Shown piece by piece: positions 1 through 64,000 of a DNA stretch of 64,000 nucleotides. The stretch's first letter is position 1; each line of letters starts with the position of its first letter. Origin of the DNA: Bifidobacterium pseudolongum subsp. globosum. Lineage in GTDB: Bacteria > Actinomycetota > Actinomycetes > Actinomycetales > Bifidobacteriaceae. The DNA lies in contig NZ_JGZG01000005.1 in NCBI RefSeq assembly GCF_000741295.1, forward strand, positions 372,001 to 436,000. The letters are read 5' to 3'. The position numbers and the translations under genes are program-made. The notes under the pieces are model-generated. The model saw nothing but the letters and a program-made list of their open reading frames with translations. It was not told the DNA's origin and searched no databases.

Positions 1-1304
1 CAATCGCCCTGCACCTCGAACGACGCGGCCGCGGCGATGGACGGCACACCGTACGGGAACCGTTCCTCAAAATCGCGGATGTTCTTGTAGAACCGTTTGT
101 CGAGCCTCACGTTCGGGAAATGGTAATCGCCGTCCTCCATCTCGTACGAATCGGTCAGGTGGAACCGGTCGGAACGCATGATGAACAGGTCGTCCGTCGT
201 CTTCACCGGCAGGAACCGCATGCGGTCCACCTCGACGCAGATCGAGCCATTGAACAGGTTCACCGCGGCGCCCATCGCCGTTTCGAGCTGCACGACCTTC
301 GTCGAAGTCGGGTCGGTGGGGTCCACCGTCTTGTAGTTGCGGATCACCGGCAGTGGGAGCACGCCGTTGTATTCGGCGAGCTTCTTGCGCAACACGTCGA
401 TGCGCACCCAGATGTTGTTGGTGTTGAAGAACGGGTGCTTGTGGATGTCCATTGCATCGGCGCGGTCCTCGTCCGCCACCTGCGTCATCTCGCGCAGCAT
501 CAGGCGCCCGGTCACCACGTCGCGCACGATGTGGCCGCCCTTGCGGTCGGCCTCGGTGCGGCGTGCCACCTCGATCATGAACGGGGCGCCGGTGTTCTCG
601 AAATGCTGGGCCAGTGTGCGCGATGGACGCGCTCCGAGGTTGTCGGAATTCGAGATGAACAGATAACGGTAGCCCTGTTCCTCGAGGATGTCGAGCAGGC
701 CGGATTCCCACAGCGTGGAATAGAGGTCGCCATGCCCCGGTGGGCACCATTCCAAATCGGGATTCGTCTCCCATGTCACCGGTTCGCCGGTGGCCACGTC
801 GATCTTCGGCTCCACATGCTGGATGATTTCGACGGGCACGTCTTTCTGTTCGAAATGGCGGTCCTTGGCCACCGCCGCCATCGTGTCTCGCGAGGTGCGG
901 AACGAGTCCATGAGAGTCAACGGCAACGCGACACCCAACCGCTTGCGGGCAGTGACGACCTGCCCGAGGATGATGTCGAGGAACCGCATCGGCTTGGCTT
1001 TGTGCCGGCGCACCGGCAGCAGCGACTTCGCGTAGTCGAGGCCCATCGACGTGCCCAGCCCGCCGTTGAGCTTGAGGAATGCGGTCTTGGCGAACGCATC
1101 CACGGCTTTTTCGTGATTGATTGTCTCGTAGACATCGTGGAAACTGGGGATGTCCGTGATCGGTTCCACTTCCTCTTCGCGGATCCAGCTGGTGCTCTCC
1201 TCGTTGCTCCACACCTCATACAGGTGCTCGAACTGCGCAATGGCGGTGTCGCTCATGCCATGCTCCCGCATCTTGTGTTCGGAGCGTTCAAATGCGTCGG
1301 CCAT
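1..1304 (-). CDS. UTP--glucose-1-phosphate uridylyltransferase, eukaryotic type (partial, C-terminus outside window)
   Basis: This enzyme makes UDP-glucose from UTP and glucose 1-phosphate in the cytosol, feeding the Leloir pathway and envelope sugars. About 434 codons are visible; the stop lies beyond the left edge. The nucleotide-binding signature KLNGGLGTSMG of the eukaryotic-type UDPGP family (PF01704, unrelated to GalU) is near residue 78, followed by the conserved SNSDNLGA region. The start is the ATG at 1304, giving MADAFERSEH; a purine-rich AAAGGGA lies about 12 bases upstream, so the ribosome site is only moderate. Bifidobacteria characteristically use this family, where it is named galT2 or ugpA in some papers. 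The gene stands alone, with 266 bp to the next gene. Confidence 0.9.
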   Translation of the reverse strand, partial: MADAFERSEHKMREHGMSDTAIAQFEHLYEVWSNEESTSWIREEEVEPITDIPSFHDVYETINHEKAVDAFAKTAFLKLNGGLGTSMGLDYAKSLLPVRRHKAKPMRFLDIILGQVVTARKRLGVALPLTLMDSFRTSRDTMAAVAKDRHFEQKDVPVEIIQHVEPKIDVATGEPVTWETNPDLEWCPPGHGDLYSTLWESGLLDILEEQGYRYLFISNSDNLGARPSRTLAQHFENTGAPFMIEVARRTEADRKGGHIVRDVVTGRLMLREMTQVADEDRADAMDIHKHPFFNTNNIWVRIDVLRKKLAEYNGVLPLPVIRNYKTVDPTDPTSTKVVQLETAMGAAVNLFNGSICVEVDRMRFLPVKTTDDLFIMRSDRFHLTDSYEMEDGDYHFPNVRLDKRFYKNIRDFEERFPYGVPSIAAAASFEVQGD

Positions 1305-1535
1305 GGTAGTGACCAATCCCTTTCTACTTATCAATTTCGTGTACCAGTGTAGCGGCCATATTGTGTGTATGTCTAATTCTCTGCTAATACACTTACATTA
1401 TTCCGCAATGAACCATCGCAATTCACCAATCGCTGATGCAGCGAAAAGCTGAATGATTCATCTCGGGCGCCATGGAATGCTAGATGGTGTATTCGGGCAT
1501 GCAGATGCTCGATTGGCGTGTTGCGTCCACCCCTG

Positions 1536-1544
1536 TGCTATATT
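1536..1544 (+). promoter_or_regulatory. Extended -10 promoter of tRNA-Pro
   Basis: TGC followed by TATATT ends about 26 bases before the tRNA, as expected for a start near 1551. No good -35 hexamer is seen at 16-18 bp, which is tolerable for a TGN-extended -10. Confidence 0.45.
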
Positions 1545-1570
1545 GTTCTCTTGGTGCACGAAGCGCCGTT

Positions 1571-1644
<74 letters not shown>

Positions 1645-1650
1645 CAAACA

Positions 1651-1684
1651 AATGCCCGCCGCATGTCACTATGCGGCGGGCATT
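1651..1684. terminator. Bidirectional hairpin between tRNA-Pro and cmk-der
   Basis: A perfect 14-bp inverted repeat (AATGCCCGCCGCAT and its complement) around a 6-nt loop. It sits 6 bp after tRNA-Pro and 10 bp after the stop of the convergent cmk-der gene. On the minus strand it is followed by a short T-rich stretch, so it probably ends both transcripts. Confidence 0.7.
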
Positions 1685-1694
1685 GATGTTTGCG

Positions 1695-3836
1695 CTACTT
1701 GCGGCGCTTCTTCTCTCGGATGTTCACCGAAATCTGGATCGGCGACCCCTCGAATCCGAATTCCTCACGCAGCGACCGTTCCAGGAACCGACGGTAGCCG
1801 TGCTCAAGGAAGCCTGTGGCGAACACCACGAACCGGGGTGGCCGGTTCGACGCCTGCGTGGCGAACAGGATGCGCGGCTGCTTGCCTCCACGCAGCGGAT
1901 GCGGGTGTGCGGCTTGGATCTTGCCCAGGAACGCATTGAGCTTGCCTGTCGGAATGCGCTTGTCCCACGATTCGAGCGCCGTGGTCATCGCGCGCGACAG
2001 ACGGTTGGTATGCCATCCGGTCTTCGCGGAGAGATTGACGCGCTGTGCCCAGGTCACGCGGTCGAATTCGGTTTTCCACAGGCGCTCCATGCGCTGCCGG
2101 TCGAATTCGTCCATGAGGTCCCACTTGTTGAAGACAAGCACCACGGCGCGCCCGGCGTCGACCGCCGAACTCATCACCTTGAGGTCTTGATCGGAAATAG
2201 GCTGCGAGGCGTCGAACAGCACGAGCGCGAGCTCGGCACGTTCGATCGCCGCCTGCGTGCGCAGCGACGAATAGTATTCGGCGCCGGAAAGCTTGTGTTG
2301 GCGGCGTTTGATGCCTGCGGTGTCGATGAACAGGTAGTCCTCGCCGTCGATGTCGACGATCTCATCCACCGGATCGCGCGTCGTGCCCGCCAGGTCGTTC
2401 ACGACCGAGCGCTGCGCATGCGCCAGCTGGTTGAGCAGCGACGACTTGCCGACGTTCGGGCGTCCCACAAGTGCCACACGGCGCAGATGGGATGGGGTGA
2501 GGAACCCGGACGTGCGTTCTGCGCTCTTCAACGCATCCATCGCGGCGTCGAGCAGATCGCCCACTCCCCTGCCATGCATCGCGGAGATCGGATACGGTTC
2601 TCCCAATCCGAGCTTCCAGAATTCTGCGGCCATGTACTCGCTCATCTGGTCGTCGACCTTGTTCACCGCCACGATGACCGGCTTGCCGGCGGCACGTAGC
2701 ATGCGCACGATGCGCTCGTCGGTCGTCGTCAGGCCCACCTGGCCGTCCACGACGAACACCACGGCATCGGCGAGCTCGACGGCGATCTGCGCCTGTGACG
2801 CAATTGCGGATTCGATGCCCTCGACGTCGGCCTCCCAGCCGCCGGTGTCCACGAGTTTGAAGTCGGTGCCGGCCCACTCGGCGTCGTAGCTCACGCGGTC
2901 GCGCGTCACTCCGGGAGTGTCCTCGACGACGGCGGCGCGCCTGCCGAGCACACGGTTGACGAGCGTGGACTTGCCGACGTTCGGGCGACCCACAATGGCG
3001 AGCACCCCGACTTCCTTCTTGCGCTCGGTGTTCTCTCCGGAGATGAACGCCGAGCCATCAATGAGCGCTTCGTCGCCTTCGTCGAGTTCGTATCCTTCGA
3101 GATTGGACGCGTATTCGGCGTATTCCTGTTCTTCGATGGCGTCGTCGACGAGTCCGATCATGATGTCGAGCGTCTGTTCGAACGTCAGATCAGAATTGTC
3201 GATCGTCGTCACGCCGTCCTCGGCGACCGTGAAATTGGTGACCTTGGAATCCGCGGCATCGCGCGCGGCGACGTTTTCGGCACCGGCCGCGCCGTTGCTC
3301 GCTTGATGCGCGCGGCGTGCCTGACGCACGTCGTCGCGCGCCGTCAGCAGGATGCGCACCTCGGCGTTCGGCGCCACCACATCGGTGATGTCACGGCCTT
3401 CGACGACGATGCCACGGCCTTCGGAAAAGCCCAGCTCCGTCGACTCCTCGGCGATGTACGCGCGCTGTGCGGCAATGAGCACATGGCGCACGGGGATCAT
3501 CGAAGACACGACCGAGACATGCGCGCTGATCTCGCTGGAACGGATGGCCTCACTGATGTTCTCGTAATTGCAGAACACACGGTCGTTGTCTGGCGTGTCG
3601 GGGTCGACGCTGATGTCGAAGTGGCCTTCCGTGAACAGTGCGGCCACGGTCTCGGTCACCAGCTGCTCGTCCACCGGTGTGGCGTCAAGATCGATGCCCT
3701 GATGCAGGCACCACCATGTGGCCGCGCGGTACATGGCGCCAGTGTCGAGGTATGCGAAATCGAAATACTTCGCCAGCGCCTTGGCGGTGGATGATTTGCC
3801 GACCCCGGCGGGGCCGTCCATGGCTACGCGAATCAT
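1695..3836 (-). CDS. cmk-der: Bifunctional cytidylate kinase / ribosome-assembly GTPase Der
   Basis: 713 aa with two joined enzymes. Residues 1 to about 235 are a cytidylate kinase (P-loop GPAGVGKSS at 8-16; phosphorylates CMP and dCMP with ATP). After an acidic linker (about 236-275) comes Der/EngA, which has two tandem G domains, each with a GRPNVGKS P-loop (from residue 283 and again near 465), and a C-terminal KH-like domain; Der is needed for 50S ribosome maturation. In most bacteria these are separate proteins; the fusion is a known bifidobacterial annotation. The ATG overlaps the TGA of the upstream pseudouridine synthase by 4 bp (ATGA), so the two are translationally coupled, as in the common actinobacterial rluB-cmk-der order. 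Confidence 0.96.
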
Positions 3837-4606
3837 AGTCCGACCTCCTTGGACAGCGAACGGACCTCGGTCTGCGACAGCACACGGTAGGAACCCGGCT
3901 TGAGGTCACCGAGCTTGATCGGACCGATCTGCGTGCGCACCAGACGGCGCACCGGGAAGCCGATCGCGCCGAAGATGCGGCGCACAATGCGGTTCTTGCC
4001 CGAATGCAGTGTGACCTTGACGATGGTGTTTTCACGGTTCGAGTCGATGATCGAGCAATGGTCGAGCTTGATCCAGCCGTCATCGAGCTGCACGCCGGTG
4101 CGCACCAGACGACGGCACACATTGCCGCTCATATGGCCCTCGAGCGTGGCGATGTACGTCTTCTCCACCTCGTATTTCGGGTGCATCACATGTTGGCTCA
4201 GCTCGCCGTCGTTCGTCATGAGGATCAGGCCCTCGGAATCGTAGTCGAGGCGCCCCATGTGGAAGATGCGCTCGTATTTGTCACCCACGATGTCGCGCAG
4301 CGTGTAGCGGCCCTTCGGGTCCTCCATGGCGCTGAGCACCTTGCGCGGCTTGTTGAGCGCGAGGGTGACGTGGTTGGGGTTGAGGCGCACGCGGGAACCA
4401 TCCACGCGCACCTGTTGTGTATGGGGGTCGACCCGTGTGCCCAATTCGGTCACCAGCTCTCCGTCGATTTCGACGCGGCCGTCGGTGATCATCTCCTCGC
4501 ACTTGCGGCGCGACCCATATCCCGCCTGGGCGAGCAGTTTTTGCAAACGTATGCCTTCATGCTCGGTGTTGCGGGTTTTCTTTGCTTGACTATATGCGTG
4601 TGGCAT
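3833..4606 (-). CDS. rluB: 23S rRNA pseudouridine synthase (RsuA/RluB family)
   Basis: About 257 aa. An S4 RNA-binding domain at the N-terminus ([19 protein letters not shown]) is followed by the RsuA/RluB catalytic domain with catalytic Asp in [10 protein letters not shown] and the C-terminal [10 protein letters not shown] motif. RluB isomerises a uridine in 23S rRNA helix 89; assignment to RluB rather than RluE/RsuA is by genome context beside cmk-der. The reading frame extends 12 codons further upstream to 4642, but [10 protein letters not shown] at 4606 is the sensible start just before the S4 domain. It is the first gene of the two-gene unit with cmk-der. Confidence 0.9.
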
Positions 4607-4765
4607 CGTTCTCCCAACGTGGCCGTTCCAGTATCGGTGCATCCTCGCGGAACCGCTTTGTGGCTGGCAAGGGCACTGGCTAGTATTGTACAGCGTGACT
4701 GCCGAAAACAGGCAGTCGCGTCACGGGCCCGGCCCGATGACGCCATATAAGGATAAAGGAAAGAT

Positions 4766-5737
4766 ATGACTGCTGTTGACAACGAAACGCTCGCGCCCAC
4801 CCGGCGCCAACACAGCATCTGGTCGCGCATGTGCGCGGAATTCGCGGGAAGCCTGCTGATCTGCTTCTCCATCTACATCATGTGTTCGTTCGGTTCCGCG
4901 TTCTACAACGTGAACCTCGCCTACATCGCGTTGGGCACCGGTGTGGTGTACGCGGCCATGACCGCCATCTTCGCCAAGGTCTCTGGCGCACAGTTCAACC
5001 CGGCCATCACCGTGGCCGCCATGCTCACCTCGAAGACCCGTGTGATCGACGGTGTGCTGTACATCATCGCACAGCTGCTGGGCGCGGTCGCGGCCGGCGC
5101 GCTGTTCCTGTTCCTGCTGCCGTCCTCCGAGTCGGTGCCGGTGAGCCAGTGGCTCTCCCTCGTGATCAACGGCTACGATGAGGGCTCGTCGCTGTATGCG
5201 ACACTGACACAGATGGGCCTCACCTACAGCGTGGCCATGGCCATCGTCATCGAACTCATCGCGTCGATCATCGTTGTGGCCGCCGCCATGCAGTCGATGA
5301 AGCGCGATGGTGCCCCCACCCGCCAGCACACGCTGATCATGGGCCTGGCCTATGCCGCGGCGACCGCGATGGCCTACCCGATCACCGGCGCCGCCGTGAA
5401 CCCGCTGCGCCCGACCGGCATCGCCGTGTTCGCGTCGAACAAGAGCCTGACGGTCAACCCGCTCTCGCAGCTCTGGGTCTTCTGGGTCAGCTCGATCCTC
5501 GCCGCGGCACTCGTTGCCCTTGTGATGATCGTGGCGCAGCTGCTGTCGAATCGTTCGGCCGGCAAGGATGGTTCCGATGACGTGGCTGAAGCGGCCATGG
5601 TCGAAGATCAGACCGCGAACGACACCGACATCCCCTCGGTTGAGGACGAAGTGGCCACGACGGCACTCACGGGCACCCAGGCCGATGCCGATTACTCAGT
5701 GATTGAGCAGGAAGATGCTCAGGTAGAGCGCCAATAG
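4766..5737 (+). CDS. Aquaporin/glycerol-facilitator (MIP) family channel with variant second NPA box
   Basis: 323 aa membrane channel of the major intrinsic protein family, with about six hydrophobic segments. The first half carries the canonical pore motif NPA (residues 78-80, in GAQFNPAITV). The second half carries NPL (212-214) followed by R215, the usual selectivity-filter arginine position, in GAAVNPLRPTG. The last 60 residues are hydrophilic and acidic, which is longer than in typical MIPs. AAAGGAAAG before the ATG is a good ribosome site. Substrate (water, glycerol or another small solute) cannot be told from the sequence. The 3' end overlaps the convergent DUF3017 gene by 42 bp. Confidence 0.85.
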   Translation: MTAVDNETLAPTRRQHSIWSRMCAEFAGSLLICFSIYIMCSFGSAFYNVNLAYIALGTGVVYAAMTAIFAKVSGAQFNPAITVAAMLTSKTRVIDGVLYIIAQLLGAVAAGALFLFLLPSSESVPVSQWLSLVINGYDEGSSLYATLTQMGLTYSVAMAIVIELIASIIVVAAAMQSMKRDGAPTRQHTLIMGLAYAAATAMAYPITGAAVNPLRPTGIAVFASNKSLTVNPLSQLWVFWVSSILAAALVALVMIVAQLLSNRSAGKDGSDDVAEAAMVEDQTANDTDIPSVEDEVATTALTGTQADADYSVIEQEDAQVERQ

Positions 5738-5986
5738 CGCCACGCCGAATCCGATGCCGCAACAGGCATCGAACGGCATCGAGCGAATCTTCCAAGGGCT
5801 GCGCTCGCGCAATACGAGGCGCAACACACCGGAACCGATGGCCGCCACGGCAAGAACAACCGTGGCGGCCATCGTGTATCCGAACGCCGCCAAGGCCGTG
5901 GAGACAATGACGCACACGCATACGCACCATTCAAACCACGGTTTGCCCTCATGGCGTTCCGAAACGAATGGATGATGGCGGTTCAT
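5696..5986 (-). CDS. DUF3017 family small membrane protein
   Basis: About 96 aa with three predicted hydrophobic segments after a short basic N-terminus. It resembles the actinobacterial DUF3017 family, whose members often sit beside purH or folD. Function is unknown. The frame also allows a GTG at 5995, but the AAAGG upstream is better spaced for the ATG at 5986. It is last in the purH operon direction, and its 3' end overlaps the convergent channel gene by 42 bp. Confidence 0.7.
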   Translation of the reverse strand: MNRHHPFVSERHEGKPWFEWCVCVCVIVSTALAAFGYTMAATVVLAVAAIGSGVLRLVLRERSPWKIRSMPFDACCGIGFGVALLALYLSIFLLNH

Positions 5987-6032
5987 GCCGTCCACGACCT
6001 TTCAGCGACTGGATGGATTGAATTATTGGGTA

Positions 6033-7664
6033 TCAGTGGAAGAAGTGGCGCGTGCCCGTGACGTACATGGTCACATTGGCCTTGCGTGCCGCCTCGAACA
6101 CCTCTTCGTCACGGATTGAACCGCCGGGCTGCACAATGGCCTTGACACCGGCGTCGATGAGGATCTGCGCACCATCTGCGAACGGGAAGAATGCGTCGGA
6201 CGCGGCTACGGCGCCCTGCGTGCGGTTGCGCCCCTCATCGAGCGTGTTGGCGCGTTCGACGGCGAGGTTCGCGGAGTCCACGCGGTTGACTTGGCCCATG
6301 CCGATGCCGACGGTGGCCATGTCATCGGCGATGAGGATTGCGTTGGACTTCACGCACCGCACAGCGCGCCATGCGAACTCGAGTTCCTTGAGGGTCTGTT
6401 CGTCGGCGGCTTCACCGGCGACGAGCTTCCAAGCATCCGGCATGTCACCGGTGGCGTCGATCAGGTCGGTGCTCTGCACCAGCAGGCCACCGTCGATCTG
6501 GCGGAACTGGAGCTTGGACTTCGGCGGCTCGGCCACCTTGAGGATGCGCAGGTTCTTCTTTTTCTCCTGCAGCAGGGCCAACGCCTCGGGCTCATAGTCG
6601 GGCGCCACGATCACTTCGGTGAAGATGGGGCGCACGCTCTGTGCCATGTCGAGCGTCACGGTGCTGTTGGTGGCGATCACACCGCCATAGGCGCTCATCG
6701 GGTCGCACGCATGCGCCTTGCGGTGCGCTTCGGCGGCCGTCGCGGCCACTGCAAGACCGCACGGGTTGTTGTGCTTGACCACGGCGACGGCGATCTGCGG
6801 GGCGAAATCCCACACGGCGCGCCATGCGGCGTCGGCATCGACGTAGTTGTTGTAGCTCATCGGCTTACCGCCCAGCTGCTCCGCGTTCGCGAACCCGCGT
6901 GTATTGAGCGGGTCGAGGTACAGCGCGGCGTCCTGATGCGGGTTCTCGCCGTACCGCAGCACATGCGCACGGTCCCACGACCGCGTGTAGGTCTGCGGGA
7001 ACTGCTTGAGCTTGGCATCTTCCATGGCGTCGGCGCCCTCGCTGTTGTCTTCGATTGAAGCCGGCTTGGGCCAGTGCGCGCTCGTCCACTCGTTGATTGT
7101 GGCGTCATAGGCCGCGGTGTGGGCGAAGGCCTTGCCAGCGAGCCAACGGCGTTCGTCAAGCGAGAATCCGGTGCCGTCGGCGATACGGCCCGCGACGAGC
7201 GCGTAATCGGCCGGGTCGGTCACAATGGCCACGGTAGCACTGTTCTTGGCGGCGCCGCGCACCATGGAGGGGCCGCCGATATCGATCTTCTCGATGATGG
7301 CCGCGTTGTCCGCGCCTGAACGCACGGTGTCGGCGAATGGGTAGAGATTCACCACGACCAGGTCGAACGGCTTGATGCCGAACGATTCGAGCTGCTGGGC
7401 GTGGTCCGGATTCGTCATGTCGGCGAGGATGCCGGCGTGGATATGAGGATCGAGCGTCTTGACTCTGCCATCAAGGCATTCCGGGAAGCCCGTGACCTGC
7501 GAGACTTCCGTCACCTGCACGCCCAGCTCCTTGAGCTTGGCCGCGGTGGAACCGGTGGAGACCACTTCTGTTCCGGCCTGAATGAACGCCTGGGCGAGGA
7601 CTTCAATGCCTTCCTTATGGTATACGGACACCAAGGCCCGTCGTAGCGGTCGGTTCGTCGTCAC
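6033..7664 (-). CDS. purH: Bifunctional AICAR transformylase / IMP cyclohydrolase
   Basis: 543 aa catalysing the last two steps of IMP synthesis: formylation of AICAR with 10-formyl-tetrahydrofolate, then ring closure. The N-terminal IMP cyclohydrolase (MGS-like) domain starts [11 protein letters not shown]; the C-terminal transformylase contains the KHNNPCG active-site motif. Start is a GTG at 7664 with AAGGAG seven bases upstream, which places the first 50 bp inside the 3' end of the DUF6350 gene, so expression is likely coupled. Length matches the family (about 520-545 aa). Confidence 0.97.
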
Positions 7665-8997
7665 CTTGCTTCTCCTTCTGTGGTGTTGAGTTCACCACGC
7701 GATGGGTGGACTCCGGCTTCTCTGTTACTTGGTCCTCGCCAAGGGGCTTGGCTGAGGAGGAATGGGAATCGGCCGCGTGCCGTGCCATACCCCAACGTAC
7801 GGTGAACACGACGGCGATGATGACGAGCACCGCGCCCCACGCGATGAACAGACCGATGGAGCATGGACGCGCCACCGCGTTGGTGGCCTGGCGCACGTCC
7901 ACGCCCACATGGGCGAGGCGGTGCAATCCCAGCGAACCGTTGGCTAGGGGGAACACGATCGCGTTGACGATCGACAGCACCGCGGCGCTGATGCAGAACG
8001 CGCCAGCAGGGTATGCAAAATCCATGAGCAGGCTGCGCATGTCAAGCGAATCCTGCTTGAGGCGGATATGGAAGCCGCTGCGCGCGAACAACATGGACAG
8101 CCCCACTGCAATGCCCAAACCCAGTGGGATGAGCATGACGGCCGTGCGCAGTGCATCGTGGTCGATCGCTTGCGGGAACAACGCGAACAACGGCAGTGGC
8201 GGCAGGTCCTGCGTCGTGGACGACCACAGGGTGTAGTTGGCCGCCTCACCGATGGAGAATCCGGCGCCGAACAGCCATGAGATGGCCCACAGGCAGACAT
8301 TGGGAAGCCATGCCAGACCGATGACGCACATGAGCACGCGCGAACCGGTCTGCATATGGAGCGCATCGAACCAAGCGGACATCTGATGGTGGCCGAGCGT
8401 TATCCACACGATGACGGTCCCCAGACCGACAAGCGCCACACCGGCAAGCAGAATCAGCGCCGTGCGCACGCCGACACGGATGGAATGGCGTACCGGCGCC
8501 GACGCGTACCGGCGGATGTAGTTCTTCGTCACACCAAGCAACGGCATATGGGGAACCGCCGCGAGCAGGTAGCCCAGCGTGTAGATAAGCAGGGCTTTGC
8601 CCATCACTACGCCGGTGCTGTCCTCGAGGCGAACATGCAATCCGCTCATCAGCACGTGCTGCAGGAGCAGCCAGACCACGGCGCCCGAGACGAACGCCCG
8701 CGGATCGGTGCTGGTCTTGGTACAGACCGTGCGAATCAACGCAATCAACAGGATCGTGAGCAGCAATGGGGTCACGCCCATCACGATGGAGCCGCCTTGG
8801 AAGCCGACGCCCTCGCTGAGCAGGATGACCGCCTTGGATAATGGCACGGTCTGTGCCGACAGCACATTGCTGCCTTCCTCCATGGCCGCCACGAGCAACA
8901 CGAGTGCCGTCATCAACCCCAATGGCACGGCATAGATGAGCATCGCCGCCACTGCGGCGGCGATGCCTTTAATCCATGGAACCAGACGTTTCTCCAT
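7615..8997 (-). CDS. DUF6350 polytopic membrane protein
   Basis: 460 aa with around ten hydrophobic segments and a hydrophilic C-terminal tail of about 60 residues. This matches the actinobacterial DUF6350 family (sometimes called PerM-like), which recurs between sucD and purH in actinobacteria. Molecular function is unknown to me. Its ATG overlaps the sucD stop by one base (TAATG) and its 3' end overlaps purH by 50 bp, so it is embedded in the operon. Confidence 0.75.
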
Positions 8998-9911
8998 TAC
9001 AGCGAAGCGAGTACCTCGCGCATGAAGGCGGCCGCCTGTGCGGGCGTACGCCCGACCTTGATGCCCACCGCTTCAAGCGCCTCCTGCTTGTCCTGGGCTG
9101 TGCCCTTGCCTCCGGACACGATGGCGCCGGCATGGCCCATCTGCTTGCCTTCGGGGGCGGTGAACCCTGCGATGTACGCCACGACTGGCTTGGTCATATG
9201 CTCATGCGCCCATTGCGCGGCGTCCTGTTCGGCGCTGCCGCCGATTTCGCCGATCATCATGACGGCCTTCGTGTCCGGATCGGCCTCGAAAGCGGCAAGA
9301 GCCTCCTGCAATGTGGTGCCGACAATCGGGTCGCCACCGGCGCCAAGGCATGCGGTGAACCCGATGTCGGAGAGTTCGCCCATGAGCTGGTAGGTCAACG
9401 TGCCGGACTTGGACACGAGTCCCAATGGGCCTCGCGACACGATGCCGTCGGGGATGATGCCCAGATTGACGCCATGCGATTCGCTGGACGAGGCGAGGGT
9501 CATCAGACCCGGGCAATTCGGGCCGACGATGCGCACGCCGTTGCGCAGGGCGAGTTCCACGAAATAGGCGCTATCCGCGACGGGAATGCCTTCGGTGATG
9601 ACGACAACGACGTCGAATCCGGCCTCGACGGCCTCGACGACCGCGCCCTTGGCGAATTTCGGCGGCACGAACACCACGCTGGCCACCGCACCGGTGGCGG
9701 CCTTCGCCTCTTGGCATGTGGCGAACACCGGAATGTCGCGCACCGTGCCGTCTTCCATCGTGAATGGCACGGTGGTGCCGGCCTTGCGTGGATTGACACC
9801 GCCTACGATGTTGGTGCCGGCCTTGAGCATGCGCGCGGTATGTGTCATACCCTGATGCCCGGTCATGCCCTGTACGATGACCGGTGCGTCGTCCTCGATG
9901 AAGACAGTCAT
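8997..9911 (-). CDS. sucD: Succinate--CoA ligase, alpha subunit
   Basis: 304 aa. The alpha subunit binds CoA and carries the phosphorylated histidine, here in [14 protein letters not shown] near residue 255, as in other SucD proteins. With SucC it interconverts succinyl-CoA and succinate with substrate-level phosphorylation. The start overlaps the sucC stop by 4 bp. Bifidobacteria lack a full TCA cycle, so the role is probably in a partial, biosynthetic branch. Confidence 0.95.
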
Positions 9912-11104
9912 TTGGTCTCCTCCCCGCCGTTAGCCGCAAGGCGTGCCGCTTCGGCCGCCGCGAGCTCCATCGTCTGTTCCACATGGATGTTCGGCCGTTG
10001 CGCCTGCGCAAGGATGCGCAAGCCCTCCGCGGCCGCGTTGCCGTCGAAACGGACCACAAGCGGCTTGGTCACGTTGAGCTCGTCAATGGCCTCGAGAATG
10101 CCGAGCGCCACCTGTTCGCACGATGTGATGCCTCCATACACGTTGATCAGCACGGAACGCACCTGCGGGTCGGACAGCACGATCTCGAGGCTTGCGCACA
10201 TCGTCTGCGCCGAAGCGCCGCCGCCGATGTCGAGGAAGTTGGCCGGCTGCACACCGGTCCCCTGGTCTTGTCCGGCGAACGAGACCGCGTCGAGCGAGCT
10301 CATGACAAGGCCGGCACCGTTGCCAATCACACCGACCTGACCGTTGAGATGCACATAGTGCAACCCGTGTTCCTGCGCCCTGCGCTCGTAAGGGTCAGCC
10401 TCGTCCGCGTTGTCGAACTGCGCCCAGCCGCCATGGCGGAAGGCGGCGTTGCCGTCGAGCGAGATCTTCGCGTCAAGGGCGCACAGGTGCTTGCTCGCCT
10501 CATCGTCCGGGTCACCGACCTTGGCGAGTGGATTGATCTCCACAAGCGTGGCATCATTGTGCTTGAAGCACTCCCACATGCGCAGCAGGATCTGCGCCGC
10601 CTGCGCTTCGTCGGCATGATAGAACCCGATGCTGCGGGCCATATCCATCGCCGCATCGAGGTCGAAATCGTCAAGGGCGCTGATATGGAGGCGTTTGACC
10701 GACTCGCGGTGTTCACGGGCGATCTCCTCGACCTCGGTGCCGCCGTTCGCTGTGGCGAGCACGTCAAAATCGCGGGATGCACGGTCCACGGAAATCGACA
10801 CATAATACTCATGGAGGATGTTCTTGGCCTCCGCCACAAGCACGCCGCTCACCTTATGGCCGTGGATCGTCATGGGCAGGATCCGTTGGGCCGCTTGGAC
10901 CGCTTCATCACGGTTGTGCGCGATCTTGACGCCGCCAGCCTGACCGCGGTGACCGATCTTGACCTGTGCTTTGATGACCACGGGGAATCCGATGGTCTCC
11001 GCGGCTTGGGCCACATCCTGTATGTTGCGTACGAAAATGGCCTTCGGGGTTTCGATTCCCTGCTCTTCCAGCAGGTCCCTGGCCTGGTATTCGTAAAGAT
11101 CCAT
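9908..11104 (-). CDS. sucC: Succinate--CoA ligase (ADP-forming), beta subunit
   Basis: 398 aa with an N-terminal ATP-grasp nucleotide-binding domain and a C-terminal CoA-ligase domain ([12 protein letters not shown] near residue 255, with FLDIGGGA downstream). It supplies nucleotide and succinate binding in the SucCD heterodimer. GAGGGA lies before the ATG. It follows apt with a 38-bp gap and overlaps sucD by 4 bp. Confidence 0.95.
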
Positions 11105-11142
11105 GAATCCCTCTTGGTAGTGGACGGGTATGGAGACTGGAC

Positions 11143-11724
11143 TCAGGCGGGCATCGCCAACAGCGAGCTCGTCGGGTAATCGCCCAGCGCCTGCAGGCCT
11201 TGAAGGCCGAGCAGCTCCATGACAAAACTAAAACCAGCGACCGTGCCGCCGCATTGAATGACCAAATCGCGGGCAGCCGACGCGGAACCGCCGGTGGCGA
11301 TCAGGTCGTCGACGATGAGGATGCGTTCGCCCGGCGTGATCGCCTCGCGCTCGATCTCAATCGAGGCTTCACCGTATTCAAGGCTGTAGCTTTCCGTGCA
11401 TGTGGGAGGTGGCAGCTTGCCGGCCTTGCGCACGGCGATGAAACCTTTGCCCAGTTCGGCGGCCATGGCCGGCCCGAAGAGGAACCCGCGCGCTTCAAGG
11501 CCCGCGATGGCGTCGAAGTCATCGATGTCGACCGGAAGGTTGGCGTTCAATGCGTCCAGTAGGATGCGCAGTCCCCGGGCATCGGCGAACACCGGCATGA
11601 AATCGCGGAACATGATGCCCTGCTTGGGAAAATCAGGGACCGAACGAATCAGTGAGGTGAGATAGTCCACATCCGCGGCGTCAAGCGTTGCAGATGCGGC
11701 AAGGGTGATGTCCGAATGGGTCAT
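11143..11724 (-). CDS. apt: Adenine phosphoribosyltransferase
   Basis: 193 aa purine-salvage enzyme making AMP from adenine and PRPP. The PRPP-binding loop ILIVDDLIATGGSASA is near residue 140, and FRDFMPV and GLEARGFLFGPA are typical Apt motifs. I chose ATG 11724 (MTHSDITL), which agrees with other Apt N-termini; an upstream GTG at 11751 would overlap the yajC stop but has no ribosome site. In many actinobacteria secD and secF lie between yajC and apt; here they are absent. Confidence 0.93.
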   Translation of the reverse strand: MTHSDITLAASATLDAADVDYLTSLIRSVPDFPKQGIMFRDFMPVFADARGLRILLDALNANLPVDIDDFDAIAGLEARGFLFGPAMAAELGKGFIAVRKAGKLPPPTCTESYSLEYGEASIEIEREAITPGERILIVDDLIATGGSASAARDLVIQCGGTVAGFSFVMELLGLQGLQALGDYPTSSLLAMPA

Positions 11725-11747
11725 GATGATTGTGGTTCCCGCTCGGT

Positions 11748-12167
11748 TCACTGCTTCGGCATGGGAGCCTGGTCGTCGTCATCCGTTTCGGTGACGGTCT
11801 CTTCGACGGTGGTCTCGATCTGCTCAGGCTCGCCCTGTTGGTCGGCGTTGTGGTCGATGGGGTTGCCGTTCTCGTCCACATCGTCGTCGCTCACATAGGC
11901 GGGGCGCACATACTCGCGGTTGATCGCACGGAACGTGAAGCGCAGCAGGGTGCCTTCGCTGTCGATCACGATCTCTTCGTACTGCTCGTCGACTTCGACG
12001 ACCTTGCCAATCAGCCCGCCGATTGTCACAATCTCGGTGCCCGGTGCCAGGTTGCTCCAGAAATTCTTGCGTTCCTCCTGCTGCTGCTTGGCCTTGCGGG
12101 TCTGGAAGAACATCATGCCGATCATGAAGACGAGCAGGATGATGAGGAAAAGATATTCCATTGGCAT
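11748..12167 (-). CDS. yajC: Preprotein translocase accessory subunit YajC
   Basis: 139 aa. One N-terminal transmembrane helix (residues 4-22) is followed by the conserved YajC region (PGTEIVTIGGLIGKVVEVDE) and an acidic tail of roughly 40 residues. YajC associates with SecDF-YidC at the Sec translocon. AAGGAG seven bases before the ATG sets the start. It follows ruvB, as in the common ruvCAB-yajC order. Confidence 0.92.
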   Translation of the reverse strand: MPMEYLFLIILLVFMIGMMFFQTRKAKQQQEERKNFWSNLAPGTEIVTIGGLIGKVVEVDEQYEEIVIDSEGTLLRFTFRAINREYVRPAYVSDDDVDENGNPIDHNADQQGEPEQIETTVEETVTETDDDDQAPMPKQ

Positions 12168-12225
12168 GGGTGGGCTCCTTGAACGTGGGAATGGGGTAAA
12201 CCGATGGCCTTACGGAAGGTTCAGT

Positions 12226-13305
12226 CTAGAATAGCTTGCTGACATCGCCTGCGGCGTCGTCGGCCAGCACAAGACCAAGGTGCTCCCATGCGCGCGCAGT
12301 GGCCACACGGCCCTTTGGTGTACGCATCATGAAGCCTTCGCGCACCAGATACGGCTCGCAGACCGTCTCCACGGTCTCCGCCTCCTCCCCGACCATGGCC
12401 GAAAGGTTGTTGAGCCCCACGGGTCCACCGTTGAAGTTGCGGATGAGCGCATTGAGCACCGCCATGTCGAGGCGGTCAAGTCCTTCAGTGTCGATCTGGT
12501 ACAGTGCCAGTGCCTCTTTGACGTCGTCGGGCTCCACTTGGGGCAGGTCATGCACCACCGCCCAGTCGCGCACGCGGCGCAGCAGCCTGTTCGCGATGCG
12601 CGGTGTGCCGCGTGAACGGCGTGCGAGTTGCGCCGACGATCCGGGCGCCAACGGCAGTGACAGGACCGCCGCGGACCGTTCGATGAGTTTTTCGAGTTCG
12701 TCGTCGGGGTAGAAATCCAGATGCGCGGTGAACCCGAAGCGCGCACGCAACGGCGAAGGCAGCATGCCTTCGCGCGTGGTGGCGCCAATGACGGTGAACC
12801 GTGGCAGCGTCAGGGGAATCGATGAGGCGCCCGGTCCTTTGCCCACCATGACGTCCACGCGGAAGTCCTCCATCGCGATGTACAGCAGTTCCTCCGCCGC
12901 GCGGGGCAGGCGGTGGATCTCGTCGATGAAGAGCACCTCCCCTGCGTCGAGCGAGCTGAGAATCGACGCGAGGTCACCTGCGTGCTGGATGGCGGGGCCG
13001 GATGTCACACGGATCGGCACGCCCAATTCGTTGGCCACGATCATCGCGAGGGTGGTCTTGCCTAATCCGGGAGGCCCGGCGAGCAGGATGTGGTCCGGTG
13101 GCACTTCGCGTTTGCGGGCGGCATCGAGGAACAGCTGGAGCTGCGCCTTGAGCCGGGGTTGCCCGATGAATCCGTCGAGGATGTGTGGACGCAGCTCTTC
13201 GTCGCTCACCGGCTCGTTGCCGATGGCGTTGGCGGAGACCATGCGCAGCGATTCCTCATTGGCTCCCTGATTGTCCATGCCGCCTTGTGCGGTGTCGTCG
13301 TACAT
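12226..13305 (-). CDS. ruvB: Holliday junction branch-migration ATPase RuvB
   Basis: About 359 aa AAA+ motor: Walker [12 protein letters not shown], Walker B with DEIHRL, and a C-terminal winged helix that contacts DNA. With RuvA it drives branch migration at Holliday junctions. A GTG at 13314 overlaps ruvA, but the ribosome site GGGGAGG runs into that codon and is correctly spaced (8 nt) for the ATG at 13305, which I prefer. It shares the SOS-controlled unit with ruvA. Confidence 0.96.
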
Positions 13306-13310
13306 GCCGT

Positions 13311-13934
13311 TCACCTCCCCGTGTCAAGTGCGGCCAAGGCCAGCCGCAGCACCTGTGGTACATCCTGTGTGTCAAGTGGTGTGGCGAAGTCATGGTCGCC
13401 CATCACCTCGTCGATCGCGGCCTGCGCATCCTGTCGGCGCCACCCCAACGACATGAGCCCTTCGAGCACCTGGTGCATCCCCACGTCATCCGGCGCCTTG
13501 AGCGTGGATGTGGATTCCGCGGGAGCCACAGCGGCAAAGTCTATTGACCCTTTGAGTTCAAGGATGATTTTCTGCGCGCCTTTTTTGCCCAGGCCCGGGG
13601 CCTTGGCCAGTGCCGTGGCGTCCTCGTCGTGGATCGCCTGGGCCAATTGGTGTGACGGCAGCGTGGAGAGCAGCGAGAGTGCCACCTTGGGGCCGATTCC
13701 GTTGACCTTGAGCAATTGCAGGAACATGCGCTTGGATTCCATGGACAGGAACCCGTACAGTGTGATCGCATCCTGTGAGACCATCATCTCGGTGTGGACC
13801 ACTGCGGCGTTGCCGATGTGCAATGTGGCCAGGTCGGCGTTGGGCATGCGCACCGCGAAGCCGATGCCGTTGACGTCGACGACCGCGGTCGTCGAGTCGA
13901 CGGCGGCCACGGTGCCGGTGAGCTGACCGATCAC
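13311..13934 (-). CDS. ruvA: Holliday junction-binding protein RuvA
   Basis: 207 aa. The N-terminal OB fold begins IGQLTGTV, then two helix-hairpin-helix repeats ([13 protein letters not shown] and [12 protein letters not shown]), then the flexible linker and C-terminal domain III that regulates RuvB. The open frame extends upstream to 14012, but the real start is the GTG at 13934, which has AGGAGG five bases upstream and matches RuvA N-termini. A LexA box lies 21 bp upstream of the start. Confidence 0.96.
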
Positions 13935-13954
13935 GGGACCTCCTAGGACGGTAT

Positions 13955-13970
13955 TCGAACATATGTTCGG
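13955..13970 (-). promoter_or_regulatory. LexA (SOS) box in front of ruvA
   Basis: TCGAAC-ATAT-GTTCGG: the 14-bp core CGAAC-N4-GTTCG is the Gram-positive/actinobacterial LexA operator. It occupies the 40-bp space between the ruvC stop and ruvA, so ruvAB should be separately SOS-inducible. Confidence 0.85.
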
Positions 13971-13974
13971 CAGT

Positions 13975-14556
13975 TTACATGCCTCTGCGGACTCCCCTGC
14001 CCCGTGTGGCATGCTGCGCGGCCTGCGCCCATTGGCGTTGCGCGGGCGTCAGGTGCTGTTCACGCTCACCGCCCTGCAGCGCGCCTTGCGGACGCAACGC
14101 ATGGCAGATGGCGATCGCCAATGCATCCGCGGCGTCGGCGGGTGTGGGCAGCGTGTTGAGGTTGAGCAGGCGCGCCACCATGCGTTCCATCTGGATTTTC
14201 TCGGCCTTGCCGTTGCCGGTGATGGCCAGTTTCGATTCGGTCGGCGTGTGCAGGGCGACGGGGATGCCGCGTTGCGCGGCGGCGAGCATGGCCATGCCCG
14301 CCGCCTGCGCGGTGCCCAGCACGGTGTTGCGGTTCTCTTGTGCGAACACGCGTTCGATCGACACGGCGTCTGGGATGAACTCGTCGAGTTTGGCCGCCAG
14401 TCCGTTGTAGATCGTCAGCAACCGCAGGTCCTGTGAGATGTGCGGGTCGGAACGCACCACGTCGACGTGCATAAACGAAAGCCGGCGGTTGGCGCCGGCT
14501 TCGATCACGCCGACCCCGCACCGGGTGAGCCCGGGGTCAACGCCTAGGATGATCAC
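13975..14556 (-). CDS. ruvC: Crossover junction endodeoxyribonuclease RuvC
   Basis: 193 aa Holliday-junction resolvase with an RNase H-like fold. The four acidic catalytic residues are visible: Asp7 in LGVDPGL, Glu in VSIERVF, and two Asp in [11 protein letters not shown]. Start is a GTG at 14556, 8 bp downstream of the yebC stop. The C-terminal 20 residues are basic. Confidence 0.96.
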
Positions 14557-14564
14557 AGGAGCGG

Positions 14565-15320
14565 TTACTCCTCGTCAAGCTGGGCCATGACCTCGTCGGA
14601 GGCGGTCCAGTTGCTGTAGATGTTCTGCACGTCGTCGAGATCGTCGAGGTTGTCGATGAGCTTGGCGACCTTGCGGGCATCGTCGAGGGTGAGCTCGACT
14701 TCGTTCTTCGGGTTCATCACGATCTCGGCCGAATCATAGTCGATGCCGGCGTCCTGCAGGGCCTGGCGCACCGCGATCAGGTCGGACGGGTCGGTGAGCA
14801 CCGTGTAGGTCTCGCCGTCGTCGGTCACGTCCTCGGCGCCCGCTTCGGCGGCCTTCTCGAACAGGTCGTCGAAATCCACGCCTTCGGCCGGGACCTCGAT
14901 GGCGCCCTTGCGCTCGAAGTTGAAGCTCACCGAACCGGTTGTGGCGAGCGAACCGCCGCCCTTGCCGAGCGTGGAACGCACATCCGCGGCCGCACGGTTG
15001 CGGTTGTCGGTGAGGCATTCGATGATCAGGCCCACGCCGGCCGGCGCGTAGCCCTCATACACGATCTCCTCATAGTTGGCGCCGCCGGCTTCCTCACCCG
15101 AGCCGCGCTTGACGGCGCGCTTGATGTTGTCGGCCGGCATCGAGTTCTTCTTCGCCTTGTAGATGGCGTCGTACAGCGCCGGATTGCCATCCGGGTCGCC
15201 GCCGCCCTGACGTGCCGCGATTTCGATGTTCTTGATGAGCTTGGCGAACAGCTTGCCGCGCTTGGCGTCGATCGCTGCCTTCTTGTGCTTGGTGGTCGCC
15301 CACTTGGAATGCCCTGACAT
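14565..15320 (-). CDS. yebC: YebC/PmpR family protein
   Basis: 251 aa. The N-terminus [23 protein letters not shown] is the family signature. Members were annotated as transcriptional regulators; more recent work links YebC-type proteins to ribosome stalling at proline stretches. TAGGAG precedes the ATG. It heads the yebC-ruvC-ruvA-ruvB-yajC gene order conserved in actinobacteria and lies 63 bp after pimA. Confidence 0.95.
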
Positions 15321-15383
15321 ATTGCTCCTAGATGGGTAGTGGATTGATGGACATACGGTAATCGAGTTGATTCTAAGGCGGTT

Positions 15384-16607
15384 CTAAGACAAGGCCTGCC
15401 GGTACACGGCGAGCACCTCGTCCACGACGGTCTCCCAGTCGAAGTCCTTGGACCGCTTGAGTCCGGCTTTGGCGAGCCGATCGCGCCGCTGCTCGTCGGC
15501 GAGCAGCTCGCATATGCGCGCAGCGCAATCGTGCCCGTCCTTGTTGGCGAACAGTGCGGCGTCCTGCCCCTGTTCGGTCACATCGACGAAGGCCGGCAGA
15601 TCGGAGGCGACGATGGCGCAGCCTGCTGCCATCGCTTCGGCGAGCACGATGCCGAAGCTCTCACCGCCGGTCTGCGGGGCCACATAGACGTCGAGCGACT
15701 TGTAGAACCGGGCCTTGTCGTCGTCATCCACACGCCCCAGGAATTCGAAATGCCTGAGGAGTTCTTCGCCGCCTTCGTGCTCGAGGATGGTTTTCTCGGC
15801 GTCTTTGCTGCCATCGCCGACCACCAGGAACCGTGCGCCCGGGTAGTGGCGCAACACCTCACGCGCCGCGTCGACGAACACCGGGAAGCCTTTTCGGTCC
15901 TCCTCCAGACGCCCCAGGAACCCGATTGTGGGATGCTGCGCACTGCCTTGCCATCGCGCGTTGGGTGTGGCGTGCAGATACGCGGAACGGTCGATGCCGT
16001 TGGGGATGACGCTCCTTCTCATGCCTTCGGGTAGATAATGGTCCGCGGTGCGGCCGGCCGCCGGTGAAACGAAGATCGCCTGGCTCAACGGCTCGAGATA
16101 CGACCGCAGATACCGCTGGAACATGTGGAGCGCACGCGGGTACGGTTCGATGCTCGCATGGAAGGTGGCGACCATCGGCGGTGCATCATGCATGACGAGC
16201 GGCTTGTGGCTGACCGACGGCGCCTCCGGTTCGTGCAGATGCACGATGTCGAACTGCCCCTGCCGCACCCACCGCCTCGTCTGCAGTCCAGCGGCGAGGA
16301 AATAGCTCAGATGCGCCCACGAGCCGTTATAGGGGATGGCGAACGACGAACCGTTCGTCTGCACCCACAGCGGCATGTCCTTCGTGCGCCGCCCTGGCGC
16401 GAACACCGAGACGGAATGTCCGCGGCGTATGAGCGCCTCGGAGAAATCCCGAATATGGTTCTGCACGCCACCGGGTGTCTCGAACGAGTAGGGGCAGACG
16501 ATGCCGACGCGCAGCGGGCGCCTGTCTGCCTGCATATGGCTGAGTGATGGTTCCTGCGAAGACATATAGAGCATTGTGGCCGACCGAATGGACTTCACGG
16601 CCATCAC
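15384..16607 (-). CDS. pimA: Phosphatidylinositol alpha-mannosyltransferase (GT4)
   Basis: Up to 407 aa. GT-B fold glycosyltransferase transferring the first mannose from GDP-mannose to phosphatidylinositol at the cytoplasmic membrane. CPYSFETPGGVQNHI near the start is the acceptor-binding glycine-rich loop of PimA, and GGESFGIVLAEAMAAG near the C-terminus is the family-4 E-x7-E donor site. The first codons are GTG-ATG at 16607/16604, overlapping the stop of the upstream acyltransferase; MSSQEPS at 16565 is also possible. The pgsA-acyltransferase-pimA order is that of the mycobacterial PIM operon, which supports the assignment. Confidence 0.88.
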   Translation of the reverse strand: MMAVKSIRSATMLYMSSQEPSLSHMQADRRPLRVGIVCPYSFETPGGVQNHIRDFSEALIRRGHSVSVFAPGRRTKDMPLWVQTNGSSFAIPYNGSWAHLSYFLAAGLQTRRWVRQGQFDIVHLHEPEAPSVSHKPLVMHDAPPMVATFHASIEPYPRALHMFQRYLRSYLEPLSQAIFVSPAAGRTADHYLPEGMRRSVIPNGIDRSAYLHATPNARWQGSAQHPTIGFLGRLEEDRKGFPVFVDAAREVLRHYPGARFLVVGDGSKDAEKTILEHEGGEELLRHFEFLGRVDDDDKARFYKSLDVYVAPQTGGESFGIVLAEAMAAGCAIVASDLPAFVDVTEQGQDAALFANKDGHDCAARICELLADEQRRDRLAKAGLKRSKDFDWETVVDEVLAVYRQALS

Positions 16608-17626
16608 TGGTCGTACGCACGCAGCGCGGCTATCTGTTCCGGCACGTCCTTGAGCCGCGACAGGTCGAGGTCCTCAAGAAAAATCGGTTGCAGCATATGC
16701 CAATCCTCGGGGTGCGCGGCAATGCCCTTCGCCCACACATCGACCCACGCCTGGCTGATAGCGTGGATCGCCTCCTCACGGTCAAGGCAACGGTACCGGT
16801 CGATGTCCAACGGACCACTGATCTCGCAGACATACCCATACGGGGTGCCCGCGGCTTTTCTGTCGTGGCCGGTGAGCCGTTCACGACAGGTGTTGGCCAC
16901 ATACAACGGCAAGCCCGTATCGTACGCAAGGGTCGCCGGCCCACGGGCCACACGGATCGTCGAGCCGAAGGCCTTGACGAATTCGCCGTGCCTGCTCAAA
17001 TCCCGGTCGGCGAGCAATGGCACGACCACATGGGGATTGGCGAGCTCGTCCTCAAGCCGTTCGGTCAGATGGGGCGTTCCGGTCAGCAGGATGCGCATGC
17101 CGAGGCGCTCACGAATCGACACAAAAACCTCAAGCATGCGTGCATCGGACAAACGTTCGGCCACAGTAGTCACAGGTGCCACCGCATACCGTGCCCAGAA
17201 CCCGTCGTAATCCCAATTGCCCTGATGGCCCATCGCGATCGGCGCCGACCGGTCCCCCTGCCCCGGTGCGGTGAGCGCGATGAGCGACTGCAGTCCGGAA
17301 CCTGTGCCACGGATACGGGCTTTGAGCTGGCGCTCGCTCCTCGCCCCGACGGTGAGGGCCTCCGAAAAATAGGTGAAATAGGATCGCATGCCGCGGTGTG
17401 ACATCCGCCGTAGCGCCTTGGCGTCCACAGGGGCCGGTTGTACTCCGGCGGCTTCCGGCTGGGAGGCGGACCATGCGAGCACATGGCTCAGATTGCGTTC
17501 AAGCTGGCGCACCGACCCCACACGCAACAGCCATGCGATGTCCGCCGCGGCAAGGAACGCCCCGCGGATCAGCCGCTCGGGCAACACCCGCGGATGGTTC
17601 GCAAGCCACGCCATCATATTGGCCAT
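16604..17626 (-). CDS. Phosphatidylinositol mannoside acyltransferase (LpxL/HtrB-like)
   Basis: 340 aa, membrane-associated. The acyltransferase motif HQGNWD (His and Asp catalytic) is near residue 133, followed by the conserved substrate-pocket region around VVPLLADRDL. By synteny with mycobacterial PatA (Rv2611c) it should acylate the mannose of phosphatidylinositol monomannoside. AAGGAC overlapping the pgsA stop provides the ribosome site, and the stop overlaps pimA by 4 bp, so all three are coupled. Confidence 0.85.
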   Translation of the reverse strand: MANMMAWLANHPRVLPERLIRGAFLAAADIAWLLRVGSVRQLERNLSHVLAWSASQPEAAGVQPAPVDAKALRRMSHRGMRSYFTYFSEALTVGARSERQLKARIRGTGSGLQSLIALTAPGQGDRSAPIAMGHQGNWDYDGFWARYAVAPVTTVAERLSDARMLEVFVSIRERLGMRILLTGTPHLTERLEDELANPHVVVPLLADRDLSRHGEFVKAFGSTIRVARGPATLAYDTGLPLYVANTCRERLTGHDRKAAGTPYGYVCEISGPLDIDRYRCLDREEAIHAISQAWVDVWAKGIAAHPEDWHMLQPIFLEDLDLSRLKDVPEQIAALRAYDQ

Positions 17627-17629
17627 CGG

Positions 17630-18292
17630 TCAGTCCTTGGTGGGGGCGTCCAGTGTGGCTTCGATCGACACACGGGCCTCGTGGATGCGTTGGAGGATCG
17701 TGATGGTGCCGAGCACGGCGAGGATGCACATTGTGGCCATGAGCCACAGGTCCTGATGGGTCAGGCCACTGATGGCCATGCCGACGAGGATGATCGTCAG
17801 CCTGTCCGAGCGTGTGGCGATGCCGCCTTTCGCTTCGGCGCCGACGGATTCGGCGCGTGCGCGGATGTATGACGTGACGAACGACGTCATGATCGCATAG
17901 ATGGCGGCGCCCATGCCGACGAGTGCGGTGATATCATGCCGTTGGCCTGCCAGCAGCGCCGCGTTGTTGCGCATGAAGAAATAGATGATGACGCCTAGGA
18001 GCACAGCCCAGTCCGCGACGCGGTCGAGCGTGGAGTCGAGAAAGGCGCCGAAATGCGTGCCGCCGTTCGTCAGCTGCGCGACCGAGCCATCCAGGGAGTC
18101 GAAGATGACGAGCAACGTCAGGACCACCGCCCCCCAGAACAGCCATCCGGTGATGCCGGTGGCGATACCCACGATTGTGGTGCCGACGGCGCCGATCACC
18201 GTGACGGCGTTAGCAGTCAGGCCGATCTTCGCCATACCCTTCGCGATGGGGTTGATGATGCGCTTAAACCATGGTCGAAGCTTTTCCAGCAT
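17630..18292 (-). CDS. pgsA: CDP-alcohol phosphatidyltransferase, probable phosphatidylinositol-phosphate synthase
   Basis: 220 aa with about six hydrophobic helices. The CDP-alcohol phosphotransferase signature D-x2-DG-x2-AR-x8-G-x3-D-x3-D is present with all four aspartates (D65, D68, D86, D90), but the arginine of the AR pair is glutamine (Q73). It should condense CDP-diacylglycerol with inositol 1-phosphate, judged from its place before the PIM acyltransferase and pimA. The N-terminus MLEKLRPWFKRIINPIAKGM is the usual amphipathic helix. GGGAAT before the ATG is a weak ribosome site. Confidence 0.85.
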   Translation of the reverse strand: MLEKLRPWFKRIINPIAKGMAKIGLTANAVTVIGAVGTTIVGIATGITGWLFWGAVVLTLLVIFDSLDGSVAQLTNGGTHFGAFLDSTLDRVADWAVLLGVIIYFFMRNNAALLAGQRHDITALVGMGAAIYAIMTSFVTSYIRARAESVGAEAKGGIATRSDRLTIILVGMAISGLTHQDLWLMATMCILAVLGTITILQRIHEARVSIEATLDAPTKD

Positions 18293-18381
18293 ATTGTATT
18301 CCCGGTGTCAATCTGTGGATGTGTGAACATAATGTCCTATGGGCATGGACGGCATGCGGCCACCCCTGCCCCGAACGAGGG

Positions 18382-18429
18382 CGAGGGGCCGCGAACAGGG
18401 GATGCATAAGCCCCATTCGCGGCCCCTCG
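18382..18429. terminator. Hairpin after thrS
   Basis: A perfect 14-bp inverted repeat (CGAGGGGCCGCGAA and complement) with a 20-nt loop, 4 bp past the thrS stop. There is no clear T-tract, so it may attenuate rather than stop transcription into pgsA. Confidence 0.5.
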
Positions 18430-18433
18430 AATA

Positions 18434-20512
18434 TCACTCGGCATCGGTGTCGGACACGTCGAACTCGACGTTGTCGACCGGCTGGCCGGTGGCCGCCTTG
18501 AAATCGTTGTCGGTGTTGACCTGCACACGCTTGGCGATCGCCTCGAGGATCCACTCCTTGGCCTGGTCCACCGGTACGCCGTTGAGCTGGCTGCCGTCAC
18601 GGAAACGGAAGCTGACAGCGTTGTTGTTCATATCCTCTTCGCCCACGATGATGATGAACGGCACCTTCGACTTGGAGGCGTTGCGGATCTTCTTACCAAA
18701 CCGGTCGTCGGACAGGTCGGTCTCCACACGCACCATGTCCTCTTCAAGCGATTCCATGAACCGCTGCAGATGCGGGGCGAATTCGTCCGCGACAGGCACG
18801 CCGAGCGCCTGCACCGGGGCGATCCACGCCGGGAATGCGCCTGCATAATGCTCGAGCAGGATCGCGAAGAAACGCTCGATCGAACCGAAGAGTGCGCGGT
18901 GGATCATCACTGGGCGCTGGTGTGTGCCGTCCGGCGCGATGTATTCGAGCTGGAAGCGCTCCGGCAGGTTGAAGTCGAGCTGGATCGTGGAGACCTGCCA
19001 TGTACGGCCGATCGCGTCGCGCGCCTGCACCGAGATCTTCGGTCCGTAGAATGCTGCGCCACCCGGATCGGCTACGAGTTCGAGCCCGGATTCCTCGGCC
19101 ACTTCGGCGAGGGTGTTCGTCGCCTCTTCCCAGATCTCGTCCGATCCGACGAACTTGTGCTCGTCCTTCGTGGACAGCTCGAGGTAGAAATCGTTCAGGC
19201 CGTAGTCCTTGAGCAGGTTGAGTACGAAGTTGAGCAGGTTCTTGAGCTCGTCGCGCATCTGCTCGCGCGTGCAGTAGATGTGCGAATCGTCCTGGGTCAA
19301 GCCGCGCACGCGGGTCAGGCCGTGCACGACGCCCGACTTCTCGTAACGGTAGACGGTGCCGAATTCGAAGAGGCGCAGCGGCAGCTCGCGGTACGAACGC
19401 TGGCGAGACTTGAAGATGAGGTTGTGCATCGGGCAGTTCATCGGCTTGAGGTAATAGTCGAAGCCCTGCTTGACGATGTTGCCCTGCTCGTCCTTCTCCT
19501 CGTCGAGGTGCATCGGCGGGTACATGCCGTCCTTGTACCACTGCAGGTGGCCGGAGGTCTCATACAGGCCGCCCTTGGTGATGTGCGGGGTCTGCACGAA
19601 GCTGTAGTGGTGCTTGCGGTGCATCTCACGCGAGTAGTCCTCCATCGCGTTGATGATCGCAGCGCCCTTGGGATGGAACACGGCAAGGCCCGGTCCGATC
19701 TCCTCCGGGAACGAGAACAGGTCCATCTCCTGGCCGAGCTTGCGGTGGTCGCGCTTGGCGGCTTCCTCCATGCGCGTCTGGTACGCCTTGAGCTCCTCTT
19801 TGGTGGGGAACGCCACGCCGTAGATGCGCTGGAGCATCGGGTTCGCCTCGGAGCCCTTCCAGTAGGCGGCCGCCGCGCGTTCGAGCTTGAACGCCTTGAT
19901 GAAGCGCGTGTTCGGCAGGTGCGGTCCACGGCACAGGTCGGTCCACACCACATTGCCTTCACGGTCGATGTTGTCGTACATGCTCAGCTCTTTGTCGCTG
20001 ATCTCCACAGCGACTTCGGTGTTGAGCGCGTCCTCTTTGTCTTTGATCAGTTCGAGCTTGTACGGCTGGTCCGCCTCTTCCTTCAACGCCTCGTCCTCGG
20101 TGACTACGCGGCGTTCGAAGCGCTGCGCGGACTTGATGATGCGCTGCATGTGCTTCTCGATCGTCTTCAGATCCTCAGGCGTGAACGGCTCGGCCACGTC
20201 GAAGTCGTAGTAGAAGCCGTTTTCGATCACAGGTCCCACGCCGAGCTTCGCATCGGGGCGGATCTCCTGCACGGCCTGCGCCATGACATGCGTCGCGGAG
20301 TGGCGCATGATCGCGATGCCATCCGGCGAATCGAGCGCGATCGATTCGACTTCGTCACCGTTGGAGAGCGGTGTGTAGAGGTCGCGGGGCTCGCCGTTGA
20401 GACGCACGGCGATGATGTTCTTGTCGTCGGCGAACAGGTCGACGCCCGTCTGGTTCGCATCCACCTCCTTCGCTTCGCCGTTGACCGTTAGGGAGATGGT
20501 GTTCTGTGCCAT
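18434..20512 (-). CDS. thrS: Threonyl-tRNA synthetase
   Basis: 692 aa class II synthetase. Order of domains: TGS-like N-terminal domain ([12 protein letters not shown]), editing domain with [10 protein letters not shown], catalytic core with [18 protein letters not shown] (zinc ligand Cys) and [14 protein letters not shown], and the C-terminal anticodon-binding domain. It starts at ATG 20512 with AAGGACG upstream. In mycobacteria a HIT-domain gene separates thrS and pgsA; here the 141-bp gap holds only a hairpin. Confidence 0.97.
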
Positions 20513-20602
20513 GGGAATCGTCCTTGTCTATCTGGGTCCGCGGTACAAGGTGCAGACCTGGACTACTGATTACAGGTACACAACTTAGGGTTCAGCGCAG
20601 AC

Positions 20603-20641
20603 AATGCCGTCGCGTTCGGATTGCCGGAACGCGACGGCATT
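20603..20641. terminator. Hairpin downstream of the DUF2971 gene
   Basis: A perfect 15-bp inverted repeat (AATGCCGTCGCGTTC and complement) around a 9-nt loop, 6 bp past the stop of the DUF2971 gene and about 90 bp before thrS. It should insulate thrS from upstream transcription. Confidence 0.65.
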
Positions 20642-20646
20642 GCGTC

Positions 20647-21606
20647 TCACCGGTAGGTGCCGCGTGAATGGGCCACATCGGCGACTCCGACGCCAGCCGA
20701 GGCGAGCAGCATCCGGATGTCCTGTTCGCTCGCCGTGCACCGTGGCCCGATCATGACGGCGCGCAATGTGCGCCCCAGATCCAGACCAAGGTCAATCGTC
20801 GGCACGAGCCGGTCCGTGCGCGGCAGCACGGTGAACCGCGCATGGGTCACCGTATCGGGGAAACGTCGAGGCAACGCGTGGGCCAGTCCCTCCTGCAGCG
20901 TCTCGAAACCGGCGGTGTTCGCATTCGGCCCCCATATCGCGAGCCTCCATTCGCGCTCTTCGCGGAAGAACCGCTTCTTGCAGAACGCTGTGGCCGCGAT
21001 GAACTCCAATGTGGCGTCGAGCAGCCGGGCGCGCACGGCGTCCTGTGTGCCTGCGCTCGCCGCACGCAGGTCGTGCACATTGCGTGCCATACGCGCGGCG
21101 AGCTCGTCGAAGCATTCCGCGCTGCGCTCACGCCCGTAGACGATCGGCCGGTACAGCGTCATCATGTGCGTCTCCAACAGGTGCCCGTCGTCGCTGCACA
21201 CCGTGAACGATGGCTCCCGTTGCGCGAAGGTCGACAGGTCGAATCCGAGCGCCACTCCCCGACCGTCGTCGCCGTACGCGCGCCATTGGCTGAGCTGGTC
21301 CGCGCGCTCGGACAAGCACACCGCATAGCACAGGCGGTTGGGTGGCAGCAGATGCCGGCTGAGCGCCTCACGCAACATCGTCTGGTATTCCGGGCGCAGC
21401 AGCTCGATCCAATGGTCCGCGAATTCCAAGGTCGGTCCGGACCCGCTGATCAGGCCAATGCGTTTGAGGCTGTCCATCGCCGCAGCATATCCATAGGTGA
21501 TCTCCGCGGAATCGTTGGATTTCGTGATGTCGCACAGCCGCAGCGACGCGTTCGAGATGATGGCGCACGCGGTCTCCAACGAACAGTAATGGTACGTCAA
21601 CGGCAT
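20647..21606 (-). CDS. DUF2971 domain protein
   Basis: 319 aa soluble protein. The N-terminal YHYCSLETACAIISN and the LSQWRAYGDDGRGVALGFD stretch are typical of DUF2971, a family found in phages, defence islands and accessory regions with no established biochemical role. I chose ATG 21606 (MPLTYHYC), which has AGGAGGGC upstream; the open frame continues to 21681 without a better site. It follows the ABC-F gene with a 46-bp gap and may be co-transcribed. Confidence 0.75.
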   Translation of the reverse strand: MPLTYHYCSLETACAIISNASLRLCDITKSNDSAEITYGYAAAMDSLKRIGLISGSGPTLEFADHWIELLRPEYQTMLREALSRHLLPPNRLCYAVCLSERADQLSQWRAYGDDGRGVALGFDLSTFAQREPSFTVCSDDGHLLETHMMTLYRPIVYGRERSAECFDELAARMARNVHDLRAASAGTQDAVRARLLDATLEFIAATAFCKKRFFREEREWRLAIWGPNANTAGFETLQEGLAHALPRRFPDTVTHARFTVLPRTDRLVPTIDLGLDLGRTLRAVMIGPRCTASEQDIRMLLASAGVGVADVAHSRGTYR

Positions 21607-21652
21607 CTTCTGCCCTCCTGTCTCACTTTCCCGCCATACTACCGGCAGTGGG

Positions 21653-23242
21653 TCAGACGGCACAACCACAGGCTTCATCAAGGAACCAACGGTCGTGGCT
21701 CACCACGACGAGCGCACCCGGGTAGGTGTGCAGAAAACGCGCCAGCGCCTGCTTGGAGTGCAGGTCGAGGTGGTTCGTCGGCTCATCGAGCACAATGAGC
21801 TGGGGTTTGCGTAGCAGTCCCAGGCACAATGCGAGCTTCTGCGCCTGCCCGGGGCTCAGCGGCTCGCCCGCCATCAACCGGTCGGGGTCGGCGTTGAGCT
21901 GCGCATAGGCGGAAAGCACACGTGGGCGTTCCGCATTGCCGAGCCCCTGCAGTTGGGTCAGCAGACGCGTCTGCTCGTCTTCCCCGGGAATCTGATTGAT
22001 GACCAGCGCGGGCAACTCGGTGTCCAGTGATGCGAGCAGCGCGCGGATGACCGTCGATTTGCCGGTGCCGTTCGCCCCGTCGATGCCGATGTGGTCGCGC
22101 GGTCCCACACTCAGGCGCGGCACGCGTATGCCGGCACCCGCGCCGCCTGTCTGTGCGCCTGGTATGGCCTGTGTATGCCAATGCCGTCCGTCCACGACCA
22201 GTTCGGACACGGCGTCCCCACTGCTGGCCGGCGCGCCGCCGTCGAACCGTAGCACACCGGCGTCCACATGCGCCGGCTCCCTGCGCGCCGAAGGTTCGAT
22301 GTCCACGACAATCGCGCCGTCGTACCGCTTGGCATCCGTTGCGATGGACTCGACCGTACGTTGCGCCGACTCCAGACGACTGCCGAGCGCGCGGTATGCG
22401 GCGGCGCTCGCCTTGTCCGCCTGCTTCTCGTTCCACTTATGCGTATTGCGCGCGTCGTGGTCGAGCCGGTCGATCTTCCATCCGCCATGCTTGCGCGCCG
22501 CGGCGGCGTCCATCATCGCGCGGCGGCGCTCCTGCGCCTGCGCGATGGTCTGTTGCGCATGCTGCGCCGCTTCGAGCTGGTCCGCCACCTCGGCCCGCCG
22601 CAGTGCACGCGTCTGCTGCGCCTTGGTGTACCCACCCGCATACCGTTCGAGCACAGTGCGGTTGCGTCCGCGTACATGCCGGCGTTCGAACATGATGCAT
22701 TGCGCGCATGTCGCGTCGATGAGTTCGACGTCGTGCGACACCAGCACGCCAATGCCGTCAAACGCGCGCATCGCGTGCGCGATGGCCTCGCGCGTGGCCG
22801 TGTCCACATGGTTCGTCGGCTCGTCGAGCACCAGCACGTCCGGATTGGCGAACAGTGCGCACGCCACCTGCAGGCGTTTGCGCTCGCCGCCGGAGAGCGT
22901 GGCGAACCGGTAGGGCCAGTCGTCACCGATGCCGAGCGTGTCGCGCAGCGCGACCGACGGTGCGGACCAGTCGTCGCGGAATTCCTCGAGATTCGCTGGC
23001 TCGCGCGTGCACTCCTGTTCGCAGTATGCACTGACGAACGTGGACGGGGCGGGACTGACTGATCCGCGCGTGGGGGTCAGCAGACCGCAGACAATGCGCG
23101 CAAGTGTCGTCTTGCCGCAGCCGTTGTCGCCGAGCAGCGCCGTCCAACCTGCGGGCAGGGAGCAATCCACGTCGTCGAACAGCGGTTCGGCGGCGCCGGG
23201 ATGGGAAAAAGAGAGATGTCGTACCACAAGAGTCGTTGCCAT
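21653..23242 (-). CDS. ABC-F family ATPase with two nucleotide-binding domains
   Basis: 529 aa, no membrane segment. Domain 1: Walker A GDNGCGKTT near residue 37, signature LSGGERKRLQ, Walker B VLVLDEPTNHVD. A charged linker (about residues 205-300) resembles the ABC-F inter-domain arm. Domain 2: Walker A GANGTGKST, degenerate signature LSPGQAQKLAL, Walker B LIVLDEPTNHLD. ABC-F proteins act on the ribosome, as translation factors or as protection against ribosome-targeting antibiotics; which applies here is unknown. Start is ATG 23242 with AAAGGTGG upstream; the frame extends to 23365 without support. Confidence 0.85.
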   Translation of the reverse strand: MATTLVVRHLSFSHPGAAEPLFDDVDCSLPAGWTALLGDNGCGKTTLARIVCGLLTPTRGSVSPAPSTFVSAYCEQECTREPANLEEFRDDWSAPSVALRDTLGIGDDWPYRFATLSGGERKRLQVACALFANPDVLVLDEPTNHVDTATREAIAHAMRAFDGIGVLVSHDVELIDATCAQCIMFERRHVRGRNRTVLERYAGGYTKAQQTRALRRAEVADQLEAAQHAQQTIAQAQERRRAMMDAAAARKHGGWKIDRLDHDARNTHKWNEKQADKASAAAYRALGSRLESAQRTVESIATDAKRYDGAIVVDIEPSARREPAHVDAGVLRFDGGAPASSGDAVSELVVDGRHWHTQAIPGAQTGGAGAGIRVPRLSVGPRDHIGIDGANGTGKSTVIRALLASLDTELPALVINQIPGEDEQTRLLTQLQGLGNAERPRVLSAYAQLNADPDRLMAGEPLSPGQAQKLALCLGLLRKPQLIVLDEPTNHLDLHSKQALARFLHTYPGALVVVSHDRWFLDEACGCAV

Positions 23243-23452
23243 GGTGGCCACCTTTGCCAATATGGCGTACTGCAAGAAACAATCAGTGAATGAGACCGGG
23301 ATTCGATGGACACGAACGCACATGAACACGGCAGTACGCGCAACGCGTCTGGCCGACTGATTCATTCACTGCATTCAGATCCGCAAGTACCCGATGACCT
23401 CCGTGAAAGATTCCCTTGGCATGTGGGGGGAAATCTGCTTGAATATGAAGAG

Positions 23453-23525
23453 AGCGGACAACGGGACTCGAACCCGCGGTCTCGACCTTGGCAAGGTCGC
23501 GCTTTACCAACTAAGCTATGTCCGC
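23453..23525 (-). tRNA. tRNA-Gly (GCC anticodon), copy 1
   Basis: 73 nt: acceptor GCGGACA/TGTCCGC, discriminator T as usual for tRNA-Gly, anticodon stem CGACC/GGTCG with loop TTGCCAA, anticodon GCC. No encoded CCA. Identical to the copy at 29349. Confidence 0.97.
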
Positions 23526-23567
23526 ATGTGCAACCAACCGGTGTACGCCGCTTGAGCACGAGTCACC

Positions 23568-23595
23568 ATAATACAGCATTGCTCCTTGTGTGCAA
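23568..23595 (-). promoter_or_regulatory. Promoter of tRNA-Gly copy 1
   Basis: On the minus strand TTGCAC (23590-23595), 16-bp spacer, TATTAT (23568-23573). The same arrangement (TTGCAC, 17 bp, TATTGT) lies before copy 2, which strengthens both calls. Confidence 0.75.
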
Positions 23596-23709
23596 ATTCG
23601 GCGTGTCTCAACGGCGTCGAGGCATGTAATGAGCGAACAACAAGCCCGGTTCATCACCTCGGGCTCGCTGTACGGCCTACACTGGGAAATCACGAAAGGA
23701 ATAGATACC

Positions 23710-24234
23710 ATGCCGATGATCGAAATGGCCCAGAGCACTGACGTCAACACCATCAGGGATCTGAGCATTGCCACATTCGCCGAGACCTTCGCTTCCCTGA
23801 ACACCGAGGAAGACATGGAGCAATACAACGAGCGGCATTTTTCGACAGATGAGCTGCAACGCGAAATAGACAACCCCGACTCCACTTTTGTGGTGGCGAA
23901 AGTGGACGGCGTTCCTGCCGGATACATGAAAGTGAATGTCGGTGACGCCCAGACCGAGGAGATGCTCGGCAACCGCATGGAGGTCCAGCGCCTCTACATA
24001 TTGCGGCAGTACAAGCGCAATGGCTTGGGCGCGCGGTTCATGCACACCGCTTTCGACATGGCCCGTGCGCAGGGCAAGAGCGTCATCTGGCTGGGGGTAT
24101 GGGAGCACAACGACGCCGCGATTGCGTTCTACAAGCGCATGGGCTTCGTCCAATTCGGTTCGCATGACTTTGTGCTGGGAGAGGACCGGCAGACGGACCT
24201 GCTCATGGAAGCGGCCGTGGACCGGCTTGTGTAG
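23710..24234 (+). CDS. GNAT family N-acetyltransferase
   Basis: 174 aa. The acetyl-CoA-binding motif A region reads RLYILRQYKRNGLGARFM, followed by WLGVWEHNDAAIAFYKRMGF, a pattern close to PaiA-like polyamine acetyltransferases. Substrate not determined. ATG 23710 (MPMIEMAQ) has GAAAGGAA upstream; the frame extends 40 codons further without support. It stands alone between tRNA-Gly and a convergent lipoprotein gene. Confidence 0.85.
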   Translation: MPMIEMAQSTDVNTIRDLSIATFAETFASLNTEEDMEQYNERHFSTDELQREIDNPDSTFVVAKVDGVPAGYMKVNVGDAQTEEMLGNRMEVQRLYILRQYKRNGLGARFMHTAFDMARAQGKSVIWLGVWEHNDAAIAFYKRMGFVQFGSHDFVLGEDRQTDLLMEAAVDRLV

Positions 24235-24254
24235 CGCCCGTCACGGCCGGATGC

Positions 24255-25428
24255 TCACTGGCTTGCGCCTTCTTGGAGGGTGGGGATGTGCGGGTACAGC
24301 CTGTGCACCGTGTCGCCCCAATCCGTCACGCGTACGGCGTTGTCGGTGTATTTGACCTTGACCTTGAGCCCTGTGACCTTCACATCGTACTGCTCGAATG
24401 TGGCGCACACGGTGTAGTTGGGCTGGTCCTCCCCCGTCAGCAGGCAACCGGTGTTCTGTTGGGCGCCTTGGGACAGGCTGTTGAACCAGTTGATGGCCTT
24501 GGGCCAGCTGTCCCAATCGTCTTGGAACACGTTCCAGGACTCGGCCACGCGTCCCCCGCCGGCGGCGTTGACAGTGAAATCGAACCATCCGTCGGAGTCC
24601 GGATGGGTGTTTTCCTTGCCGATGATGTCGAGCTCGGTGAACGCGGCGAATGTCGGTGAGCACGCATCGGTGAGCTTGGGTATGCCATCTTGTTCGGGGT
24701 ATGGCGCAAGCTTCTGCTGGGCGCCTATCGCATTGGCGATCGCGCTGCATGCGGAATTGTTCACGAGCGCATTGGTGACGATGTCACGCAGCTTGTCGTT
24801 CTTCTTGTACAGCTCGATGAGGGTGAAGTCGTCGCTGTGGTCCTTCTGGTCGACCGTTGTGGCCTGTACGGTGCCGGCCTTCGGGTCGGTGATGCGAATC
24901 GGCTCGGACCATTCGGCGCCGTTCCAGCCATTGTCTATCGTGACGGTGTAGATGCCCGGTGTCACGAGCCACATCGTGTCGGTGAAATCGGAGACCGTGC
25001 CGTTGAGCCGGTACCTGCCGGCGTCGTGGCGTTCGTCCATGAACCCCACGGCGGGGAGCACCTGCTCCATCGGCACACGCCAGACGCCATCATGCTTGGT
25101 CATATGCCAGATGATGTTCGTGGTCTTGTCCCCCCACCTTGTAGGTGACGGGCACGTCGCTCTCGGTGTCGGAAACCTTGTGGATGTCTCCCACATGCGG
25201 GTCGCTCAACGGTGTATTCGGTTTGACGGCCTTGAGCACATACCCGTCCGGATTGGTGGACACGGGACTGGTGTGTGCCCTGATCGTGCTGTAATCGGAG
25301 TTCTGCATGGCGTCGAGCAGCACCTGCGCCACCGACTGCGGATCATAGTTCGCCTGGCCGCATGCTGCCGCTGGCAGCAGCAACGCCAATGCCACCAATG
25401 CGATGAGGCAACGGTTGATGTGCTTCAT
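24255..25428 (-). pseudogene. Lipoprotein gene split by a frameshift in a six-G tract
   Basis: Two overlapping minus-strand frames make one protein. The first (25428 down to 25090) starts MKHINRC with a signal peptide and lipobox ending AAAC (Cys23); it loses homology-like continuity after VTYKVG. The second (up to 25196, ending at 24255) is open without its own sensible start and continues as DKTTNIIWHMTKHDGVWRV. Removing one G from the G6 run at 25130-25135 joins them into about 390 aa. GGGGAGG before the first ATG is a strong ribosome site. The mature part looks like a secreted solute-binding or surface protein, but I do not recognise the family. It may be a real pseudogene, a phase-variable gene or a sequencing error. 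Confidence 0.75.
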
Positions 25429-25590
25429 GCGGTCCTCCCCTGTCTATCGGCTTGCCCATCGACATTCATATTTCAGTATCGACCATACTGTGGGCGCTGC
25501 TGCTTCGTCCACGGTGCAAGGGCAATGGTGGGCAATATTGACGTTGAGGCATTCGACGTGTGGGAATCGTACGGATTGCGTACATGCGCA

Positions 25591-25618
25591 GATGGCTGAA
25601 GTGCGCCATCACTATACT
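25591..25618 (+). promoter_or_regulatory. Candidate promoter with inverted repeat before the plus-strand lipoprotein gene
   Basis: TATACT at 25613-25618 is a good -10. Directly upstream, where the spacer would be, is the inverted repeat GATGGC-N8-GCCATC (25591-25610), a possible operator. No convincing -35. Confidence 0.4.
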
Positions 25619-25651
25619 GGTTCGCGGTGAGAGACACGGAGGTACTGACGA

Positions 25652-26326
25652 TTGGGGATACACATGACGACACGATTCGCGAAGACGGCCGCATTCGCCA
25701 CGGCGGCGCTCATGACCATCGTTGCCGCGGGCTGCGGCAACGGCGCGGATGGCGCGTGGGACGCCGAGCGTGCGGACGCCGTCTGGTCCCAACACGTCGA
25801 ACATACGGGGACGCCACTGACGATGCAGGAATTCGAAACGACCACCTGGCGCGCGAAGAACGGTGATATGGTCATGTTCCACGACACGTCCGAAGCGTGG
25901 CCGCACATGGCGATGCCGACGGTGCGCAGCGCGGACGACCACCGCTCCACACTCATCCCCGCAACCGTCACGGACCAAAGCGAACTGATGCGATTCGAGT
26001 TCCTGCAATATGCGGATGTGAAACTCGACGGAGCCTATTACGCCGTCTCGACGTCTTTCCCTGATGATCCGGCGAACATGGCTTCCAGCAAGTGGCACGC
26101 AGGCGCGGATGGAGACCTGTTCGTGCTTGCCGTGAACGAGGAAGCACATGAAGGGTACCGAGTGCGCGTCACGGCGAACGGGCTGCATGCGCAGTGCATG
26201 ACCGATGGCGTGAAGGACACGGGTTGTTATCAGGTCCTGTTCCAGGGCCTTGAGACGGAGGCTCACGACGGCATCCTCACGCTTGATGATGTGGACATGG
26301 GGGCAGATGCCACCACAGAGCGATAA
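25652..26326 (+). CDS. Putative secreted lipoprotein, no recognised family
   Basis: About 224 aa. An N-terminal signal peptide ends in a lipobox VAAGC followed by GNGADG, so it should be lipid-anchored to the outer face of the membrane. The rest is hydrophilic with two further Cys near the C-terminus (QCMTDGVKDTGC) that could form a disulphide. The TTG at 25652 has GGAGG eight bases upstream; ATG 25664 with GGGGA is an alternative and changes only four residues. It is divergent from the frameshifted lipoprotein gene. Confidence 0.65.
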   Translation: MGIHMTTRFAKTAAFATAALMTIVAAGCGNGADGAWDAERADAVWSQHVEHTGTPLTMQEFETTTWRAKNGDMVMFHDTSEAWPHMAMPTVRSADDHRSTLIPATVTDQSELMRFEFLQYADVKLDGAYYAVSTSFPDDPANMASSKWHAGADGDLFVLAVNEEAHEGYRVRVTANGLHAQCMTDGVKDTGCYQVLFQGLETEAHDGILTLDDVDMGADATTER

Positions 26327-26344
26327 AGGTCAATACTTATATAA

Positions 26345-26381
26345 TCGGGCGGCCGCGTCGATGGATGATGCGGCCGCCCGA
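26345..26381. terminator. Bidirectional terminator hairpin
   Basis: A perfect 12-bp inverted repeat (TCGGGCGGCCGC and complement) with a 13-nt loop between the convergent lipoprotein and ABC permease genes. Confidence 0.65.
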
Positions 26382-26406
26382 TCGCCTATGGTACTCCGCC
26401 CTGCGC

Positions 26407-27030
26407 TTACAGTTGGGCTGTGCGCAACGCACGCAGCGACACCATGACGGAGACGGCAAGCGCAACCGCGCCCAGCAGGGCGCCGATGCCGTACAGCGCC
26501 CATGCAGGAGCCGAGGTGATAATCGCGAACAATCCATCAGTGCCCATGTCGAGCGACACGGCAATCGCGGCGAGCGCGAACACGACCGCGAGGATGCAGA
26601 CACGGGCGATCTGCACACGGTCGCGGAAGATGATGGTCACCGGTAGTTCAACTGAGACGGTGAGCACGGTGAGCAACACCGCACATGCGGCGATCATCCC
26701 CGATTGCGTGATGGACTGCCGATGGACGACGGCGCTAACCATCTGCAGCATGACCGCGAGCACACAGGCCGGGACAATCGAGACGAGATACTTCTCCCCC
26801 GCGTATTCCCTCCTGCTGAATGGCAACGTGAACAGTGTACGCCGTATCGGAGCGCTCAAATCGTTGCGTACCATGTTGCCGCACACCGTGGAAAACAGCA
26901 TCGGCATGAGCATCACCCCGGTGACATACATGTCGGAGAAGGTGTAGAACAGGCACAATGCCAGCATCACGACAAGAAACACCCGATTCTTGCCCATAGC
27001 GATCATATCCCTCGCCATCAGACCCTTCAT
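26407..27030 (-). CDS. ABC-2 type exporter permease
   Basis: 207 aa with six hydrophobic segments and the ABC-2 pattern (cytosolic start MKGLMARDMIAMGKNR, long second loop with RNDLSAPIRRTLFTLPFSRREYAGEKY). It is the membrane half of the exporter whose ATPase overlaps it by 4 bp. Substrate unknown; such GntR/YtrA-linked exporters often answer to cell-envelope or peptide stress. Confidence 0.85.
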   Translation of the reverse strand: MKGLMARDMIAMGKNRVFLVVMLALCLFYTFSDMYVTGVMLMPMLFSTVCGNMVRNDLSAPIRRTLFTLPFSRREYAGEKYLVSIVPACVLAVMLQMVSAVVHRQSITQSGMIAACAVLLTVLTVSVELPVTIIFRDRVQIARVCILAVVFALAAIAVSLDMGTDGLFAIITSAPAWALYGIGALLGAVALAVSVMVSLRALRTAQL

Positions 27031-27905
27031 GGTTGATTCCTTTCCCTGAGCGGCTCGCCCGCCGTCATGATTGTGATGAGTTCGTCGATGTCGCCACGTG
27101 CCATCTGGATGCCGGGCATGTTCTCTTCGTAATAGCGGCGTTCATCGGTGAGTGCATGGATGACACCGTGCCTACGGGCGCTCGCGAGGACATGCGACCG
27201 ATCCATCGCCGCCGCCTGTTCGTCGGTGAGGATGAGCACCGCGTACTCATCGCGCAGACGGTCGATTGTCTCGTGCAGCCGGATACGCCCACGGTCGATG
27301 AAGTAGAAGTCGTCGCACAGGGACTCGATGTCCTTTGAATTATGCGAACTGATGAGGATGGAATGCCCTGGCGTCTCCATGTAGGCGCGCAACAGGTCGA
27401 GCAGCTCTCCTCGCGCGACGATGTCCAGCCCCGCTGTGGGCTCATCGAGGATGAGCACATCGGGTTCGTGGCCCATGGCGATGACCGTCTTGAATTTCGC
27501 CGTCATCCCGGTCGAGAACTCCTCCATCTTCTTGTCCGTCGGCAGAGCGAAGCGCTCGAGCAGGGTTCGGCATAGCGGTACGTTGAAGTTCGGATATAAC
27601 GCCTTCATCTGCCGTATGACGTCGTCCCCGGTGAACACGGCGTCGAAGGACGTATCCGCGAGGACGGCGCCGACATCGCGCTTGACGGCGTTCGGCAGCC
27701 GGGTGACGTCGGCGCCGAGCAGTGTGCCGTTCCCGGTGTCCGGTTTCGCAAGCCCGAGGATGATGCGGAACGTCGTCGTCTTGCCTGACCCGTTGACACC
27801 GATGAGTGCGGTAATGGTGTCCTTCGGCACGTGCATTGTCAGGTCAAGCGTGAAATCGGCATACCGTTTCGTGATGCGGTCGAGCGTAATCACGTCGTTC
27901 GTCAT
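27027..27905 (-). CDS. ABC exporter ATP-binding protein
   Basis: 292 aa. Walker A GVNGSGKTTTFR, degenerate signature FSTGMTAKFK, Walker B VLILDEPTAGLD, H-loop ISSHNSKDIE. The signature departs from LSGGQ in a way common to YtrB-type exporters. It overlaps both neighbours by 4 bp, giving a tight GntR-ATPase-permease operon. Confidence 0.92.
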   Translation of the reverse strand: MTNDVITLDRITKRYADFTLDLTMHVPKDTITALIGVNGSGKTTTFRIILGLAKPDTGNGTLLGADVTRLPNAVKRDVGAVLADTSFDAVFTGDDVIRQMKALYPNFNVPLCRTLLERFALPTDKKMEEFSTGMTAKFKTVIAMGHEPDVLILDEPTAGLDIVARGELLDLLRAYMETPGHSILISSHNSKDIESLCDDFYFIDRGRIRLHETIDRLRDEYAVLILTDEQAAAMDRSHVLASARRHGVIHALTDERRYYEENMPGIQMARGDIDELITIMTAGEPLRERNQP

Positions 27906-28330
27906 CGTGTGGCTCCTTTCCTATCTGTCGTACCGGTGCCGCCGTATGTTCCGTCGTCGGTGTCGTCCAGCAGCATTGTGACGAGTTCCTTGATGTCCGC
28001 ATCACTCAGCTGCAACCGGCGCGCTTTCGCTATCGCCTGCGCGAATTCCTCCTCCACCTGGCGGTTGAGTTCCTCCGCGACGATGTTCGGTGAGACGTCG
28101 GCGACGAATGTGCCTTTGCCTTGCACGGTGACGACAAGTCCTTCCTGCTCGAGCACGTCGTACGCCTTCTTCGCAGTCAGTGCCGAAATCGCGCATTGCC
28201 TGGCGAGCCCGCGAACGGATGGCAGGGGCTCCCCCGCTTTGATTTCGCCGCCCTTGATGAGCGCGCGTATTCGATCGACGATCTGCTCGTAGATCGGCGT
28301 CATCGACGTGGCGTTGATGATGATGTCCAT
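27902..28330 (-). CDS. GntR family regulator, YtrA subfamily
   Basis: 142 aa. N-terminal winged helix (PIYEQIVDRIRALIKGGEIKAGEPLPSVRGLARQ) followed by a short helical tail rather than a full effector domain, which is the YtrA form. It probably represses its own operon. ATG 28330 has AGGAGG four bases upstream; the frame runs to 28555 but that part reads through an AT-rich promoter. Stop overlaps the ATPase start. Confidence 0.9.
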   Translation of the reverse strand: MDIIINATSMTPIYEQIVDRIRALIKGGEIKAGEPLPSVRGLARQCAISALTAKKAYDVLEQEGLVVTVQGKGTFVADVSPNIVAEELNRQVEEEFAQAIAKARRLQLSDADIKELVTMLLDDTDDGTYGGTGTTDRKGATR

Positions 28331-28380
28331 GGGCCTCCTGTTCCCTCCTGCATGCCCGCCAATAGGATTCCACCATAAGA

Positions 28381-28419
28381 GTATAACATTGTATAACAGC
28401 AAAATACAGCATATAACAA
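28381..28419 (-). promoter_or_regulatory. Promoter and candidate GntR operator of the exporter operon
   Basis: On the minus strand TTGTTA (28414-28419), 18 bp, TATACA (28390-28395). The same 39 bp hold three plus-strand TATAAC hexamers at 28382, 28392 and 28412, i.e. 10 and 20 bp apart, two of them as GTATAAC. Phased repeats overlapping the promoter fit a repressor site for the GntR protein encoded 50 bp downstream. Confidence 0.6.
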
Positions 28420-28623
28420 TTTTGACGACTGTGTGTCTTCGGTCATTTCGGCGTGTCGGCTGCCATGAGGATTGATGTGGTATTGCAACGATTCGTGAAG
28501 TTCCACCCAAGAAACCCCACCATTGTTCAGCCTTGCCGGCAATGCGGTGTGTCATGCGGTCTCCGCTTGTACGTTGGTCTGTAACAAGGTGTGGCAGCGG
28601 GGCTGCCGATTGGAGGGATGGCC

Positions 28624-28803
28624 ATGGTTTGGATCATCATCGCGGTTGTGGTGCTTGGTATCAGCGCCTATTTCGGCAACGAATACCGACTTGACCGCAA
28701 AGCGCACAAGCTCAACTCAGGCAGCGAGGAGGAACGACGTCTTGCGGCGGAAATGCAGGAGATCGCCCGCAAGATCGATGAAGGCAAGTATCTGTACCGG
28801 TGA
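28624..28803 (+). CDS. Small single-pass membrane protein
   Basis: About 60 aa: one hydrophobic helix (residues 2-20, VWIIIAVVVLGISAYFG) and a charged, probably helical tail (SEEERRLAAEMQEIARKIDEGKY). ATG 28624 has GGAGG seven bases upstream; GTG 28591 and ATG 28618 are worse spaced. No family recognised. Confidence 0.6.
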   Translation: MVWIIIAVVVLGISAYFGNEYRLDRKAHKLNSGSEEERRLAAEMQEIARKIDEGKYLYR

Positions 28804-29001
28804 AGCTGCCGAACCATTGTGCTTTCATGCTCAGCCCAATGCGATAATGGATCCGTCTCAAACGTGGTGACCGAAATAGTGGCTAAATGCCTGACCTGGT
28901 CTTCCGAATGATGATACGCAATTGGAGTGCACACACCACGAGCGCCATCGTCGCGTCATGCCCAACGCGTCGGGAAATCCCCAACGGACACGCCGAAACA
29001 A

Positions 29002-29032
29002 AAACCCCGCAGGCCAATGACCTGCGGGGTTT
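29002..29032 (-). terminator. Intrinsic terminator of the tRNA operon
   Basis: A perfect 12-bp stem (AAACCCCGCAGG/CCTGCGGGGTTT) with 7-nt loop, followed on the minus strand by TTTTTGTTT. It sits just past tRNA-Val(CAC), the last gene of the operon. Confidence 0.85.
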
Positions 29033-29037
29033 GGATG

Positions 29038-29110
29038 TGGGTGATGTAGGAATCGAACCTACGACCCCTTCCGTGTGAAGGAAGTGCGCTAGCCGCTGCG
29101 CCAATCACCC
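29038..29110 (-). tRNA. tRNA-Val (CAC anticodon)
   Basis: 73 nt: acceptor GGGTGAT/ATCACCC, discriminator A, anticodon stem CTTCC/GGAAG with loop TTCACAC, anticodon CAC. No encoded CCA. Confidence 0.97.
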
Positions 29111-29142
29111 GTTCTTCTGTTATACGCCGATTGCTCGGCTCG

Positions 29143-29214
29143 TGGGCGATACAAGATTCGAACTTGTGACCCCTTCCGTGTCAGGGAAGTGCGCTACCAC
29201 TGCGCCAACCGCCC
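29143..29214 (-). tRNA. tRNA-Val (GAC anticodon)
   Basis: 72 nt: acceptor GGGCGGT/ATCGCCC (one G-U), discriminator A, anticodon stem CTTCC/GGAAG, loop CTGACAC, anticodon GAC. Confidence 0.96.
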
Positions 29215-29246
29215 GGTTGACTCAAATGGCCGAAGCCATCTGTGCG

Positions 29247-29317
29247 AGGTGGGTACGAGAGTCGAACTCGTCTATACGGCTTTGCAGGCCGCTGCCTAAC
29301 CGCTTGGCTAACCCACC
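29247..29317 (-). tRNA. tRNA-Cys (GCA anticodon)
   Basis: 71 nt: acceptor GGTGGGT/ACCCACC, discriminator T as required by CysRS, anticodon loop CTGCAAA, anticodon GCA. Confidence 0.96.
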
Positions 29318-29348
29318 GTAAAGGTCTGTTACACTCTTCGGACCTTAG

Positions 29349-29421
29349 AGCGGACAACGGGACTCGAACCCGCGGTCTCGACCTTGGCAAGGTCGCGCTT
29401 TACCAACTAAGCTATGTCCGC
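29349..29421 (-). tRNA. tRNA-Gly (GCC anticodon), copy 2
   Basis: 73 nt, identical to 23453-23525. First gene of a Gly-Cys-Val-Val operon ended by the terminator at 29002. Confidence 0.97.
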
Positions 29422-29464
29422 ATATGTTCCGCAGAGGATTTCCTCTGCCTGAGCACGAGTCACT

Positions 29465-29493
29465 ACAATAAACCACAACCTCCAAATGTGCAA
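29465..29493 (-). promoter_or_regulatory. Promoter of the Gly-Cys-Val-Val tRNA operon
   Basis: TTGCAC (29488-29493), 17 bp, TATTGT (29465-29470) on the minus strand, about 44 bp before the tRNA. Matches the copy-1 promoter. Confidence 0.75.
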
Positions 29494-29609
29494 CATACGG
29501 CGTGTCGCGCCGGTATTCCGCGCTTTTGTTGTGAGTCAGTCTAGACGAACACCGGCAATGTGCCCACGCGCAGGAAAGCTTCCGGACTGGCGGCCCATGT
29601 CAGCATGTG

Positions 29610-29634
29610 GACGCGGGGAAGAGCGCCCCGCGTC
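29610..29634. terminator. Small hairpin in the 312-bp gap before the PAC2 gene
   Basis: A 9-bp stem GACGCGGGG/CCCCGCGTC with a 7-nt loop. Role unclear. The rest of 29507-29733 holds no gene I can support; a weak TACAGT close to the PAC2 ATG is the only promoter-like element. Confidence 0.35.
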
Positions 29635-29733
29635 GGGAAAAATATGCTTGCCTCAAGCGCAGCATTATTGCGGTCATTCACCAGCGGCTAATCTTTACGA
29701 TTCCGTCACAGCGCAAGGGATACAGTTGTAGAC

Positions 29734-30567
29734 ATGTATGAGCACAGAACCAGACCGAAATACGTTATGGTTGCGGCGTTTGACGGGTGGAACGACGCGT
29801 GCCAGAGCGCGACCAACGTCATTCGCCATCTGGTGTCGAAATACCGCTCCCTTGAAGTGGGGCACATCAGCCGCGATGGGTATTACGATTACCAGACGTC
29901 GCGTCCCATGCAATGTGTGATTCAAGGTACACGCCGCATCCTGTGGCCCCAGACCGTGTTTTATGACATCGCGGTCACCGACGACCTGCACTTGCTCGCG
30001 CAGCTTGGCCCGGAACCGAACTACCGGTGGATGGATTATGTGCGTGAGACGCTGCACTTCGCCAAGCAATATGACGTGAGCAGAATCGTGACCTTGGGAT
30101 CGATGTTCGCCGAATGCCCGCATACGCGCGATCTGCCGATCGACGTGAGCGTGGATGGCGTGCAATCCGATCCGGACAGCGAGTACAACGGCCCCATCGG
30201 CATTCCGCACATCATCGATGCGATGGCCATCGAAGAGGGCTTCGACACCACATCCATCTGGGTGTCGGTCCCCCAGTACCTTGGTGGCAATGAGCCGTGT
30301 CCGCAGGCCACGTTGGAACTGTTTCAGCAGCTGGCGTCGGTGGTCGGCCTCTACCTCAAAGCGCAGGAGCTGGAAGGCAAGGCCGACCAGTGGCGTGCGC
30401 ATTGCGATGTGATGGTGCGCAACAACGCGGACCTTGATGGTTATGTGGACCAGCTTGAGCATGACTATGATATGAAACAGCATGCCCGTGCCATCGCTTC
30501 GTCCGGCGCCCCCGCCGTGGAGCAACTCGTGCAGGAGGCCGAGGCGTATCTGCGTGATCTCCCGTAA
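29734..30567 (+). CDS. PAC2 family protein
   Basis: 277 aa, soluble. It matches the actinobacterial PAC2 family (proteasome assembly chaperone 2-like fold): AAFDGWNDACQSATNVIRHL at the start and the conserved GIPHIIDAMAIEEGF / WVSVPQYLGG region in the middle. Despite the name a proteasome role in bacteria is unproven, and to my knowledge bifidobacteria lack 20S core subunits. No Shine-Dalgarno lies close to the ATG (AAGGGA is about 16 bases away), so the message may be leaderless. Confidence 0.85.
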   Translation: MYEHRTRPKYVMVAAFDGWNDACQSATNVIRHLVSKYRSLEVGHISRDGYYDYQTSRPMQCVIQGTRRILWPQTVFYDIAVTDDLHLLAQLGPEPNYRWMDYVRETLHFAKQYDVSRIVTLGSMFAECPHTRDLPIDVSVDGVQSDPDSEYNGPIGIPHIIDAMAIEEGFDTTSIWVSVPQYLGGNEPCPQATLELFQQLASVVGLYLKAQELEGKADQWRAHCDVMVRNNADLDGYVDQLEHDYDMKQHARAIASSGAPAVEQLVQEAEAYLRDLP

Positions 30568-30601
30568 GCGTCTTCGCCGCCTTGTGATGGCATGATTCGT
30601 T

Positions 30602-30668
30602 GCTTGGCAAAAGTGAACGGCCCGTCCCGATCGGAAGAATCGGGACGGGCCGTTCACTTTTGCCAAGC
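30602..30668. terminator. Perfect 30-bp inverted repeat between convergent genes
   Basis: Arms 30602-30631 and 30639-30668 are exact complements over 30 bp, around the 7-nt loop CGGAAGA. The base of the stem contains AAAA/TTTT. It lies between the PAC2 and uppP stops and should terminate both transcripts. The stem is roughly twice the length of the other hairpins in this window. Confidence 0.8.
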
Positions 30669-30674
30669 ACAACG

Positions 30675-31571
30675 TCACGCGTTGCCGCCGAGCGCCATGC
30701 CTTCGAGCGGCTGCAGCACGCCGGTGAGCAGCAGGATCGCCACGATGACCGCCAGCGCGATGCGGTAGATGGCGAACGCCTTGTATGAGAACGTCGAGAC
30801 GAACTTGAGGAATCCGATGATCACGATGTAGCCCACGACGAACGCCACGACCGTCGCGGCGATGGTGGCGCCCCAGCCCGGGAACATGGCGTTCACGGTG
30901 GGGTCATTGGCTTCCTTGACGGCCTTGACGGCTTCGAGGATGCCGGCGCCGAACACGGCGGGAATGGCCATGAGGAAGGCGCAGCGCACCGCGGCCTCAC
31001 GCGTGTAGCCCATGGCGCGGCCGAAGGTGATGGTGCCACCCGAACGCGACACGCCCGGGATGAGCGCGAGCATCTGGCCGATGCCGTACCACACGGCGTC
31101 TTTTGTGGTCATATCGTCGATCGTCTTCACCTGCGGTGCCCTGTCGTCGACGATCCACAGGATGATGCCGAACACGAGCAGCATGGCCGCGGTAATCCAC
31201 AGGTTGCGCAGCGTGTTTTCGATGGCGTCCTGGAACAGCAGGCCGGCGAAAACAATCGGCAGCGTGGCGATGATGATGTACCAGCCGAGGCGTGCATCCT
31301 TGTTGCCTTCGCCAAGACGATGCTTCCAATCCTTGCCATTCTTGCCTGCCAGGCAGATGCACCAGTTCTTGAGGATGTTCCAGATGTCGTGGCGGAAGTA
31401 CAGCAGCACCGCGAGTTCGGTGCCGATCTGGATGATCGCGGTGAATGCGGCGCCGGGGTCGCTGCCCAACATGAGGTCGCCGACGATGCGGACGTGCGCG
31501 CTGGACGAGACCGGCAGGTATTCGGTCAACGCCTGCACCAATCCGAGGAATATCGCTTGGAAGAAATTCAT
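30675..31571 (-). CDS. uppP: Undecaprenyl-diphosphatase
   Basis: 298 aa polytopic membrane enzyme (BacA family) recycling undecaprenyl pyrophosphate for peptidoglycan synthesis; also gives bacitracin tolerance. Motifs: EYLPVSSSAHVRI near residue 17 and GVSRSGGTITFGRAMG near 180, containing the catalytic Glu, Ser and Arg. ATG 31571 (MNFFQAIFLG) has AAGGGGA upstream; the frame runs on to 31610 without a site. Confidence 0.95.
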   Translation of the reverse strand: MNFFQAIFLGLVQALTEYLPVSSSAHVRIVGDLMLGSDPGAAFTAIIQIGTELAVLLYFRHDIWNILKNWCICLAGKNGKDWKHRLGEGNKDARLGWYIIIATLPIVFAGLLFQDAIENTLRNLWITAAMLLVFGIILWIVDDRAPQVKTIDDMTTKDAVWYGIGQMLALIPGVSRSGGTITFGRAMGYTREAAVRCAFLMAIPAVFGAGILEAVKAVKEANDPTVNAMFPGWGATIAATVVAFVVGYIVIIGFLKFVSTFSYKAFAIYRIALAVIVAILLLTGVLQPLEGMALGGNA

Positions 31572-31690
31572 GAATCCCCTTAATTGTGTGTGATCGGTGA
31601 TTGCTACCACGCTTTACTGTAGCGCAACGAATACACTGCCCGTTTTACGATGGGCTATACAGCCGTACGGCCAGTATGCAAGGAGATGAC

Positions 31691-32488
31691 ATGAGCAAAG
31701 CAGTGTACCGCAAGAGTCGGGCCTTTGCCCCGCAAGGGTTCTTTGAGTGTGAAGGCAGGGGCTTGCAATGGCTTGGCGAAGCGCAATCCCAAGGTGGCCC
31801 GCGCGTGGTCAAGGTCTTCGAATGGGGCAGGGACTATCTGGATATCGAACGCGTCTCCCCCTGCTCCCCCACAGCTGACGCCGCCTTCCGGTTCGGTGCG
31901 GAACTCGCCCATATGCATGACGCCGGCGCCCCGTATTTCGGCTCCGCCCCTGCAGGATACGACGGCACCTGCTACTTCGGGCCGCTGCAGGATCCAGTGC
32001 CGATGGACACCGGCACATGGACCGACCCCGCCACATATTTGGCGGAAGGCCGCTTGCGCCCCATGGTCCAACTCGGCATTGAACGCGGTTCACTTCGCGA
32101 GTCGGACATGGACCTCACCCAGCGCGTCATCGACGCACTGCCTGAACTGCTGGGGCGTGCGGCCTCCGACCGTCCCGCGCGCGTGCACGGGGACCTGTGG
32201 AGCGGCAACGTGATGTGGACCAATGACACTGGCGACACGCAGGCCGTGCTGATCGATCCGGCCGCGCATGGCGGCCACCGCGAAGAGGACCTGGCGATGC
32301 TGCATCTCTTCGGCATGTCATACCTGACCGAGATCACCGAAGGCTACCAGTCGGTGCACCCGTTGAAGGCCGGATATCAGGAACGCACTACGCTCTGGCA
32401 GCTGTACCCCATCGCGGGCCATTGCGTGTTCTTCGGAGGCGGCTATGTGAGCGAATACCGGCAGATGTGCCGCTCGCTGCTCGGCTGA
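31691..32488 (+). CDS. Fructosamine kinase family protein
   Basis: 265 aa of the fructosamine/ketosamine-3-kinase family (PF03881, protein-kinase-like fold). Catalytic-loop VHGDLWSGNVMW near residue 165 and the metal-binding IDPAAHGGHREEDLAM. Bacterial members phosphorylate ribulosamines or fructosamines, i.e. repair glycated amines. AGGAG precedes the ATG at 31691. Divergent from uppP across 119 bp. Confidence 0.9.
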   Translation: MSKAVYRKSRAFAPQGFFECEGRGLQWLGEAQSQGGPRVVKVFEWGRDYLDIERVSPCSPTADAAFRFGAELAHMHDAGAPYFGSAPAGYDGTCYFGPLQDPVPMDTGTWTDPATYLAEGRLRPMVQLGIERGSLRESDMDLTQRVIDALPELLGRAASDRPARVHGDLWSGNVMWTNDTGDTQAVLIDPAAHGGHREEDLAMLHLFGMSYLTEITEGYQSVHPLKAGYQERTTLWQLYPIAGHCVFFGGGYVSEYRQMCRSLLG

Positions 32489-32499
32489 ACCATATATAC

Positions 32500-32545
32500 A
32501 ACAGTGGCCGTGGTCTCGGGCGATACCGAAACCACGGCCACTGTT
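32500..32545. terminator. Bidirectional terminator after the kinase gene
   Basis: A 15-bp perfect stem (AACAGTGGCCGTGGT and complement) with 16 nt inside that include an additional TCGG/CCGA pairing. It lies between the convergent kinase and dnaJ genes. Confidence 0.75.
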
Positions 32546-32584
32546 ATGCGCGGTTACCGGCGATCACCGGCGCCGGCGCGCGCT

Positions 32585-33736
32585 TCAACCGAGGGCGTCT
32601 TTCAGCTTGCCGAAGAATCCCTTTTTCTGCGGCGCCGCCGGTTTGGAATTCTGCGAGACGGTCGACGCCTTGGCGTCATGCAGCTGCGCGAACTCCCCGA
32701 TGAGCTCCCGTTCGCGATCATTGAGCTTGGTGGGGATCAGCACGTTGATGTGCACCACCAGATCACCGCGCTCGCCCTTGCTTTGCAGATGCGTGACGCC
32801 CAGACCGTCGAGCGTGATGGTTTCCTCGGGCTGGCAGCCCGCCGGCACCTCCAGCTGGCGGTCGCCGTCGAATGTGCTGACGTCGATGGTGTGCCCCAGC
32901 ACGGCCCAGCTCATCGGCACCTGGATCCAGCAATGCAGATTGTCGCCTTCGCGGGAGAACCGCTCGTCCTTGCGCACGCGGATGTCCACGTACAGGTCGC
33001 CGGCCTCGCCGCCGCATTCGCCGACCTCGCCTTCGTGCGCGAGGCGGATGCGGGTGCCGGAATCCACGCCTGCGGGCACCGGCACGCCGATCGTGCGCGA
33101 CGTCGGCACACGGCCGTGGCCATGGCAGACCGTGCACGGGTGCACGATGATCGTGCCGTGGCCCTCGCAATGTTCGCACGGGGCGGACGTCATCATCTGG
33201 CCGAGCATCGTACGCACGACCTTCTGCACGAATCCACGGCCGTGACACACGTCACAGGTGACCGGCGGCTCCTCGTGCTCGGAACCGGTGCCTTCGCAGT
33301 TGGCGCAGGTGCCGAGCGTGGAGAACGTGAGGTTCTGCGTGCCGCCGAAGACGACCATCTGCAGGTCCACGGTCAGGGATTCGAGTGTGTCGCGGCCCGG
33401 CTGCGCGCGTGGAATCGGCTCGTTTGCCGCGGCGTCGCCGAACGCACCGCCGAAGAACTGGCTGAAGATGTCGCCCATGCCGAACCCTCCATAGCCGCCG
33501 AACCCGCCAGCTCTGCCATTGGGGTCGTTGGGGTCCACCCCCGCGTCGTACATCCTGCGCTTGTCCGGATCGGACAGCACTTCGTAGGCCGTATTGACCT
33601 CTTTGAACTTCTCTTCGAATTCAGGGCCTGCGATGTCCGGGTGGTATTTGCGGCTCATCTTGCGGTAGGCGCGTTTGATGTCCTCTTCGCTGGCCGTGCG
33701 CTCCACGCCCAGGGTCTCGTAGTAGTCAGCAGCCAA
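32585..33736 (-). CDS. dnaJ2: Chaperone DnaJ (second, HrcA-linked type)
   Basis: 383 aa Hsp40 co-chaperone of DnaK. J domain with HPD (KYHPDI) at residues 33-35, a Gly/Phe-rich region with [13 protein letters not shown], four zinc-binding CxxCxGxG repeats ([32 protein letters not shown]) and C-terminal substrate-binding domains. It starts with TTG at 33736, supported by AGAGGAA nine bases upstream and the standard N-terminus ADYYETLGV. Placed 69 bp behind hrcA, it is the HrcA-regulated DnaJ2 of actinobacteria, not the dnaK-operon copy. Confidence 0.93.
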
Positions 33737-33805
33737 TGGCGTTGTTCCTCTCGGTTAGCTTCGGTAATGGTCGATGTCTTGATGATACGGCGCACGTATG
33801 GCGTA

Positions 33806-34891
33806 TCAGCGGGTGATTTCCATGTCGTTGTTCGAGACCAGTGCGGTGAGGTATCTGGCCACTGCGTGCACGGCGGCCATCGCGATCTCATAATTCATGT
33901 GCGTCGGGCCGATGGATCCCACAAATGCAATGGGTTCCTGCCCTGTCTTGTCCACGGCGTCCGGGCCGCCGTATGGCGTCGTCCTGCCGTATCCGCCCGA
34001 GACGACGGCCGCGTGGGCCAGATCGGGATTGTTGGTCTCCGATCCAATCGCGACGCCCACACCGTTGGCGTCGCCCGCAGTGCTCAGCTGGCTCATGAGA
34101 TGCATGAGCACTGCGCGTTCCTCGAGCGCATCGAACAGCGGGGTCAGATCCTGCACGGAGTCATGTTGGTGCGCGAGCGTGGACACGCCCGCCACGAACA
34201 GCTCGTTCGTGCGTTCCTCATCCGCCATCGTCTCGAACGCGTCCGCAAGTCGGTTCGGCAGTCCTTTCAGGTCCGCATACGTCTCATCTGCGTGCATCGC
34301 GCGGATTGTGCGCGCTGCGCGCCGCAGTGTCTGCGTACTGCAGCGGGCGTTGACTGCGTCGCAGAATTCCTGCAGATGCCGCCCGTCGGGCAGGTGCGGC
34401 ACGGTGAGGATATGCTGGGCCACACGGCCGGTGTCGGTCACCACAACGGCGAGCAGTGAGGTCGACGAGACGGCGATGACCTCCAGATGCCACAATCGCG
34501 CCTTCGACAGCGCCGGCGAGGCCACCACGGCCACCTGGCCGGTGAACCGGGCGAGCAGTCTGGCGGACCGCTGCAGTGCGTCCTGCAGGTTCACGGAACC
34601 GTCGAGCAATGTGCGGATGGCTTCGCGCTGTGGTTCGGTCAATGGCACAAGCTCGGACAGGGAATCCACAAAGTACCGGTACCCACGTTCGGTCGGCACA
34701 CGGCCGGCGGAGGTGTGCGGTTGGGTCAGGAACCCCTCGTCTTCCAACGCGGCCATGTCTTTGCGGATCGTGGCCGAACTCACCTTGAGGTTGTGCCGTG
34801 CGATGAGCGCCGACGAGCCCACCGGCTCCTGCGAACGGATGTAATCCTCGACGACGGCGCGCAACACCTGCATGCGACGTGTCTGGGTCAT
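33806..34891 (-). CDS. hrcA: Heat-inducible transcription repressor HrcA
   Basis: 361 aa. N-terminal winged helix (VLRAVVEDYIRSQEPVGSSALI...SSATIRKDMAALEDEGFL) and the HrcA GAF-like and dimerisation regions behind it. It represses genes with CIRCE operators. The ATG at 34897 sits almost on the AAAGGAGG site, whereas ATG 34891 is spaced 7 nt from it and is preferred. A CIRCE element 96 bp upstream indicates autoregulation with dnaJ2. Confidence 0.95.
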   Translation of the reverse strand: MTQTRRMQVLRAVVEDYIRSQEPVGSSALIARHNLKVSSATIRKDMAALEDEGFLTQPHTSAGRVPTERGYRYFVDSLSELVPLTEPQREAIRTLLDGSVNLQDALQRSARLLARFTGQVAVVASPALSKARLWHLEVIAVSSTSLLAVVVTDTGRVAQHILTVPHLPDGRHLQEFCDAVNARCSTQTLRRAARTIRAMHADETYADLKGLPNRLADAFETMADEERTNELFVAGVSTLAHQHDSVQDLTPLFDALEERAVLMHLMSQLSTAGDANGVGVAIGSETNNPDLAHAAVVSGGYGRTTPYGGPDAVDKTGQEPIAFVGSIGPTHMNYEIAMAAVHAVARYLTALVSNNDMEITR

Positions 34892-34986
34892 CGCCATGCC
34901 TCCTTTGCTTTATATGCTGTGTTCTGCGTGTCGTGCGAAGCGAACAGCGCGGCGCGCGCGTAAACGATGGTCTTTTCGATATTGTA

Positions 34987-35013
34987 TGAGCACTCTTGGT
35001 CATGGAGTGCTAG
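34987..35013 (-). promoter_or_regulatory. CIRCE operator (HrcA-binding)
   Basis: TGAGCACTC-N9-GAGTGCTAG: seven of nine outer and all inner positions match the consensus TTAGCACTC-N9-GAGTGCTAA. ATTGTA/TACAAT (34981-34986) next to it is a plausible minus-strand -10. It lies in the 343-bp gap between divergent hrcA and tkt; the remainder of the gap (35014-35234) presumably holds the tkt promoter, which I could not place. Confidence 0.88.
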
Positions 35014-35234
35014 TTATAGCGATGGGAGAACTTTTCCCGACAAGCCCTTCATGGGCCTGTACGCTTGAGCCCCAACGCCGGCCGCGGTGCCAAGACGCGC
35101 GCGAACGCGACGAAACCGCGCCATGAAGTCGGTTATGGCGGTTAGTATGAAAAGGCAATGTGAAGGGCGTCGGTGGTCCGGCAAACAGCCGGGCTCCCCC
35201 CTGCCCGAAGTATTGGAAGGAAAGTAGATCACCT

Positions 35235-37331
35235 ATGACCGATAACACCTGGTCTGAACTGGACGAGCGCGCCATCAAGATGGCGAAGGTCCTCTCCGCT
35301 GACGCCGTGCAGAAGGCGGGCTCCGGACACCCCGGCTCCCCGATTTCGCTGGCTCCGATCGCCTACACCCTGTATCAGCGTTTCATCAAGCACGATCCGA
35401 GCGACCCGAACTGGGCCGGCCGTGACCGTTTCATCCTCTCCGGCGGCCATGCGTCGCTCACCCAGTACGTGCAGCTGTACTTCTCGGGCTATGGCCTGAC
35501 GCTGGATGACCTCAAGTACTTCCGTGGTGGCAAGGACACCCGTACGCCGGGCCATCCCGAAGTCGGCCTGACCCCGGGCATCGAGATGACGACCGGCCCG
35601 CTGGGCCAGGGCCTCGCCTCCGCCGTCGGTTTCGCCTATGGCCAGCGTTTCGAGCGCGGTCTGCTCGACCCCGACACCGAGGCCGGCAAGTCCCCGTTCG
35701 ACCACAAGGTGTGGGTCATCTGCGGTGAAGGCGACGTCGAGGAAGGCGTTTCCTCCGAGGCTTCCTCGCTCGCGGGCAACCAGGAGCTGGGCAACCTGTT
35801 CGTCATCTTCGACGCCAACCACATCCAGATCGAAGGCGAGACCAAGATCGCGTTCGCCGAGGACGTGCTCAAGCGTTACGAGGCCTACGGCTGGTACACC
35901 GACGAGATCAGCTTCATCCAGCCCGATGGCTCCTACAAGGAAGACATCGAAGGCCTGACCAAGGTTCTCGAGAAGGCCGAGCAGGTCACCGACCGCCCGC
36001 ACTTCATCAAGGTCGACACGCTCATCGCATGGCCGACGCCGGGCAAGACCAACGATCCGTCCTCGCACGGTTCGGCCCTCGGCGACGAAGCCGTCGCAGC
36101 CCTCAAGAAGGTGCTCGGCTTCGATCCGGCCAAGACCTTCGAAATCGACGAAGAAGCCCTCGCCCATGCCCGTGAGGTCGCCCAGCGTGGCGCTCAGGCC
36201 CATGCCGAATGGGATGAGGCCCTCGCCCAGTGGCGCAGCGCCAACCCCGACAAGGCGGCCCTCTACGACCGCATCAAGGCCGGCGAGCTTCCTGAGGACT
36301 TCGACAAGGCCATCGACGATCTGGAGGCGACGTTCGAAGTCGGCTCCAAGGTCGCCACCCGCAAGGCTTCCGGCGCTGCGCTCAACGCGGTCGCCGCCGT
36401 GATGCCGGAACTGTGGGGCGGCTCCGCCGACCTCGGTGGTTCCAACAACACCAACATCAAGGGCGCGCAGTCCTTCGCCCCGGCGAAGTACGCCACCACC
36501 CAGTGGCCGAACTGCTCCATCTACGGCCGTCAGCTGCACTTCGGCGTGCGTGAGTTCGCCTCGGGCTGCATCACCAACGGCATCCTGCTCGGCTCCGACA
36601 CCCGCCCGTTCTCCGGCACCTTCTTCCAGTTCGCCGATTACGAGCGTGCCGCCGTGCGTCTGGCCGCCCTCATGGAGATTCCGAACCTCTTCATCTGGAC
36701 CCACGATTCCGTGGCTCTGGGCGAAGACGGTCCGACCCACCAGCCGATCGAGCACCTCGATTCGTTCCGCGCCATCCCGCAGTTCGAAGTCGTGCGCCCG
36801 GCCGACGAGTGGGAGACCGCCGAAGCCTACCGTGCGTTCTTCGAGAAGGACAACACGCTGCCGGCAGCCCTCGTGCTGACCCGTCAGGGCGTGCCGACCC
36901 TCGCCGAGACCGCGGCTAAGGCCAAGGAAGGCGTCAAGAAGGGTGGCTACATCCTCGTCGACACCGAAGGCGATCCGGACGTGATCATCATGGCCACCGG
37001 TTCCGAAGTTCAGTGGGCTGTCGAAGCTGCCAAGAAGCTGGCCGATGAGGGCGTCAAGGCCCGCGTGGTGTCCATGGTCTGCATGGAATGGTTCGAGGAC
37101 CAGGACGAGGACTACAAGGAATCCGTCCTCCCCGCTTCCGTCAAGGCCCGCGTCTCCGTCGAAGCCGGTCTGGCTCAGCCGTGGTACAAGTACCTTGGCA
37201 CCTATGGCAAGCCGGTCTCGATCGAGCAGTTCGGCCTGCAGGGCGACGGCACCCAGAACATGATCGATCTGGGTATCACCGCCGAGCACGTGGTGGAAGC
37301 CGCCAAGGCCTCCATCGAAGCTGCGCGCTGA
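35235..37331 (+). CDS. tkt: Transketolase
   Basis: 699 aa thiamine-diphosphate enzyme moving two-carbon units between sugar phosphates. N-terminal KAGSGHPGSP, TPP/metal site near GEGDVEEGVSSEAS, and the pyrimidine-domain HDSVALGEDGPTHQP. In bifidobacteria tkt and tal regenerate pentose phosphates and erythrose 4-phosphate for the fructose-6-phosphate phosphoketolase (bifid) shunt, so this is central metabolism. Codon use is very biased, as in highly expressed genes. ATG 35235 (MTDNTW) has GGAAGG upstream. Confidence 0.97.
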   Translation: MTDNTWSELDERAIKMAKVLSADAVQKAGSGHPGSPISLAPIAYTLYQRFIKHDPSDPNWAGRDRFILSGGHASLTQYVQLYFSGYGLTLDDLKYFRGGKDTRTPGHPEVGLTPGIEMTTGPLGQGLASAVGFAYGQRFERGLLDPDTEAGKSPFDHKVWVICGEGDVEEGVSSEASSLAGNQELGNLFVIFDANHIQIEGETKIAFAEDVLKRYEAYGWYTDEISFIQPDGSYKEDIEGLTKVLEKAEQVTDRPHFIKVDTLIAWPTPGKTNDPSSHGSALGDEAVAALKKVLGFDPAKTFEIDEEALAHAREVAQRGAQAHAEWDEALAQWRSANPDKAALYDRIKAGELPEDFDKAIDDLEATFEVGSKVATRKASGAALNAVAAVMPELWGGSADLGGSNNTNIKGAQSFAPAKYATTQWPNCSIYGRQLHFGVREFASGCITNGILLGSDTRPFSGTFFQFADYERAAVRLAALMEIPNLFIWTHDSVALGEDGPTHQPIEHLDSFRAIPQFEVVRPADEWETAEAYRAFFEKDNTLPAALVLTRQGVPTLAETAAKAKEGVKKGGYILVDTEGDPDVIIMATGSEVQWAVEAAKKLADEGVKARVVSMVCMEWFEDQDEDYKESVLPASVKARVSVEAGLAQPWYKYLGTYGKPVSIEQFGLQGDGTQNMIDLGITAEHVVEAAKASIEAAR

Positions 37332-37344
37332 ACCACAGCTGTAC

Positions 37345-37368
37345 GGGAGGGGCCACACGGCCCCTCCC
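37345..37368 (+). terminator. Hairpin after tkt
   Basis: Perfect 10-bp stem GGGAGGGGCC/GGCCCCTCCC with loop ACAC, followed by CTTT. A terminator or attenuator between tkt and tal. Confidence 0.65.
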
Positions 37369-37370
37369 CT

Positions 37371-37396
37371 TTGCCCATGGCCGGTTCCATGGGCAA
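37371..37396 (+). other. Second hairpin immediately behind, in the tal leader
   Basis: Perfect 10-bp stem TTGCCCATGG/CCATGGGCAA with loop CCGGTT, ending 41 bp before the tal ATG. It may stabilise a processed tal message. Confidence 0.5.
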
Positions 37397-37436
37397 CCCC
37401 CCAAGATTTCATCCAACAAACAGTAGGAGAAAACAA

Positions 37437-38543
37437 ATGACTGCATCCACTCAGGCAATTTCGGACGCCGGTGTGTCGATCTGGCTGGACGACCTGTCCC
37501 GCACCCGCATCGAGTCGGGCAACCTCGAAGAGCTCATCAAGAACGACAACGTGGTTGGCGTCACCACTAACCCGTCCATCTTCCAGAAGGCCCTGAGCCA
37601 GGTCGGCCCGTACGACGCACAGCTCAAGGAACTCGGCAAGGTCGACGTTGAGACCGCCATCCGCGAGCTCACCACCACCGACGTGCGCAACGCCTGCGAC
37701 ATCTTCAAGCCGGTCGCCGAAGCCTCCGACTATGTGAACGGCCGCGTGTCCATCGAAGTCGACCCGCGTCTGGCCCACGAGACCGAAGCCACCGAGAAGC
37801 AGGCTGAGGAACTCTGGGAGAAGGTCGACCGCAAGAACGCGATGATCAAGATTCCGGCGACCCTCGAAGGCCTTCCGGCGATTACCGCCACCCTGGCCAA
37901 GGGCATCTCCGTGAACGTCACCCTGATCTTCTCGCTCGAGCGTTACGAGCAGGTCATCGACGCCTTCATCGAGGGCATTGCCCAGGCCGCCGCCAACGGC
38001 CACGACTTGGAGCACATCGCTTCCGTCGCTTCGTTCTTCGTCTCCCGCGTGGACACCGCTGTTGACAAGCAGCTTGAGGAGATCGGCTCCCTCGAGGCCA
38101 AGGGCCTCATGGGCAAGGCCGCTGTGGCCAACGCCCGACTCGCCTACGAACTCTTCGAGAAGAAGTTCGCCGAGGACTCCCGTTGGGCCGAGCTCGAAGC
38201 CAAGGGCGCCAAGAAGCAGCGTCCGCTGTGGGCCTCCACCGGCACCAAGAACGCCGCTTACTCCGACACCAAGTACGTGGACGAGCTCGTGGCCAAGGAC
38301 GTCGTCAACACGATGCCTGAGAAGACCCTGCTCGCTGTCGCAGACCACGGCGACGCCACGCTGGGCATCGTCTCCGGCAACTACGACGAAGCGCACGACA
38401 TCATGAACGACCTCGCCGAAGTCGGCGTGAACTTCAAGGATGTCACCGACAAGCTTGAGGCTGACGGCGTCGCCGCCTTCATCAAGTCCTGGGACTCCGT
38501 GCTCTCCGACGTGCAGGCCGGCATCGACCGCGTCAACGGCTGA
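37437..38543 (+). CDS. tal: Transaldolase
   Basis: 368 aa, the long actinobacterial/TalB-related form. It transfers dihydroxyacetone units between sugar phosphates; the Schiff-base lysine is in NAMIKIPATLEG. NPSIFQKAL and SVNVTLIFS are conserved core motifs. ATG 37437 has GGAG upstream. With tkt it forms the carbon-rearrangement arm of the bifid shunt; codon bias is again extreme. Confidence 0.97.
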   Translation: MTASTQAISDAGVSIWLDDLSRTRIESGNLEELIKNDNVVGVTTNPSIFQKALSQVGPYDAQLKELGKVDVETAIRELTTTDVRNACDIFKPVAEASDYVNGRVSIEVDPRLAHETEATEKQAEELWEKVDRKNAMIKIPATLEGLPAITATLAKGISVNVTLIFSLERYEQVIDAFIEGIAQAAANGHDLEHIASVASFFVSRVDTAVDKQLEEIGSLEAKGLMGKAAVANARLAYELFEKKFAEDSRWAELEAKGAKKQRPLWASTGTKNAAYSDTKYVDELVAKDVVNTMPEKTLLAVADHGDATLGIVSGNYDEAHDIMNDLAEVGVNFKDVTDKLEADGVAAFIKSWDSVLSDVQAGIDRVNG

Positions 38544-38578
38544 GACCATTCGGATTCATTGAATCCTAGATAGTCCTC

Positions 38579-38607
38579 AAGGGGACCGGCATCATGCCGG
38601 TCCCCTT
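38579..38607. terminator. Terminator after tal
   Basis: Perfect 13-bp stem (AAGGGGACCGGCA/TGCCGGTCCCCTT) with a 3-nt loop and TCTT following, between convergent tal and the aminotransferase gene. Confidence 0.8.
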
Positions 38608-38629
38608 TCTTGATGCTGACGCAGTGTGG

Positions 38630-39793
38630 TCAGTCGTTGTGCAGCGTTTCGAGGAACGCGTCGATGCGTGCACACGCCTCTTTGATGTCTTCCATACTCG
38701 TCGCATAGGATATGCGCACAAAGCCCTCGCCGGACTCACCGAACGCGGTGCCCGGCACAATCGCGACCTTCTGCTCTTCGAGCAGCCGTACGCAGAATTC
38801 GTCGGATGACAACCCTGATGACGTGATGTTCGCGAACACATAGAATGTGCCGTTCGGCACATTGGTCGTCAATCCCATGCGGTTCAGGCGTGCGCAGATG
38901 AGGTTGCGGCGCGCCTCGTATTCCTTGCACATGCCCGCGATGTCCGGCATGCCATGCTCGAGTGCCTCAATCGCCGCGTATTGCGCTGCGGTGGGCGCTG
39001 ACATGATGACGAACTGGTGCACCTTCGTCAGCTGTCCGCTCAACTCAGGATTGCTCAACAGGTAGCCAAGGCGCCAACCGGTCATGGCGAATGCCTTCGA
39101 GAAGCCATTGATCACGAGCACTTGGTCTCGAATCTCGTCGAAGCTTGCAGGAGAGCAGAACTCCCCTGCGAACACGAGTTCGGAATAGATCTCGTCGGAG
39201 ATGATGTAGATGCCGGATTCCTTGAGGATCGGGACCAATCGGGCATAGTCCTCACGGGTCATCACGCCCCCGGTCGGATTCGATGGGAAGTTGACGATGA
39301 TCGCTTTCGTCTTCTCGGTGATCGCACGCTCGAGGTCTTCGGGCAGGAGCTTAAAATCGTGCTCCTGGGTCAGCGGAATGCGCACTGGCACGCCGCCGGC
39401 CATGAGGATCGCGGGCTCGTAGGCCACATAGTTCGGGTCGAGCACAATCACTTCGTCGCCGGGGTTGATCAGCGTGCGGCAGCACAGGTCGACGGCTTCC
39501 GAGCCACCCACGGTGACAAGGATCTCCGAGTCGGGGTCATACGCGATGCCGTAGCGGTTGCGGTAATAGTTCGCGATCTGCCTGCGCAACGCGATCAGGC
39601 CACGGTTCGCCGTGTAGTGGGTGTGCCCGTCTTCGAATGATTCCACCGCTTTCGCGCTGATATGCCATGGGGTGTCGAAATCCGGCTCGCCGACGCCGAG
39701 GGAGATGACGCCCTCCATCGCGTTCGCCAGATCGAAGTATTTGCGGATGCCACTGGGCTTGAGGTGTTCGATGGTCCGGTTGATGGATTTCAT
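38630..39793 (-). CDS. PLP-dependent class I/II aminotransferase
   Basis: 387 aa fold-type I aminotransferase. The PLP lysine is in NGFSKAFAMTGWRLGYL; NFPSNPTGG and DEIYSELVF bind the cofactor ring. It resembles PatA/aspartate-type subfamily members; substrate not determinable by eye. ATG 39793 (MKSINRTIEHL) overlaps the TGA of the Lrp gene as TGATG, so translation is coupled and the regulator likely senses the amino acid involved. Confidence 0.9.
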   Translation of the reverse strand: MKSINRTIEHLKPSGIRKYFDLANAMEGVISLGVGEPDFDTPWHISAKAVESFEDGHTHYTANRGLIALRRQIANYYRNRYGIAYDPDSEILVTVGGSEAVDLCCRTLINPGDEVIVLDPNYVAYEPAILMAGGVPVRIPLTQEHDFKLLPEDLERAITEKTKAIIVNFPSNPTGGVMTREDYARLVPILKESGIYIISDEIYSELVFAGEFCSPASFDEIRDQVLVINGFSKAFAMTGWRLGYLLSNPELSGQLTKVHQFVIMSAPTAAQYAAIEALEHGMPDIAGMCKEYEARRNLICARLNRMGLTTNVPNGTFYVFANITSSGLSSDEFCVRLLEEQKVAIVPGTAFGESGEGFVRISYATSMEDIKEACARIDAFLETLHND

Positions 39794-40311
39794 CAGTAGC
39801 TCACCACCAATCGTCCCTCGCTGTTGGCCGTGCGGGCCGCGCCGGTGAGCACGCCGGACTGCTTGTACTGCTTGAGCACGAACAGGGTCTTCGTGCTCTG
39901 CACATGCTCCATGACGGCGATGCGGTCGGCCACGAACTGGCACACCTCGAACATCGTGCGCCCTTGGACAAGGCAGATGAAGTCGTTGTCGCCGGTGATC
40001 AGATACAGCGAATCGATCTCCGGGTATTTCGCGAGTAGGGCCGCGGTGTGGTCGTAACCCTGGTCCTTCATCGGCGAGACATCCACTTCGATGAACGCCA
40101 TGATGCGCTCGTCGCGCAGCACTTTGTTGTAGTTGATCACCGTATGGTAGCCGCAGATGATCTTCTGGTCCTCCATGCGGCGTACGGCGTGTGCGACATC
40201 CTTGGCGTCTTCATTGAGAATGTCGGCGAGGTCCTGCGCGTTGAGCCGGGCGTCGTTCTCGAGCAGTTCGAGAATCGCCTGGTCCTGGCCGCTGATACTC
40301 GGTTCCGTCAT
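39793..40311 (-). CDS. Lrp/AsnC family regulator
   Basis: 172 aa. N-terminal helix-turn-helix (DQAILELLENDARLNAQDLADILN) and C-terminal RAM ligand-binding domain (MAFIEVDVSP...SLYLITGDNDFICLVQGRT). Likely regulates the coupled aminotransferase in response to an amino acid. It lies 46 bp downstream of the XRE-aminotransferase fusion gene, in the same direction. Confidence 0.92.
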   Translation of the reverse strand: MTEPSISGQDQAILELLENDARLNAQDLADILNEDAKDVAHAVRRMEDQKIICGYHTVINYNKVLRDERIMAFIEVDVSPMKDQGYDHTAALLAKYPEIDSLYLITGDNDFICLVQGRTMFEVCQFVADRIAVMEHVQSTKTLFVLKQYKQSGVLTGAARTANSEGRLVVSY

Positions 40312-40357
40312 GCTGGTGTTCCGATCCTTGTGGTTGGTATGGCTGCGGTGCCTGCGT

Positions 40358-42067
40358 CTATTGACGATAATAACTGAAGAAATTCGTCATCTTCTCCACC
40401 GCGCCCTTGAGCACTTCGACACGCGGCAGATAGACGACGCGGAAGTGGTCCGGATCCTTCCAATTGAAACCGGTGCCTTGCACAATGAGCAGCTTTTCGT
40501 CGTGCAGCAGGTCGAGGGCGAACTGTTCGTCGTTGTGGATGTTGAACTTCTTCGTGTTGATCTTCGGGAAGATATAGAACGCGGCCTTTGGCTTGACGGC
40601 GGAGATGCCGTCGATGGCGTTGAGCGCCTCATAGATGTATTCGCGCTGCTCGTAGAGGCGGCCGCCGGGCACCAGATAATCATTGACGCTCTGGTGTCCG
40701 CCGAGCGCGGTCTGCACGATGGATTGCGCGGGCACGTTTGAACAGATGCGCATATTCGTGAGCATGTCGATGCCCTCGATGTAGTCCTTCGCGATCGCCT
40801 TGTTGCCGGAGAGGATCATCCAACCGATGCGGTAGCCCGCGATCATGTGCGATTTGGACAGTCCGCTGTAGGTGACGCAGAACAGGTCCGGGGCGAGCGA
40901 AGCGATCGATGTGTGTTCAAGGCCGTCCATGACAAGCCGGTCGTAGATCTCGTCGGAGAAGATCATCAGCTGGTGTTCGCGTGCCAGGCTGACGATCTGT
41001 TCAAGGACCTCCTTCGGGTAGAGCGCGCCGGTGGGATTGTTGGGGTTGATGATGACGATCGCCTTGGTGCGGTCGGTGATCTTCGCGCGCATGTCGTCGA
41101 TGTCCGGGTACCACTCCGATTGCTCATCGCACACATAATGCACCGGCTTGCCGCCCGCCAGCGTGACGCATGCGGTCCACAGCGGGTAGTCCGGTGCGGG
41201 CAGCAACACCTCGTCACCGTTGTCGAGCAACGCGCTCATGCTCAGATTGATCAGTTCACTCACGCCGTTGCCCGTGTAGATGTCTTCGACGCCGACGTTC
41301 GGCAGATGCTTGAGCTGCGCGTACTGCATGATCGCTTTGCGGGCGGAGAACAGGCCCTTCGACGCCGAATACCCCTCGGTATCCGTGAGCTGTTGCGCCA
41401 TGTCATACACGACCTCATCCGGTGTGCGGAAGCCGAATGGTGCGGGGTTGCCGATGTTGAGCTTCATGACGTGCATGCCGGCCGCTTCCATGCGCGCCGC
41501 CTCGTTGACGACCGGGCCGCGGACATCATAGAGCACGTTGTCGAGCTTATGCGATTTGGTGAACGTCCTCCGTGTGTGCGCGGTGGTGGAACCGGGGGTC
41601 ACGGTTGCGGGCACATCGGTGAATGAAGGGTCCTGTACATTGGCGTCGAATTGTGGTTCCATCCTGTGCTCCTGTTCCATATGTGCCTGATAGTGTGATG
41701 GGGTGTCTGCCACTGATTGTTCAAAGTTGCGGGGTGCATTCTGTCGAACATGTGGAGTGGTGTTCAAACTGGATGCATTGAACATTGACGGTGAATGTTC
41801 AATATCTGTCTGTATATCAGATAACGTGGCTGGATGGTCGTCGAAGGGCACGTCCTCCCCGGCAAGCCATCTCGCGTCCACGTTGAGCACAGCCGCCAGA
41901 AAATGTTCTATGTCAGGGCGGGGTTTGGTCTTGCCGTGTACATACTGGCTGATGTGGCTGCGTCCCAGCTTGATGCCGTGGGCATGTGCGGCCTTGACGA
42001 AGTCGCTTTGCCGTATGTTGCGCAGATCCATTGCTTGGTTGAGGCGTTGCGTGAATCGATCGGTCAC
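40358..42067 (-). CDS. XRE-type helix-turn-helix fused to an AlaA-like aminotransferase
   Basis: 569 aa with three parts. Residues 1-70 form a Cro/C1-type helix-turn-helix (RQSDFVKAAHAHGIKLGRSHISQYVHGKTKPRP, followed by VDARWLAG). Residues about 75-165 are a low-complexity polar linker. Residues about 170-569 are a fold-type I aminotransferase close to AlaA/YfdZ alanine transaminases: KLNIGNPAPFGF, IINPNNPTGA, PLP lysine in TYSGLSKSHMIAGYRIGW. This is not MocR, whose DNA-binding domain is GntR-type. Start is a GTG at 42067 with GAGGGGAG upstream, which gives a complete HTH. The promoter region and linker-coding DNA carry many TGTTCAA motifs, suggesting autoregulation by its own HTH, possibly responsive to PLP or amino-acid state. 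Confidence 0.9.
   Translation of the reverse strand: MTDRFTQRLNQAMDLRNIRQSDFVKAAHAHGIKLGRSHISQYVHGKTKPRPDIEHFLAAVLNVDARWLAGEDVPFDDHPATLSDIQTDIEHSPSMFNASSLNTTPHVRQNAPRNFEQSVADTPSHYQAHMEQEHRMEPQFDANVQDPSFTDVPATVTPGSTTAHTRRTFTKSHKLDNVLYDVRGPVVNEAARMEAAGMHVMKLNIGNPAPFGFRTPDEVVYDMAQQLTDTEGYSASKGLFSARKAIMQYAQLKHLPNVGVEDIYTGNGVSELINLSMSALLDNGDEVLLPAPDYPLWTACVTLAGGKPVHYVCDEQSEWYPDIDDMRAKITDRTKAIVIINPNNPTGALYPKEVLEQIVSLAREHQLMIFSDEIYDRLVMDGLEHTSIASLAPDLFCVTYSGLSKSHMIAGYRIGWMILSGNKAIAKDYIEGIDMLTNMRICSNVPAQSIVQTALGGHQSVNDYLVPGGRLYEQREYIYEALNAIDGISAVKPKAAFYIFPKINTKKFNIHNDEQFALDLLHDEKLLIVQGTGFNWKDPDHFRVVYLPRVEVLKGAVEKMTNFFSYYRQ
41777..41803. promoter_or_regulatory. Intragenic inverted repeat of the TGTTCAA family
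   Basis: ATTGAACAT-N9-ATGTTCAAT, perfect 9-bp arms, inside the fusion gene where it encodes linker residues around EHSPSMFN. Confidence 0.65.
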
Positions 42068-42111
42068 TGCCGCTCCCCTCTCGTGTGTTCAGTGCAACAA
42101 CAATAGTGCCG

Positions 42112-42117
42112 AGTATA
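42112..42117 (-). promoter_or_regulatory. Candidate -10 of the XRE-aminotransferase gene
   Basis: TATACT on the minus strand, 45 bp before the GTG. A TTGAACA heptamer (42125-42131) falls in the spacer just upstream, so an occupied site would block RNA polymerase. No clear -35. Confidence 0.5.
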
Positions 42118-42164
42118 CCACGCGTTGAACATACCATGCAGGCGGTGGTGTGCATATTGATTAT

Positions 42165-42200
42165 GTATTGAACATATATGGATGACTATATGTTCAATAC
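42165..42200. promoter_or_regulatory. Perfect 14-bp inverted-repeat operator candidate
   Basis: Arms GTATTGAACATATA (42165-42178) and its exact complement (42187-42200), 8-nt spacer. It lies about 50-85 bp upstream of the -10. This is the strongest single operator candidate for the XRE domain of the downstream gene. Confidence 0.7.
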
Positions 42201-42235
42201 TGTATGTTCAATATAATGGTAGAAAGGTTCAGTGC

Positions 42236-42273
42236 GGTCCCCGAATTGTTCAACGCTGAACACTTCGGGGACC
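42236..42273. terminator. Long hairpin after the HAD gene containing nested motif halves
   Basis: Outer stem GGTCCCCGAA/TTCGGGGACC encloses TGTTCA-ACGC-TGAACA, giving a 16-bp stem with one mismatch and a 4-nt loop. It lies 18 bp past the HAD stop and should end that transcript before the fusion-gene promoter. Confidence 0.65.
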
Positions 42274-42290
42274 ACATACTGAAGTTCAAT

Positions 42291-43118
42291 TTACAACATG
42301 TTGTGTTCAAGCCATTGCGCCACGCCGTCATCGTTGTTCGACGGGCACACTTCATCGGCGATGTGGAGCACGGCTGGATTGGCATTGGCCACAGCCACGC
42401 CGGTGCCGCTGAGGTTCATCATGCCGATATCGACCATGTCATCGCCGAATGCGGTGGCCTGTTGCACATCCATCCCCCACTGGTCGCATAGGGTTTGCAC
42501 CGCATCCTTTTTGTTGGCATGTGGCGCCATGAGCATCCACAGCCGTCCTTCCGACACATGCACGGCGAAGTCATCCGGGATGAGCTCGTGCAACAGCTCG
42601 GTCTGTTCGGCTCTCGGGAAGATGATGATCTTGTCGGCTATGCCGTGAGGCACGTCACGGAAATCAGTGTACTGCCATGTTTGGGTTGTCCAATACCGTG
42701 ACACGTCGAAGTTCGTGTATCGTATGTCATCCATGACAATGCCGACCTCCAGGTCGGGCATGATGCTCAGCATCGCGCGGCACACTTGGCAGGCGCGCTG
42801 CGAGTCGAATCCGTTTTTGACAAGGCTGCCCGGTGACGATGGCTTGTGTCCGGTGAGTGATGCGTAGTCGGATTGTGAGGGATCGAAATCAATCAGTGCG
42901 CCGTTGAGATAGATGCATGCGTCGGCGTGCAGCGCTTGCACGATGGACAGACCGGTGCTCACCGGACGTGCCGTAGCGACGACGACAGGAATTCCCCGGC
43001 TGCGTACAGCGTGCACCGTCTCGATTGTGTGTGCCGAGAGGGCGCGGTCTTCGAAGCGTTCGGCGTCGTGGAGCAGTGTGCCGTCGAGGTCGGCGATGAC
43101 GAATGGTGTGTGAGGCAT
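42291..43118 (-). CDS. HAD-superfamily hydrolase, Cof type
   Basis: 275 aa. Motif I DLDGTLL (nucleophile Asp at residue 10), motif II region VVVATARP, motif III Lys in NKKDAVQTLC, motif IV GDDMVDIGMM. The large cap between motifs marks the Cof/YidA type that dephosphorylates sugar phosphates or PLP. Substrate unknown; a PLP-phosphatase role next to PLP enzymes is possible but unproven. Confidence 0.88.
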   Translation of the reverse strand: MPHTPFVIADLDGTLLHDAERFEDRALSAHTIETVHAVRSRGIPVVVATARPVSTGLSIVQALHADACIYLNGALIDFDPSQSDYASLTGHKPSSPGSLVKNGFDSQRACQVCRAMLSIMPDLEVGIVMDDIRYTNFDVSRYWTTQTWQYTDFRDVPHGIADKIIIFPRAEQTELLHELIPDDFAVHVSEGRLWMLMAPHANKKDAVQTLCDQWGMDVQQATAFGDDMVDIGMMNLSGTGVAVANANPAVLHIADEVCPSNNDDGVAQWLEHNML

Positions 43119-43166
43119 GGTGTGGAAGCCCCTCCCCTATTGGCTGGTGGTGTGGTCTGGATACGA

Positions 43167-43210
43167 AACGACCCATGGTCCCACCATGTTTCAGGTGGCC
43201 ATGGGTCGTT
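43167..43210 (-). terminator. Terminator of the secG operon
   Basis: 12-bp perfect stem AACGACCCATGG/CCATGGGTCGTT with inner CCACC/GGTGG pairing, 15 bp after the secG stop. Confidence 0.7.
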
Positions 43211-43224
43211 GCATGCAGTCGGGA

Positions 43225-43482
43225 TCAGGCGATGCCGAACTTGGCGAACAGGCCGAGGGCGATGACGATCGCCACCCACACGAGGGCGATGATCACCGTC
43301 CAGCGGTTCAGGTTTTTTTCGGCCACACCCGAGGATCCGGCGTTCTGGGTCAGGCCACCGCCGAACATGTCGGACAGGCCGCCGCCCTTGCCCTTGTGCA
43401 TGAGGATGAGCAGGGTGAGCAGCAGGCTGAGCACGACAAGAATGATTTGCAGCACCAGCTTGGTTACAGCTAAAGCGGACAC
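43225..43482 (-). CDS. secG: Preprotein translocase subunit SecG
   Basis: About 85 aa with two transmembrane helices and the conserved loop MHKGKGGGLSDMFGGG. It stabilises SecYE during export. The frame extends to a TTG at 43521, but the GTG at 43482 has GGAGGT six bases upstream and gives the usual short N-terminus. Last of pgk-tpiA-secG. Confidence 0.93.
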   Translation of the reverse strand: MSALAVTKLVLQIILVVLSLLLTLLILMHKGKGGGLSDMFGGGLTQNAGSSGVAEKNLNRWTVIIALVWVAIVIALGLFAKFGIA

Positions 43483-43547
43483 AGGTGTACCTCCAACAAA
43501 GTCATTTTCCGTATTACACAATAGCGCATGGGCGTGAGAAATACCCG

Positions 43548-44351
43548 CTATTTGTGTGAAGATGTTGTCGCCAATGTGAGCGTGCAGACGCGAGTGAGCT
43601 CATCGACGTCCAGCGCGGCCCCTCCGATGAGGAATCCATCCACGTCCGGCTCGGTGATGAGCTCCACCGCGTTCTTGGAACTCACCGAACCGCCGTAGAG
43701 CACACGTACGGCCTGCGCCACATGCTCGTTGAACGTGGCGCGCAGATGTTCGCGGAACGCTTGCGCCGCATCCTGCGCGGATTGGGGTGTAGCCACCATG
43801 CCGGTGCCAATCGCCCAGACGGGTTCGTATGCGATGATGAGTTTGGCTGCCTCTTCGTCGGAAAGGTCACGTGTCACATCATGCACCTGCCCCACGGCGA
43901 AGTCGAGTTCGATGCCTTTGCGGCGTTCTTCGAGGCTTTCACCTACGCACAGGATTGGTTGCATACCGGCGGCGAGCACAGCACGCACCTGATCGACGAT
44001 GTTGGCGTCGTCTTCGGGATGGTATTTGCGGCGTTCCGAGTGCCCCACGATCACATAGCTGCAGCCCAGATGCGCGATCATATCCGCGGAGACATCGCCG
44101 GTGAAGGCGCCCTGTGTGGTGACCGAGACGGTTTGGGCCCCGTATTTGATGCGCAGTTTTTCGGATTCCACAAGCACTTGCACGCTGCGCAACGACGTGA
44201 ATGAGGGGAAGAGCGCCACCTCGCACCGCGAGAAATCAAAATGGTGGGAACGGAGGTTTTTCGCGAACCGCTGCACGAAAGCAGTGGCCTCGAGATGGTC
44301 GAAATTCATCTTCCAATTGCCAGCCACCATGGGTGTGCGTGCGGATGCCAT
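43548..44351 (-). CDS. tpiA: Triose-phosphate isomerase
   Basis: 267 aa. AGNWKMN at the start, electrophile His in VGHSERR, catalytic Glu in AYEPVWAIGTG, phosphate loop GGSVSSKN. AGGAA precedes the ATG. Interconverts dihydroxyacetone phosphate and glyceraldehyde 3-phosphate. Confidence 0.97.
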   Translation of the reverse strand: MASARTPMVAGNWKMNFDHLEATAFVQRFAKNLRSHHFDFSRCEVALFPSFTSLRSVQVLVESEKLRIKYGAQTVSVTTQGAFTGDVSADMIAHLGCSYVIVGHSERRKYHPEDDANIVDQVRAVLAAGMQPILCVGESLEERRKGIELDFAVGQVHDVTRDLSDEEAAKLIIAYEPVWAIGTGMVATPQSAQDAAQAFREHLRATFNEHVAQAVRVLYGGSVSSKNAVELITEPDVDGFLIGGAALDVDELTRVCTLTLATTSSHK

Positions 44352-44393
44352 AGGATTCCTCGATGTCTGTGTGCGGGAACGGATGTACGAACG

Positions 44394-44425
44394 CGGCGCG
44401 CGCCACCGGCTGGTGGCGCGCGCCG
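44394..44425. terminator. GC-rich hairpin between pgk and tpiA
   Basis: Perfect 14-bp stem CGGCGCGCGCCACC and complement with loop GGCT, 16 bp after the pgk stop. No T-tract, so probably an attenuator or RNA stability element. Confidence 0.5.
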
Positions 44426-44440
44426 GGAAACGGTTCAGAA

Positions 44441-45646
44441 TCAGTCGAGCACCTTCAGGCCGGGAAGCTCCTTGCCCTCAAGGAACTCGAGGGAAGCGCC
44501 GCCGCCGGTGGAGATGTGCGAGAAGCCATCCTCCGGGAAGCCGAGGTTACGCACGGCTGCCGCGGAATCGCCACCGCCGACGATCGTGAACGCGCCGTTC
44601 GCGGTCGCGTCGACGAGCGCCTGGGCCACGGCACGTGTGCCGTTGGCGAACTGCGGGATCTCGAAGACGCCCATCGGGCCGTTCCACACCACGGTCTTGG
44701 AGTCCACGATCTTGTCGTGGAAGAGCTTGCAGGATTCCGGGCCGATGTCGAGGCCCATCATGTCGGACGGGATCTGGTCCGCGGGCACGACCTGCGGGTC
44801 GATCGGGGTGTCCCCTGCCGGGAAGCCCTTGTTGACGACGATGTCGACCGGGAGCACGAGCTCGACGCCGTTCTTCTCAGCCGTCTCGATGTAGCCCTTG
44901 ACCTTGTCGATCTGGTCCTCTTCGAGCAGCGACGTGCCGACCTCATAGCCCTTGGCCTTGAGGAAAGTGAAGACCATGCCGCCGCCGATGACGAGGCGGT
45001 CGGCCTTGTCGAGCAGGTTCTCGATCACGCCGAGCTTGTCGGAGACCTTGGAGCCGCCGAGCACCACGGTGAACGGGCGCTCCGGGTTCTCGGTCGCCTT
45101 GGACAGCGCCTTGACTTCCTTTTCGACGAGCAGGCCCGCCGCCGCCGGAAGATCGGCCGCCACATCGTAGTTGGAGCCCTGTGCACGGTGGACCACACCG
45201 AAACCGTCGGAGACGAACACGTCGCCCAGCGCGGCGATCTTCTTGGCGTACTCGGCGCGCTCGGCCTCGTCCTTGCTGGTCTCTTCGGGGTTGAAACGCA
45301 CGTTTTCGAGCAGCACGACGTCGCCGTCGTTCATCGCGGCGACCTTCGCCTGCGCATCGGGGCCATATGTGTCGCTGGCGAGCACCACGTCGCAGCCGAG
45401 CAGTTCGCTCAGGCGCTTGGCGACCGGCGCGAGGGACAGTTCGGGGACGACCTTGCCCTTCGGGCGGCCCAGATGGGCCATGAGGATGACCTTGGCGCCA
45501 TCCTTGCGCAGCTCTTCGATGGTGGGCAGCGCAGCCTTGATACGACCGTCATCGGTGATGGTCGTGCCATCGAGCGGAACATTGAAGTCGGCGCGCACCA
45601 GAACGCGCTTGCCCTTGAGATCTCCGAGATCCTTAAGTGTCTTCAT
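44441..45646 (-). CDS. pgk: Phosphoglycerate kinase
   Basis: 401 aa. [12 protein letters not shown] near the N-terminus binds 3-phosphoglycerate; the C-terminal nucleotide site contains GGGDSAAAV. Lower-glycolysis enzyme yielding ATP. GAAAGGA precedes the ATG; TTGTTT and CATAAC 18 bp apart in the 146-bp upstream gap could be its own promoter. Confidence 0.97.
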
Positions 45647-45792
45647 TCGTTATCCTTTCACGCCGCCACATGTGCGACGGCTGTAGTAAGCCACCAGTTA
45701 TGCATCTTAGCGCCCGAAAGAAACAACACACCGCGTTCGCTGACAAAGCAACCGCTGTGCTGAGCCCGTGCATGGCACCGGATGCTGGCCGG

Positions 45793-46740
45793 TCATGACT
45801 CCTGTTGCGCCCGCTGCACCTTGTCGGCGAGCTGGAGCAGGCGGCGGATGCGGCCCGCCACGGCGTCTTTCGTGATGGGTGGATTGGCGAGGCGGCCGAG
45901 TTCTTCAAGGCTCGCATCACCATGGTCAAGGCGTAGCTGGCCTGCCGCACGCAGGTTCTCCGGCACATCGTCACCGAGGATCGCGAAGGCGTGGCGCACT
46001 TTTTCGCAGGCTTCCGCCGCGGCCTTGGCACTGCGGCGCATGTTGGCGTCGTCGAAGTTGGCCAAACGGTTCGCTTTGCCGCGGGCTTCGCCGTCGGAAC
46101 GCTTGCCGGTCCATTCGCGTGCCGAACGCGGTGCGCCCATGAGGATGAGCATGCGCTCGATTGCATCGGGGTCCTTGAGCGTCACGCGGCGCGAGCTGCG
46201 CAGCTGGCGTGCCTGTGCGCTGATGCCCAGACGGCGTGCGGCGCTCGTCAGGTCGATGACCGTTTCGTCGGTCGGGCAGATCACTTCGAGATAGCTGGCC
46301 TTGCCCGGGTCGGACAGGGCGCCATGTGCAAGGAAAGCCCCACGCCAAATGGTTTTGACCTGTGCGATGTTGCCGCTCGTGATCTCCTTGGGCAGTCCGC
46401 CCACCACTTGATGGGTGTGGCGGTCGAGCAGGCCGCATTGCAGGGCGAGGGCCACGCCGCCGCGGTCGATTGTGATGAGGTACCGGCGCACCGGACCGTT
46501 GGGGGTCTGGCGGTCGACGGCGTTGAGGATGGAATCATGGCCATACTGATGCTTGATGGCATGTTGCAGCCAACGGGCTGCTTCCAGGGAATCGAATTGG
46601 GCTTGGACTATGATGCCCTTCTCGGTCTTGCGCAGACCGCCGCCGAAACGAAGCATGGCGGTGGCTTGCGCCTTCTGTGCCGCGGCCATCTCCCCGTCGA
46701 TTTCGGACAGCTCGCTTTTTACCTCATCGAGAAGCGCCAA
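45793..46740 (-). CDS. whiA: DNA-binding protein WhiA
   Basis: 315 aa. LAGLIDADG-homing-endonuclease-like N-terminal domain and C-terminal helix-turn-helix ([25 protein letters not shown]). Involved in sporulation septation in Streptomyces and in cell division/metabolism in other Gram-positives. Start is TTG 46740 with AGGAGG five bases upstream and the usual [12 protein letters not shown]-terminus. Confidence 0.95.
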
Positions 46741-46866
46741 GGGATCCTCCTGTTGGTTCTGGCTGAATGGGGTGGTGTTCGGCGTGTCGCGTCATCCCAC
46801 CGAAGTTCCGTGATACCGAACGACTTGGACAACGCCGAATGTGGATTGGGATTTGACAAAATGGGG

Positions 46867-47802
46867 TTATTGTGCTTCTTTTCGGTCGAGTTCGCGGGCG
46901 GAGACACTCACGGAAAGGCCGTGCGCGCGCAATCGTTCGGCCAAGGCCTCGCTCATGGCGACCGAACGGTGCTGGCCGCCGGTACAGCCGATGGCGATGG
47001 TGACATAATGCTTGTCTTCCTGCGCATACCCGTTCACGGCGATCTCGATTGCCTTCTCGTAGGCGTCGAGGAATTCCGTGGCGCCGTCGCTTGACAGCAC
47101 GTATTCGCTCACCGGCGCATCCTTGCCGTTGAGCTCACGCAGGCGCGGCACCCAGAACGGGTTGGGCAGGAAGCGCACATCCGCCACGAAGTCCGCGTCG
47201 ATCGGAATGCCGTATTTGAACCCGAAGCTGAAGATGTGTACCGAGACGGTGGTCGGGCCCGATCCCATGAGTGCATTGTACAGTTTCGTGGACAGCTGGT
47301 GGATGCTCAGATGGCTCGTGTCGATCACGATGTCGGCGCGCTCCTCGAGGTTCTCCAGCAGGGCGCGCTCCTCGCGGATGCCGTCGATGAGCCGGCCGTT
47401 GTGCTGCAACGGGTGCGGGCGGCGCACCGATTCGAAGCGTTTGATCAGCACCTCGTCGTCGGCGTCCAAAAAGAGGATGCGCGTTTTGACGCCCAGATCA
47501 TCGAGATGGCTCAGCATGGCGGACAAGTCGGCGAAATAATCGCGCGATCGCACGTCGATGACAGCGGCGAGCCGGTGCACGCCGCTGGGTGACGCGGTCA
47601 TCATGTCGACCATCGGCACCATGAGCTGTGGCGGCATGTTGTCGACCACATACCACCCCATGTCCTCGATGCTGTGGGCGGCATGCGACCGGCCCGCACC
47701 GCTCATGCCGGTGATGAGCATGACCTCGAACCCTTCTGCCGGCGCGGTTGCCTCGGGTTCCTTGGCCAACGCCGGCTGCCCCATGGGTGCGGTAGATGTC
47801 AT
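46867..47802 (-). CDS. rapZ: RNase adapter / nucleotide-binding protein RapZ (YvcJ)
   Basis: 311 aa. Walker A GMSGAGRSHAAH has Arg in place of the usual Lys, a variant seen in actinobacterial members; C-terminal GCTGGQHRSVAMSEALAERL is the family hallmark. In E. coli RapZ controls amino-sugar synthesis through small RNAs; the actinobacterial role is less clear. ATG 47802 has GGAGGAGG upstream and overlaps the aroE stop by 4 bp. Confidence 0.92.
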   Translation of the reverse strand: MTSTAPMGQPALAKEPEATAPAEGFEVMLITGMSGAGRSHAAHSIEDMGWYVVDNMPPQLMVPMVDMMTASPSGVHRLAAVIDVRSRDYFADLSAMLSHLDDLGVKTRILFLDADDEVLIKRFESVRRPHPLQHNGRLIDGIREERALLENLEERADIVIDTSHLSIHQLSTKLYNALMGSGPTTVSVHIFSFGFKYGIPIDADFVADVRFLPNPFWVPRLRELNGKDAPVSEYVLSSDGATEFLDAYEKAIEIAVNGYAQEDKHYVTIAIGCTGGQHRSVAMSEALAERLRAHGLSVSVSARELDRKEAQ

Positions 47803-48728
47803 AGTGCCTCCTCCAGTGCGGCGCGCATCGCGGTCTCCAACGTGCGGTCCTGTGTGCGCGTACTGCAATGGTCAAAGTCCTCGGATTGGGCGTGGCCCGT
47901 CATCAGCAGCACTTGGGCCACCGCCTGATACAGTAGCATCTCCTCGCCGCCGATCGCGATGCCGCCACGTTTCCGCCACGCGCGCATGAGCGCCGTGGGC
48001 CTGGGGTCATAGACCACATCGAGCAGCATACCGTGCACGTCCACGCCCGCATCGAGCAGTGCCTGGGCCACCACGTCGGCACCATGGGCGGGAATGGTGT
48101 TGACCGCCACATCCGCCGCCGCCAAATCCGGTATGCAATCCGCCAACGGCACGAGACGTACCGACATGCCATGGCGCTCTCCGCATGCGGCGAGGCCGGG
48201 ATTACGGTCGGGGTGGCGTGCGGCCACCACCACATCGGCTACGTCACCCATCATCGCGCATGCGGCCAATGCCGACGTGGCGGTGTTGCCGTTGCCGAGA
48301 ATGACCGCGGTGCGGTGGGTGTGCGCGGCGGCGCCGGTCTGTGTCTGGCGATTCTCCGCTTCCTCGAAGGCGCGTGCGATGCCGTAGACGTCGGTGTTGA
48401 ACAGTTTCAGGGCGTGGTTGTGTCCGGTGCCGTCGAACACCACCGTATTGGCCACCCCCAGTTCCCTCGCCCATAGGTTCGATGGCTCACCGTATGGCTG
48501 GATGGTGCGTTTGAGGGGCATCGTCAGGCTCAGGCCCGCCCAGGTGTCGTCCAACGAGTCCAAGAACGGTTCCAGATCGTCCTGCCCCACCTCGATGCTG
48601 CGGTAGTCCCAATCGTCCAAGCCCATGGCCCGGTATGCGGCGGTATGCAACACAGGTGACAGTGAGTGCGCGATGGGCTGCCCCAGCACGGCGCAGTGGC
48701 GATGGGGCGTGTGGTGTTCGAATGGCAT
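47799..48728 (-). CDS. aroE: Shikimate dehydrogenase family protein
   Basis: 309 aa. Substrate site AHSLSPVLHTAAY, catalytic Lys in LTMPLK, Asn in VANTVV and Asp in NTDVYG; NADP-binding ILGNGNTATSALAA. Reduces 3-dehydroshikimate in aromatic amino acid synthesis, or a paralogous activity. GGGAGG before the ATG. It sits between uvrC and rapZ, an insertion into an otherwise conserved cluster. Confidence 0.85.
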   Translation of the reverse strand: MPFEHHTPHRHCAVLGQPIAHSLSPVLHTAAYRAMGLDDWDYRSIEVGQDDLEPFLDSLDDTWAGLSLTMPLKRTIQPYGEPSNLWARELGVANTVVFDGTGHNHALKLFNTDVYGIARAFEEAENRQTQTGAAAHTHRTAVILGNGNTATSALAACAMMGDVADVVVAARHPDRNPGLAACGERHGMSVRLVPLADCIPDLAAADVAVNTIPAHGADVVAQALLDAGVDVHGMLLDVVYDPRPTALMRAWRKRGGIAIGGEEMLLYQAVAQVLLMTGHAQSEDFDHCSTRTQDRTLETAMRAALEEAL

Positions 48729-48756
48729 GCGGCCTCCCGTCTTCTTCGTGCCCGCG

Positions 48757-51099
48757 CTACCCTACCTTATCACCGGCACCGGCCGCACTCTGCACGGCTT
48801 CTCGCTGCGTGGGGTCGGTGTTTCGCGCCCCTCCGTGCAATGCGTCGTGGATGCGTTGCGCCTTGGCATGGCCGACGCCTTTGACCGCTTCGAGTTCCTC
48901 GACACTGGCCTCACGCATGGCGCGCACCGAACCGAAATACGCCAACAGACGCTTCTGATAGGCGGGGCCGATGCCCGGAATGTCGTCGAGAGCCGACCGG
49001 AGCGCGCCTTTGCGGCGTGCCTGCCGATGGTAGGTGATGGCGAACCGGTGGGATTCGTCACGCACCCGCTGCAGCAGGTAGAGGCCTTCGGAGGTGCGTT
49101 TGAGGATGATCGGGTAGTCATCGTCCGGCACCCACACCTCTTCGAGCCGCTTGGCCAAACCGCACACCGCCACGTCTTCCACACCGCAATCAGCCAAGGC
49201 CTGTGCCGCCGCCATGACCTGCGGCTTGCCGCCGTCGACCACCACAAGATTGGGTTTGTAGGCGAAATGCCTGCGGTTGGTGTTCTGCTGCACCACATCG
49301 CCATCGGCGGGCTGGCCGCCAGCTCGCCGCTCATTGTCGAGGCTTTCGCCGCTGTCGCCGGCGATGTTGCCGTGTTTGAACCTGCGCGTCAACGTCTCGT
49401 ACAGTGCGGAAAGGTCATCGAGCGCGCCGGCGCCGTCGTCGCCGCGGATCGCGAACCGCCGGTATTCGGATTTCTTGGCGATGCCGTCTTCGAACACCAC
49501 CATCGACGCCACTTGGAACGCGCCTCCCACGGTATTGGAGATGTCGTAGCATTCGATGCGCAATGGGGCCTGGTCCAGTCCAAGCGCCTGTGCCACATCG
49601 TTCATGGCCGCGGTGCGTGTGCCGATGTCGTTGATGCGGCTCATCTTGCTGCGTTGCAACGCCTGCTGTGCGTTCTGGTCGGCGCGGTCGAGCAACTGTT
49701 TCTTGTTGCCGCGCATCGGCACGGTGATTGAGACCGCTCCCCCACGCAACCCCGACAGCCATTGCTCCAGCTCCTCGGTGCGCGCCGGTGGGAACGGCAG
49801 CAGGATCTGCCGGGGCACCGGAGCCACCGGTTCGAGCAGGTCGGCGCGACCGGTCTGCTCCATGTGGCGTGTACGGGCGCGCGTGGCCTGGGCGCGTGCG
49901 GTGACATCGGTCGCGGTGATCTGCTGCGAATCGGCGATGGCGTTGCGTTGCTCGTTGATGATGAGCGACGGGGATGCGCCTTGCGCCGCTCCTCCGTCTT
50001 CCGGTGCGTCCGCACGCGGTGTGCTGGCCGCCTCATGCGTCAGCTCGGAATACACTTGGACAATCAGATCGGCCATCAGTTCGCCGTCGTCCACTTCGTT
50101 GGCGCGTTCCACACTCCAATTGCGTTCACCCCGGATGGTGCCCGAACGTACGAAGAACGCATGCACGGACGCTTCAAGCTCGTCGGTGGCGAAGCCGAAC
50201 ACATCGGCGTCCACATCCTGATCGAGCACAACCGCGTTCTGCTCCATCACAGTGCTGAGCATCTGGATGTCGTCACGCAACCGCGCCGCACGCTCGAAAT
50301 CGAGGTCGGCGCTCGCCTCCTTCATCTGCGCGGTGAGTTGGGCGATGTACGATTTGCCCACACGGCCGGTCAATACGCCTACGAGTTGTTCGCACATGCG
50401 CCGGTGCGCGCCGGCGTCGATACGACCCACGCATGGCGCTGAGCATTTGCCAATCGAGGCAAGCAGGCATGGGCGTCCGGTGAGGCGCGCTTTGCGGAAC
50501 ACAGCGGGCGTGCAGGTGCGCACGGGGAAGGTGCGCAGCAGGCGGTCCAGGCTTTTGCGCAGATCCCACACCTTGGCGTAGGGTCCGAAATATCGGGTGT
50601 CGCGTCGTTTGCGGCTGCGGGTGACCCATACGCGGGGGTATTCCTCGCCCACGGAGACGGCAAGGTAAGGATAGGTTTTGTCGTCACGGAACACCACGTT
50701 GAACCGCGGGTCGAATTCCTTGATCCATGTGTATTCCAAGGTGAGCGCCTCGAGTTCGGTGCTGACCACGGTCCATTCGAGCGACCGCGCGGTGAGCACC
50801 ATGGTCTGGGTGCGCGGGTGCAGTTGGTGCAGTGGCTGGAAGTAGTTCGTCAGGCGGTTGCGCAGGTTCTTCGCTTTGCCCACGTAGATCACGCGGCCCT
50901 CCCCGTCGCGCCACTTGTAGACGCCGGGCTGTGCGGGAATGTCACCGGTGCGTGGACGGAACAGGTCGCGGGTGTCGCCCAGCAGTGGCGCCCCGTTGGC
51001 ATTGGTGCCGCCGCTCGTGTCCTGCGCGGGCATGCTGGCGATTAGGTCGTGTGCCATGTCTTGCCAGGAGTCTGGCGCATGGCGTTCGAAAACGCTCAC
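48757..51099 (-). CDS. uvrC: Excinuclease ABC subunit C
   Basis: 780 aa, long for the family because of an insert of about 90 residues before the RNase H-like domain. GIY-YIG nuclease (PGVYKWRDGEGRVIYVGKAKNLRNR), UVR/UvrB-binding motif (ADLDFERAARLRDDI), RNase H-like 5' nuclease (IECYDISNTVGGAF) and C-terminal helix-hairpin-helix. Makes both incisions in nucleotide excision repair. Start is GTG 51099 with AAGGAGAG upstream, 26 bp behind uvrA. Confidence 0.96.
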   Translation of the reverse strand: MSVFERHAPDSWQDMAHDLIASMPAQDTSGGTNANGAPLLGDTRDLFRPRTGDIPAQPGVYKWRDGEGRVIYVGKAKNLRNRLTNYFQPLHQLHPRTQTMVLTARSLEWTVVSTELEALTLEYTWIKEFDPRFNVVFRDDKTYPYLAVSVGEEYPRVWVTRSRKRRDTRYFGPYAKVWDLRKSLDRLLRTFPVRTCTPAVFRKARLTGRPCLLASIGKCSAPCVGRIDAGAHRRMCEQLVGVLTGRVGKSYIAQLTAQMKEASADLDFERAARLRDDIQMLSTVMEQNAVVLDQDVDADVFGFATDELEASVHAFFVRSGTIRGERNWSVERANEVDDGELMADLIVQVYSELTHEAASTPRADAPEDGGAAQGASPSLIINEQRNAIADSQQITATDVTARAQATRARTRHMEQTGRADLLEPVAPVPRQILLPFPPARTEELEQWLSGLRGGAVSITVPMRGNKKQLLDRADQNAQQALQRSKMSRINDIGTRTAAMNDVAQALGLDQAPLRIECYDISNTVGGAFQVASMVVFEDGIAKKSEYRRFAIRGDDGAGALDDLSALYETLTRRFKHGNIAGDSGESLDNERRAGGQPADGDVVQQNTNRRHFAYKPNLVVVDGGKPQVMAAAQALADCGVEDVAVCGLAKRLEEVWVPDDDYPIILKRTSEGLYLLQRVRDESHRFAITYHRQARRKGALRSALDDIPGIGPAYQKRLLAYFGSVRAMREASVEELEAVKGVGHAKAQRIHDALHGGARNTDPTQREAVQSAAGAGDKVG

Positions 51100-51125
51100 G
51101 GACTCTCCTTACGTTGCCGCTTGGG

Positions 51126-54113
51126 TCATTTGAGCAGTGGTTCAAGGAACCGACCCGTCCACGAAGCGTCGCATTGCACCACGTGCTCGGGGGTGCCTTC
51201 GGCCACGATGGTGCCGCCGCCTTCGCCGCCTTCCGGTCCCAGGTCAATGATCCAGTCACTGGATTTGACCACGTCGAGGTTGTGTTCGATCACGATGACC
51301 GTGTTGCCTTTGTCCACCAGACCCTGCAGCACGACGAGCAGTTTGTTCACATCCTCGAAGTGCAGGCCGGTCGTTGGCTCGTCGAGAATGTAGACGGTCT
51401 TGCCGGTGGAACGGCGCTGCAATTCTGTCGCGAGTTTGACGCGCTGCGATTCGCCGCCCGACAGTGTGGTGGCGGGTTGTCCCAAGCGGATGTAGCCCAG
51501 GCCCACCTGCACGAGGGTGTCCAGATACCGTGAGATCGCCGGATATGCCTTGAAGAATTCGGCGGCCTCGCTGATGGGCATGTCGAGGATGTCGGCGACG
51601 GTCTTACCGTTATATTTGACTTCGAGTGTCTCGCGGTTGTACCGCTTGCCGTGGCATTCCTCGCATTCCACATACACGTCGGGCAGGAAATTCATCTCAA
51701 TCTTCAATGTGCCGTCACCATGGCACGCCTCACAGCGTCCGCCCTTGACGTTGAACGAGAACCTGCCCGGACCGTAACCGCGCACCTGCGCTTCGGGGGT
51801 CTTGGCGAATAGGGTGCGGATCTTGTCCCACACGCCGGTGTAGGTGGCCGGGTTCGACCGTGGTGTGCGTCCGATCGGGTTCTGGTCGACGTGGATCACC
51901 TTGTCGCATTGGTCCACGCCCTCGACACGTGTGTGTTTGCCGGGCACGATGCGTGCGCCGTTGAGCTTGTCGGCGAGCACCGGGTAGAGGATCTGGTTGA
52001 CGAGCGTGGATTTGCCGGACCCCGAGACACCGGTCACGCATGTCATCACGCCCAAGGGGAACCGCACGGTCAGGTCCTTGAGGTTGTTCTCGCGCGCCCC
52101 CACCACGGTGAGCTGTTTGGTTGTGCGTGTCTTGCGGCGCTTCTTGGGCACTTCGATGCGGCGCCTGCCGGCGATGTAGTCACCGGTGATGGAACGCGTG
52201 GCGTCCACGAGGTGATCGGCGGGGCCGGAATAGACGACTTCGCCGCCGTGTTCGCCTGCGCCCGGGCCGATGTCAACGAGCCAGTCGGCGCTGCGGATCG
52301 TGTCTTCGTCGTGTTCGACGACGATGAGCGTGTTGCCCAGGTCACGCAGATGGTGCAGGGTGTCGATCAGGCGCGCGTTGTCGCGTTGGTGCAGGCCGAT
52401 CGAGGGTTCGTCAAGCACGTACATGACGCCCACGAGGCCTGATCCGATTTGCGTGGCGAGCCTGATGCGCTGCGCTTCGCCGCCCGACAGTGTCTTCGCG
52501 GCGCGCGAAAGCGTCAAGTAGTTGAGGCCTACGTCGTTGAGGAATCCGAGGCGTGCGCGGATCTCCTTGACGACTTCGCCCGCGATCTGCGCCTTGGCGC
52601 CGCTCAGGTCGAGTTCGTTGATCCAGGCGAGTCCACGCTCGGCGGACATGTCGCACACGTCGGCGATCGATTTGCCTTCCACAGTGATGGCGAGCACCTC
52701 GGGCTTGAGCCGCTTGCCGTGGCACACGGCGCACGGCACTTCGCGCATATACGATTCGTAGTATTGCTTGCGCTGTTCTGAATCGGTCTCCTCGTGCCGG
52801 CGCATGAGCGACCGAACCACGCCCTCGAACCCGGTCGAGTATTCGCGCATGCGCCCCCAACGGTTGCGGTACGAGACGGTGACCTTGAAGTCCTTGCCGT
52901 ACATGATGGCCTGACGCACTTCTTCGGGCAGGTCCTTCCACGGGGTGTCCAGGTCGAAGCCGAGTTCTGAGGCGAGGCCCTCAAGCAGATGGCGGTAGTA
53001 ATCGCCGGTGCTTTTCGTCATCATCCACGGTTCGATCGCGCCTTCGTTGAGCGTCTTGTCGGGGTCGGGCACCACGAGCTCGGGGTCGATCGCGAGGCTG
53101 AAGCCGAGTCCGGTACATTCGGGGCATGCGCCGTAGGGTGCGTTGAATGAGAACGTGCGCGGTTCGATCTCGTCGAGTTCGAGCGTGTGCCCGTTCGGGC
53201 ATGCCATGTGTTCGGAGAACGGCACGCGGCGCAGCGGGTCGTTCTCGTTGCGGTCGACGAAATCGGCGACCATGAGCCCGTTGGCGAGCCTGAGCGCCGT
53301 TTCGGCGGAGTCGGTGAGGCGCTGGCGGATGCCGTCTTTGATGACGAGGCGGTCGACGACGACCTCGATGGTGTGCTTCTTCTGCTTCGTCAACGTGATG
53401 TCGTCGGACAGTTGGCGCATCTGACCGTCGATGAGTGCGCGCGCATAGCCGTCGCCGCGCAGCAGTTCGAGCAGGTCTTCGAATTCGCCTTTGCGCCCGC
53501 GCACGACCGGCGCGAGGATCTGGAAGCGTGTGCGCTCGGGGTTGGCGAGCAGGCGGTCGACCATCTGCTGCGGCGTCTGCGCGCTCACCTCGGCCCCGCA
53601 CGCCGGGCAGTGCGGCACGCCGGTGCGCGCGAACAGCAGGCGCAGGTAATCGTAGATCTCGGTGATGGTGCCCACGGTGGAACGGGGGTTGCGGTTCGTC
53701 GTCTTCTGGTCGATCGAGACGGCCGGGCTCAGGCCTTCGATGAAATCGACGTCCGGTTTGTCCATCTGGCCGAGGAATTGGCGTGCGTATGCAGACAGGG
53801 ATTCGACGTAGCGCCGCTGGCCCTCGGCGAACAACGTGTCGAACGCCATCGACGATTTGCCCGACCCCGACAGGCCGGTGAAGACGACCATGCGGTTGCG
53901 TGGGAACTCCAGGTCCGCGTTCTTGAGGTTGTGTTCACGCGCACCCTGGATCACGATCTTGAGGTCGCTGGGCAGGTGGCTGATGTCCGCGATCAGTGAG
54001 CCGTGCTGTTCGCGCAGCGGCGCCTTGGCGAGCTCCGCGCCCAGGAACGAATCGCTCGACATCACCCGTTCGATGATGGGTTCGGATGCGCGCGCCTCAA
54101 ATGCTGTTGCCAT
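51126..54113 (-). CDS. uvrA: Excinuclease ABC subunit A
   Basis: 995 aa DNA-damage sensor. First ATPase: [13 protein letters not shown]; zinc finger CPACG; signature [16 protein letters not shown]; second ATPase [12 protein letters not shown] with the CEACHGDG...CEECHGKRY zinc module. The open frame continues to 54932, but ATG 54113 with GGAGGAGA upstream matches known proteins. A LexA box lies 76 bp upstream. Confidence 0.96.
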
Positions 54114-54188
54114 TCGTCTCCTCCAAGCCGAAAGATGGTGCGACCATGATGGTCCGCGTGTCAAGGATACAACAAGACACGCAAAAAA

Positions 54189-54204
54189 TCGAACACCTGT
54201 TCGA
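54189..54204 (-). promoter_or_regulatory. LexA (SOS) box in front of uvrA
   Basis: TCGAAC-ACCT-GTTCGA, a perfect 16-bp palindromic LexA operator 76 bp before the uvrA ATG; it should control uvrA and probably uvrC. No second promoter is obvious in the 252-bp gap to the divergent membrane-protein gene. Confidence 0.88.
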
Positions 54205-54365
54205 TAACCGTGCCGTTTGACGGGCAAAGTGCGCGCGGGGCTGAATCCAATTGCGAAAACGCGCGCCCCACGCCCGTACGCCCGGCCGCCACCGTCTACT
54301 CTGGAAGATACCAAGCCACACGGCACCAACACAGTGCGCCGCACGCGCATGGGAGGAGAGCGGAT

Positions 54366-55352
54366 ATGACCCAAGACATGCAACCAGACACCACCCCCGT
54401 GCAGGACGAACCGCCCGCCGCCCCTCCGGTGCCACCCGCCATGGACGACACCACCACGCCAACCGCGCCCGCAACGACCTCCCGGTCCAACGAGACGAAG
54501 GCGAAGAAGGAGGAGCACGCCGCCCGGCACGACATTGAGGTCATCGTCGCATGGGTGGTGTTGCTCGCGATGGTCGTGGTCAACGCGCTCGCGCAATGCG
54601 GTGTGCTTGTGCACCTCGCCCCCGGTGATTCGCGCGCGACCGTGTTCTCCTGGTTCGCTCCCGACCGCTATGTGCAGCTCATCTGGATCCCCATCTATGC
54701 GCTGCTCGCCATCTGGCTCATCCGCATCGGCAACGGCCGTCGCAAGGCGAAACGGCTGGGCCGTACCCCCTTCACCCTGATGGGGCTGCTGTTCATCGTC
54801 ACAGCAGGCGTGGAAATCGGCTGGATCTTCGCATGGCACAACCAGAACTACCCCTCGGCGATATCGCTTGTGCTCATCCAGACCGCACTCGTCTGGGCAT
54901 TGTGGTTCCTCACCCGCCGCAACAAGCACCACAGTCTGTGGGATTGGGCGCCGTTCTCATTGTGGGGGTCATGGCTCCTCGTGGAATGTGTGACCGACAT
55001 CGCCCGCGCCGCCACATATTACGTCTCGAAAGACGGCGCCATCCCCACAACCGCACAGTCCATCACCACCATTGTGGTGATTGTGCTCCTGCTCGCACTC
55101 GCCTGCTTTGCACGCTATAGGTTCGGTGACTGGATCTTCGGCCTCGTCACCCTGTGGGCCGTCGTCGGCGTGGCGATCCGCCTCATGGACGTCTCCAAGA
55201 TCACCGCAGTGCTGGGTATCGCGCTCGCCACTGCGGCCGCGGTGTTCATGTACATTCCATGGGCTCGCATCTCCCCCCGCCTCACCAGCATGGGATCCCC
55301 CGCCACCAAGGATTATCAGGGTGGCCCGACGCATGAGGGGCCACGCCAGTGA
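54366..55352 (+). CDS. Polytopic membrane protein, possibly TspO/MBR-like
   Basis: 328 aa. A Pro/Thr-rich cytosolic N-terminus of about 60 residues is followed by eight or so hydrophobic helices rich in Trp ([54 protein letters not shown]). The pattern recalls tryptophan-rich TspO-related proteins, but I do not see enough to be sure. GGAGGAGAG before ATG 54366. The stop overlaps the following glycosylase gene by 4 bp. Confidence 0.6.
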
Positions 55353-55945
55353 CCGAGCATGGGGAAGGCCTGCAGCGGGTCGACCATGGGTTCGGCCCAC
55401 TGTACGACCACGCGTCACGCATCCTGTTCCTCGGCACCATGGCCAGCCCTGCGTCACGCCGCCATGGGTTCTTCTACATGCATCCGCGCAACCGGTTCTG
55501 GCCGGTTATGGAAGCGTTGTTCGCCGATCGGGCCGACCCCACCGACCGCGTGGGCCTCTCGGTGCAATCCAGGCGTGCCTTCGCGTTGCGCCACCGCATC
55601 GCGTTATGGGACGCGATCGAATCGTGCGACATTCGCAATGCCAGCGACGCGAGCATCCGCAATGTGGTGCCGAGCGATCTGGCACCCATCATCAATGGCT
55701 CCCAGATCAACCACATCTACACGTGCGGGGCGAAAGCCACCGCACTGTACCACCGCTATTGCGAGCCGAACCTGGCCGAGCAAGGCATTACGCTTCCTGC
55801 AACCGCACTGCCGTCGACAAGCCCCGCCTATGCCGCGGCCACCCTCGGCGACCTGATCACCGCGTACCGTGCGCGCATTGACTGGAACGCCTACCGTACG
55901 CCGGTGGTTGACGGCGTTGGACGAAGACCAACGCACCGCATATGA
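55349..55945 (+). CDS. DNA-deoxyinosine/uracil glycosylase, UDG family 6
   Basis: 198 aa. FLGTMASPASRRHGFFYMHPRNRFWPV at residues 27-53 is the active-site region of hypoxanthine-DNA glycosylases (uracil-DNA glycosylase superfamily family 6), with LWDAIESCDIRNASDASI and the C-terminal LPSTSPAYA also conserved. It should remove deaminated bases, mainly hypoxanthine. GTG start overlaps the preceding stop (GTGA). The last codons fall inside a terminator-like hairpin. Confidence 0.85.
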   Translation: MTEHGEGLQRVDHGFGPLYDHASRILFLGTMASPASRRHGFFYMHPRNRFWPVMEALFADRADPTDRVGLSVQSRRAFALRHRIALWDAIESCDIRNASDASIRNVVPSDLAPIINGSQINHIYTCGAKATALYHRYCEPNLAEQGITLPATALPSTSPAYAAATLGDLITAYRARIDWNAYRTPVVDGVGRRPTHRI

Positions 55946-55963
55946 TGGTCTGCGGTGCGTTGG
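55928..55963. terminator. Hairpin overlapping the end of the glycosylase gene
   Basis: Perfect 13-bp stem CCAACGCACCGCA and complement with 10-nt loop. Its left arm is inside the last codons and the stop codon is in the loop. Confidence 0.6.
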
Positions 55964-56068
55964 CGGCCGGCGGCGCAACCATGCGTACGGCGCCGATTAC
56001 GACATCCGGCGCACCATTCGTCACAGGCCTTACACTCCAAGCACACAGCACAGGAAAGACGGTGAAGC

Positions 56069-57670
56069 ATGCCAATCGAAGCGCAGGGACTCGAGATCCA
56101 GATCGGTGCACGCACCCTGTTGCACCCCACCAACTTCCACGTGAGCAAAGGCGACAAGATCGGCCTCGTCGGCCGCAACGGCGCAGGCAAGACAACCCTC
56201 ACGCGCGTGATCACCGGTGATCTGCTGCCCACCGCGGGCACCGTGCGCGTCAGCGGCAAACTGGGCTACCTGCCGCAGGACACCCATGCCGCAGACCCGC
56301 AGCAAACCGCACTCGACCGCATGATGAGCGCCCGCGACATCGCCACCATCATCACACGCTTGCGCAAAGCGGAACGGGACATGACCGACCCCGATCCGGA
56401 TGTGATGACGAAAGCGATGAACCGCTACGACACGGCGATGCAGGATTTCGAAAAAGCCGGTGGCTACGCCGCGCAATCCGAAGCACAGGCCATGGCCTCG
56501 AGCCTGGGCTTGCCCCAGGAGGTGATGAGCCGCCCCCTGGGCACCCTGTCCGGCGGCCAGCGCCGACGCATCGAACTGGCGCGCATCCTGTTTTCGGACG
56601 CTGACACCCTGATCCTCGACGAACCCACCAACCACTTGGACGCCGACTCCATCGAATGGCTGCGCGGCTACCTCAAACAGTACGATGGCGGGTTTCTAGT
56701 GATTTCCCACTCCACCGAACTGCTCGATGAAGTGGTCAACAAGGTCTGGCACCTCGACGCACAACTCGGCCAGATCGACATGTATTCACTCGGATGGACC
56801 GCCTACCTGCACCAGCGCGCCGTGGACGAGGAACGCCGCCGACGTGAACGCGAAGTGGCGGAGAAGAAAGCCGAACGCCTCATGCAGCAGGGCATCCGCC
56901 TGCACGCCAAGGCCACCAAGGCCGTGGCCGCGCAGAACATGATGCGCCGAGCGGAAAAGCTTCTCTCCGAAACCTCCACCGCACAGAAACGCGAAAAAGT
57001 CGCCGACATCCGCTTCCCCGAACCAGCCCCCTGCGGTCGCACCCCCATCGAAGCGAAGGACATCTCGAAGGCCTACGGGTCGAACATCGTGTTCGCCGGT
57101 GTCAATCTGGCCATCGACAAAGGTTCCCGGGTCGTCATCCTCGGCTACAACGGCGCAGGCAAAACCACCACGCTGCGCCTGCTCGCCCACTTGGAACAGC
57201 CCGACACCGGCGAGGTCGAATACGGTCACGGCGCCAAAATCGGCTACTTCGCCCAAGAGCACGACACCCTCGACATGGGGGTGAGTGTGCTGGACAACCT
57301 ACGCAACGTTGCCCCGGAACTCAACGACACCCAAGCACGCTCGATCCTGGGATCGTTCCTGTTCTCCGGCGACGACGCGTTCAAACCCACCCACGTGCTC
57401 TCCGGCGGCGAGAAAACGCGGTTGGCGCTCGCCACCTTGGTCACGTCGCGCGCCAACGTGCTGCTGCTCGACGAACCGACGAACAACCTCGACCCGGCCT
57501 CGCGTCAGGAGATCCTCAAGGCCATCGCGAAATACGAGGGCGCGATCGTGCTCGTGACCCACGATGAGGGGGCGGTCGAGGCGTTGCGTCCGGAGCGTGT
57601 GCTGCTCATGCCCGACGGCGACGAGGACCTGTGGAACGATTCGTACCTGGAGCTCGTCGCCGAAGAGTAG
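56069..57670 (+). CDS. ABC-F family ATPase
   Basis: 533 aa soluble protein with two ABC domains: Walker A GRNGAGKTT, signature LSGGQRRRIEL, Walker B LILDEPTNHLD; then GYNGAGKTT, LSGGEKTRLAL, LLLDEPTNNLD. The inter-domain linker (RLMQQGIRLHAKATKAVAAQNMMRRAEKLL) is the basic P-site tRNA-interacting arm of translation-factor type ABC-F proteins. Probably a housekeeping ribosome factor. GGTGA upstream of ATG 56069. Confidence 0.88.
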   Translation: MPIEAQGLEIQIGARTLLHPTNFHVSKGDKIGLVGRNGAGKTTLTRVITGDLLPTAGTVRVSGKLGYLPQDTHAADPQQTALDRMMSARDIATIITRLRKAERDMTDPDPDVMTKAMNRYDTAMQDFEKAGGYAAQSEAQAMASSLGLPQEVMSRPLGTLSGGQRRRIELARILFSDADTLILDEPTNHLDADSIEWLRGYLKQYDGGFLVISHSTELLDEVVNKVWHLDAQLGQIDMYSLGWTAYLHQRAVDEERRRREREVAEKKAERLMQQGIRLHAKATKAVAAQNMMRRAEKLLSETSTAQKREKVADIRFPEPAPCGRTPIEAKDISKAYGSNIVFAGVNLAIDKGSRVVILGYNGAGKTTTLRLLAHLEQPDTGEVEYGHGAKIGYFAQEHDTLDMGVSVLDNLRNVAPELNDTQARSILGSFLFSGDDAFKPTHVLSGGEKTRLALATLVTSRANVLLLDEPTNNLDPASRQEILKAIAKYEGAIVLVTHDEGAVEALRPERVLLMPDGDEDLWNDSYLELVAEE

Positions 57671-57686
57671 CACATCGGCCCGGCGG

Positions 57687-58733
57687 CTACCTGTTGACGC
57701 GCAGCACGTCGGGCTCCACGTAGATTTCGAAATTGAACCAAGGCAGCGCCGTGCGCACATTGCGTTCGATCTTGTCGACGGTCTGCACATCGTAGTCACG
57801 GTCGAGCTTGGACGTCTGCACTTTGAGACACAGCAGGATGTTGTCTTCCGACATGTGCACGGTCTGCATGTTGATCAGCCTCTCCACGCCGTCGGTCTGT
57901 TCGACCGCCCGCACGATGCGTTCGCGGGTGTCCGGGGTCACCGATTCGCCGATGAGCAGCGACCCGGACTTGTAGGCCAGGACGAGTGAGCCGACGACCA
58001 GCAGGAGACCGACCATGAGGCCGCCGATCGCGTCGAACAGCTCGTTGTCGAAGATGATCGCACATCCGATGCCGATGAAGGCGAACGCCAGACCAATGAG
58101 TGCCAGCGTGTCTTCCATGATAACCGAGGCGAGTTCGGCGGACTTGGTGCGTTTCCAGAACCTGAAGATGCCCATCTTCGGGGTGTCGGTGCGCTTCATG
58201 CGCTCATTGGCTTCCTTGATGCTTTGGTGCAGGCCATACCATTCGAGGCAGGCGCTGATCACCACGACCACAAGGGCCACGACCAGTTCCATGCGGTTGG
58301 CGTTCTGGAGCGCCGGGTCGTCGTTGACGGCGATGATCTTCTTCATGGCTTCGGACGTGGAGAAGAAGCCACCGACGAAGAACAGCAGTGTCGCCACAAC
58401 GAATGACGCGAGGTATTTGGTGCGGTACCAGCCGAAAGGGTGCTCTGAATTGAGTTTGTGTTTGGAGACCTTGTCGCCGATGATGAGCACAATCTCGTTC
58501 GAGCAGTCGGCGATGGAGTGCACGGATTCGGAGAGCATCGAGGAAGATCCGGTGAACACCGCGGCCGCGAGCTTGGCGATGGCCACCCCGATGTTGGCGA
58601 TGAGCGCCGCTTTCACCGCTGCGCCAGCATGTTTCTGTTCGGCCACCACAGTGGGATTGGCGTCCCCTGACGCATTGAGTTGTGCCTGACTCGCCGTGGC
58701 GTCCAACGGCAATGTGTCTGTCGGTTCCTTCAT
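57687..58733 (-). CDS. Cation diffusion facilitator transporter
   Basis: 348 aa with six transmembrane helices. Metal-site HSIAD in helix II and the partner acidic residues in SVIMEDTLALIGLAF (helix V); a C-terminal ferredoxin-like cytosolic domain. Exports a divalent metal by proton exchange; which metal is unclear, since the helix V site reads ED rather than the canonical HD. GGGAG before the ATG. Confidence 0.88.
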   Translation of the reverse strand: MKEPTDTLPLDATASQAQLNASGDANPTVVAEQKHAGAAVKAALIANIGVAIAKLAAAVFTGSSSMLSESVHSIADCSNEIVLIIGDKVSKHKLNSEHPFGWYRTKYLASFVVATLLFFVGGFFSTSEAMKKIIAVNDDPALQNANRMELVVALVVVVISACLEWYGLHQSIKEANERMKRTDTPKMGIFRFWKRTKSAELASVIMEDTLALIGLAFAFIGIGCAIIFDNELFDAIGGLMVGLLLVVGSLVLAYKSGSLLIGESVTPDTRERIVRAVEQTDGVERLINMQTVHMSEDNILLCLKVQTSKLDRDYDVQTVDKIERNVRTALPWFNFEIYVEPDVLRVNR

Positions 58734-58803
58734 GGGTTGTGCTCCCCTCTCCTGTTCTTGGATTCGTACTTGATGCGCGTGACCGTGTGCATGGGCAGAC
58801 GCC

Positions 58804-58839
58804 GGGGCCCTGACCTCCGTTGTGGATGGTCAGGGCCCC
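58804..58839. terminator. Terminator after bsh
   Basis: Perfect 12-bp stem GGGGCCCTGACC/GGTCAGGGCCCC with 12-nt loop, 45 bp past the bsh stop and before the CDF gene. Confidence 0.65.
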
Positions 58840-58884
58840 ATTGGCTTGTCGATGTTCACACGCCATGCACTGCCATGGTGCGCA

Positions 58885-59829
58885 TCACTTGGTCTGCAGC
58901 TGGTTGCTCGTCTCGTCGAAATCGGCCATGGCGTACGCGCGGATTGTGGGATCGTCGTACGTGTTCTTGTAGTACGTCATCGTGTTGGCCGAGAACCCGC
59001 TCGTGAAGATCGTCTTCTCATACTGGCCGTTCGACATCATCGAATTGCCGTCGACCATCGCGGCGCTCGACAGCGTCTTGAACAGGCGCGTGACGTTGTC
59101 CTGCTCACCCTTCTGCTGCGGGTAGTGCGCGTTCGTGTATGACACGCGCACAAAGCGCGACGTCGAGTTCGGATCGCCCGGCAGGCCGTGGGCGCTCAGG
59201 CCCGCGCCCCACGCCTTCAGGTCGGCATTGCCCCACTTGACCGATTCGATCGGCTTCGGGTCGACGTTGATGTAGTTGATCAGGTTCTGCATGTGGTACG
59301 GGAACTGCGGCTGGTTGGTCAGCGCGTCGATGTCGTCATGGTACACATGCATGCCATCGGCCATGTATTCCACGACGATGCTGCGCGTGGCGTCGCCGAT
59401 GATCCAGTGGAGCATCGAGACCGGGTACTGGTCGTTGATCGGCTTCGCCACGATCGTGACGTTCTTGAGCGCCTCTTCCACATCGTCGACCGACGTGAAG
59501 TTGCGTGCCACCCACAGCGGGAACTCATAGGCGGCCACATTGGTCGTAAGATTCACGCTGTCGGGTGCATATTCGGCATAGCCCGGGAAGTTCAGGCCGG
59601 CGACGGCAAGACCGGCGTCGTTGGCGCAATCGAAATACAGGGGGGTGTCGTCGGCGATGATGCCGACACCAAGCACCGCATGGTTGCGGTCCTCGGCGTT
59701 GAACGCCGGCTGGTAGTTGTAATCCTTCGGGGTGTACAGCACCTTCTCGCCGTACGAGAACGACCAATCGAGATTACGGCCGAAGAACATGTTGTCTTCG
59801 CCATCGATGAAACGGACCGCAGTGCACAT
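58885..59829 (-). CDS. bsh: Bile salt hydrolase (choloylglycine hydrolase)
   Basis: 314 aa Ntn-hydrolase releasing glycine or taurine from conjugated bile acids. Cys2 (after Met removal the nucleophile), R18 and D21 are in place (MCTAVRF... GRNLDWSFSYGE), as are LTNQPQFPYHMQNL and the C-terminal NTYDDPTIRAYAMADFD. The true start is ATG 59829 with AAAGGAA upstream; the frame continues to 60441 but this would bury the nucleophile. A gut-adaptation enzyme typical of bifidobacteria. Confidence 0.97.
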   Translation of the reverse strand: MCTAVRFIDGEDNMFFGRNLDWSFSYGEKVLYTPKDYNYQPAFNAEDRNHAVLGVGIIADDTPLYFDCANDAGLAVAGLNFPGYAEYAPDSVNLTTNVAAYEFPLWVARNFTSVDDVEEALKNVTIVAKPINDQYPVSMLHWIIGDATRSIVVEYMADGMHVYHDDIDALTNQPQFPYHMQNLINYINVDPKPIESVKWGNADLKAWGAGLSAHGLPGDPNSTSRFVRVSYTNAHYPQQKGEQDNVTRLFKTLSSAAMVDGNSMMSNGQYEKTIFTSGFSANTMTYYKNTYDDPTIRAYAMADFDETSNQLQTK

Positions 59830-59889
59830 GGGTGATTCCTTTCTTCGAGGCCGCCTTGTGAATCGGCGGCGTGATGGACTGCTATTGCG

Positions 59890-59895
59890 ATTATA
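59890..59895 (-). promoter_or_regulatory. -10 element of bsh, with 5'-UTR hairpin
   Basis: A perfect TATAAT on the minus strand 61 bp before the ATG; no good -35. Between it and the gene is a small hairpin GCCGCC/GGCGGC with 9-nt loop (59850-59870). Confidence 0.55.
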
Positions 59896-60097
59896 GGGAC
59901 GTATGGCGTGGATCCGTCTGGTTATCGTTATGGGAATAAGTGCGGGAGCAACACACCGCGGAAACGCGGTTCTGACATCGGCTGAACGCAGCGCGCACGT
60001 CAAGGCGCACGGTACTAGAGTTGGAATGAGCATACAGGCCAATCCGGGCGCACCCAATGCGGCAACGGCCGGCGCACAGCACATAAGGACAGTTCCC

Positions 60098-61870
60098 ATG
60101 GAAGACCAGACAACAGACCACACCGACACTTTGACCACAGCGGCATTCGACGCCGCGACCGTACGCGCGCTCGAACAGCCGCTGCTCGCCGATGAGGTGC
60201 CGCTCATGCGCATGGCCGCCAATGCGACGGCACGAACCATCCTCGACGTGATCGACCAAGAGGAATGGGATGAACCGAGCCTGCGCGTCTGCGTGCTCGC
60301 GGGCGCCGGAGACAACGGCGGAGACGGCCTGTACACCGGGGCGATACTCGCCGCGGAAGGCCTGAACGTCACCGCGATCGCCGTAGGCCGTACGCTGCAC
60401 GACGCCGCATACGAAGCGTTTCTGGACGCCGGAGGACACATCTACGCCCTCGACCCATCCAACGACATCCCCGGCTGCCCCAGCGGATTCCCCGCAGGAG
60501 AAGCCGGCCAACGGCTCGAACATGCCATCGCCTTCGCCGGCAAAGCCCATATCCTCATCGACGCCATGACCGGCATCGGCGGCACCGGAGCGCTCCACGG
60601 CATCCCCGCGGCCATCGCCTCGGTACTTGGGCGCACCGTCACACCACCACGACGACTGGGCCTGCCCAACGACGAACTCGCCATCGACTTCCCCTTCGTC
60701 GTGGCCGTGGACACCCCATCCGGCATAGGAGTCGACGACGGCTCCCTCCCCGGCGCCTACATTCCCGCAGACGTCACCATGATGTTCGGCGCGCTCAAAC
60801 CATGCGCCATGCTTCCACCCGCCTCACTGGCCTGTGGCAACGTGGTGCTAGTCGACTTCGGCTTCGACGTGGACGATGCCACACCCACCGTGGAAACAGT
60901 CGACTGCGGGTACGCACAGAACGCGCTGCGCATCCCCCTCGTCGAAGACGCCAAATACAACCGTGGTGTGGTTGGCCTCATCACCGGATCCACGCAATAC
61001 CCCGGAGCCGCCGTACTGTCCAGCTGCGCCGCCGCACGCTCGAACACCGGTATGATCCGCTATCTCGGGCCCGAACGCGCCCAGAATCTGGTGTTGCAGT
61101 CCCTCCCTGAAGCAGTGATGGGCAAAGGGCATGTACAGGCATGGGTCACCGGATGCGGTGTGCCGGACACCGACCATGCCGACACCACGGATATCCAACG
61201 CACCGCCATCAGCGCACTGCTCGCCCATTACAGCCTCACCCAAGACGGCGCGAACAGCGAGGCGCTCGCCATGCCGCCAATTGTGGTGGATGCCGGTGCG
61301 CTTGACCTGCTTCCGGACCATGTGCCACCGCAGGTGGTGATCACACCCCATGCCGGCGAACTGGCCCGTTTGCTCACCCGGATCGATGCTCCGACGACCC
61401 GCGACGAAATCATGGCCGAGTCATTGCGGCAGGCACAGCGCGCTTGTGAGCTCACGGGAGCGACCGTGGTGCTCAAGGGGGCCTATACGGTAATCGTCGG
61501 CACTGACGGCAATGGCGGCATGCGCACCTTGGTGTGCGGACGTGCACCGGCGTTCCTCGCCACAGCCGGCGCGGGCGATGTGCTCGCCGGCATCATCGGC
61601 GCCTTGCTCGCGCAACGGGCGCAGGAACTGATCGACGACCCGACGCTTGTGGCCGAAATGGCAGCCGGCGCGGTCTATACACACGGTTTGGCGGCGGCCA
61701 TGGCGGCGCACAGCGACCAGCATGCATGGCAGACGCCGCACCTGTACGGCGAGCCGAAGCCGGACATCGCCCAATCCGCATGTGGGCATCCGATCATCGC
61801 CAGCGATGTGATTGCCGCACTGCCCTCGGCGTTTGACCTGCTCAACACCACCGCGCGTTACGAGGACTGA
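60098..61870 (+). CDS. nnr: Bifunctional NAD(P)HX epimerase / ADP-dependent dehydratase
   Basis: 590 aa. N-terminal epimerase (YjeF_N): GAGDNGGDGLYTGAILAAEG and VDTPSGIGVDDG. C-terminal ribokinase-like dehydratase: TPHAGELARLL, VVLKGAYTVIVG, and TAGAGDVLAGIIGALLAQ. Repairs hydrated NADH and NADPH. ATG 60098 (MEDQTTDH) has AAGGAC upstream; the frame is open from 59903. The 3' end overlaps the convergent gene by 13 bp. Confidence 0.93.
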   Translation: MEDQTTDHTDTLTTAAFDAATVRALEQPLLADEVPLMRMAANATARTILDVIDQEEWDEPSLRVCVLAGAGDNGGDGLYTGAILAAEGLNVTAIAVGRTLHDAAYEAFLDAGGHIYALDPSNDIPGCPSGFPAGEAGQRLEHAIAFAGKAHILIDAMTGIGGTGALHGIPAAIASVLGRTVTPPRRLGLPNDELAIDFPFVVAVDTPSGIGVDDGSLPGAYIPADVTMMFGALKPCAMLPPASLACGNVVLVDFGFDVDDATPTVETVDCGYAQNALRIPLVEDAKYNRGVVGLITGSTQYPGAAVLSSCAAARSNTGMIRYLGPERAQNLVLQSLPEAVMGKGHVQAWVTGCGVPDTDHADTTDIQRTAISALLAHYSLTQDGANSEALAMPPIVVDAGALDLLPDHVPPQVVITPHAGELARLLTRIDAPTTRDEIMAESLRQAQRACELTGATVVLKGAYTVIVGTDGNGGMRTLVCGRAPAFLATAGAGDVLAGIIGALLAQRAQELIDDPTLVAEMAAGAVYTHGLAAAMAAHSDQHAWQTPHLYGEPKPDIAQSACGHPIIASDVIAALPSAFDLLNTTARYED

Positions 61871-62907
61871 TGGCCCCAGCCGGTGCCACCCATCCTGCTC
61901 CGGTCTTCGCCAATGGCGTCATACGGCATTTGTTTGCATGCAATCCACCAGACCACGGTGGCGAGGCCGAGTACGAACGTCCACGGTGACCGCCATGTGT
62001 ACACCCCGATCGTCAGGGTGTACAACAGCGCGGTGCGGGCCACATAGAACGCCAGACGTTGCGGCATCGTGCGCTGCCCTGATTCCACCGTCATACGGGT
62101 GAGGAAGCAGCCGATGGTGCGCCCATGGGTGCACCACGGCACAATGCCCTCGAACACCACGAACCATACGCTGAGCAGCACGAGGAACGCATGCCCGTCA
62201 GGGGCAACCGCTCCATGCCCAAGATACGACCACAGCACGATCGACAGCATCTGGCACATATAGATAATGCCCATATCCACGGCAAGTGAGACACACCGGC
62301 GCAGGAACCCCGGATGCACGGTCACCTCCGCCTTGTCAATGAGCGGTGCGGGGAATGCACGGTTGCACCACAGCCCCAGCACGATGCCGATGGCGCCGCC
62401 AAGCGTATTGGTGATGACATCGTCAACGTCGCAGATACGATATGCGCATGGATAGAGGTGGAAGATGCCGGTGAGCTGGGCGACCTCGATGCAGATCGAT
62501 GTGGCGCAGCACACCGCGACCGCCACCCATGACGGCAACCGGAAGAAACGGGTCAGGAAGAATCCCATCGGCACAAACAACACGATGTTCATACCCAACT
62601 GGAGAATCGCGGTCATACCTTCGGTGCGGATATCGACGATGAACTGCAACGGGTTGAGCTGCGCACCCAGATGGTGCGTGGCGCAATAGGCGGTGGGATC
62701 TTGCGGCCATGGATACATGGTAAAGCAGCCAAGTCCAAGCACATACAGCATGAACGCATAGACGCCAAGCACGCTCGCAGGCCGGAGACGGTTGTCGCGG
62801 TGGTACAGATAGACGGCCGCCGGCACCGTCAACAGCACCGACACGAATGGCCACAGCAGGACCGCCAATTGGAACGGCTTGGAAAAGGATGCGAGGAACC
62901 CGGTCAT
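61858..62907 (-). CDS. VanZ-RDD family membrane protein
   Basis: 349 aa. An N-terminal VanZ-like domain (residues about 40-180: LNPLQFIVDI, MNIVLFVPMGFFL, CIEVAQLTGIF, CDVDDVITNTLGGAIG) is followed by an RDD-type membrane domain (RRCVSLAVDMGIIY... CTHGRTIGCFLTRM). VanZ proteins give low-level teicoplanin tolerance in enterococci; the role here is unknown. ATG 62907 with GGGGAGG upstream; the open frame to 63786 is antisense to ahpC and not used. Confidence 0.85.
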   Translation of the reverse strand: MTGFLASFSKPFQLAVLLWPFVSVLLTVPAAVYLYHRDNRLRPASVLGVYAFMLYVLGLGCFTMYPWPQDPTAYCATHHLGAQLNPLQFIVDIRTEGMTAILQLGMNIVLFVPMGFFLTRFFRLPSWVAVAVCCATSICIEVAQLTGIFHLYPCAYRICDVDDVITNTLGGAIGIVLGLWCNRAFPAPLIDKAEVTVHPGFLRRCVSLAVDMGIIYMCQMLSIVLWSYLGHGAVAPDGHAFLVLLSVWFVVFEGIVPWCTHGRTIGCFLTRMTVESGQRTMPQRLAFYVARTALLYTLTIGVYTWRSPWTFVLGLATVVWWIACKQMPYDAIGEDRSRMGGTGWGHQSS

Positions 62908-63204
62908 GATGCCTCCCCTGCTTGATAATGATGGACGTGATATTGCTATGCATCCAAGGTATGGGCGTATATGCGGCTTGCCTATCATCCCCATGGCCGG
63001 TTTTGACCACCATGTAGTCCTTGGGAATGATGTGCGGTGCGCTGTGAGGAAAACCACAGGAATGTACGCTGCAGCCCCCTGCCCTTTTGCCGGTTTGTGT
63101 GCCATACTCAAGCGTGCAAGGTGCCGCGTACGGGCCATGCCTGCCATGAGACATGGGTGTGGTGTGACGGCACGGCATGATTCATTTGACGTAAGGAGCG
63201 CATC

Positions 63205-63768
63205 ATGACATTGCTGCAACATGAAATCACCGACTTCACCGTTTCTGCATACAACAACGGTCAACTTCAAGACGTGAGCAAGAAAGACCTGCTGGGCCAC
63301 TGGTCGGTCTTGTTCTTCTACCCCGCCGATTTCTCGTTCGTCTGCCCGACGGAACTCGAGGATCTGGCCGACCAATATGACAAGTTCAAGCAGGCCGGCT
63401 GTGAGGTCTATGCTGTCTCGTGCGACACCCAGTGGGTGCACAAGGCCTGGCATGATTCGAATGAGAAGATCGGCAAGGTGAACTACCCGATGCTCGCCGA
63501 TCCCACCGCCACGCTGGCTCGTGACCTGGATACGTACAATGAGACGACCGGTCTCGCCGAGCGCGGTGATTTCATCCTCGATCCGGAAGGCCGTGTGGTG
63601 GCATACGAGGTCATTTCTTCGAATGTGGGGCGTGACGCCGACGAGATCCTGCGCCGCGTCAAGGCCTCGCAGTTTGTCTACGAGCACAGTGATCAGGTTT
63701 GCCCGGCCAAATGGGAGCCCGGTGAGGAAACAATCAAGCCGAGCCTCGACCTCGTTGGTGAGCTCTGA
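63205..63768 (+). CDS. ahpC: Alkyl hydroperoxide reductase subunit C (peroxiredoxin)
   Basis: 187 aa typical 2-Cys peroxiredoxin. Peroxidatic Cys in DFSFVCPTELEDL near residue 47, resolving Cys in DQVCPAKWEPGEE. Reduces hydrogen peroxide and organic peroxides. AAGGAG before the ATG. The 297 bp upstream hold no gene I can support. The thioredoxin-reductase-like gene follows after 5 bp, giving a peroxide-detoxifying pair. Confidence 0.96.
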   Translation: MTLLQHEITDFTVSAYNNGQLQDVSKKDLLGHWSVLFFYPADFSFVCPTELEDLADQYDKFKQAGCEVYAVSCDTQWVHKAWHDSNEKIGKVNYPMLADPTATLARDLDTYNETTGLAERGDFILDPEGRVVAYEVISSNVGRDADEILRRVKASQFVYEHSDQVCPAKWEPGEETIKPSLDLVGEL

Positions 63769-63773
63769 TAGAT

Positions 63774-64000
63774 GTGACCACCCCACAATCGAATATGTAT
63801 GACGCCGTCGTCATCGGCGGCGGCCCGGCAGGCCTGACCGCCGGCATGTACCTAGCGCGCGCACGCTACCGCACGCTCATCATCGAACAGGCGGATTTCG
63901 GCGGACAGATCACCATCACATCCGAAGTGGTGAACTACCCGGGCGTACCGATGACCGACGGGCGCAAACTCACCGCCGCGATGCGCCAACAGGCGCAGGA
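63774..64000 (+). CDS. Thioredoxin reductase-like flavoprotein (partial, 3' end outside window)
   Basis: 75 codons visible. The FAD-binding GGGPAGLTAGMYLARA, then GGQITITSEVVNYPG, are those of low-molecular-weight thioredoxin reductases. Start is GTG 63774 or ATG 63795; neither has a strong ribosome site, so coupling to ahpC is likely. In bifidobacteria a related TrxB-like protein pairs with AhpC and can also act as an H2O2-forming NAD(P)H oxidase. The CxxC redox site is beyond the window edge. Confidence 0.88.
   Translation, partial: MTTPQSNMYDAVVIGGGPAGLTAGMYLARARYRTLIIEQADFGGQITITSEVVNYPGVPMTDGRKLTAAMRQQAQ

Follow-up and report, generated by a model that had tools for sequence, protein, structure and literature searches.

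An AlaA-type aminotransferase with a phage-repressor-like head probably represses its own gene from an array of half-sites in Bifidobacterium

The window (the whole 64-kb stretch of Bifidobacterium pseudolongum subsp. globosum DNA that was analysed) codes for a fusion protein, XRE-AlaA, in which an XRE/CI-type helix-turn-helix head is connected by a linker to an AlaA-type aminotransferase. Short half-sites lie within and upstream of the gene. The features are:

40358..42067, reverse strand: XRE-AlaA fusion gene, 569 aa, GTG start (open reading frame; PF00155; best PDB match 4cvq)
41843..42067, reverse strand: N-terminal XRE/CI-type helix-turn-helix, aa 1-75 (phmmer, AF2, Foldseek)
41573..41842, reverse strand: linker of variable sequence (about aa 76-165) with predicted disorder; its coding sequence contains four heptamers (pLDDT, synonymous shuffles)
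40361..41566, reverse strand: AlaA-type class I aminotransferase domain (4cvq match, residue conservation)
41718..41724, forward strand: half-site TGTTCAA in the coding linker (motif search)
41761..41767, forward strand: half-site TGTTCAA in the coding linker (motif search)
41777..41803, no strand: inverted half-site pair (41778-41784 and 41796-41802) in the coding linker (motif search)
42112..42117, reverse strand: TATACT, putative -10 box for alaA (sequence reading)
42125..42131, reverse strand: half-site preceding the putative -10 box by 7 bases (sequence reading, motif search)
42165..42200, no strand: perfect inverted repeat with half-sites 42168-42174 and 42191-42197
42205..42211, forward strand: half-site TGTTCAA
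42247..42253, forward strand: half-site TGTTCAA, inside an inverted repeat (42233-42276)
42284..42289, forward strand: additional half-site, hexamer GTTCAA
42304..42310, forward strand: half-site TGTTCAA in the 3' end of the HAD gene

The C-terminal part contains a class I aminotransferase fold domain (PF00155, 4.6e-52). Its best PDB match is E. coli AlaA (4cvq; 1e-169, 569 bits), with about 60% identity across the aminotransferase part; the E. coli enzyme is, however, devoid of a DNA-binding head. Lys405, Asn344, Asp372, Tyr375 and Arg543 are invariant among 17 sequences, and we take these to be the catalytic residues expected of AlaA. The best match to a curated NCBIfam, the alanine aminotransferase NF006230, stays below the cut-off (367 versus 534 bits). 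Therefore, we infer the substrate of XRE-AlaA from 4cvq alone. The linker is predicted to be disordered (AF2 pLDDT below 50 for aa 79-164). In the full-length AF2 model, the aminotransferase part was too poor for use (mean pLDDT 60.2; rmsd of about 16 to AlaA).

By sequence as well as by fold, the CI repressor of phage TP901-1 represents the closest solved relative of the head. Residues 6-75 match its N-terminal domain (phmmer E-value 3e-8), and with the AF2 model of the head (pLDDT 90.8), the top four PDB chains in Foldseek are all TP901-1 CI N-terminal domains (TM 0.73-0.80 by query length), one of which carries an operator half-site. The third helix (aa 36-43) is taken as the recognition helix. 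The half-site consensus of TP901-1 CI, given in the available part of PMC8516035 as AGTTCAYR, matches the (A)GTTCAA found at XRE-AlaA; according to the same source, a C-to-G change severely weakens binding by the related CI of phage 13. TP901-1 CI also has a flexible linker (PMC4941734, in the part available) and partially represses its own promoter (PMC7250872, likewise), as we propose for XRE-AlaA. The two systems differ in that TP901-1 uses inverted pairs, whereas the sites at XRE-AlaA are mostly direct repeats, and in that one is a phage repressor and the other the product of a chromosomal metabolic gene. The C-terminal dimerisation/oligomerisation domain of CI was not found in XRE-AlaA, whose C-terminal 402 residues are AlaA-like.

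Relatives of the head were collected as the best 80 of 190. At eight phage loci of such relatives, 36 copies of TTGAAC/GTTCAA are found beside the repressor gene. Of 17 phage loci, two, from enterococcal phages, have no TTGAAC. With regard to a possible action of the head on phage operators, a bifidobacterial phage with such a repressor was found neither in the organism tally (106 records, of which 8 are labelled only "Bacteriophage" and 3 of these are bacterial) nor in viral contigs searched with a single-protein query.

An earlier note, made from the sequence of the window, had reported ten exact TGTTCAA/TTGAACA heptamers in the 593 bp from 41718 to 42310. All ten were found at these positions, and the excess over chance that it had claimed was borne out when this segment was shuffled 2000 times by dinucleotides (mean 0.15, maximum 3). 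The array is the densest in the 64-kb window, the runner-up heptamer having 6 copies per same span, and in the whole source genome, heptamer pairs 5-35 bases apart occur only here. Other aspects required revision. The pairs said to be spaced by about four helical turns do have this distance (41718/41761 and 42125/42168, 43 bp; 42205/42247, 42 bp), but it is one of several helical-turn multiples (about 11, 20-21, 31 and 41-43 bp). The conserved unit is not the heptamer but the hexamer TTGAAC/GTTCAA, the seventh base, A, being a feature of the window's clade. Regarding the extent, described as promoter plus 5' coding part, four copies are in the coding linker and six outside, the most distal of which (42304-42310) falls within the final codons of the neighbouring HAD gene. 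The array represents a conserved operator that has expanded locally.

The earlier note had proposed to look for enrichment of the motif upstream of orthologues and would have given up its idea if there were none; the opposite was found. The hexamer occurs within 200 bp upstream in all 89 fused Bifidobacteriaceae loci (2-9 copies; distinct loci, recount). It also occurs in all 76 fused Bacillota loci, mostly from Lachnospiraceae (1-6 copies per 200 bp upstream, 295 in total), and is the top hexamer there. GTTCAA/TTGAAC ranked first among all hexamers in a count over the 200 bp preceding 58 non-redundant Bifidobacterium loci (287 copies, 58/58 loci), where hexamers with this composition averaged 9.3 copies. 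Among AlaA genes without the head, 48 of 50 have no half-site and two have one (in the actinomycete control, 25 of 26 unfused loci lack it and the other has a single copy; the 28 Clostridia loci comprise 24 unfused ones, of which 23 lack it and one has a single copy, and 4 fused ones with 2-5 copies). Sixty-four actinomycete genomes were matched, including the source genome, and the motif was examined at 24 loci of the others. Seven duplicate genomes (L098-L100 and L102-L105) were left out of the recount, the first tree, the co-variation count, the phasing of 38 regions, the -35 and -10 counts and the synonymous-shuffle test.

By sequence, all fused proteins form one clade, which spans two phyla. 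The 165 fused loci therefore do not test the association of the head with the motif independently of one another. A transfer of XRE-AlaA from Bifidobacteriaceae to Lachnospiraceae is suggested by the tree; the first tree also left out L062, L106 and L108, which have no anchor.

Within this clade, an exchange in the recognition helix, K36R, appears to go with a change from TTGAACT to TTGAACA. At loci with R36, 83% of the sites are TTGAACA (9 loci, 52 sites), while at K36 loci this form averages 14% per locus in Bifidobacteriaceae (79 loci) and 2% in Bacillota (76 loci). For this co-variation, XRE-AlaA provides two K-to-R exchanges, of which one concerns a single locus with 3 sites. Phages gave a mixed result, as two related R36 phages have A at 3 of 3 and at 2 of 4 TTGAAC sites, respectively.

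Lrp proteins often control aminotransferase genes and favour phased arrays, and in the window's clade an Lrp-type gene is located directly downstream of XRE-AlaA. A different regulator, such as this adjacent AsnC/Lrp-type protein (39793-40311), might thus occupy the array, with the fused head having another role. As a general binder, AsnC is disfavoured: the Lrp gene was encountered at 7 of 70 Bifidobacterium and 0 of 76 Bacillota loci (the downstream span has a median of 500 bp, and about 3 kb in most Bacillota). Moreover, the motif tracks the fused head, the base change tracks its recognition helix, and a matching half-site is known for the homologue of the head (PMC8516035, available part). 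We consider binding by another regulator very unlikely.

Sites of the same direction are in helical phase (about 10.5 bp), with a phasing R of 0.228 in 38 dissimilar regions (null mean 0.072) and of 0.48 in a set of 27 dissimilar regions from Bacillota, for which the null averages 0.093 and does not exceed 0.29. In this Bacillota set, 85 sites point in one direction and 6 in the opposite one. This bears on the proposal that the array consists of LexA (SOS) sites, given that GAAC-N4-GTTC resembles the Gram-positive SOS box and TTGAACN4GTTCAA does occur in some Bifidobacterium arrays. The strong bias in direction argues against LexA, as does the source genome, in which there is no TTGAACN4-6GTTCAA, so that LexA is disfavoured as binder of the array and this proposal is hardly credible.

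With respect to the promoter, a half-site is positioned like a -35 element ahead of a -10 box in 68 of the 76 Bacillota loci, at exactly 17 bp in 66 of them. In Bifidobacteriaceae, a TAnnnT box is 0-1 nt from a half-site in 63 of 88 loci (TAnnnT starts at 2.1% of positions). Canonical -35 placement applies to 19 of 289 Bifidobacteriaceae half-sites (6.6%), which is no commoner than the background (8.0% of all positions). Overlap with the -35 element or abutment to a -10-like box is typical for repression. These positions, together with the partial autorepression by TP901-1 CI (PMC7250872), speak against the option that the array activates or balances expression, either with the head recruiting polymerase at some sites or with the catalytic state toggling both. 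The aminotransferase-like regulator GabR is indeed both autorepressor and activator (according to the title of a reference cited in PMC5320631), but for XRE-AlaA we regard this option as unlikely.

We therefore prefer the reading that the gene downstream has its operator in this array, to which XRE-AlaA binds and thereby represses its own promoter (probability of about 85%). The earlier note envisaged an autoregulatory operator whose enzyme would sense its own substrate or PLP. The operator part is strongly supported: sites are upstream of all fused orthologues examined and nearly absent at unfused ones, the CI homology comes with a matching half-site, and co-variation, promoter position and phasing agree. 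The row of sites at its own gene matches the predicted binding of the head, so that the enzyme very probably lowers its own production. Mechanistically, a dimer of the aminotransferase would bring two heads, on long flexible linkers, to TTGAAC half-sites (TTGAACA in the window's clade). Several half-sites at the promoter, mostly in phase and on one helix face, would permit cooperative occupancy, and a rising XRE-AlaA level would repress its transcription. From sequence-level data, we infer binding of the head to the half-sites, repression rather than activation from the position of the sites, and cooperativity through the dimer from the phasing alone.

The half-sites inside the gene need separate consideration. 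Seven members of the window's clade have 45 coding half-sites, compared to a mean of 5.7 (maximum 11) in synonymous shuffles, and the remaining loci analysed have 39 (mean 6.4, maximum 12). For this test, 73 loci were analysed and 42 skipped, 16 of the latter being fused (L012, L013, L062, L064-L070, L087, L127, L134-L137); L002, a near copy of L001, is not in the clade count. The coding sites, and only these, might be a by-product of selection on the linker protein or of tandem duplication, which would be compatible with the preferred explanation. In some relatives, e.g. L006, the coding copies do share one reading frame, follow each other every 15-36 bp and translate into repeated IEH/VEH, and linker copies are missing from L008, which belongs to the window's clade, and from 51 of the 73 loci analysed. 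On the other hand, the excess over synonymous shuffles speaks against a by-product, and the copies in the window are spread over several reading frames and both orientations, falling within FEQ, LNT, MFN and IEH. We consider a by-product rather unlikely.

Enzymes with a DNA-binding domain of their own that repress their own genes include PutA, NadR, BirA and similar ones; the folds and reactions of these three are unrelated to XRE-AlaA. With respect to how it works, XRE-AlaA is like MocR/GabR, without being a member of this family. MocR/GabR/PdxR regulators also combine a DNA-binding head, a flexible linker and a class I aminotransferase-like domain, and direct-repeat operators and autoregulation are common among them (PMC5320631, as far as available). 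According to this source, their head is, however, GntR-type rather than XRE/CI-type, and their aminotransferase-like domain is a sensory part, whereas XRE-AlaA is closely similar to AlaA and retains every catalytic residue expected of it. A GntR-type winged helix-turn-helix was not found in XRE-AlaA among its three Pfam matches or the best 25 of its 69 NCBIfam matches; its head matches CI. A literature search found no description of an XRE-AlaA system.

If XRE-AlaA does repress its own gene, this would be a second, independent design of an aminotransferase-linked regulator besides MocR/GabR, derived from a phage repressor head and frequent both in Bifidobacterium and in Lachnospiraceae (for example Blautia, Coprococcus and Mediterraneibacter). 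It would be a test bed for co-evolution of regulator and operator specificity (K36R with T-to-A), for DNA-level selection within coding sequence, and for the joint spread of regulator and operator across phyla. As a tentative joint reading, which we hold at well under even odds, the enzyme may have captured a phage repressor head once and kept its operator code, and the self-controlled gene may have passed, together with its operator, from one major gut phylum to another. The pairing of the two heads on the array might depend on the catalytic state of the enzyme (PLP/PMP or substrate), so that alanine or nitrogen status tunes the gene, and in one clade the operator might have grown into the gene and reshaped the linker.

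A conserved regulon was sought by pair and repeat searches and was rejected. In the source genome, heptamer pairs are confined to the array. Hexamer pairs away from it are found there at 16 direct and 2 inverted places, each isolated. Triple direct repeats, searched in 101 genomes, occur at 129 places in 53 genomes; 80 of these (34 genomes) are within 1 kb of alaA and 49 (29 genomes) are away from it. Close inverted pairs were searched in 61 genomes. The paired motif was found in 11 of 18 Lachnospiraceae/Bacillota genomes, at alaA in all 11, with 3 single places elsewhere. As separate observations, half-sites are present immediately downstream of alaA in 12 of 70 loci, and a few relatives (G072, G021 and G086) have a repeat of about 24 bp that contains TTGAAC.

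The earlier note had placed ten exact copies of the heptamer TGTTCAA/TTGAACA between 41718 and 42310, and all ten were found at those coordinates. The three spacings given for pairs of them were measured as 43, 43 and 42 bp, and the claimed excess over chance was borne out (local shuffling gave an expectation of 0.15 and a maximum of 3 in 2000 shuffles). No second heptamer clusters as strongly anywhere in the 64-kb window. The features concerned are:

40358-42067, minus strand: XRE-AlaA open reading frame (alaA), 569 aa by ORF translation
39793-40311, minus strand: Lrp/AsnC-type regulator gene, directly downstream of alaA
38630-39943, minus strand: second class I aminotransferase gene, downstream of alaA
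42233-42276: strong inverted repeat in the alaA-HAD intergenic region, with half-sites (the hexamer GTTCAA/TTGAAC) in its middle

Because the half-sites occupy the middle of the inverted repeat, this one DNA stretch may be both hairpin and operator.

Residues 168-569 of XRE-AlaA are closely related to E. coli AlaA (569 bits). The expected catalytic residues, which we take to have this role from general knowledge of class I aminotransferases, are invariant in the 17 sequences compared. The match to the curated NCBIfam alanine aminotransferase model falls below the cut-off, so the substrate is a putative assignment. When the XRE/CI-type head was modelled alone (pLDDT 90.8), its four best solved matches were all TP901-1 CI, a lactococcal phage repressor, one of them in complex with an operator half-site. 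Residues 79-164 are predicted to be disordered (pLDDT under 50). The Lrp-type gene adjoins alaA in 7 of the 70 Bifidobacterium loci with flanking DNA examined, all 7 in the window's clade.

Enrichment of the motif upstream of orthologues, which had been proposed as a check, is evident. The 70 Bifidobacterium orthologues provided 58 non-redundant upstream regions, and GTTCAA/TTGAAC is the top hexamer, occurring in 58 of 58 with 287 copies (mean for equal-composition hexamers, 9.3). Its density is highest over the final 100 bp upstream of the start (34-40 per kb; control 0.7-0.8). With other Bifidobacteriaceae added, each of 89 distinct fused loci has 2-9 half-sites in 200 bp. When bacterial genomes were searched with the head, the best 80 of 190 relatives comprised 4 from Bifidobacterium and 76 others, mostly Lachnospiraceae as judged by title. 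Among these 76 Bacillota relatives, a simple pattern detected a single-frame fusion in 74. Of the remaining two, one lies on a truncated contig on which the aminotransferase start is visible, and one is a variant form that also reads as a fusion. Half-sites precede the gene in all 76 (295 copies, again the top hexamer), including two loci with less than 100 bp of upstream sequence. Three human-fecal records in a phage collection also encode XRE-AlaA (L138, MT839198.1; L139, MT839381.1; L140, MT838394.1). They resemble bacterial contigs filed as phage; L138 is Bifidobacterium-like, and L139 and L140 come from other sources.

The half-site is absent from 25 of 26 unfused actinomycete AlaA loci (2 from Bifidobacteriaceae; frame broken or unclear in 2) and from 23 of 24 unfused Clostridia loci, the remaining locus having one copy in each case. 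Four fused loci from the same Clostridia search have 2-5 half-sites each. In a tree of 88 aminotransferase domains, the fused proteins form one clade (100/86; 100% of 200 bootstrap trees) inside clostridial AlaA, and those of Lachnospiraceae branch from within Bifidobacteriaceae (97/89 and 96/86). The fusion probably had a single origin, followed by transfer between phyla, the direction of which is only suggested. Given one origin, head-motif associations across loci are not independent tests.

Three lines of evidence favour the fused head as the putative binder of the half-sites. PMC8516035 gives AGTTCAYR as the TP901-1 CI half-site consensus and states that the related CI of phage 13 was severely impaired in binding when C in the half-sites was replaced by G; the TP901-1 OL sequence is GTTCATGAAACGTGAACT (PMC4941734). 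AGTTCA ranks third among hexamers upstream of the Bifidobacterium genes and second in Bacillota. In eight phage loci with head relatives, GTTCAA/TTGAAC occurs beside the repressor gene in 36 copies within 410 bp (mean for equal-composition hexamers, 2.7). At least one copy is present in 15 of 17 phage loci examined and none in two enterococcal loci. Furthermore, head position 36, where the third helix starts, changes together with the base that follows TTGAAC. This base is A at 83% of 52 sites in R36 loci; in K36 loci the mean share is 14% across 79 Bifidobacteriaceae loci and 2% across 76 from Bacillota. R36 has at least two origins, the window's clade and the locus L128, which is placed separately in trees and shows A after TTGAAC at two of its three sites. 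For one R36 phage lineage the counts of A are 3 of 3 sites and 2 of 4, which is suggestive only.

Half-sites in the same direction hold a phase of 10.25-10.5 bp. Phasing R reaches 0.228 across 38 dissimilar regions from Bifidobacteriaceae, against a null mean of 0.072 and with 0 of 2000 null values as high. For Bacillota, 27 dissimilar regions give 0.48, against a null with mean 0.093 and maximum 0.29; steps of 20, 31, 41-43, 52 and 62-63 bp are typical of Bacillota. A half-site forms the -35 element of a good predicted promoter in 68 of 76 Bacillota loci, with a 17-bp spacer in 66, and in only 17 of 88 Bifidobacteriaceae loci, which per site is not above background (6.6% vs 8.0%). In 63 of the 88, a TAnnnT box lies 0-1 nt from a half-site; in the window, a TATACT box lies seven bases from one. 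From sequence, we read this placement as putative promoter occlusion.

Heptamer pairs in the window's genome are confined to the alaA array; hexamer pairs are also present, each in isolation, at 18 other places. The paired motif is present in 11 of 18 Lachnospiraceae/Bacillota genomes, at alaA in all 11 and at three single places elsewhere. Of the 129 places with a triple repeat in 101 Bifidobacterium genomes, 80 are at alaA. The system, as far as motif positions indicate, looks like a mainly single-target autoregulator. A repeat of about 24 bp containing TTGAAC recurs apart from alaA in three relatives' genomes (G072, G021 and G086). Judged by titles and the starts of abstracts, no paper found by searching the open-licence literature describes such a fusion, motif or autoregulation, and a search for a comparison with PutA gave no direct match; the comparison with MocR draws on PMC5320631.

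Half-sites also occur within the gene. The linker coding region of seven clade members has 45, where synonymous shuffling gives 5.7 (maximum 11) and codon-order shuffling 2.1 (maximum 8); the other loci analysed have 39 (6.4 expected, maximum 12). They are spread over several frames and both directions. Since the clade member L008 has none in this region, and since the in-frame IEH/VEH repeat of some relatives may be a product of duplication, the coding half-sites are candidate operator sites only. Within 250 bp past the alaA stop, half-sites occur in 12 of 70 Bifidobacterium loci, including L008, which has five downstream of the gene, including four spaced 20-21 bp apart.
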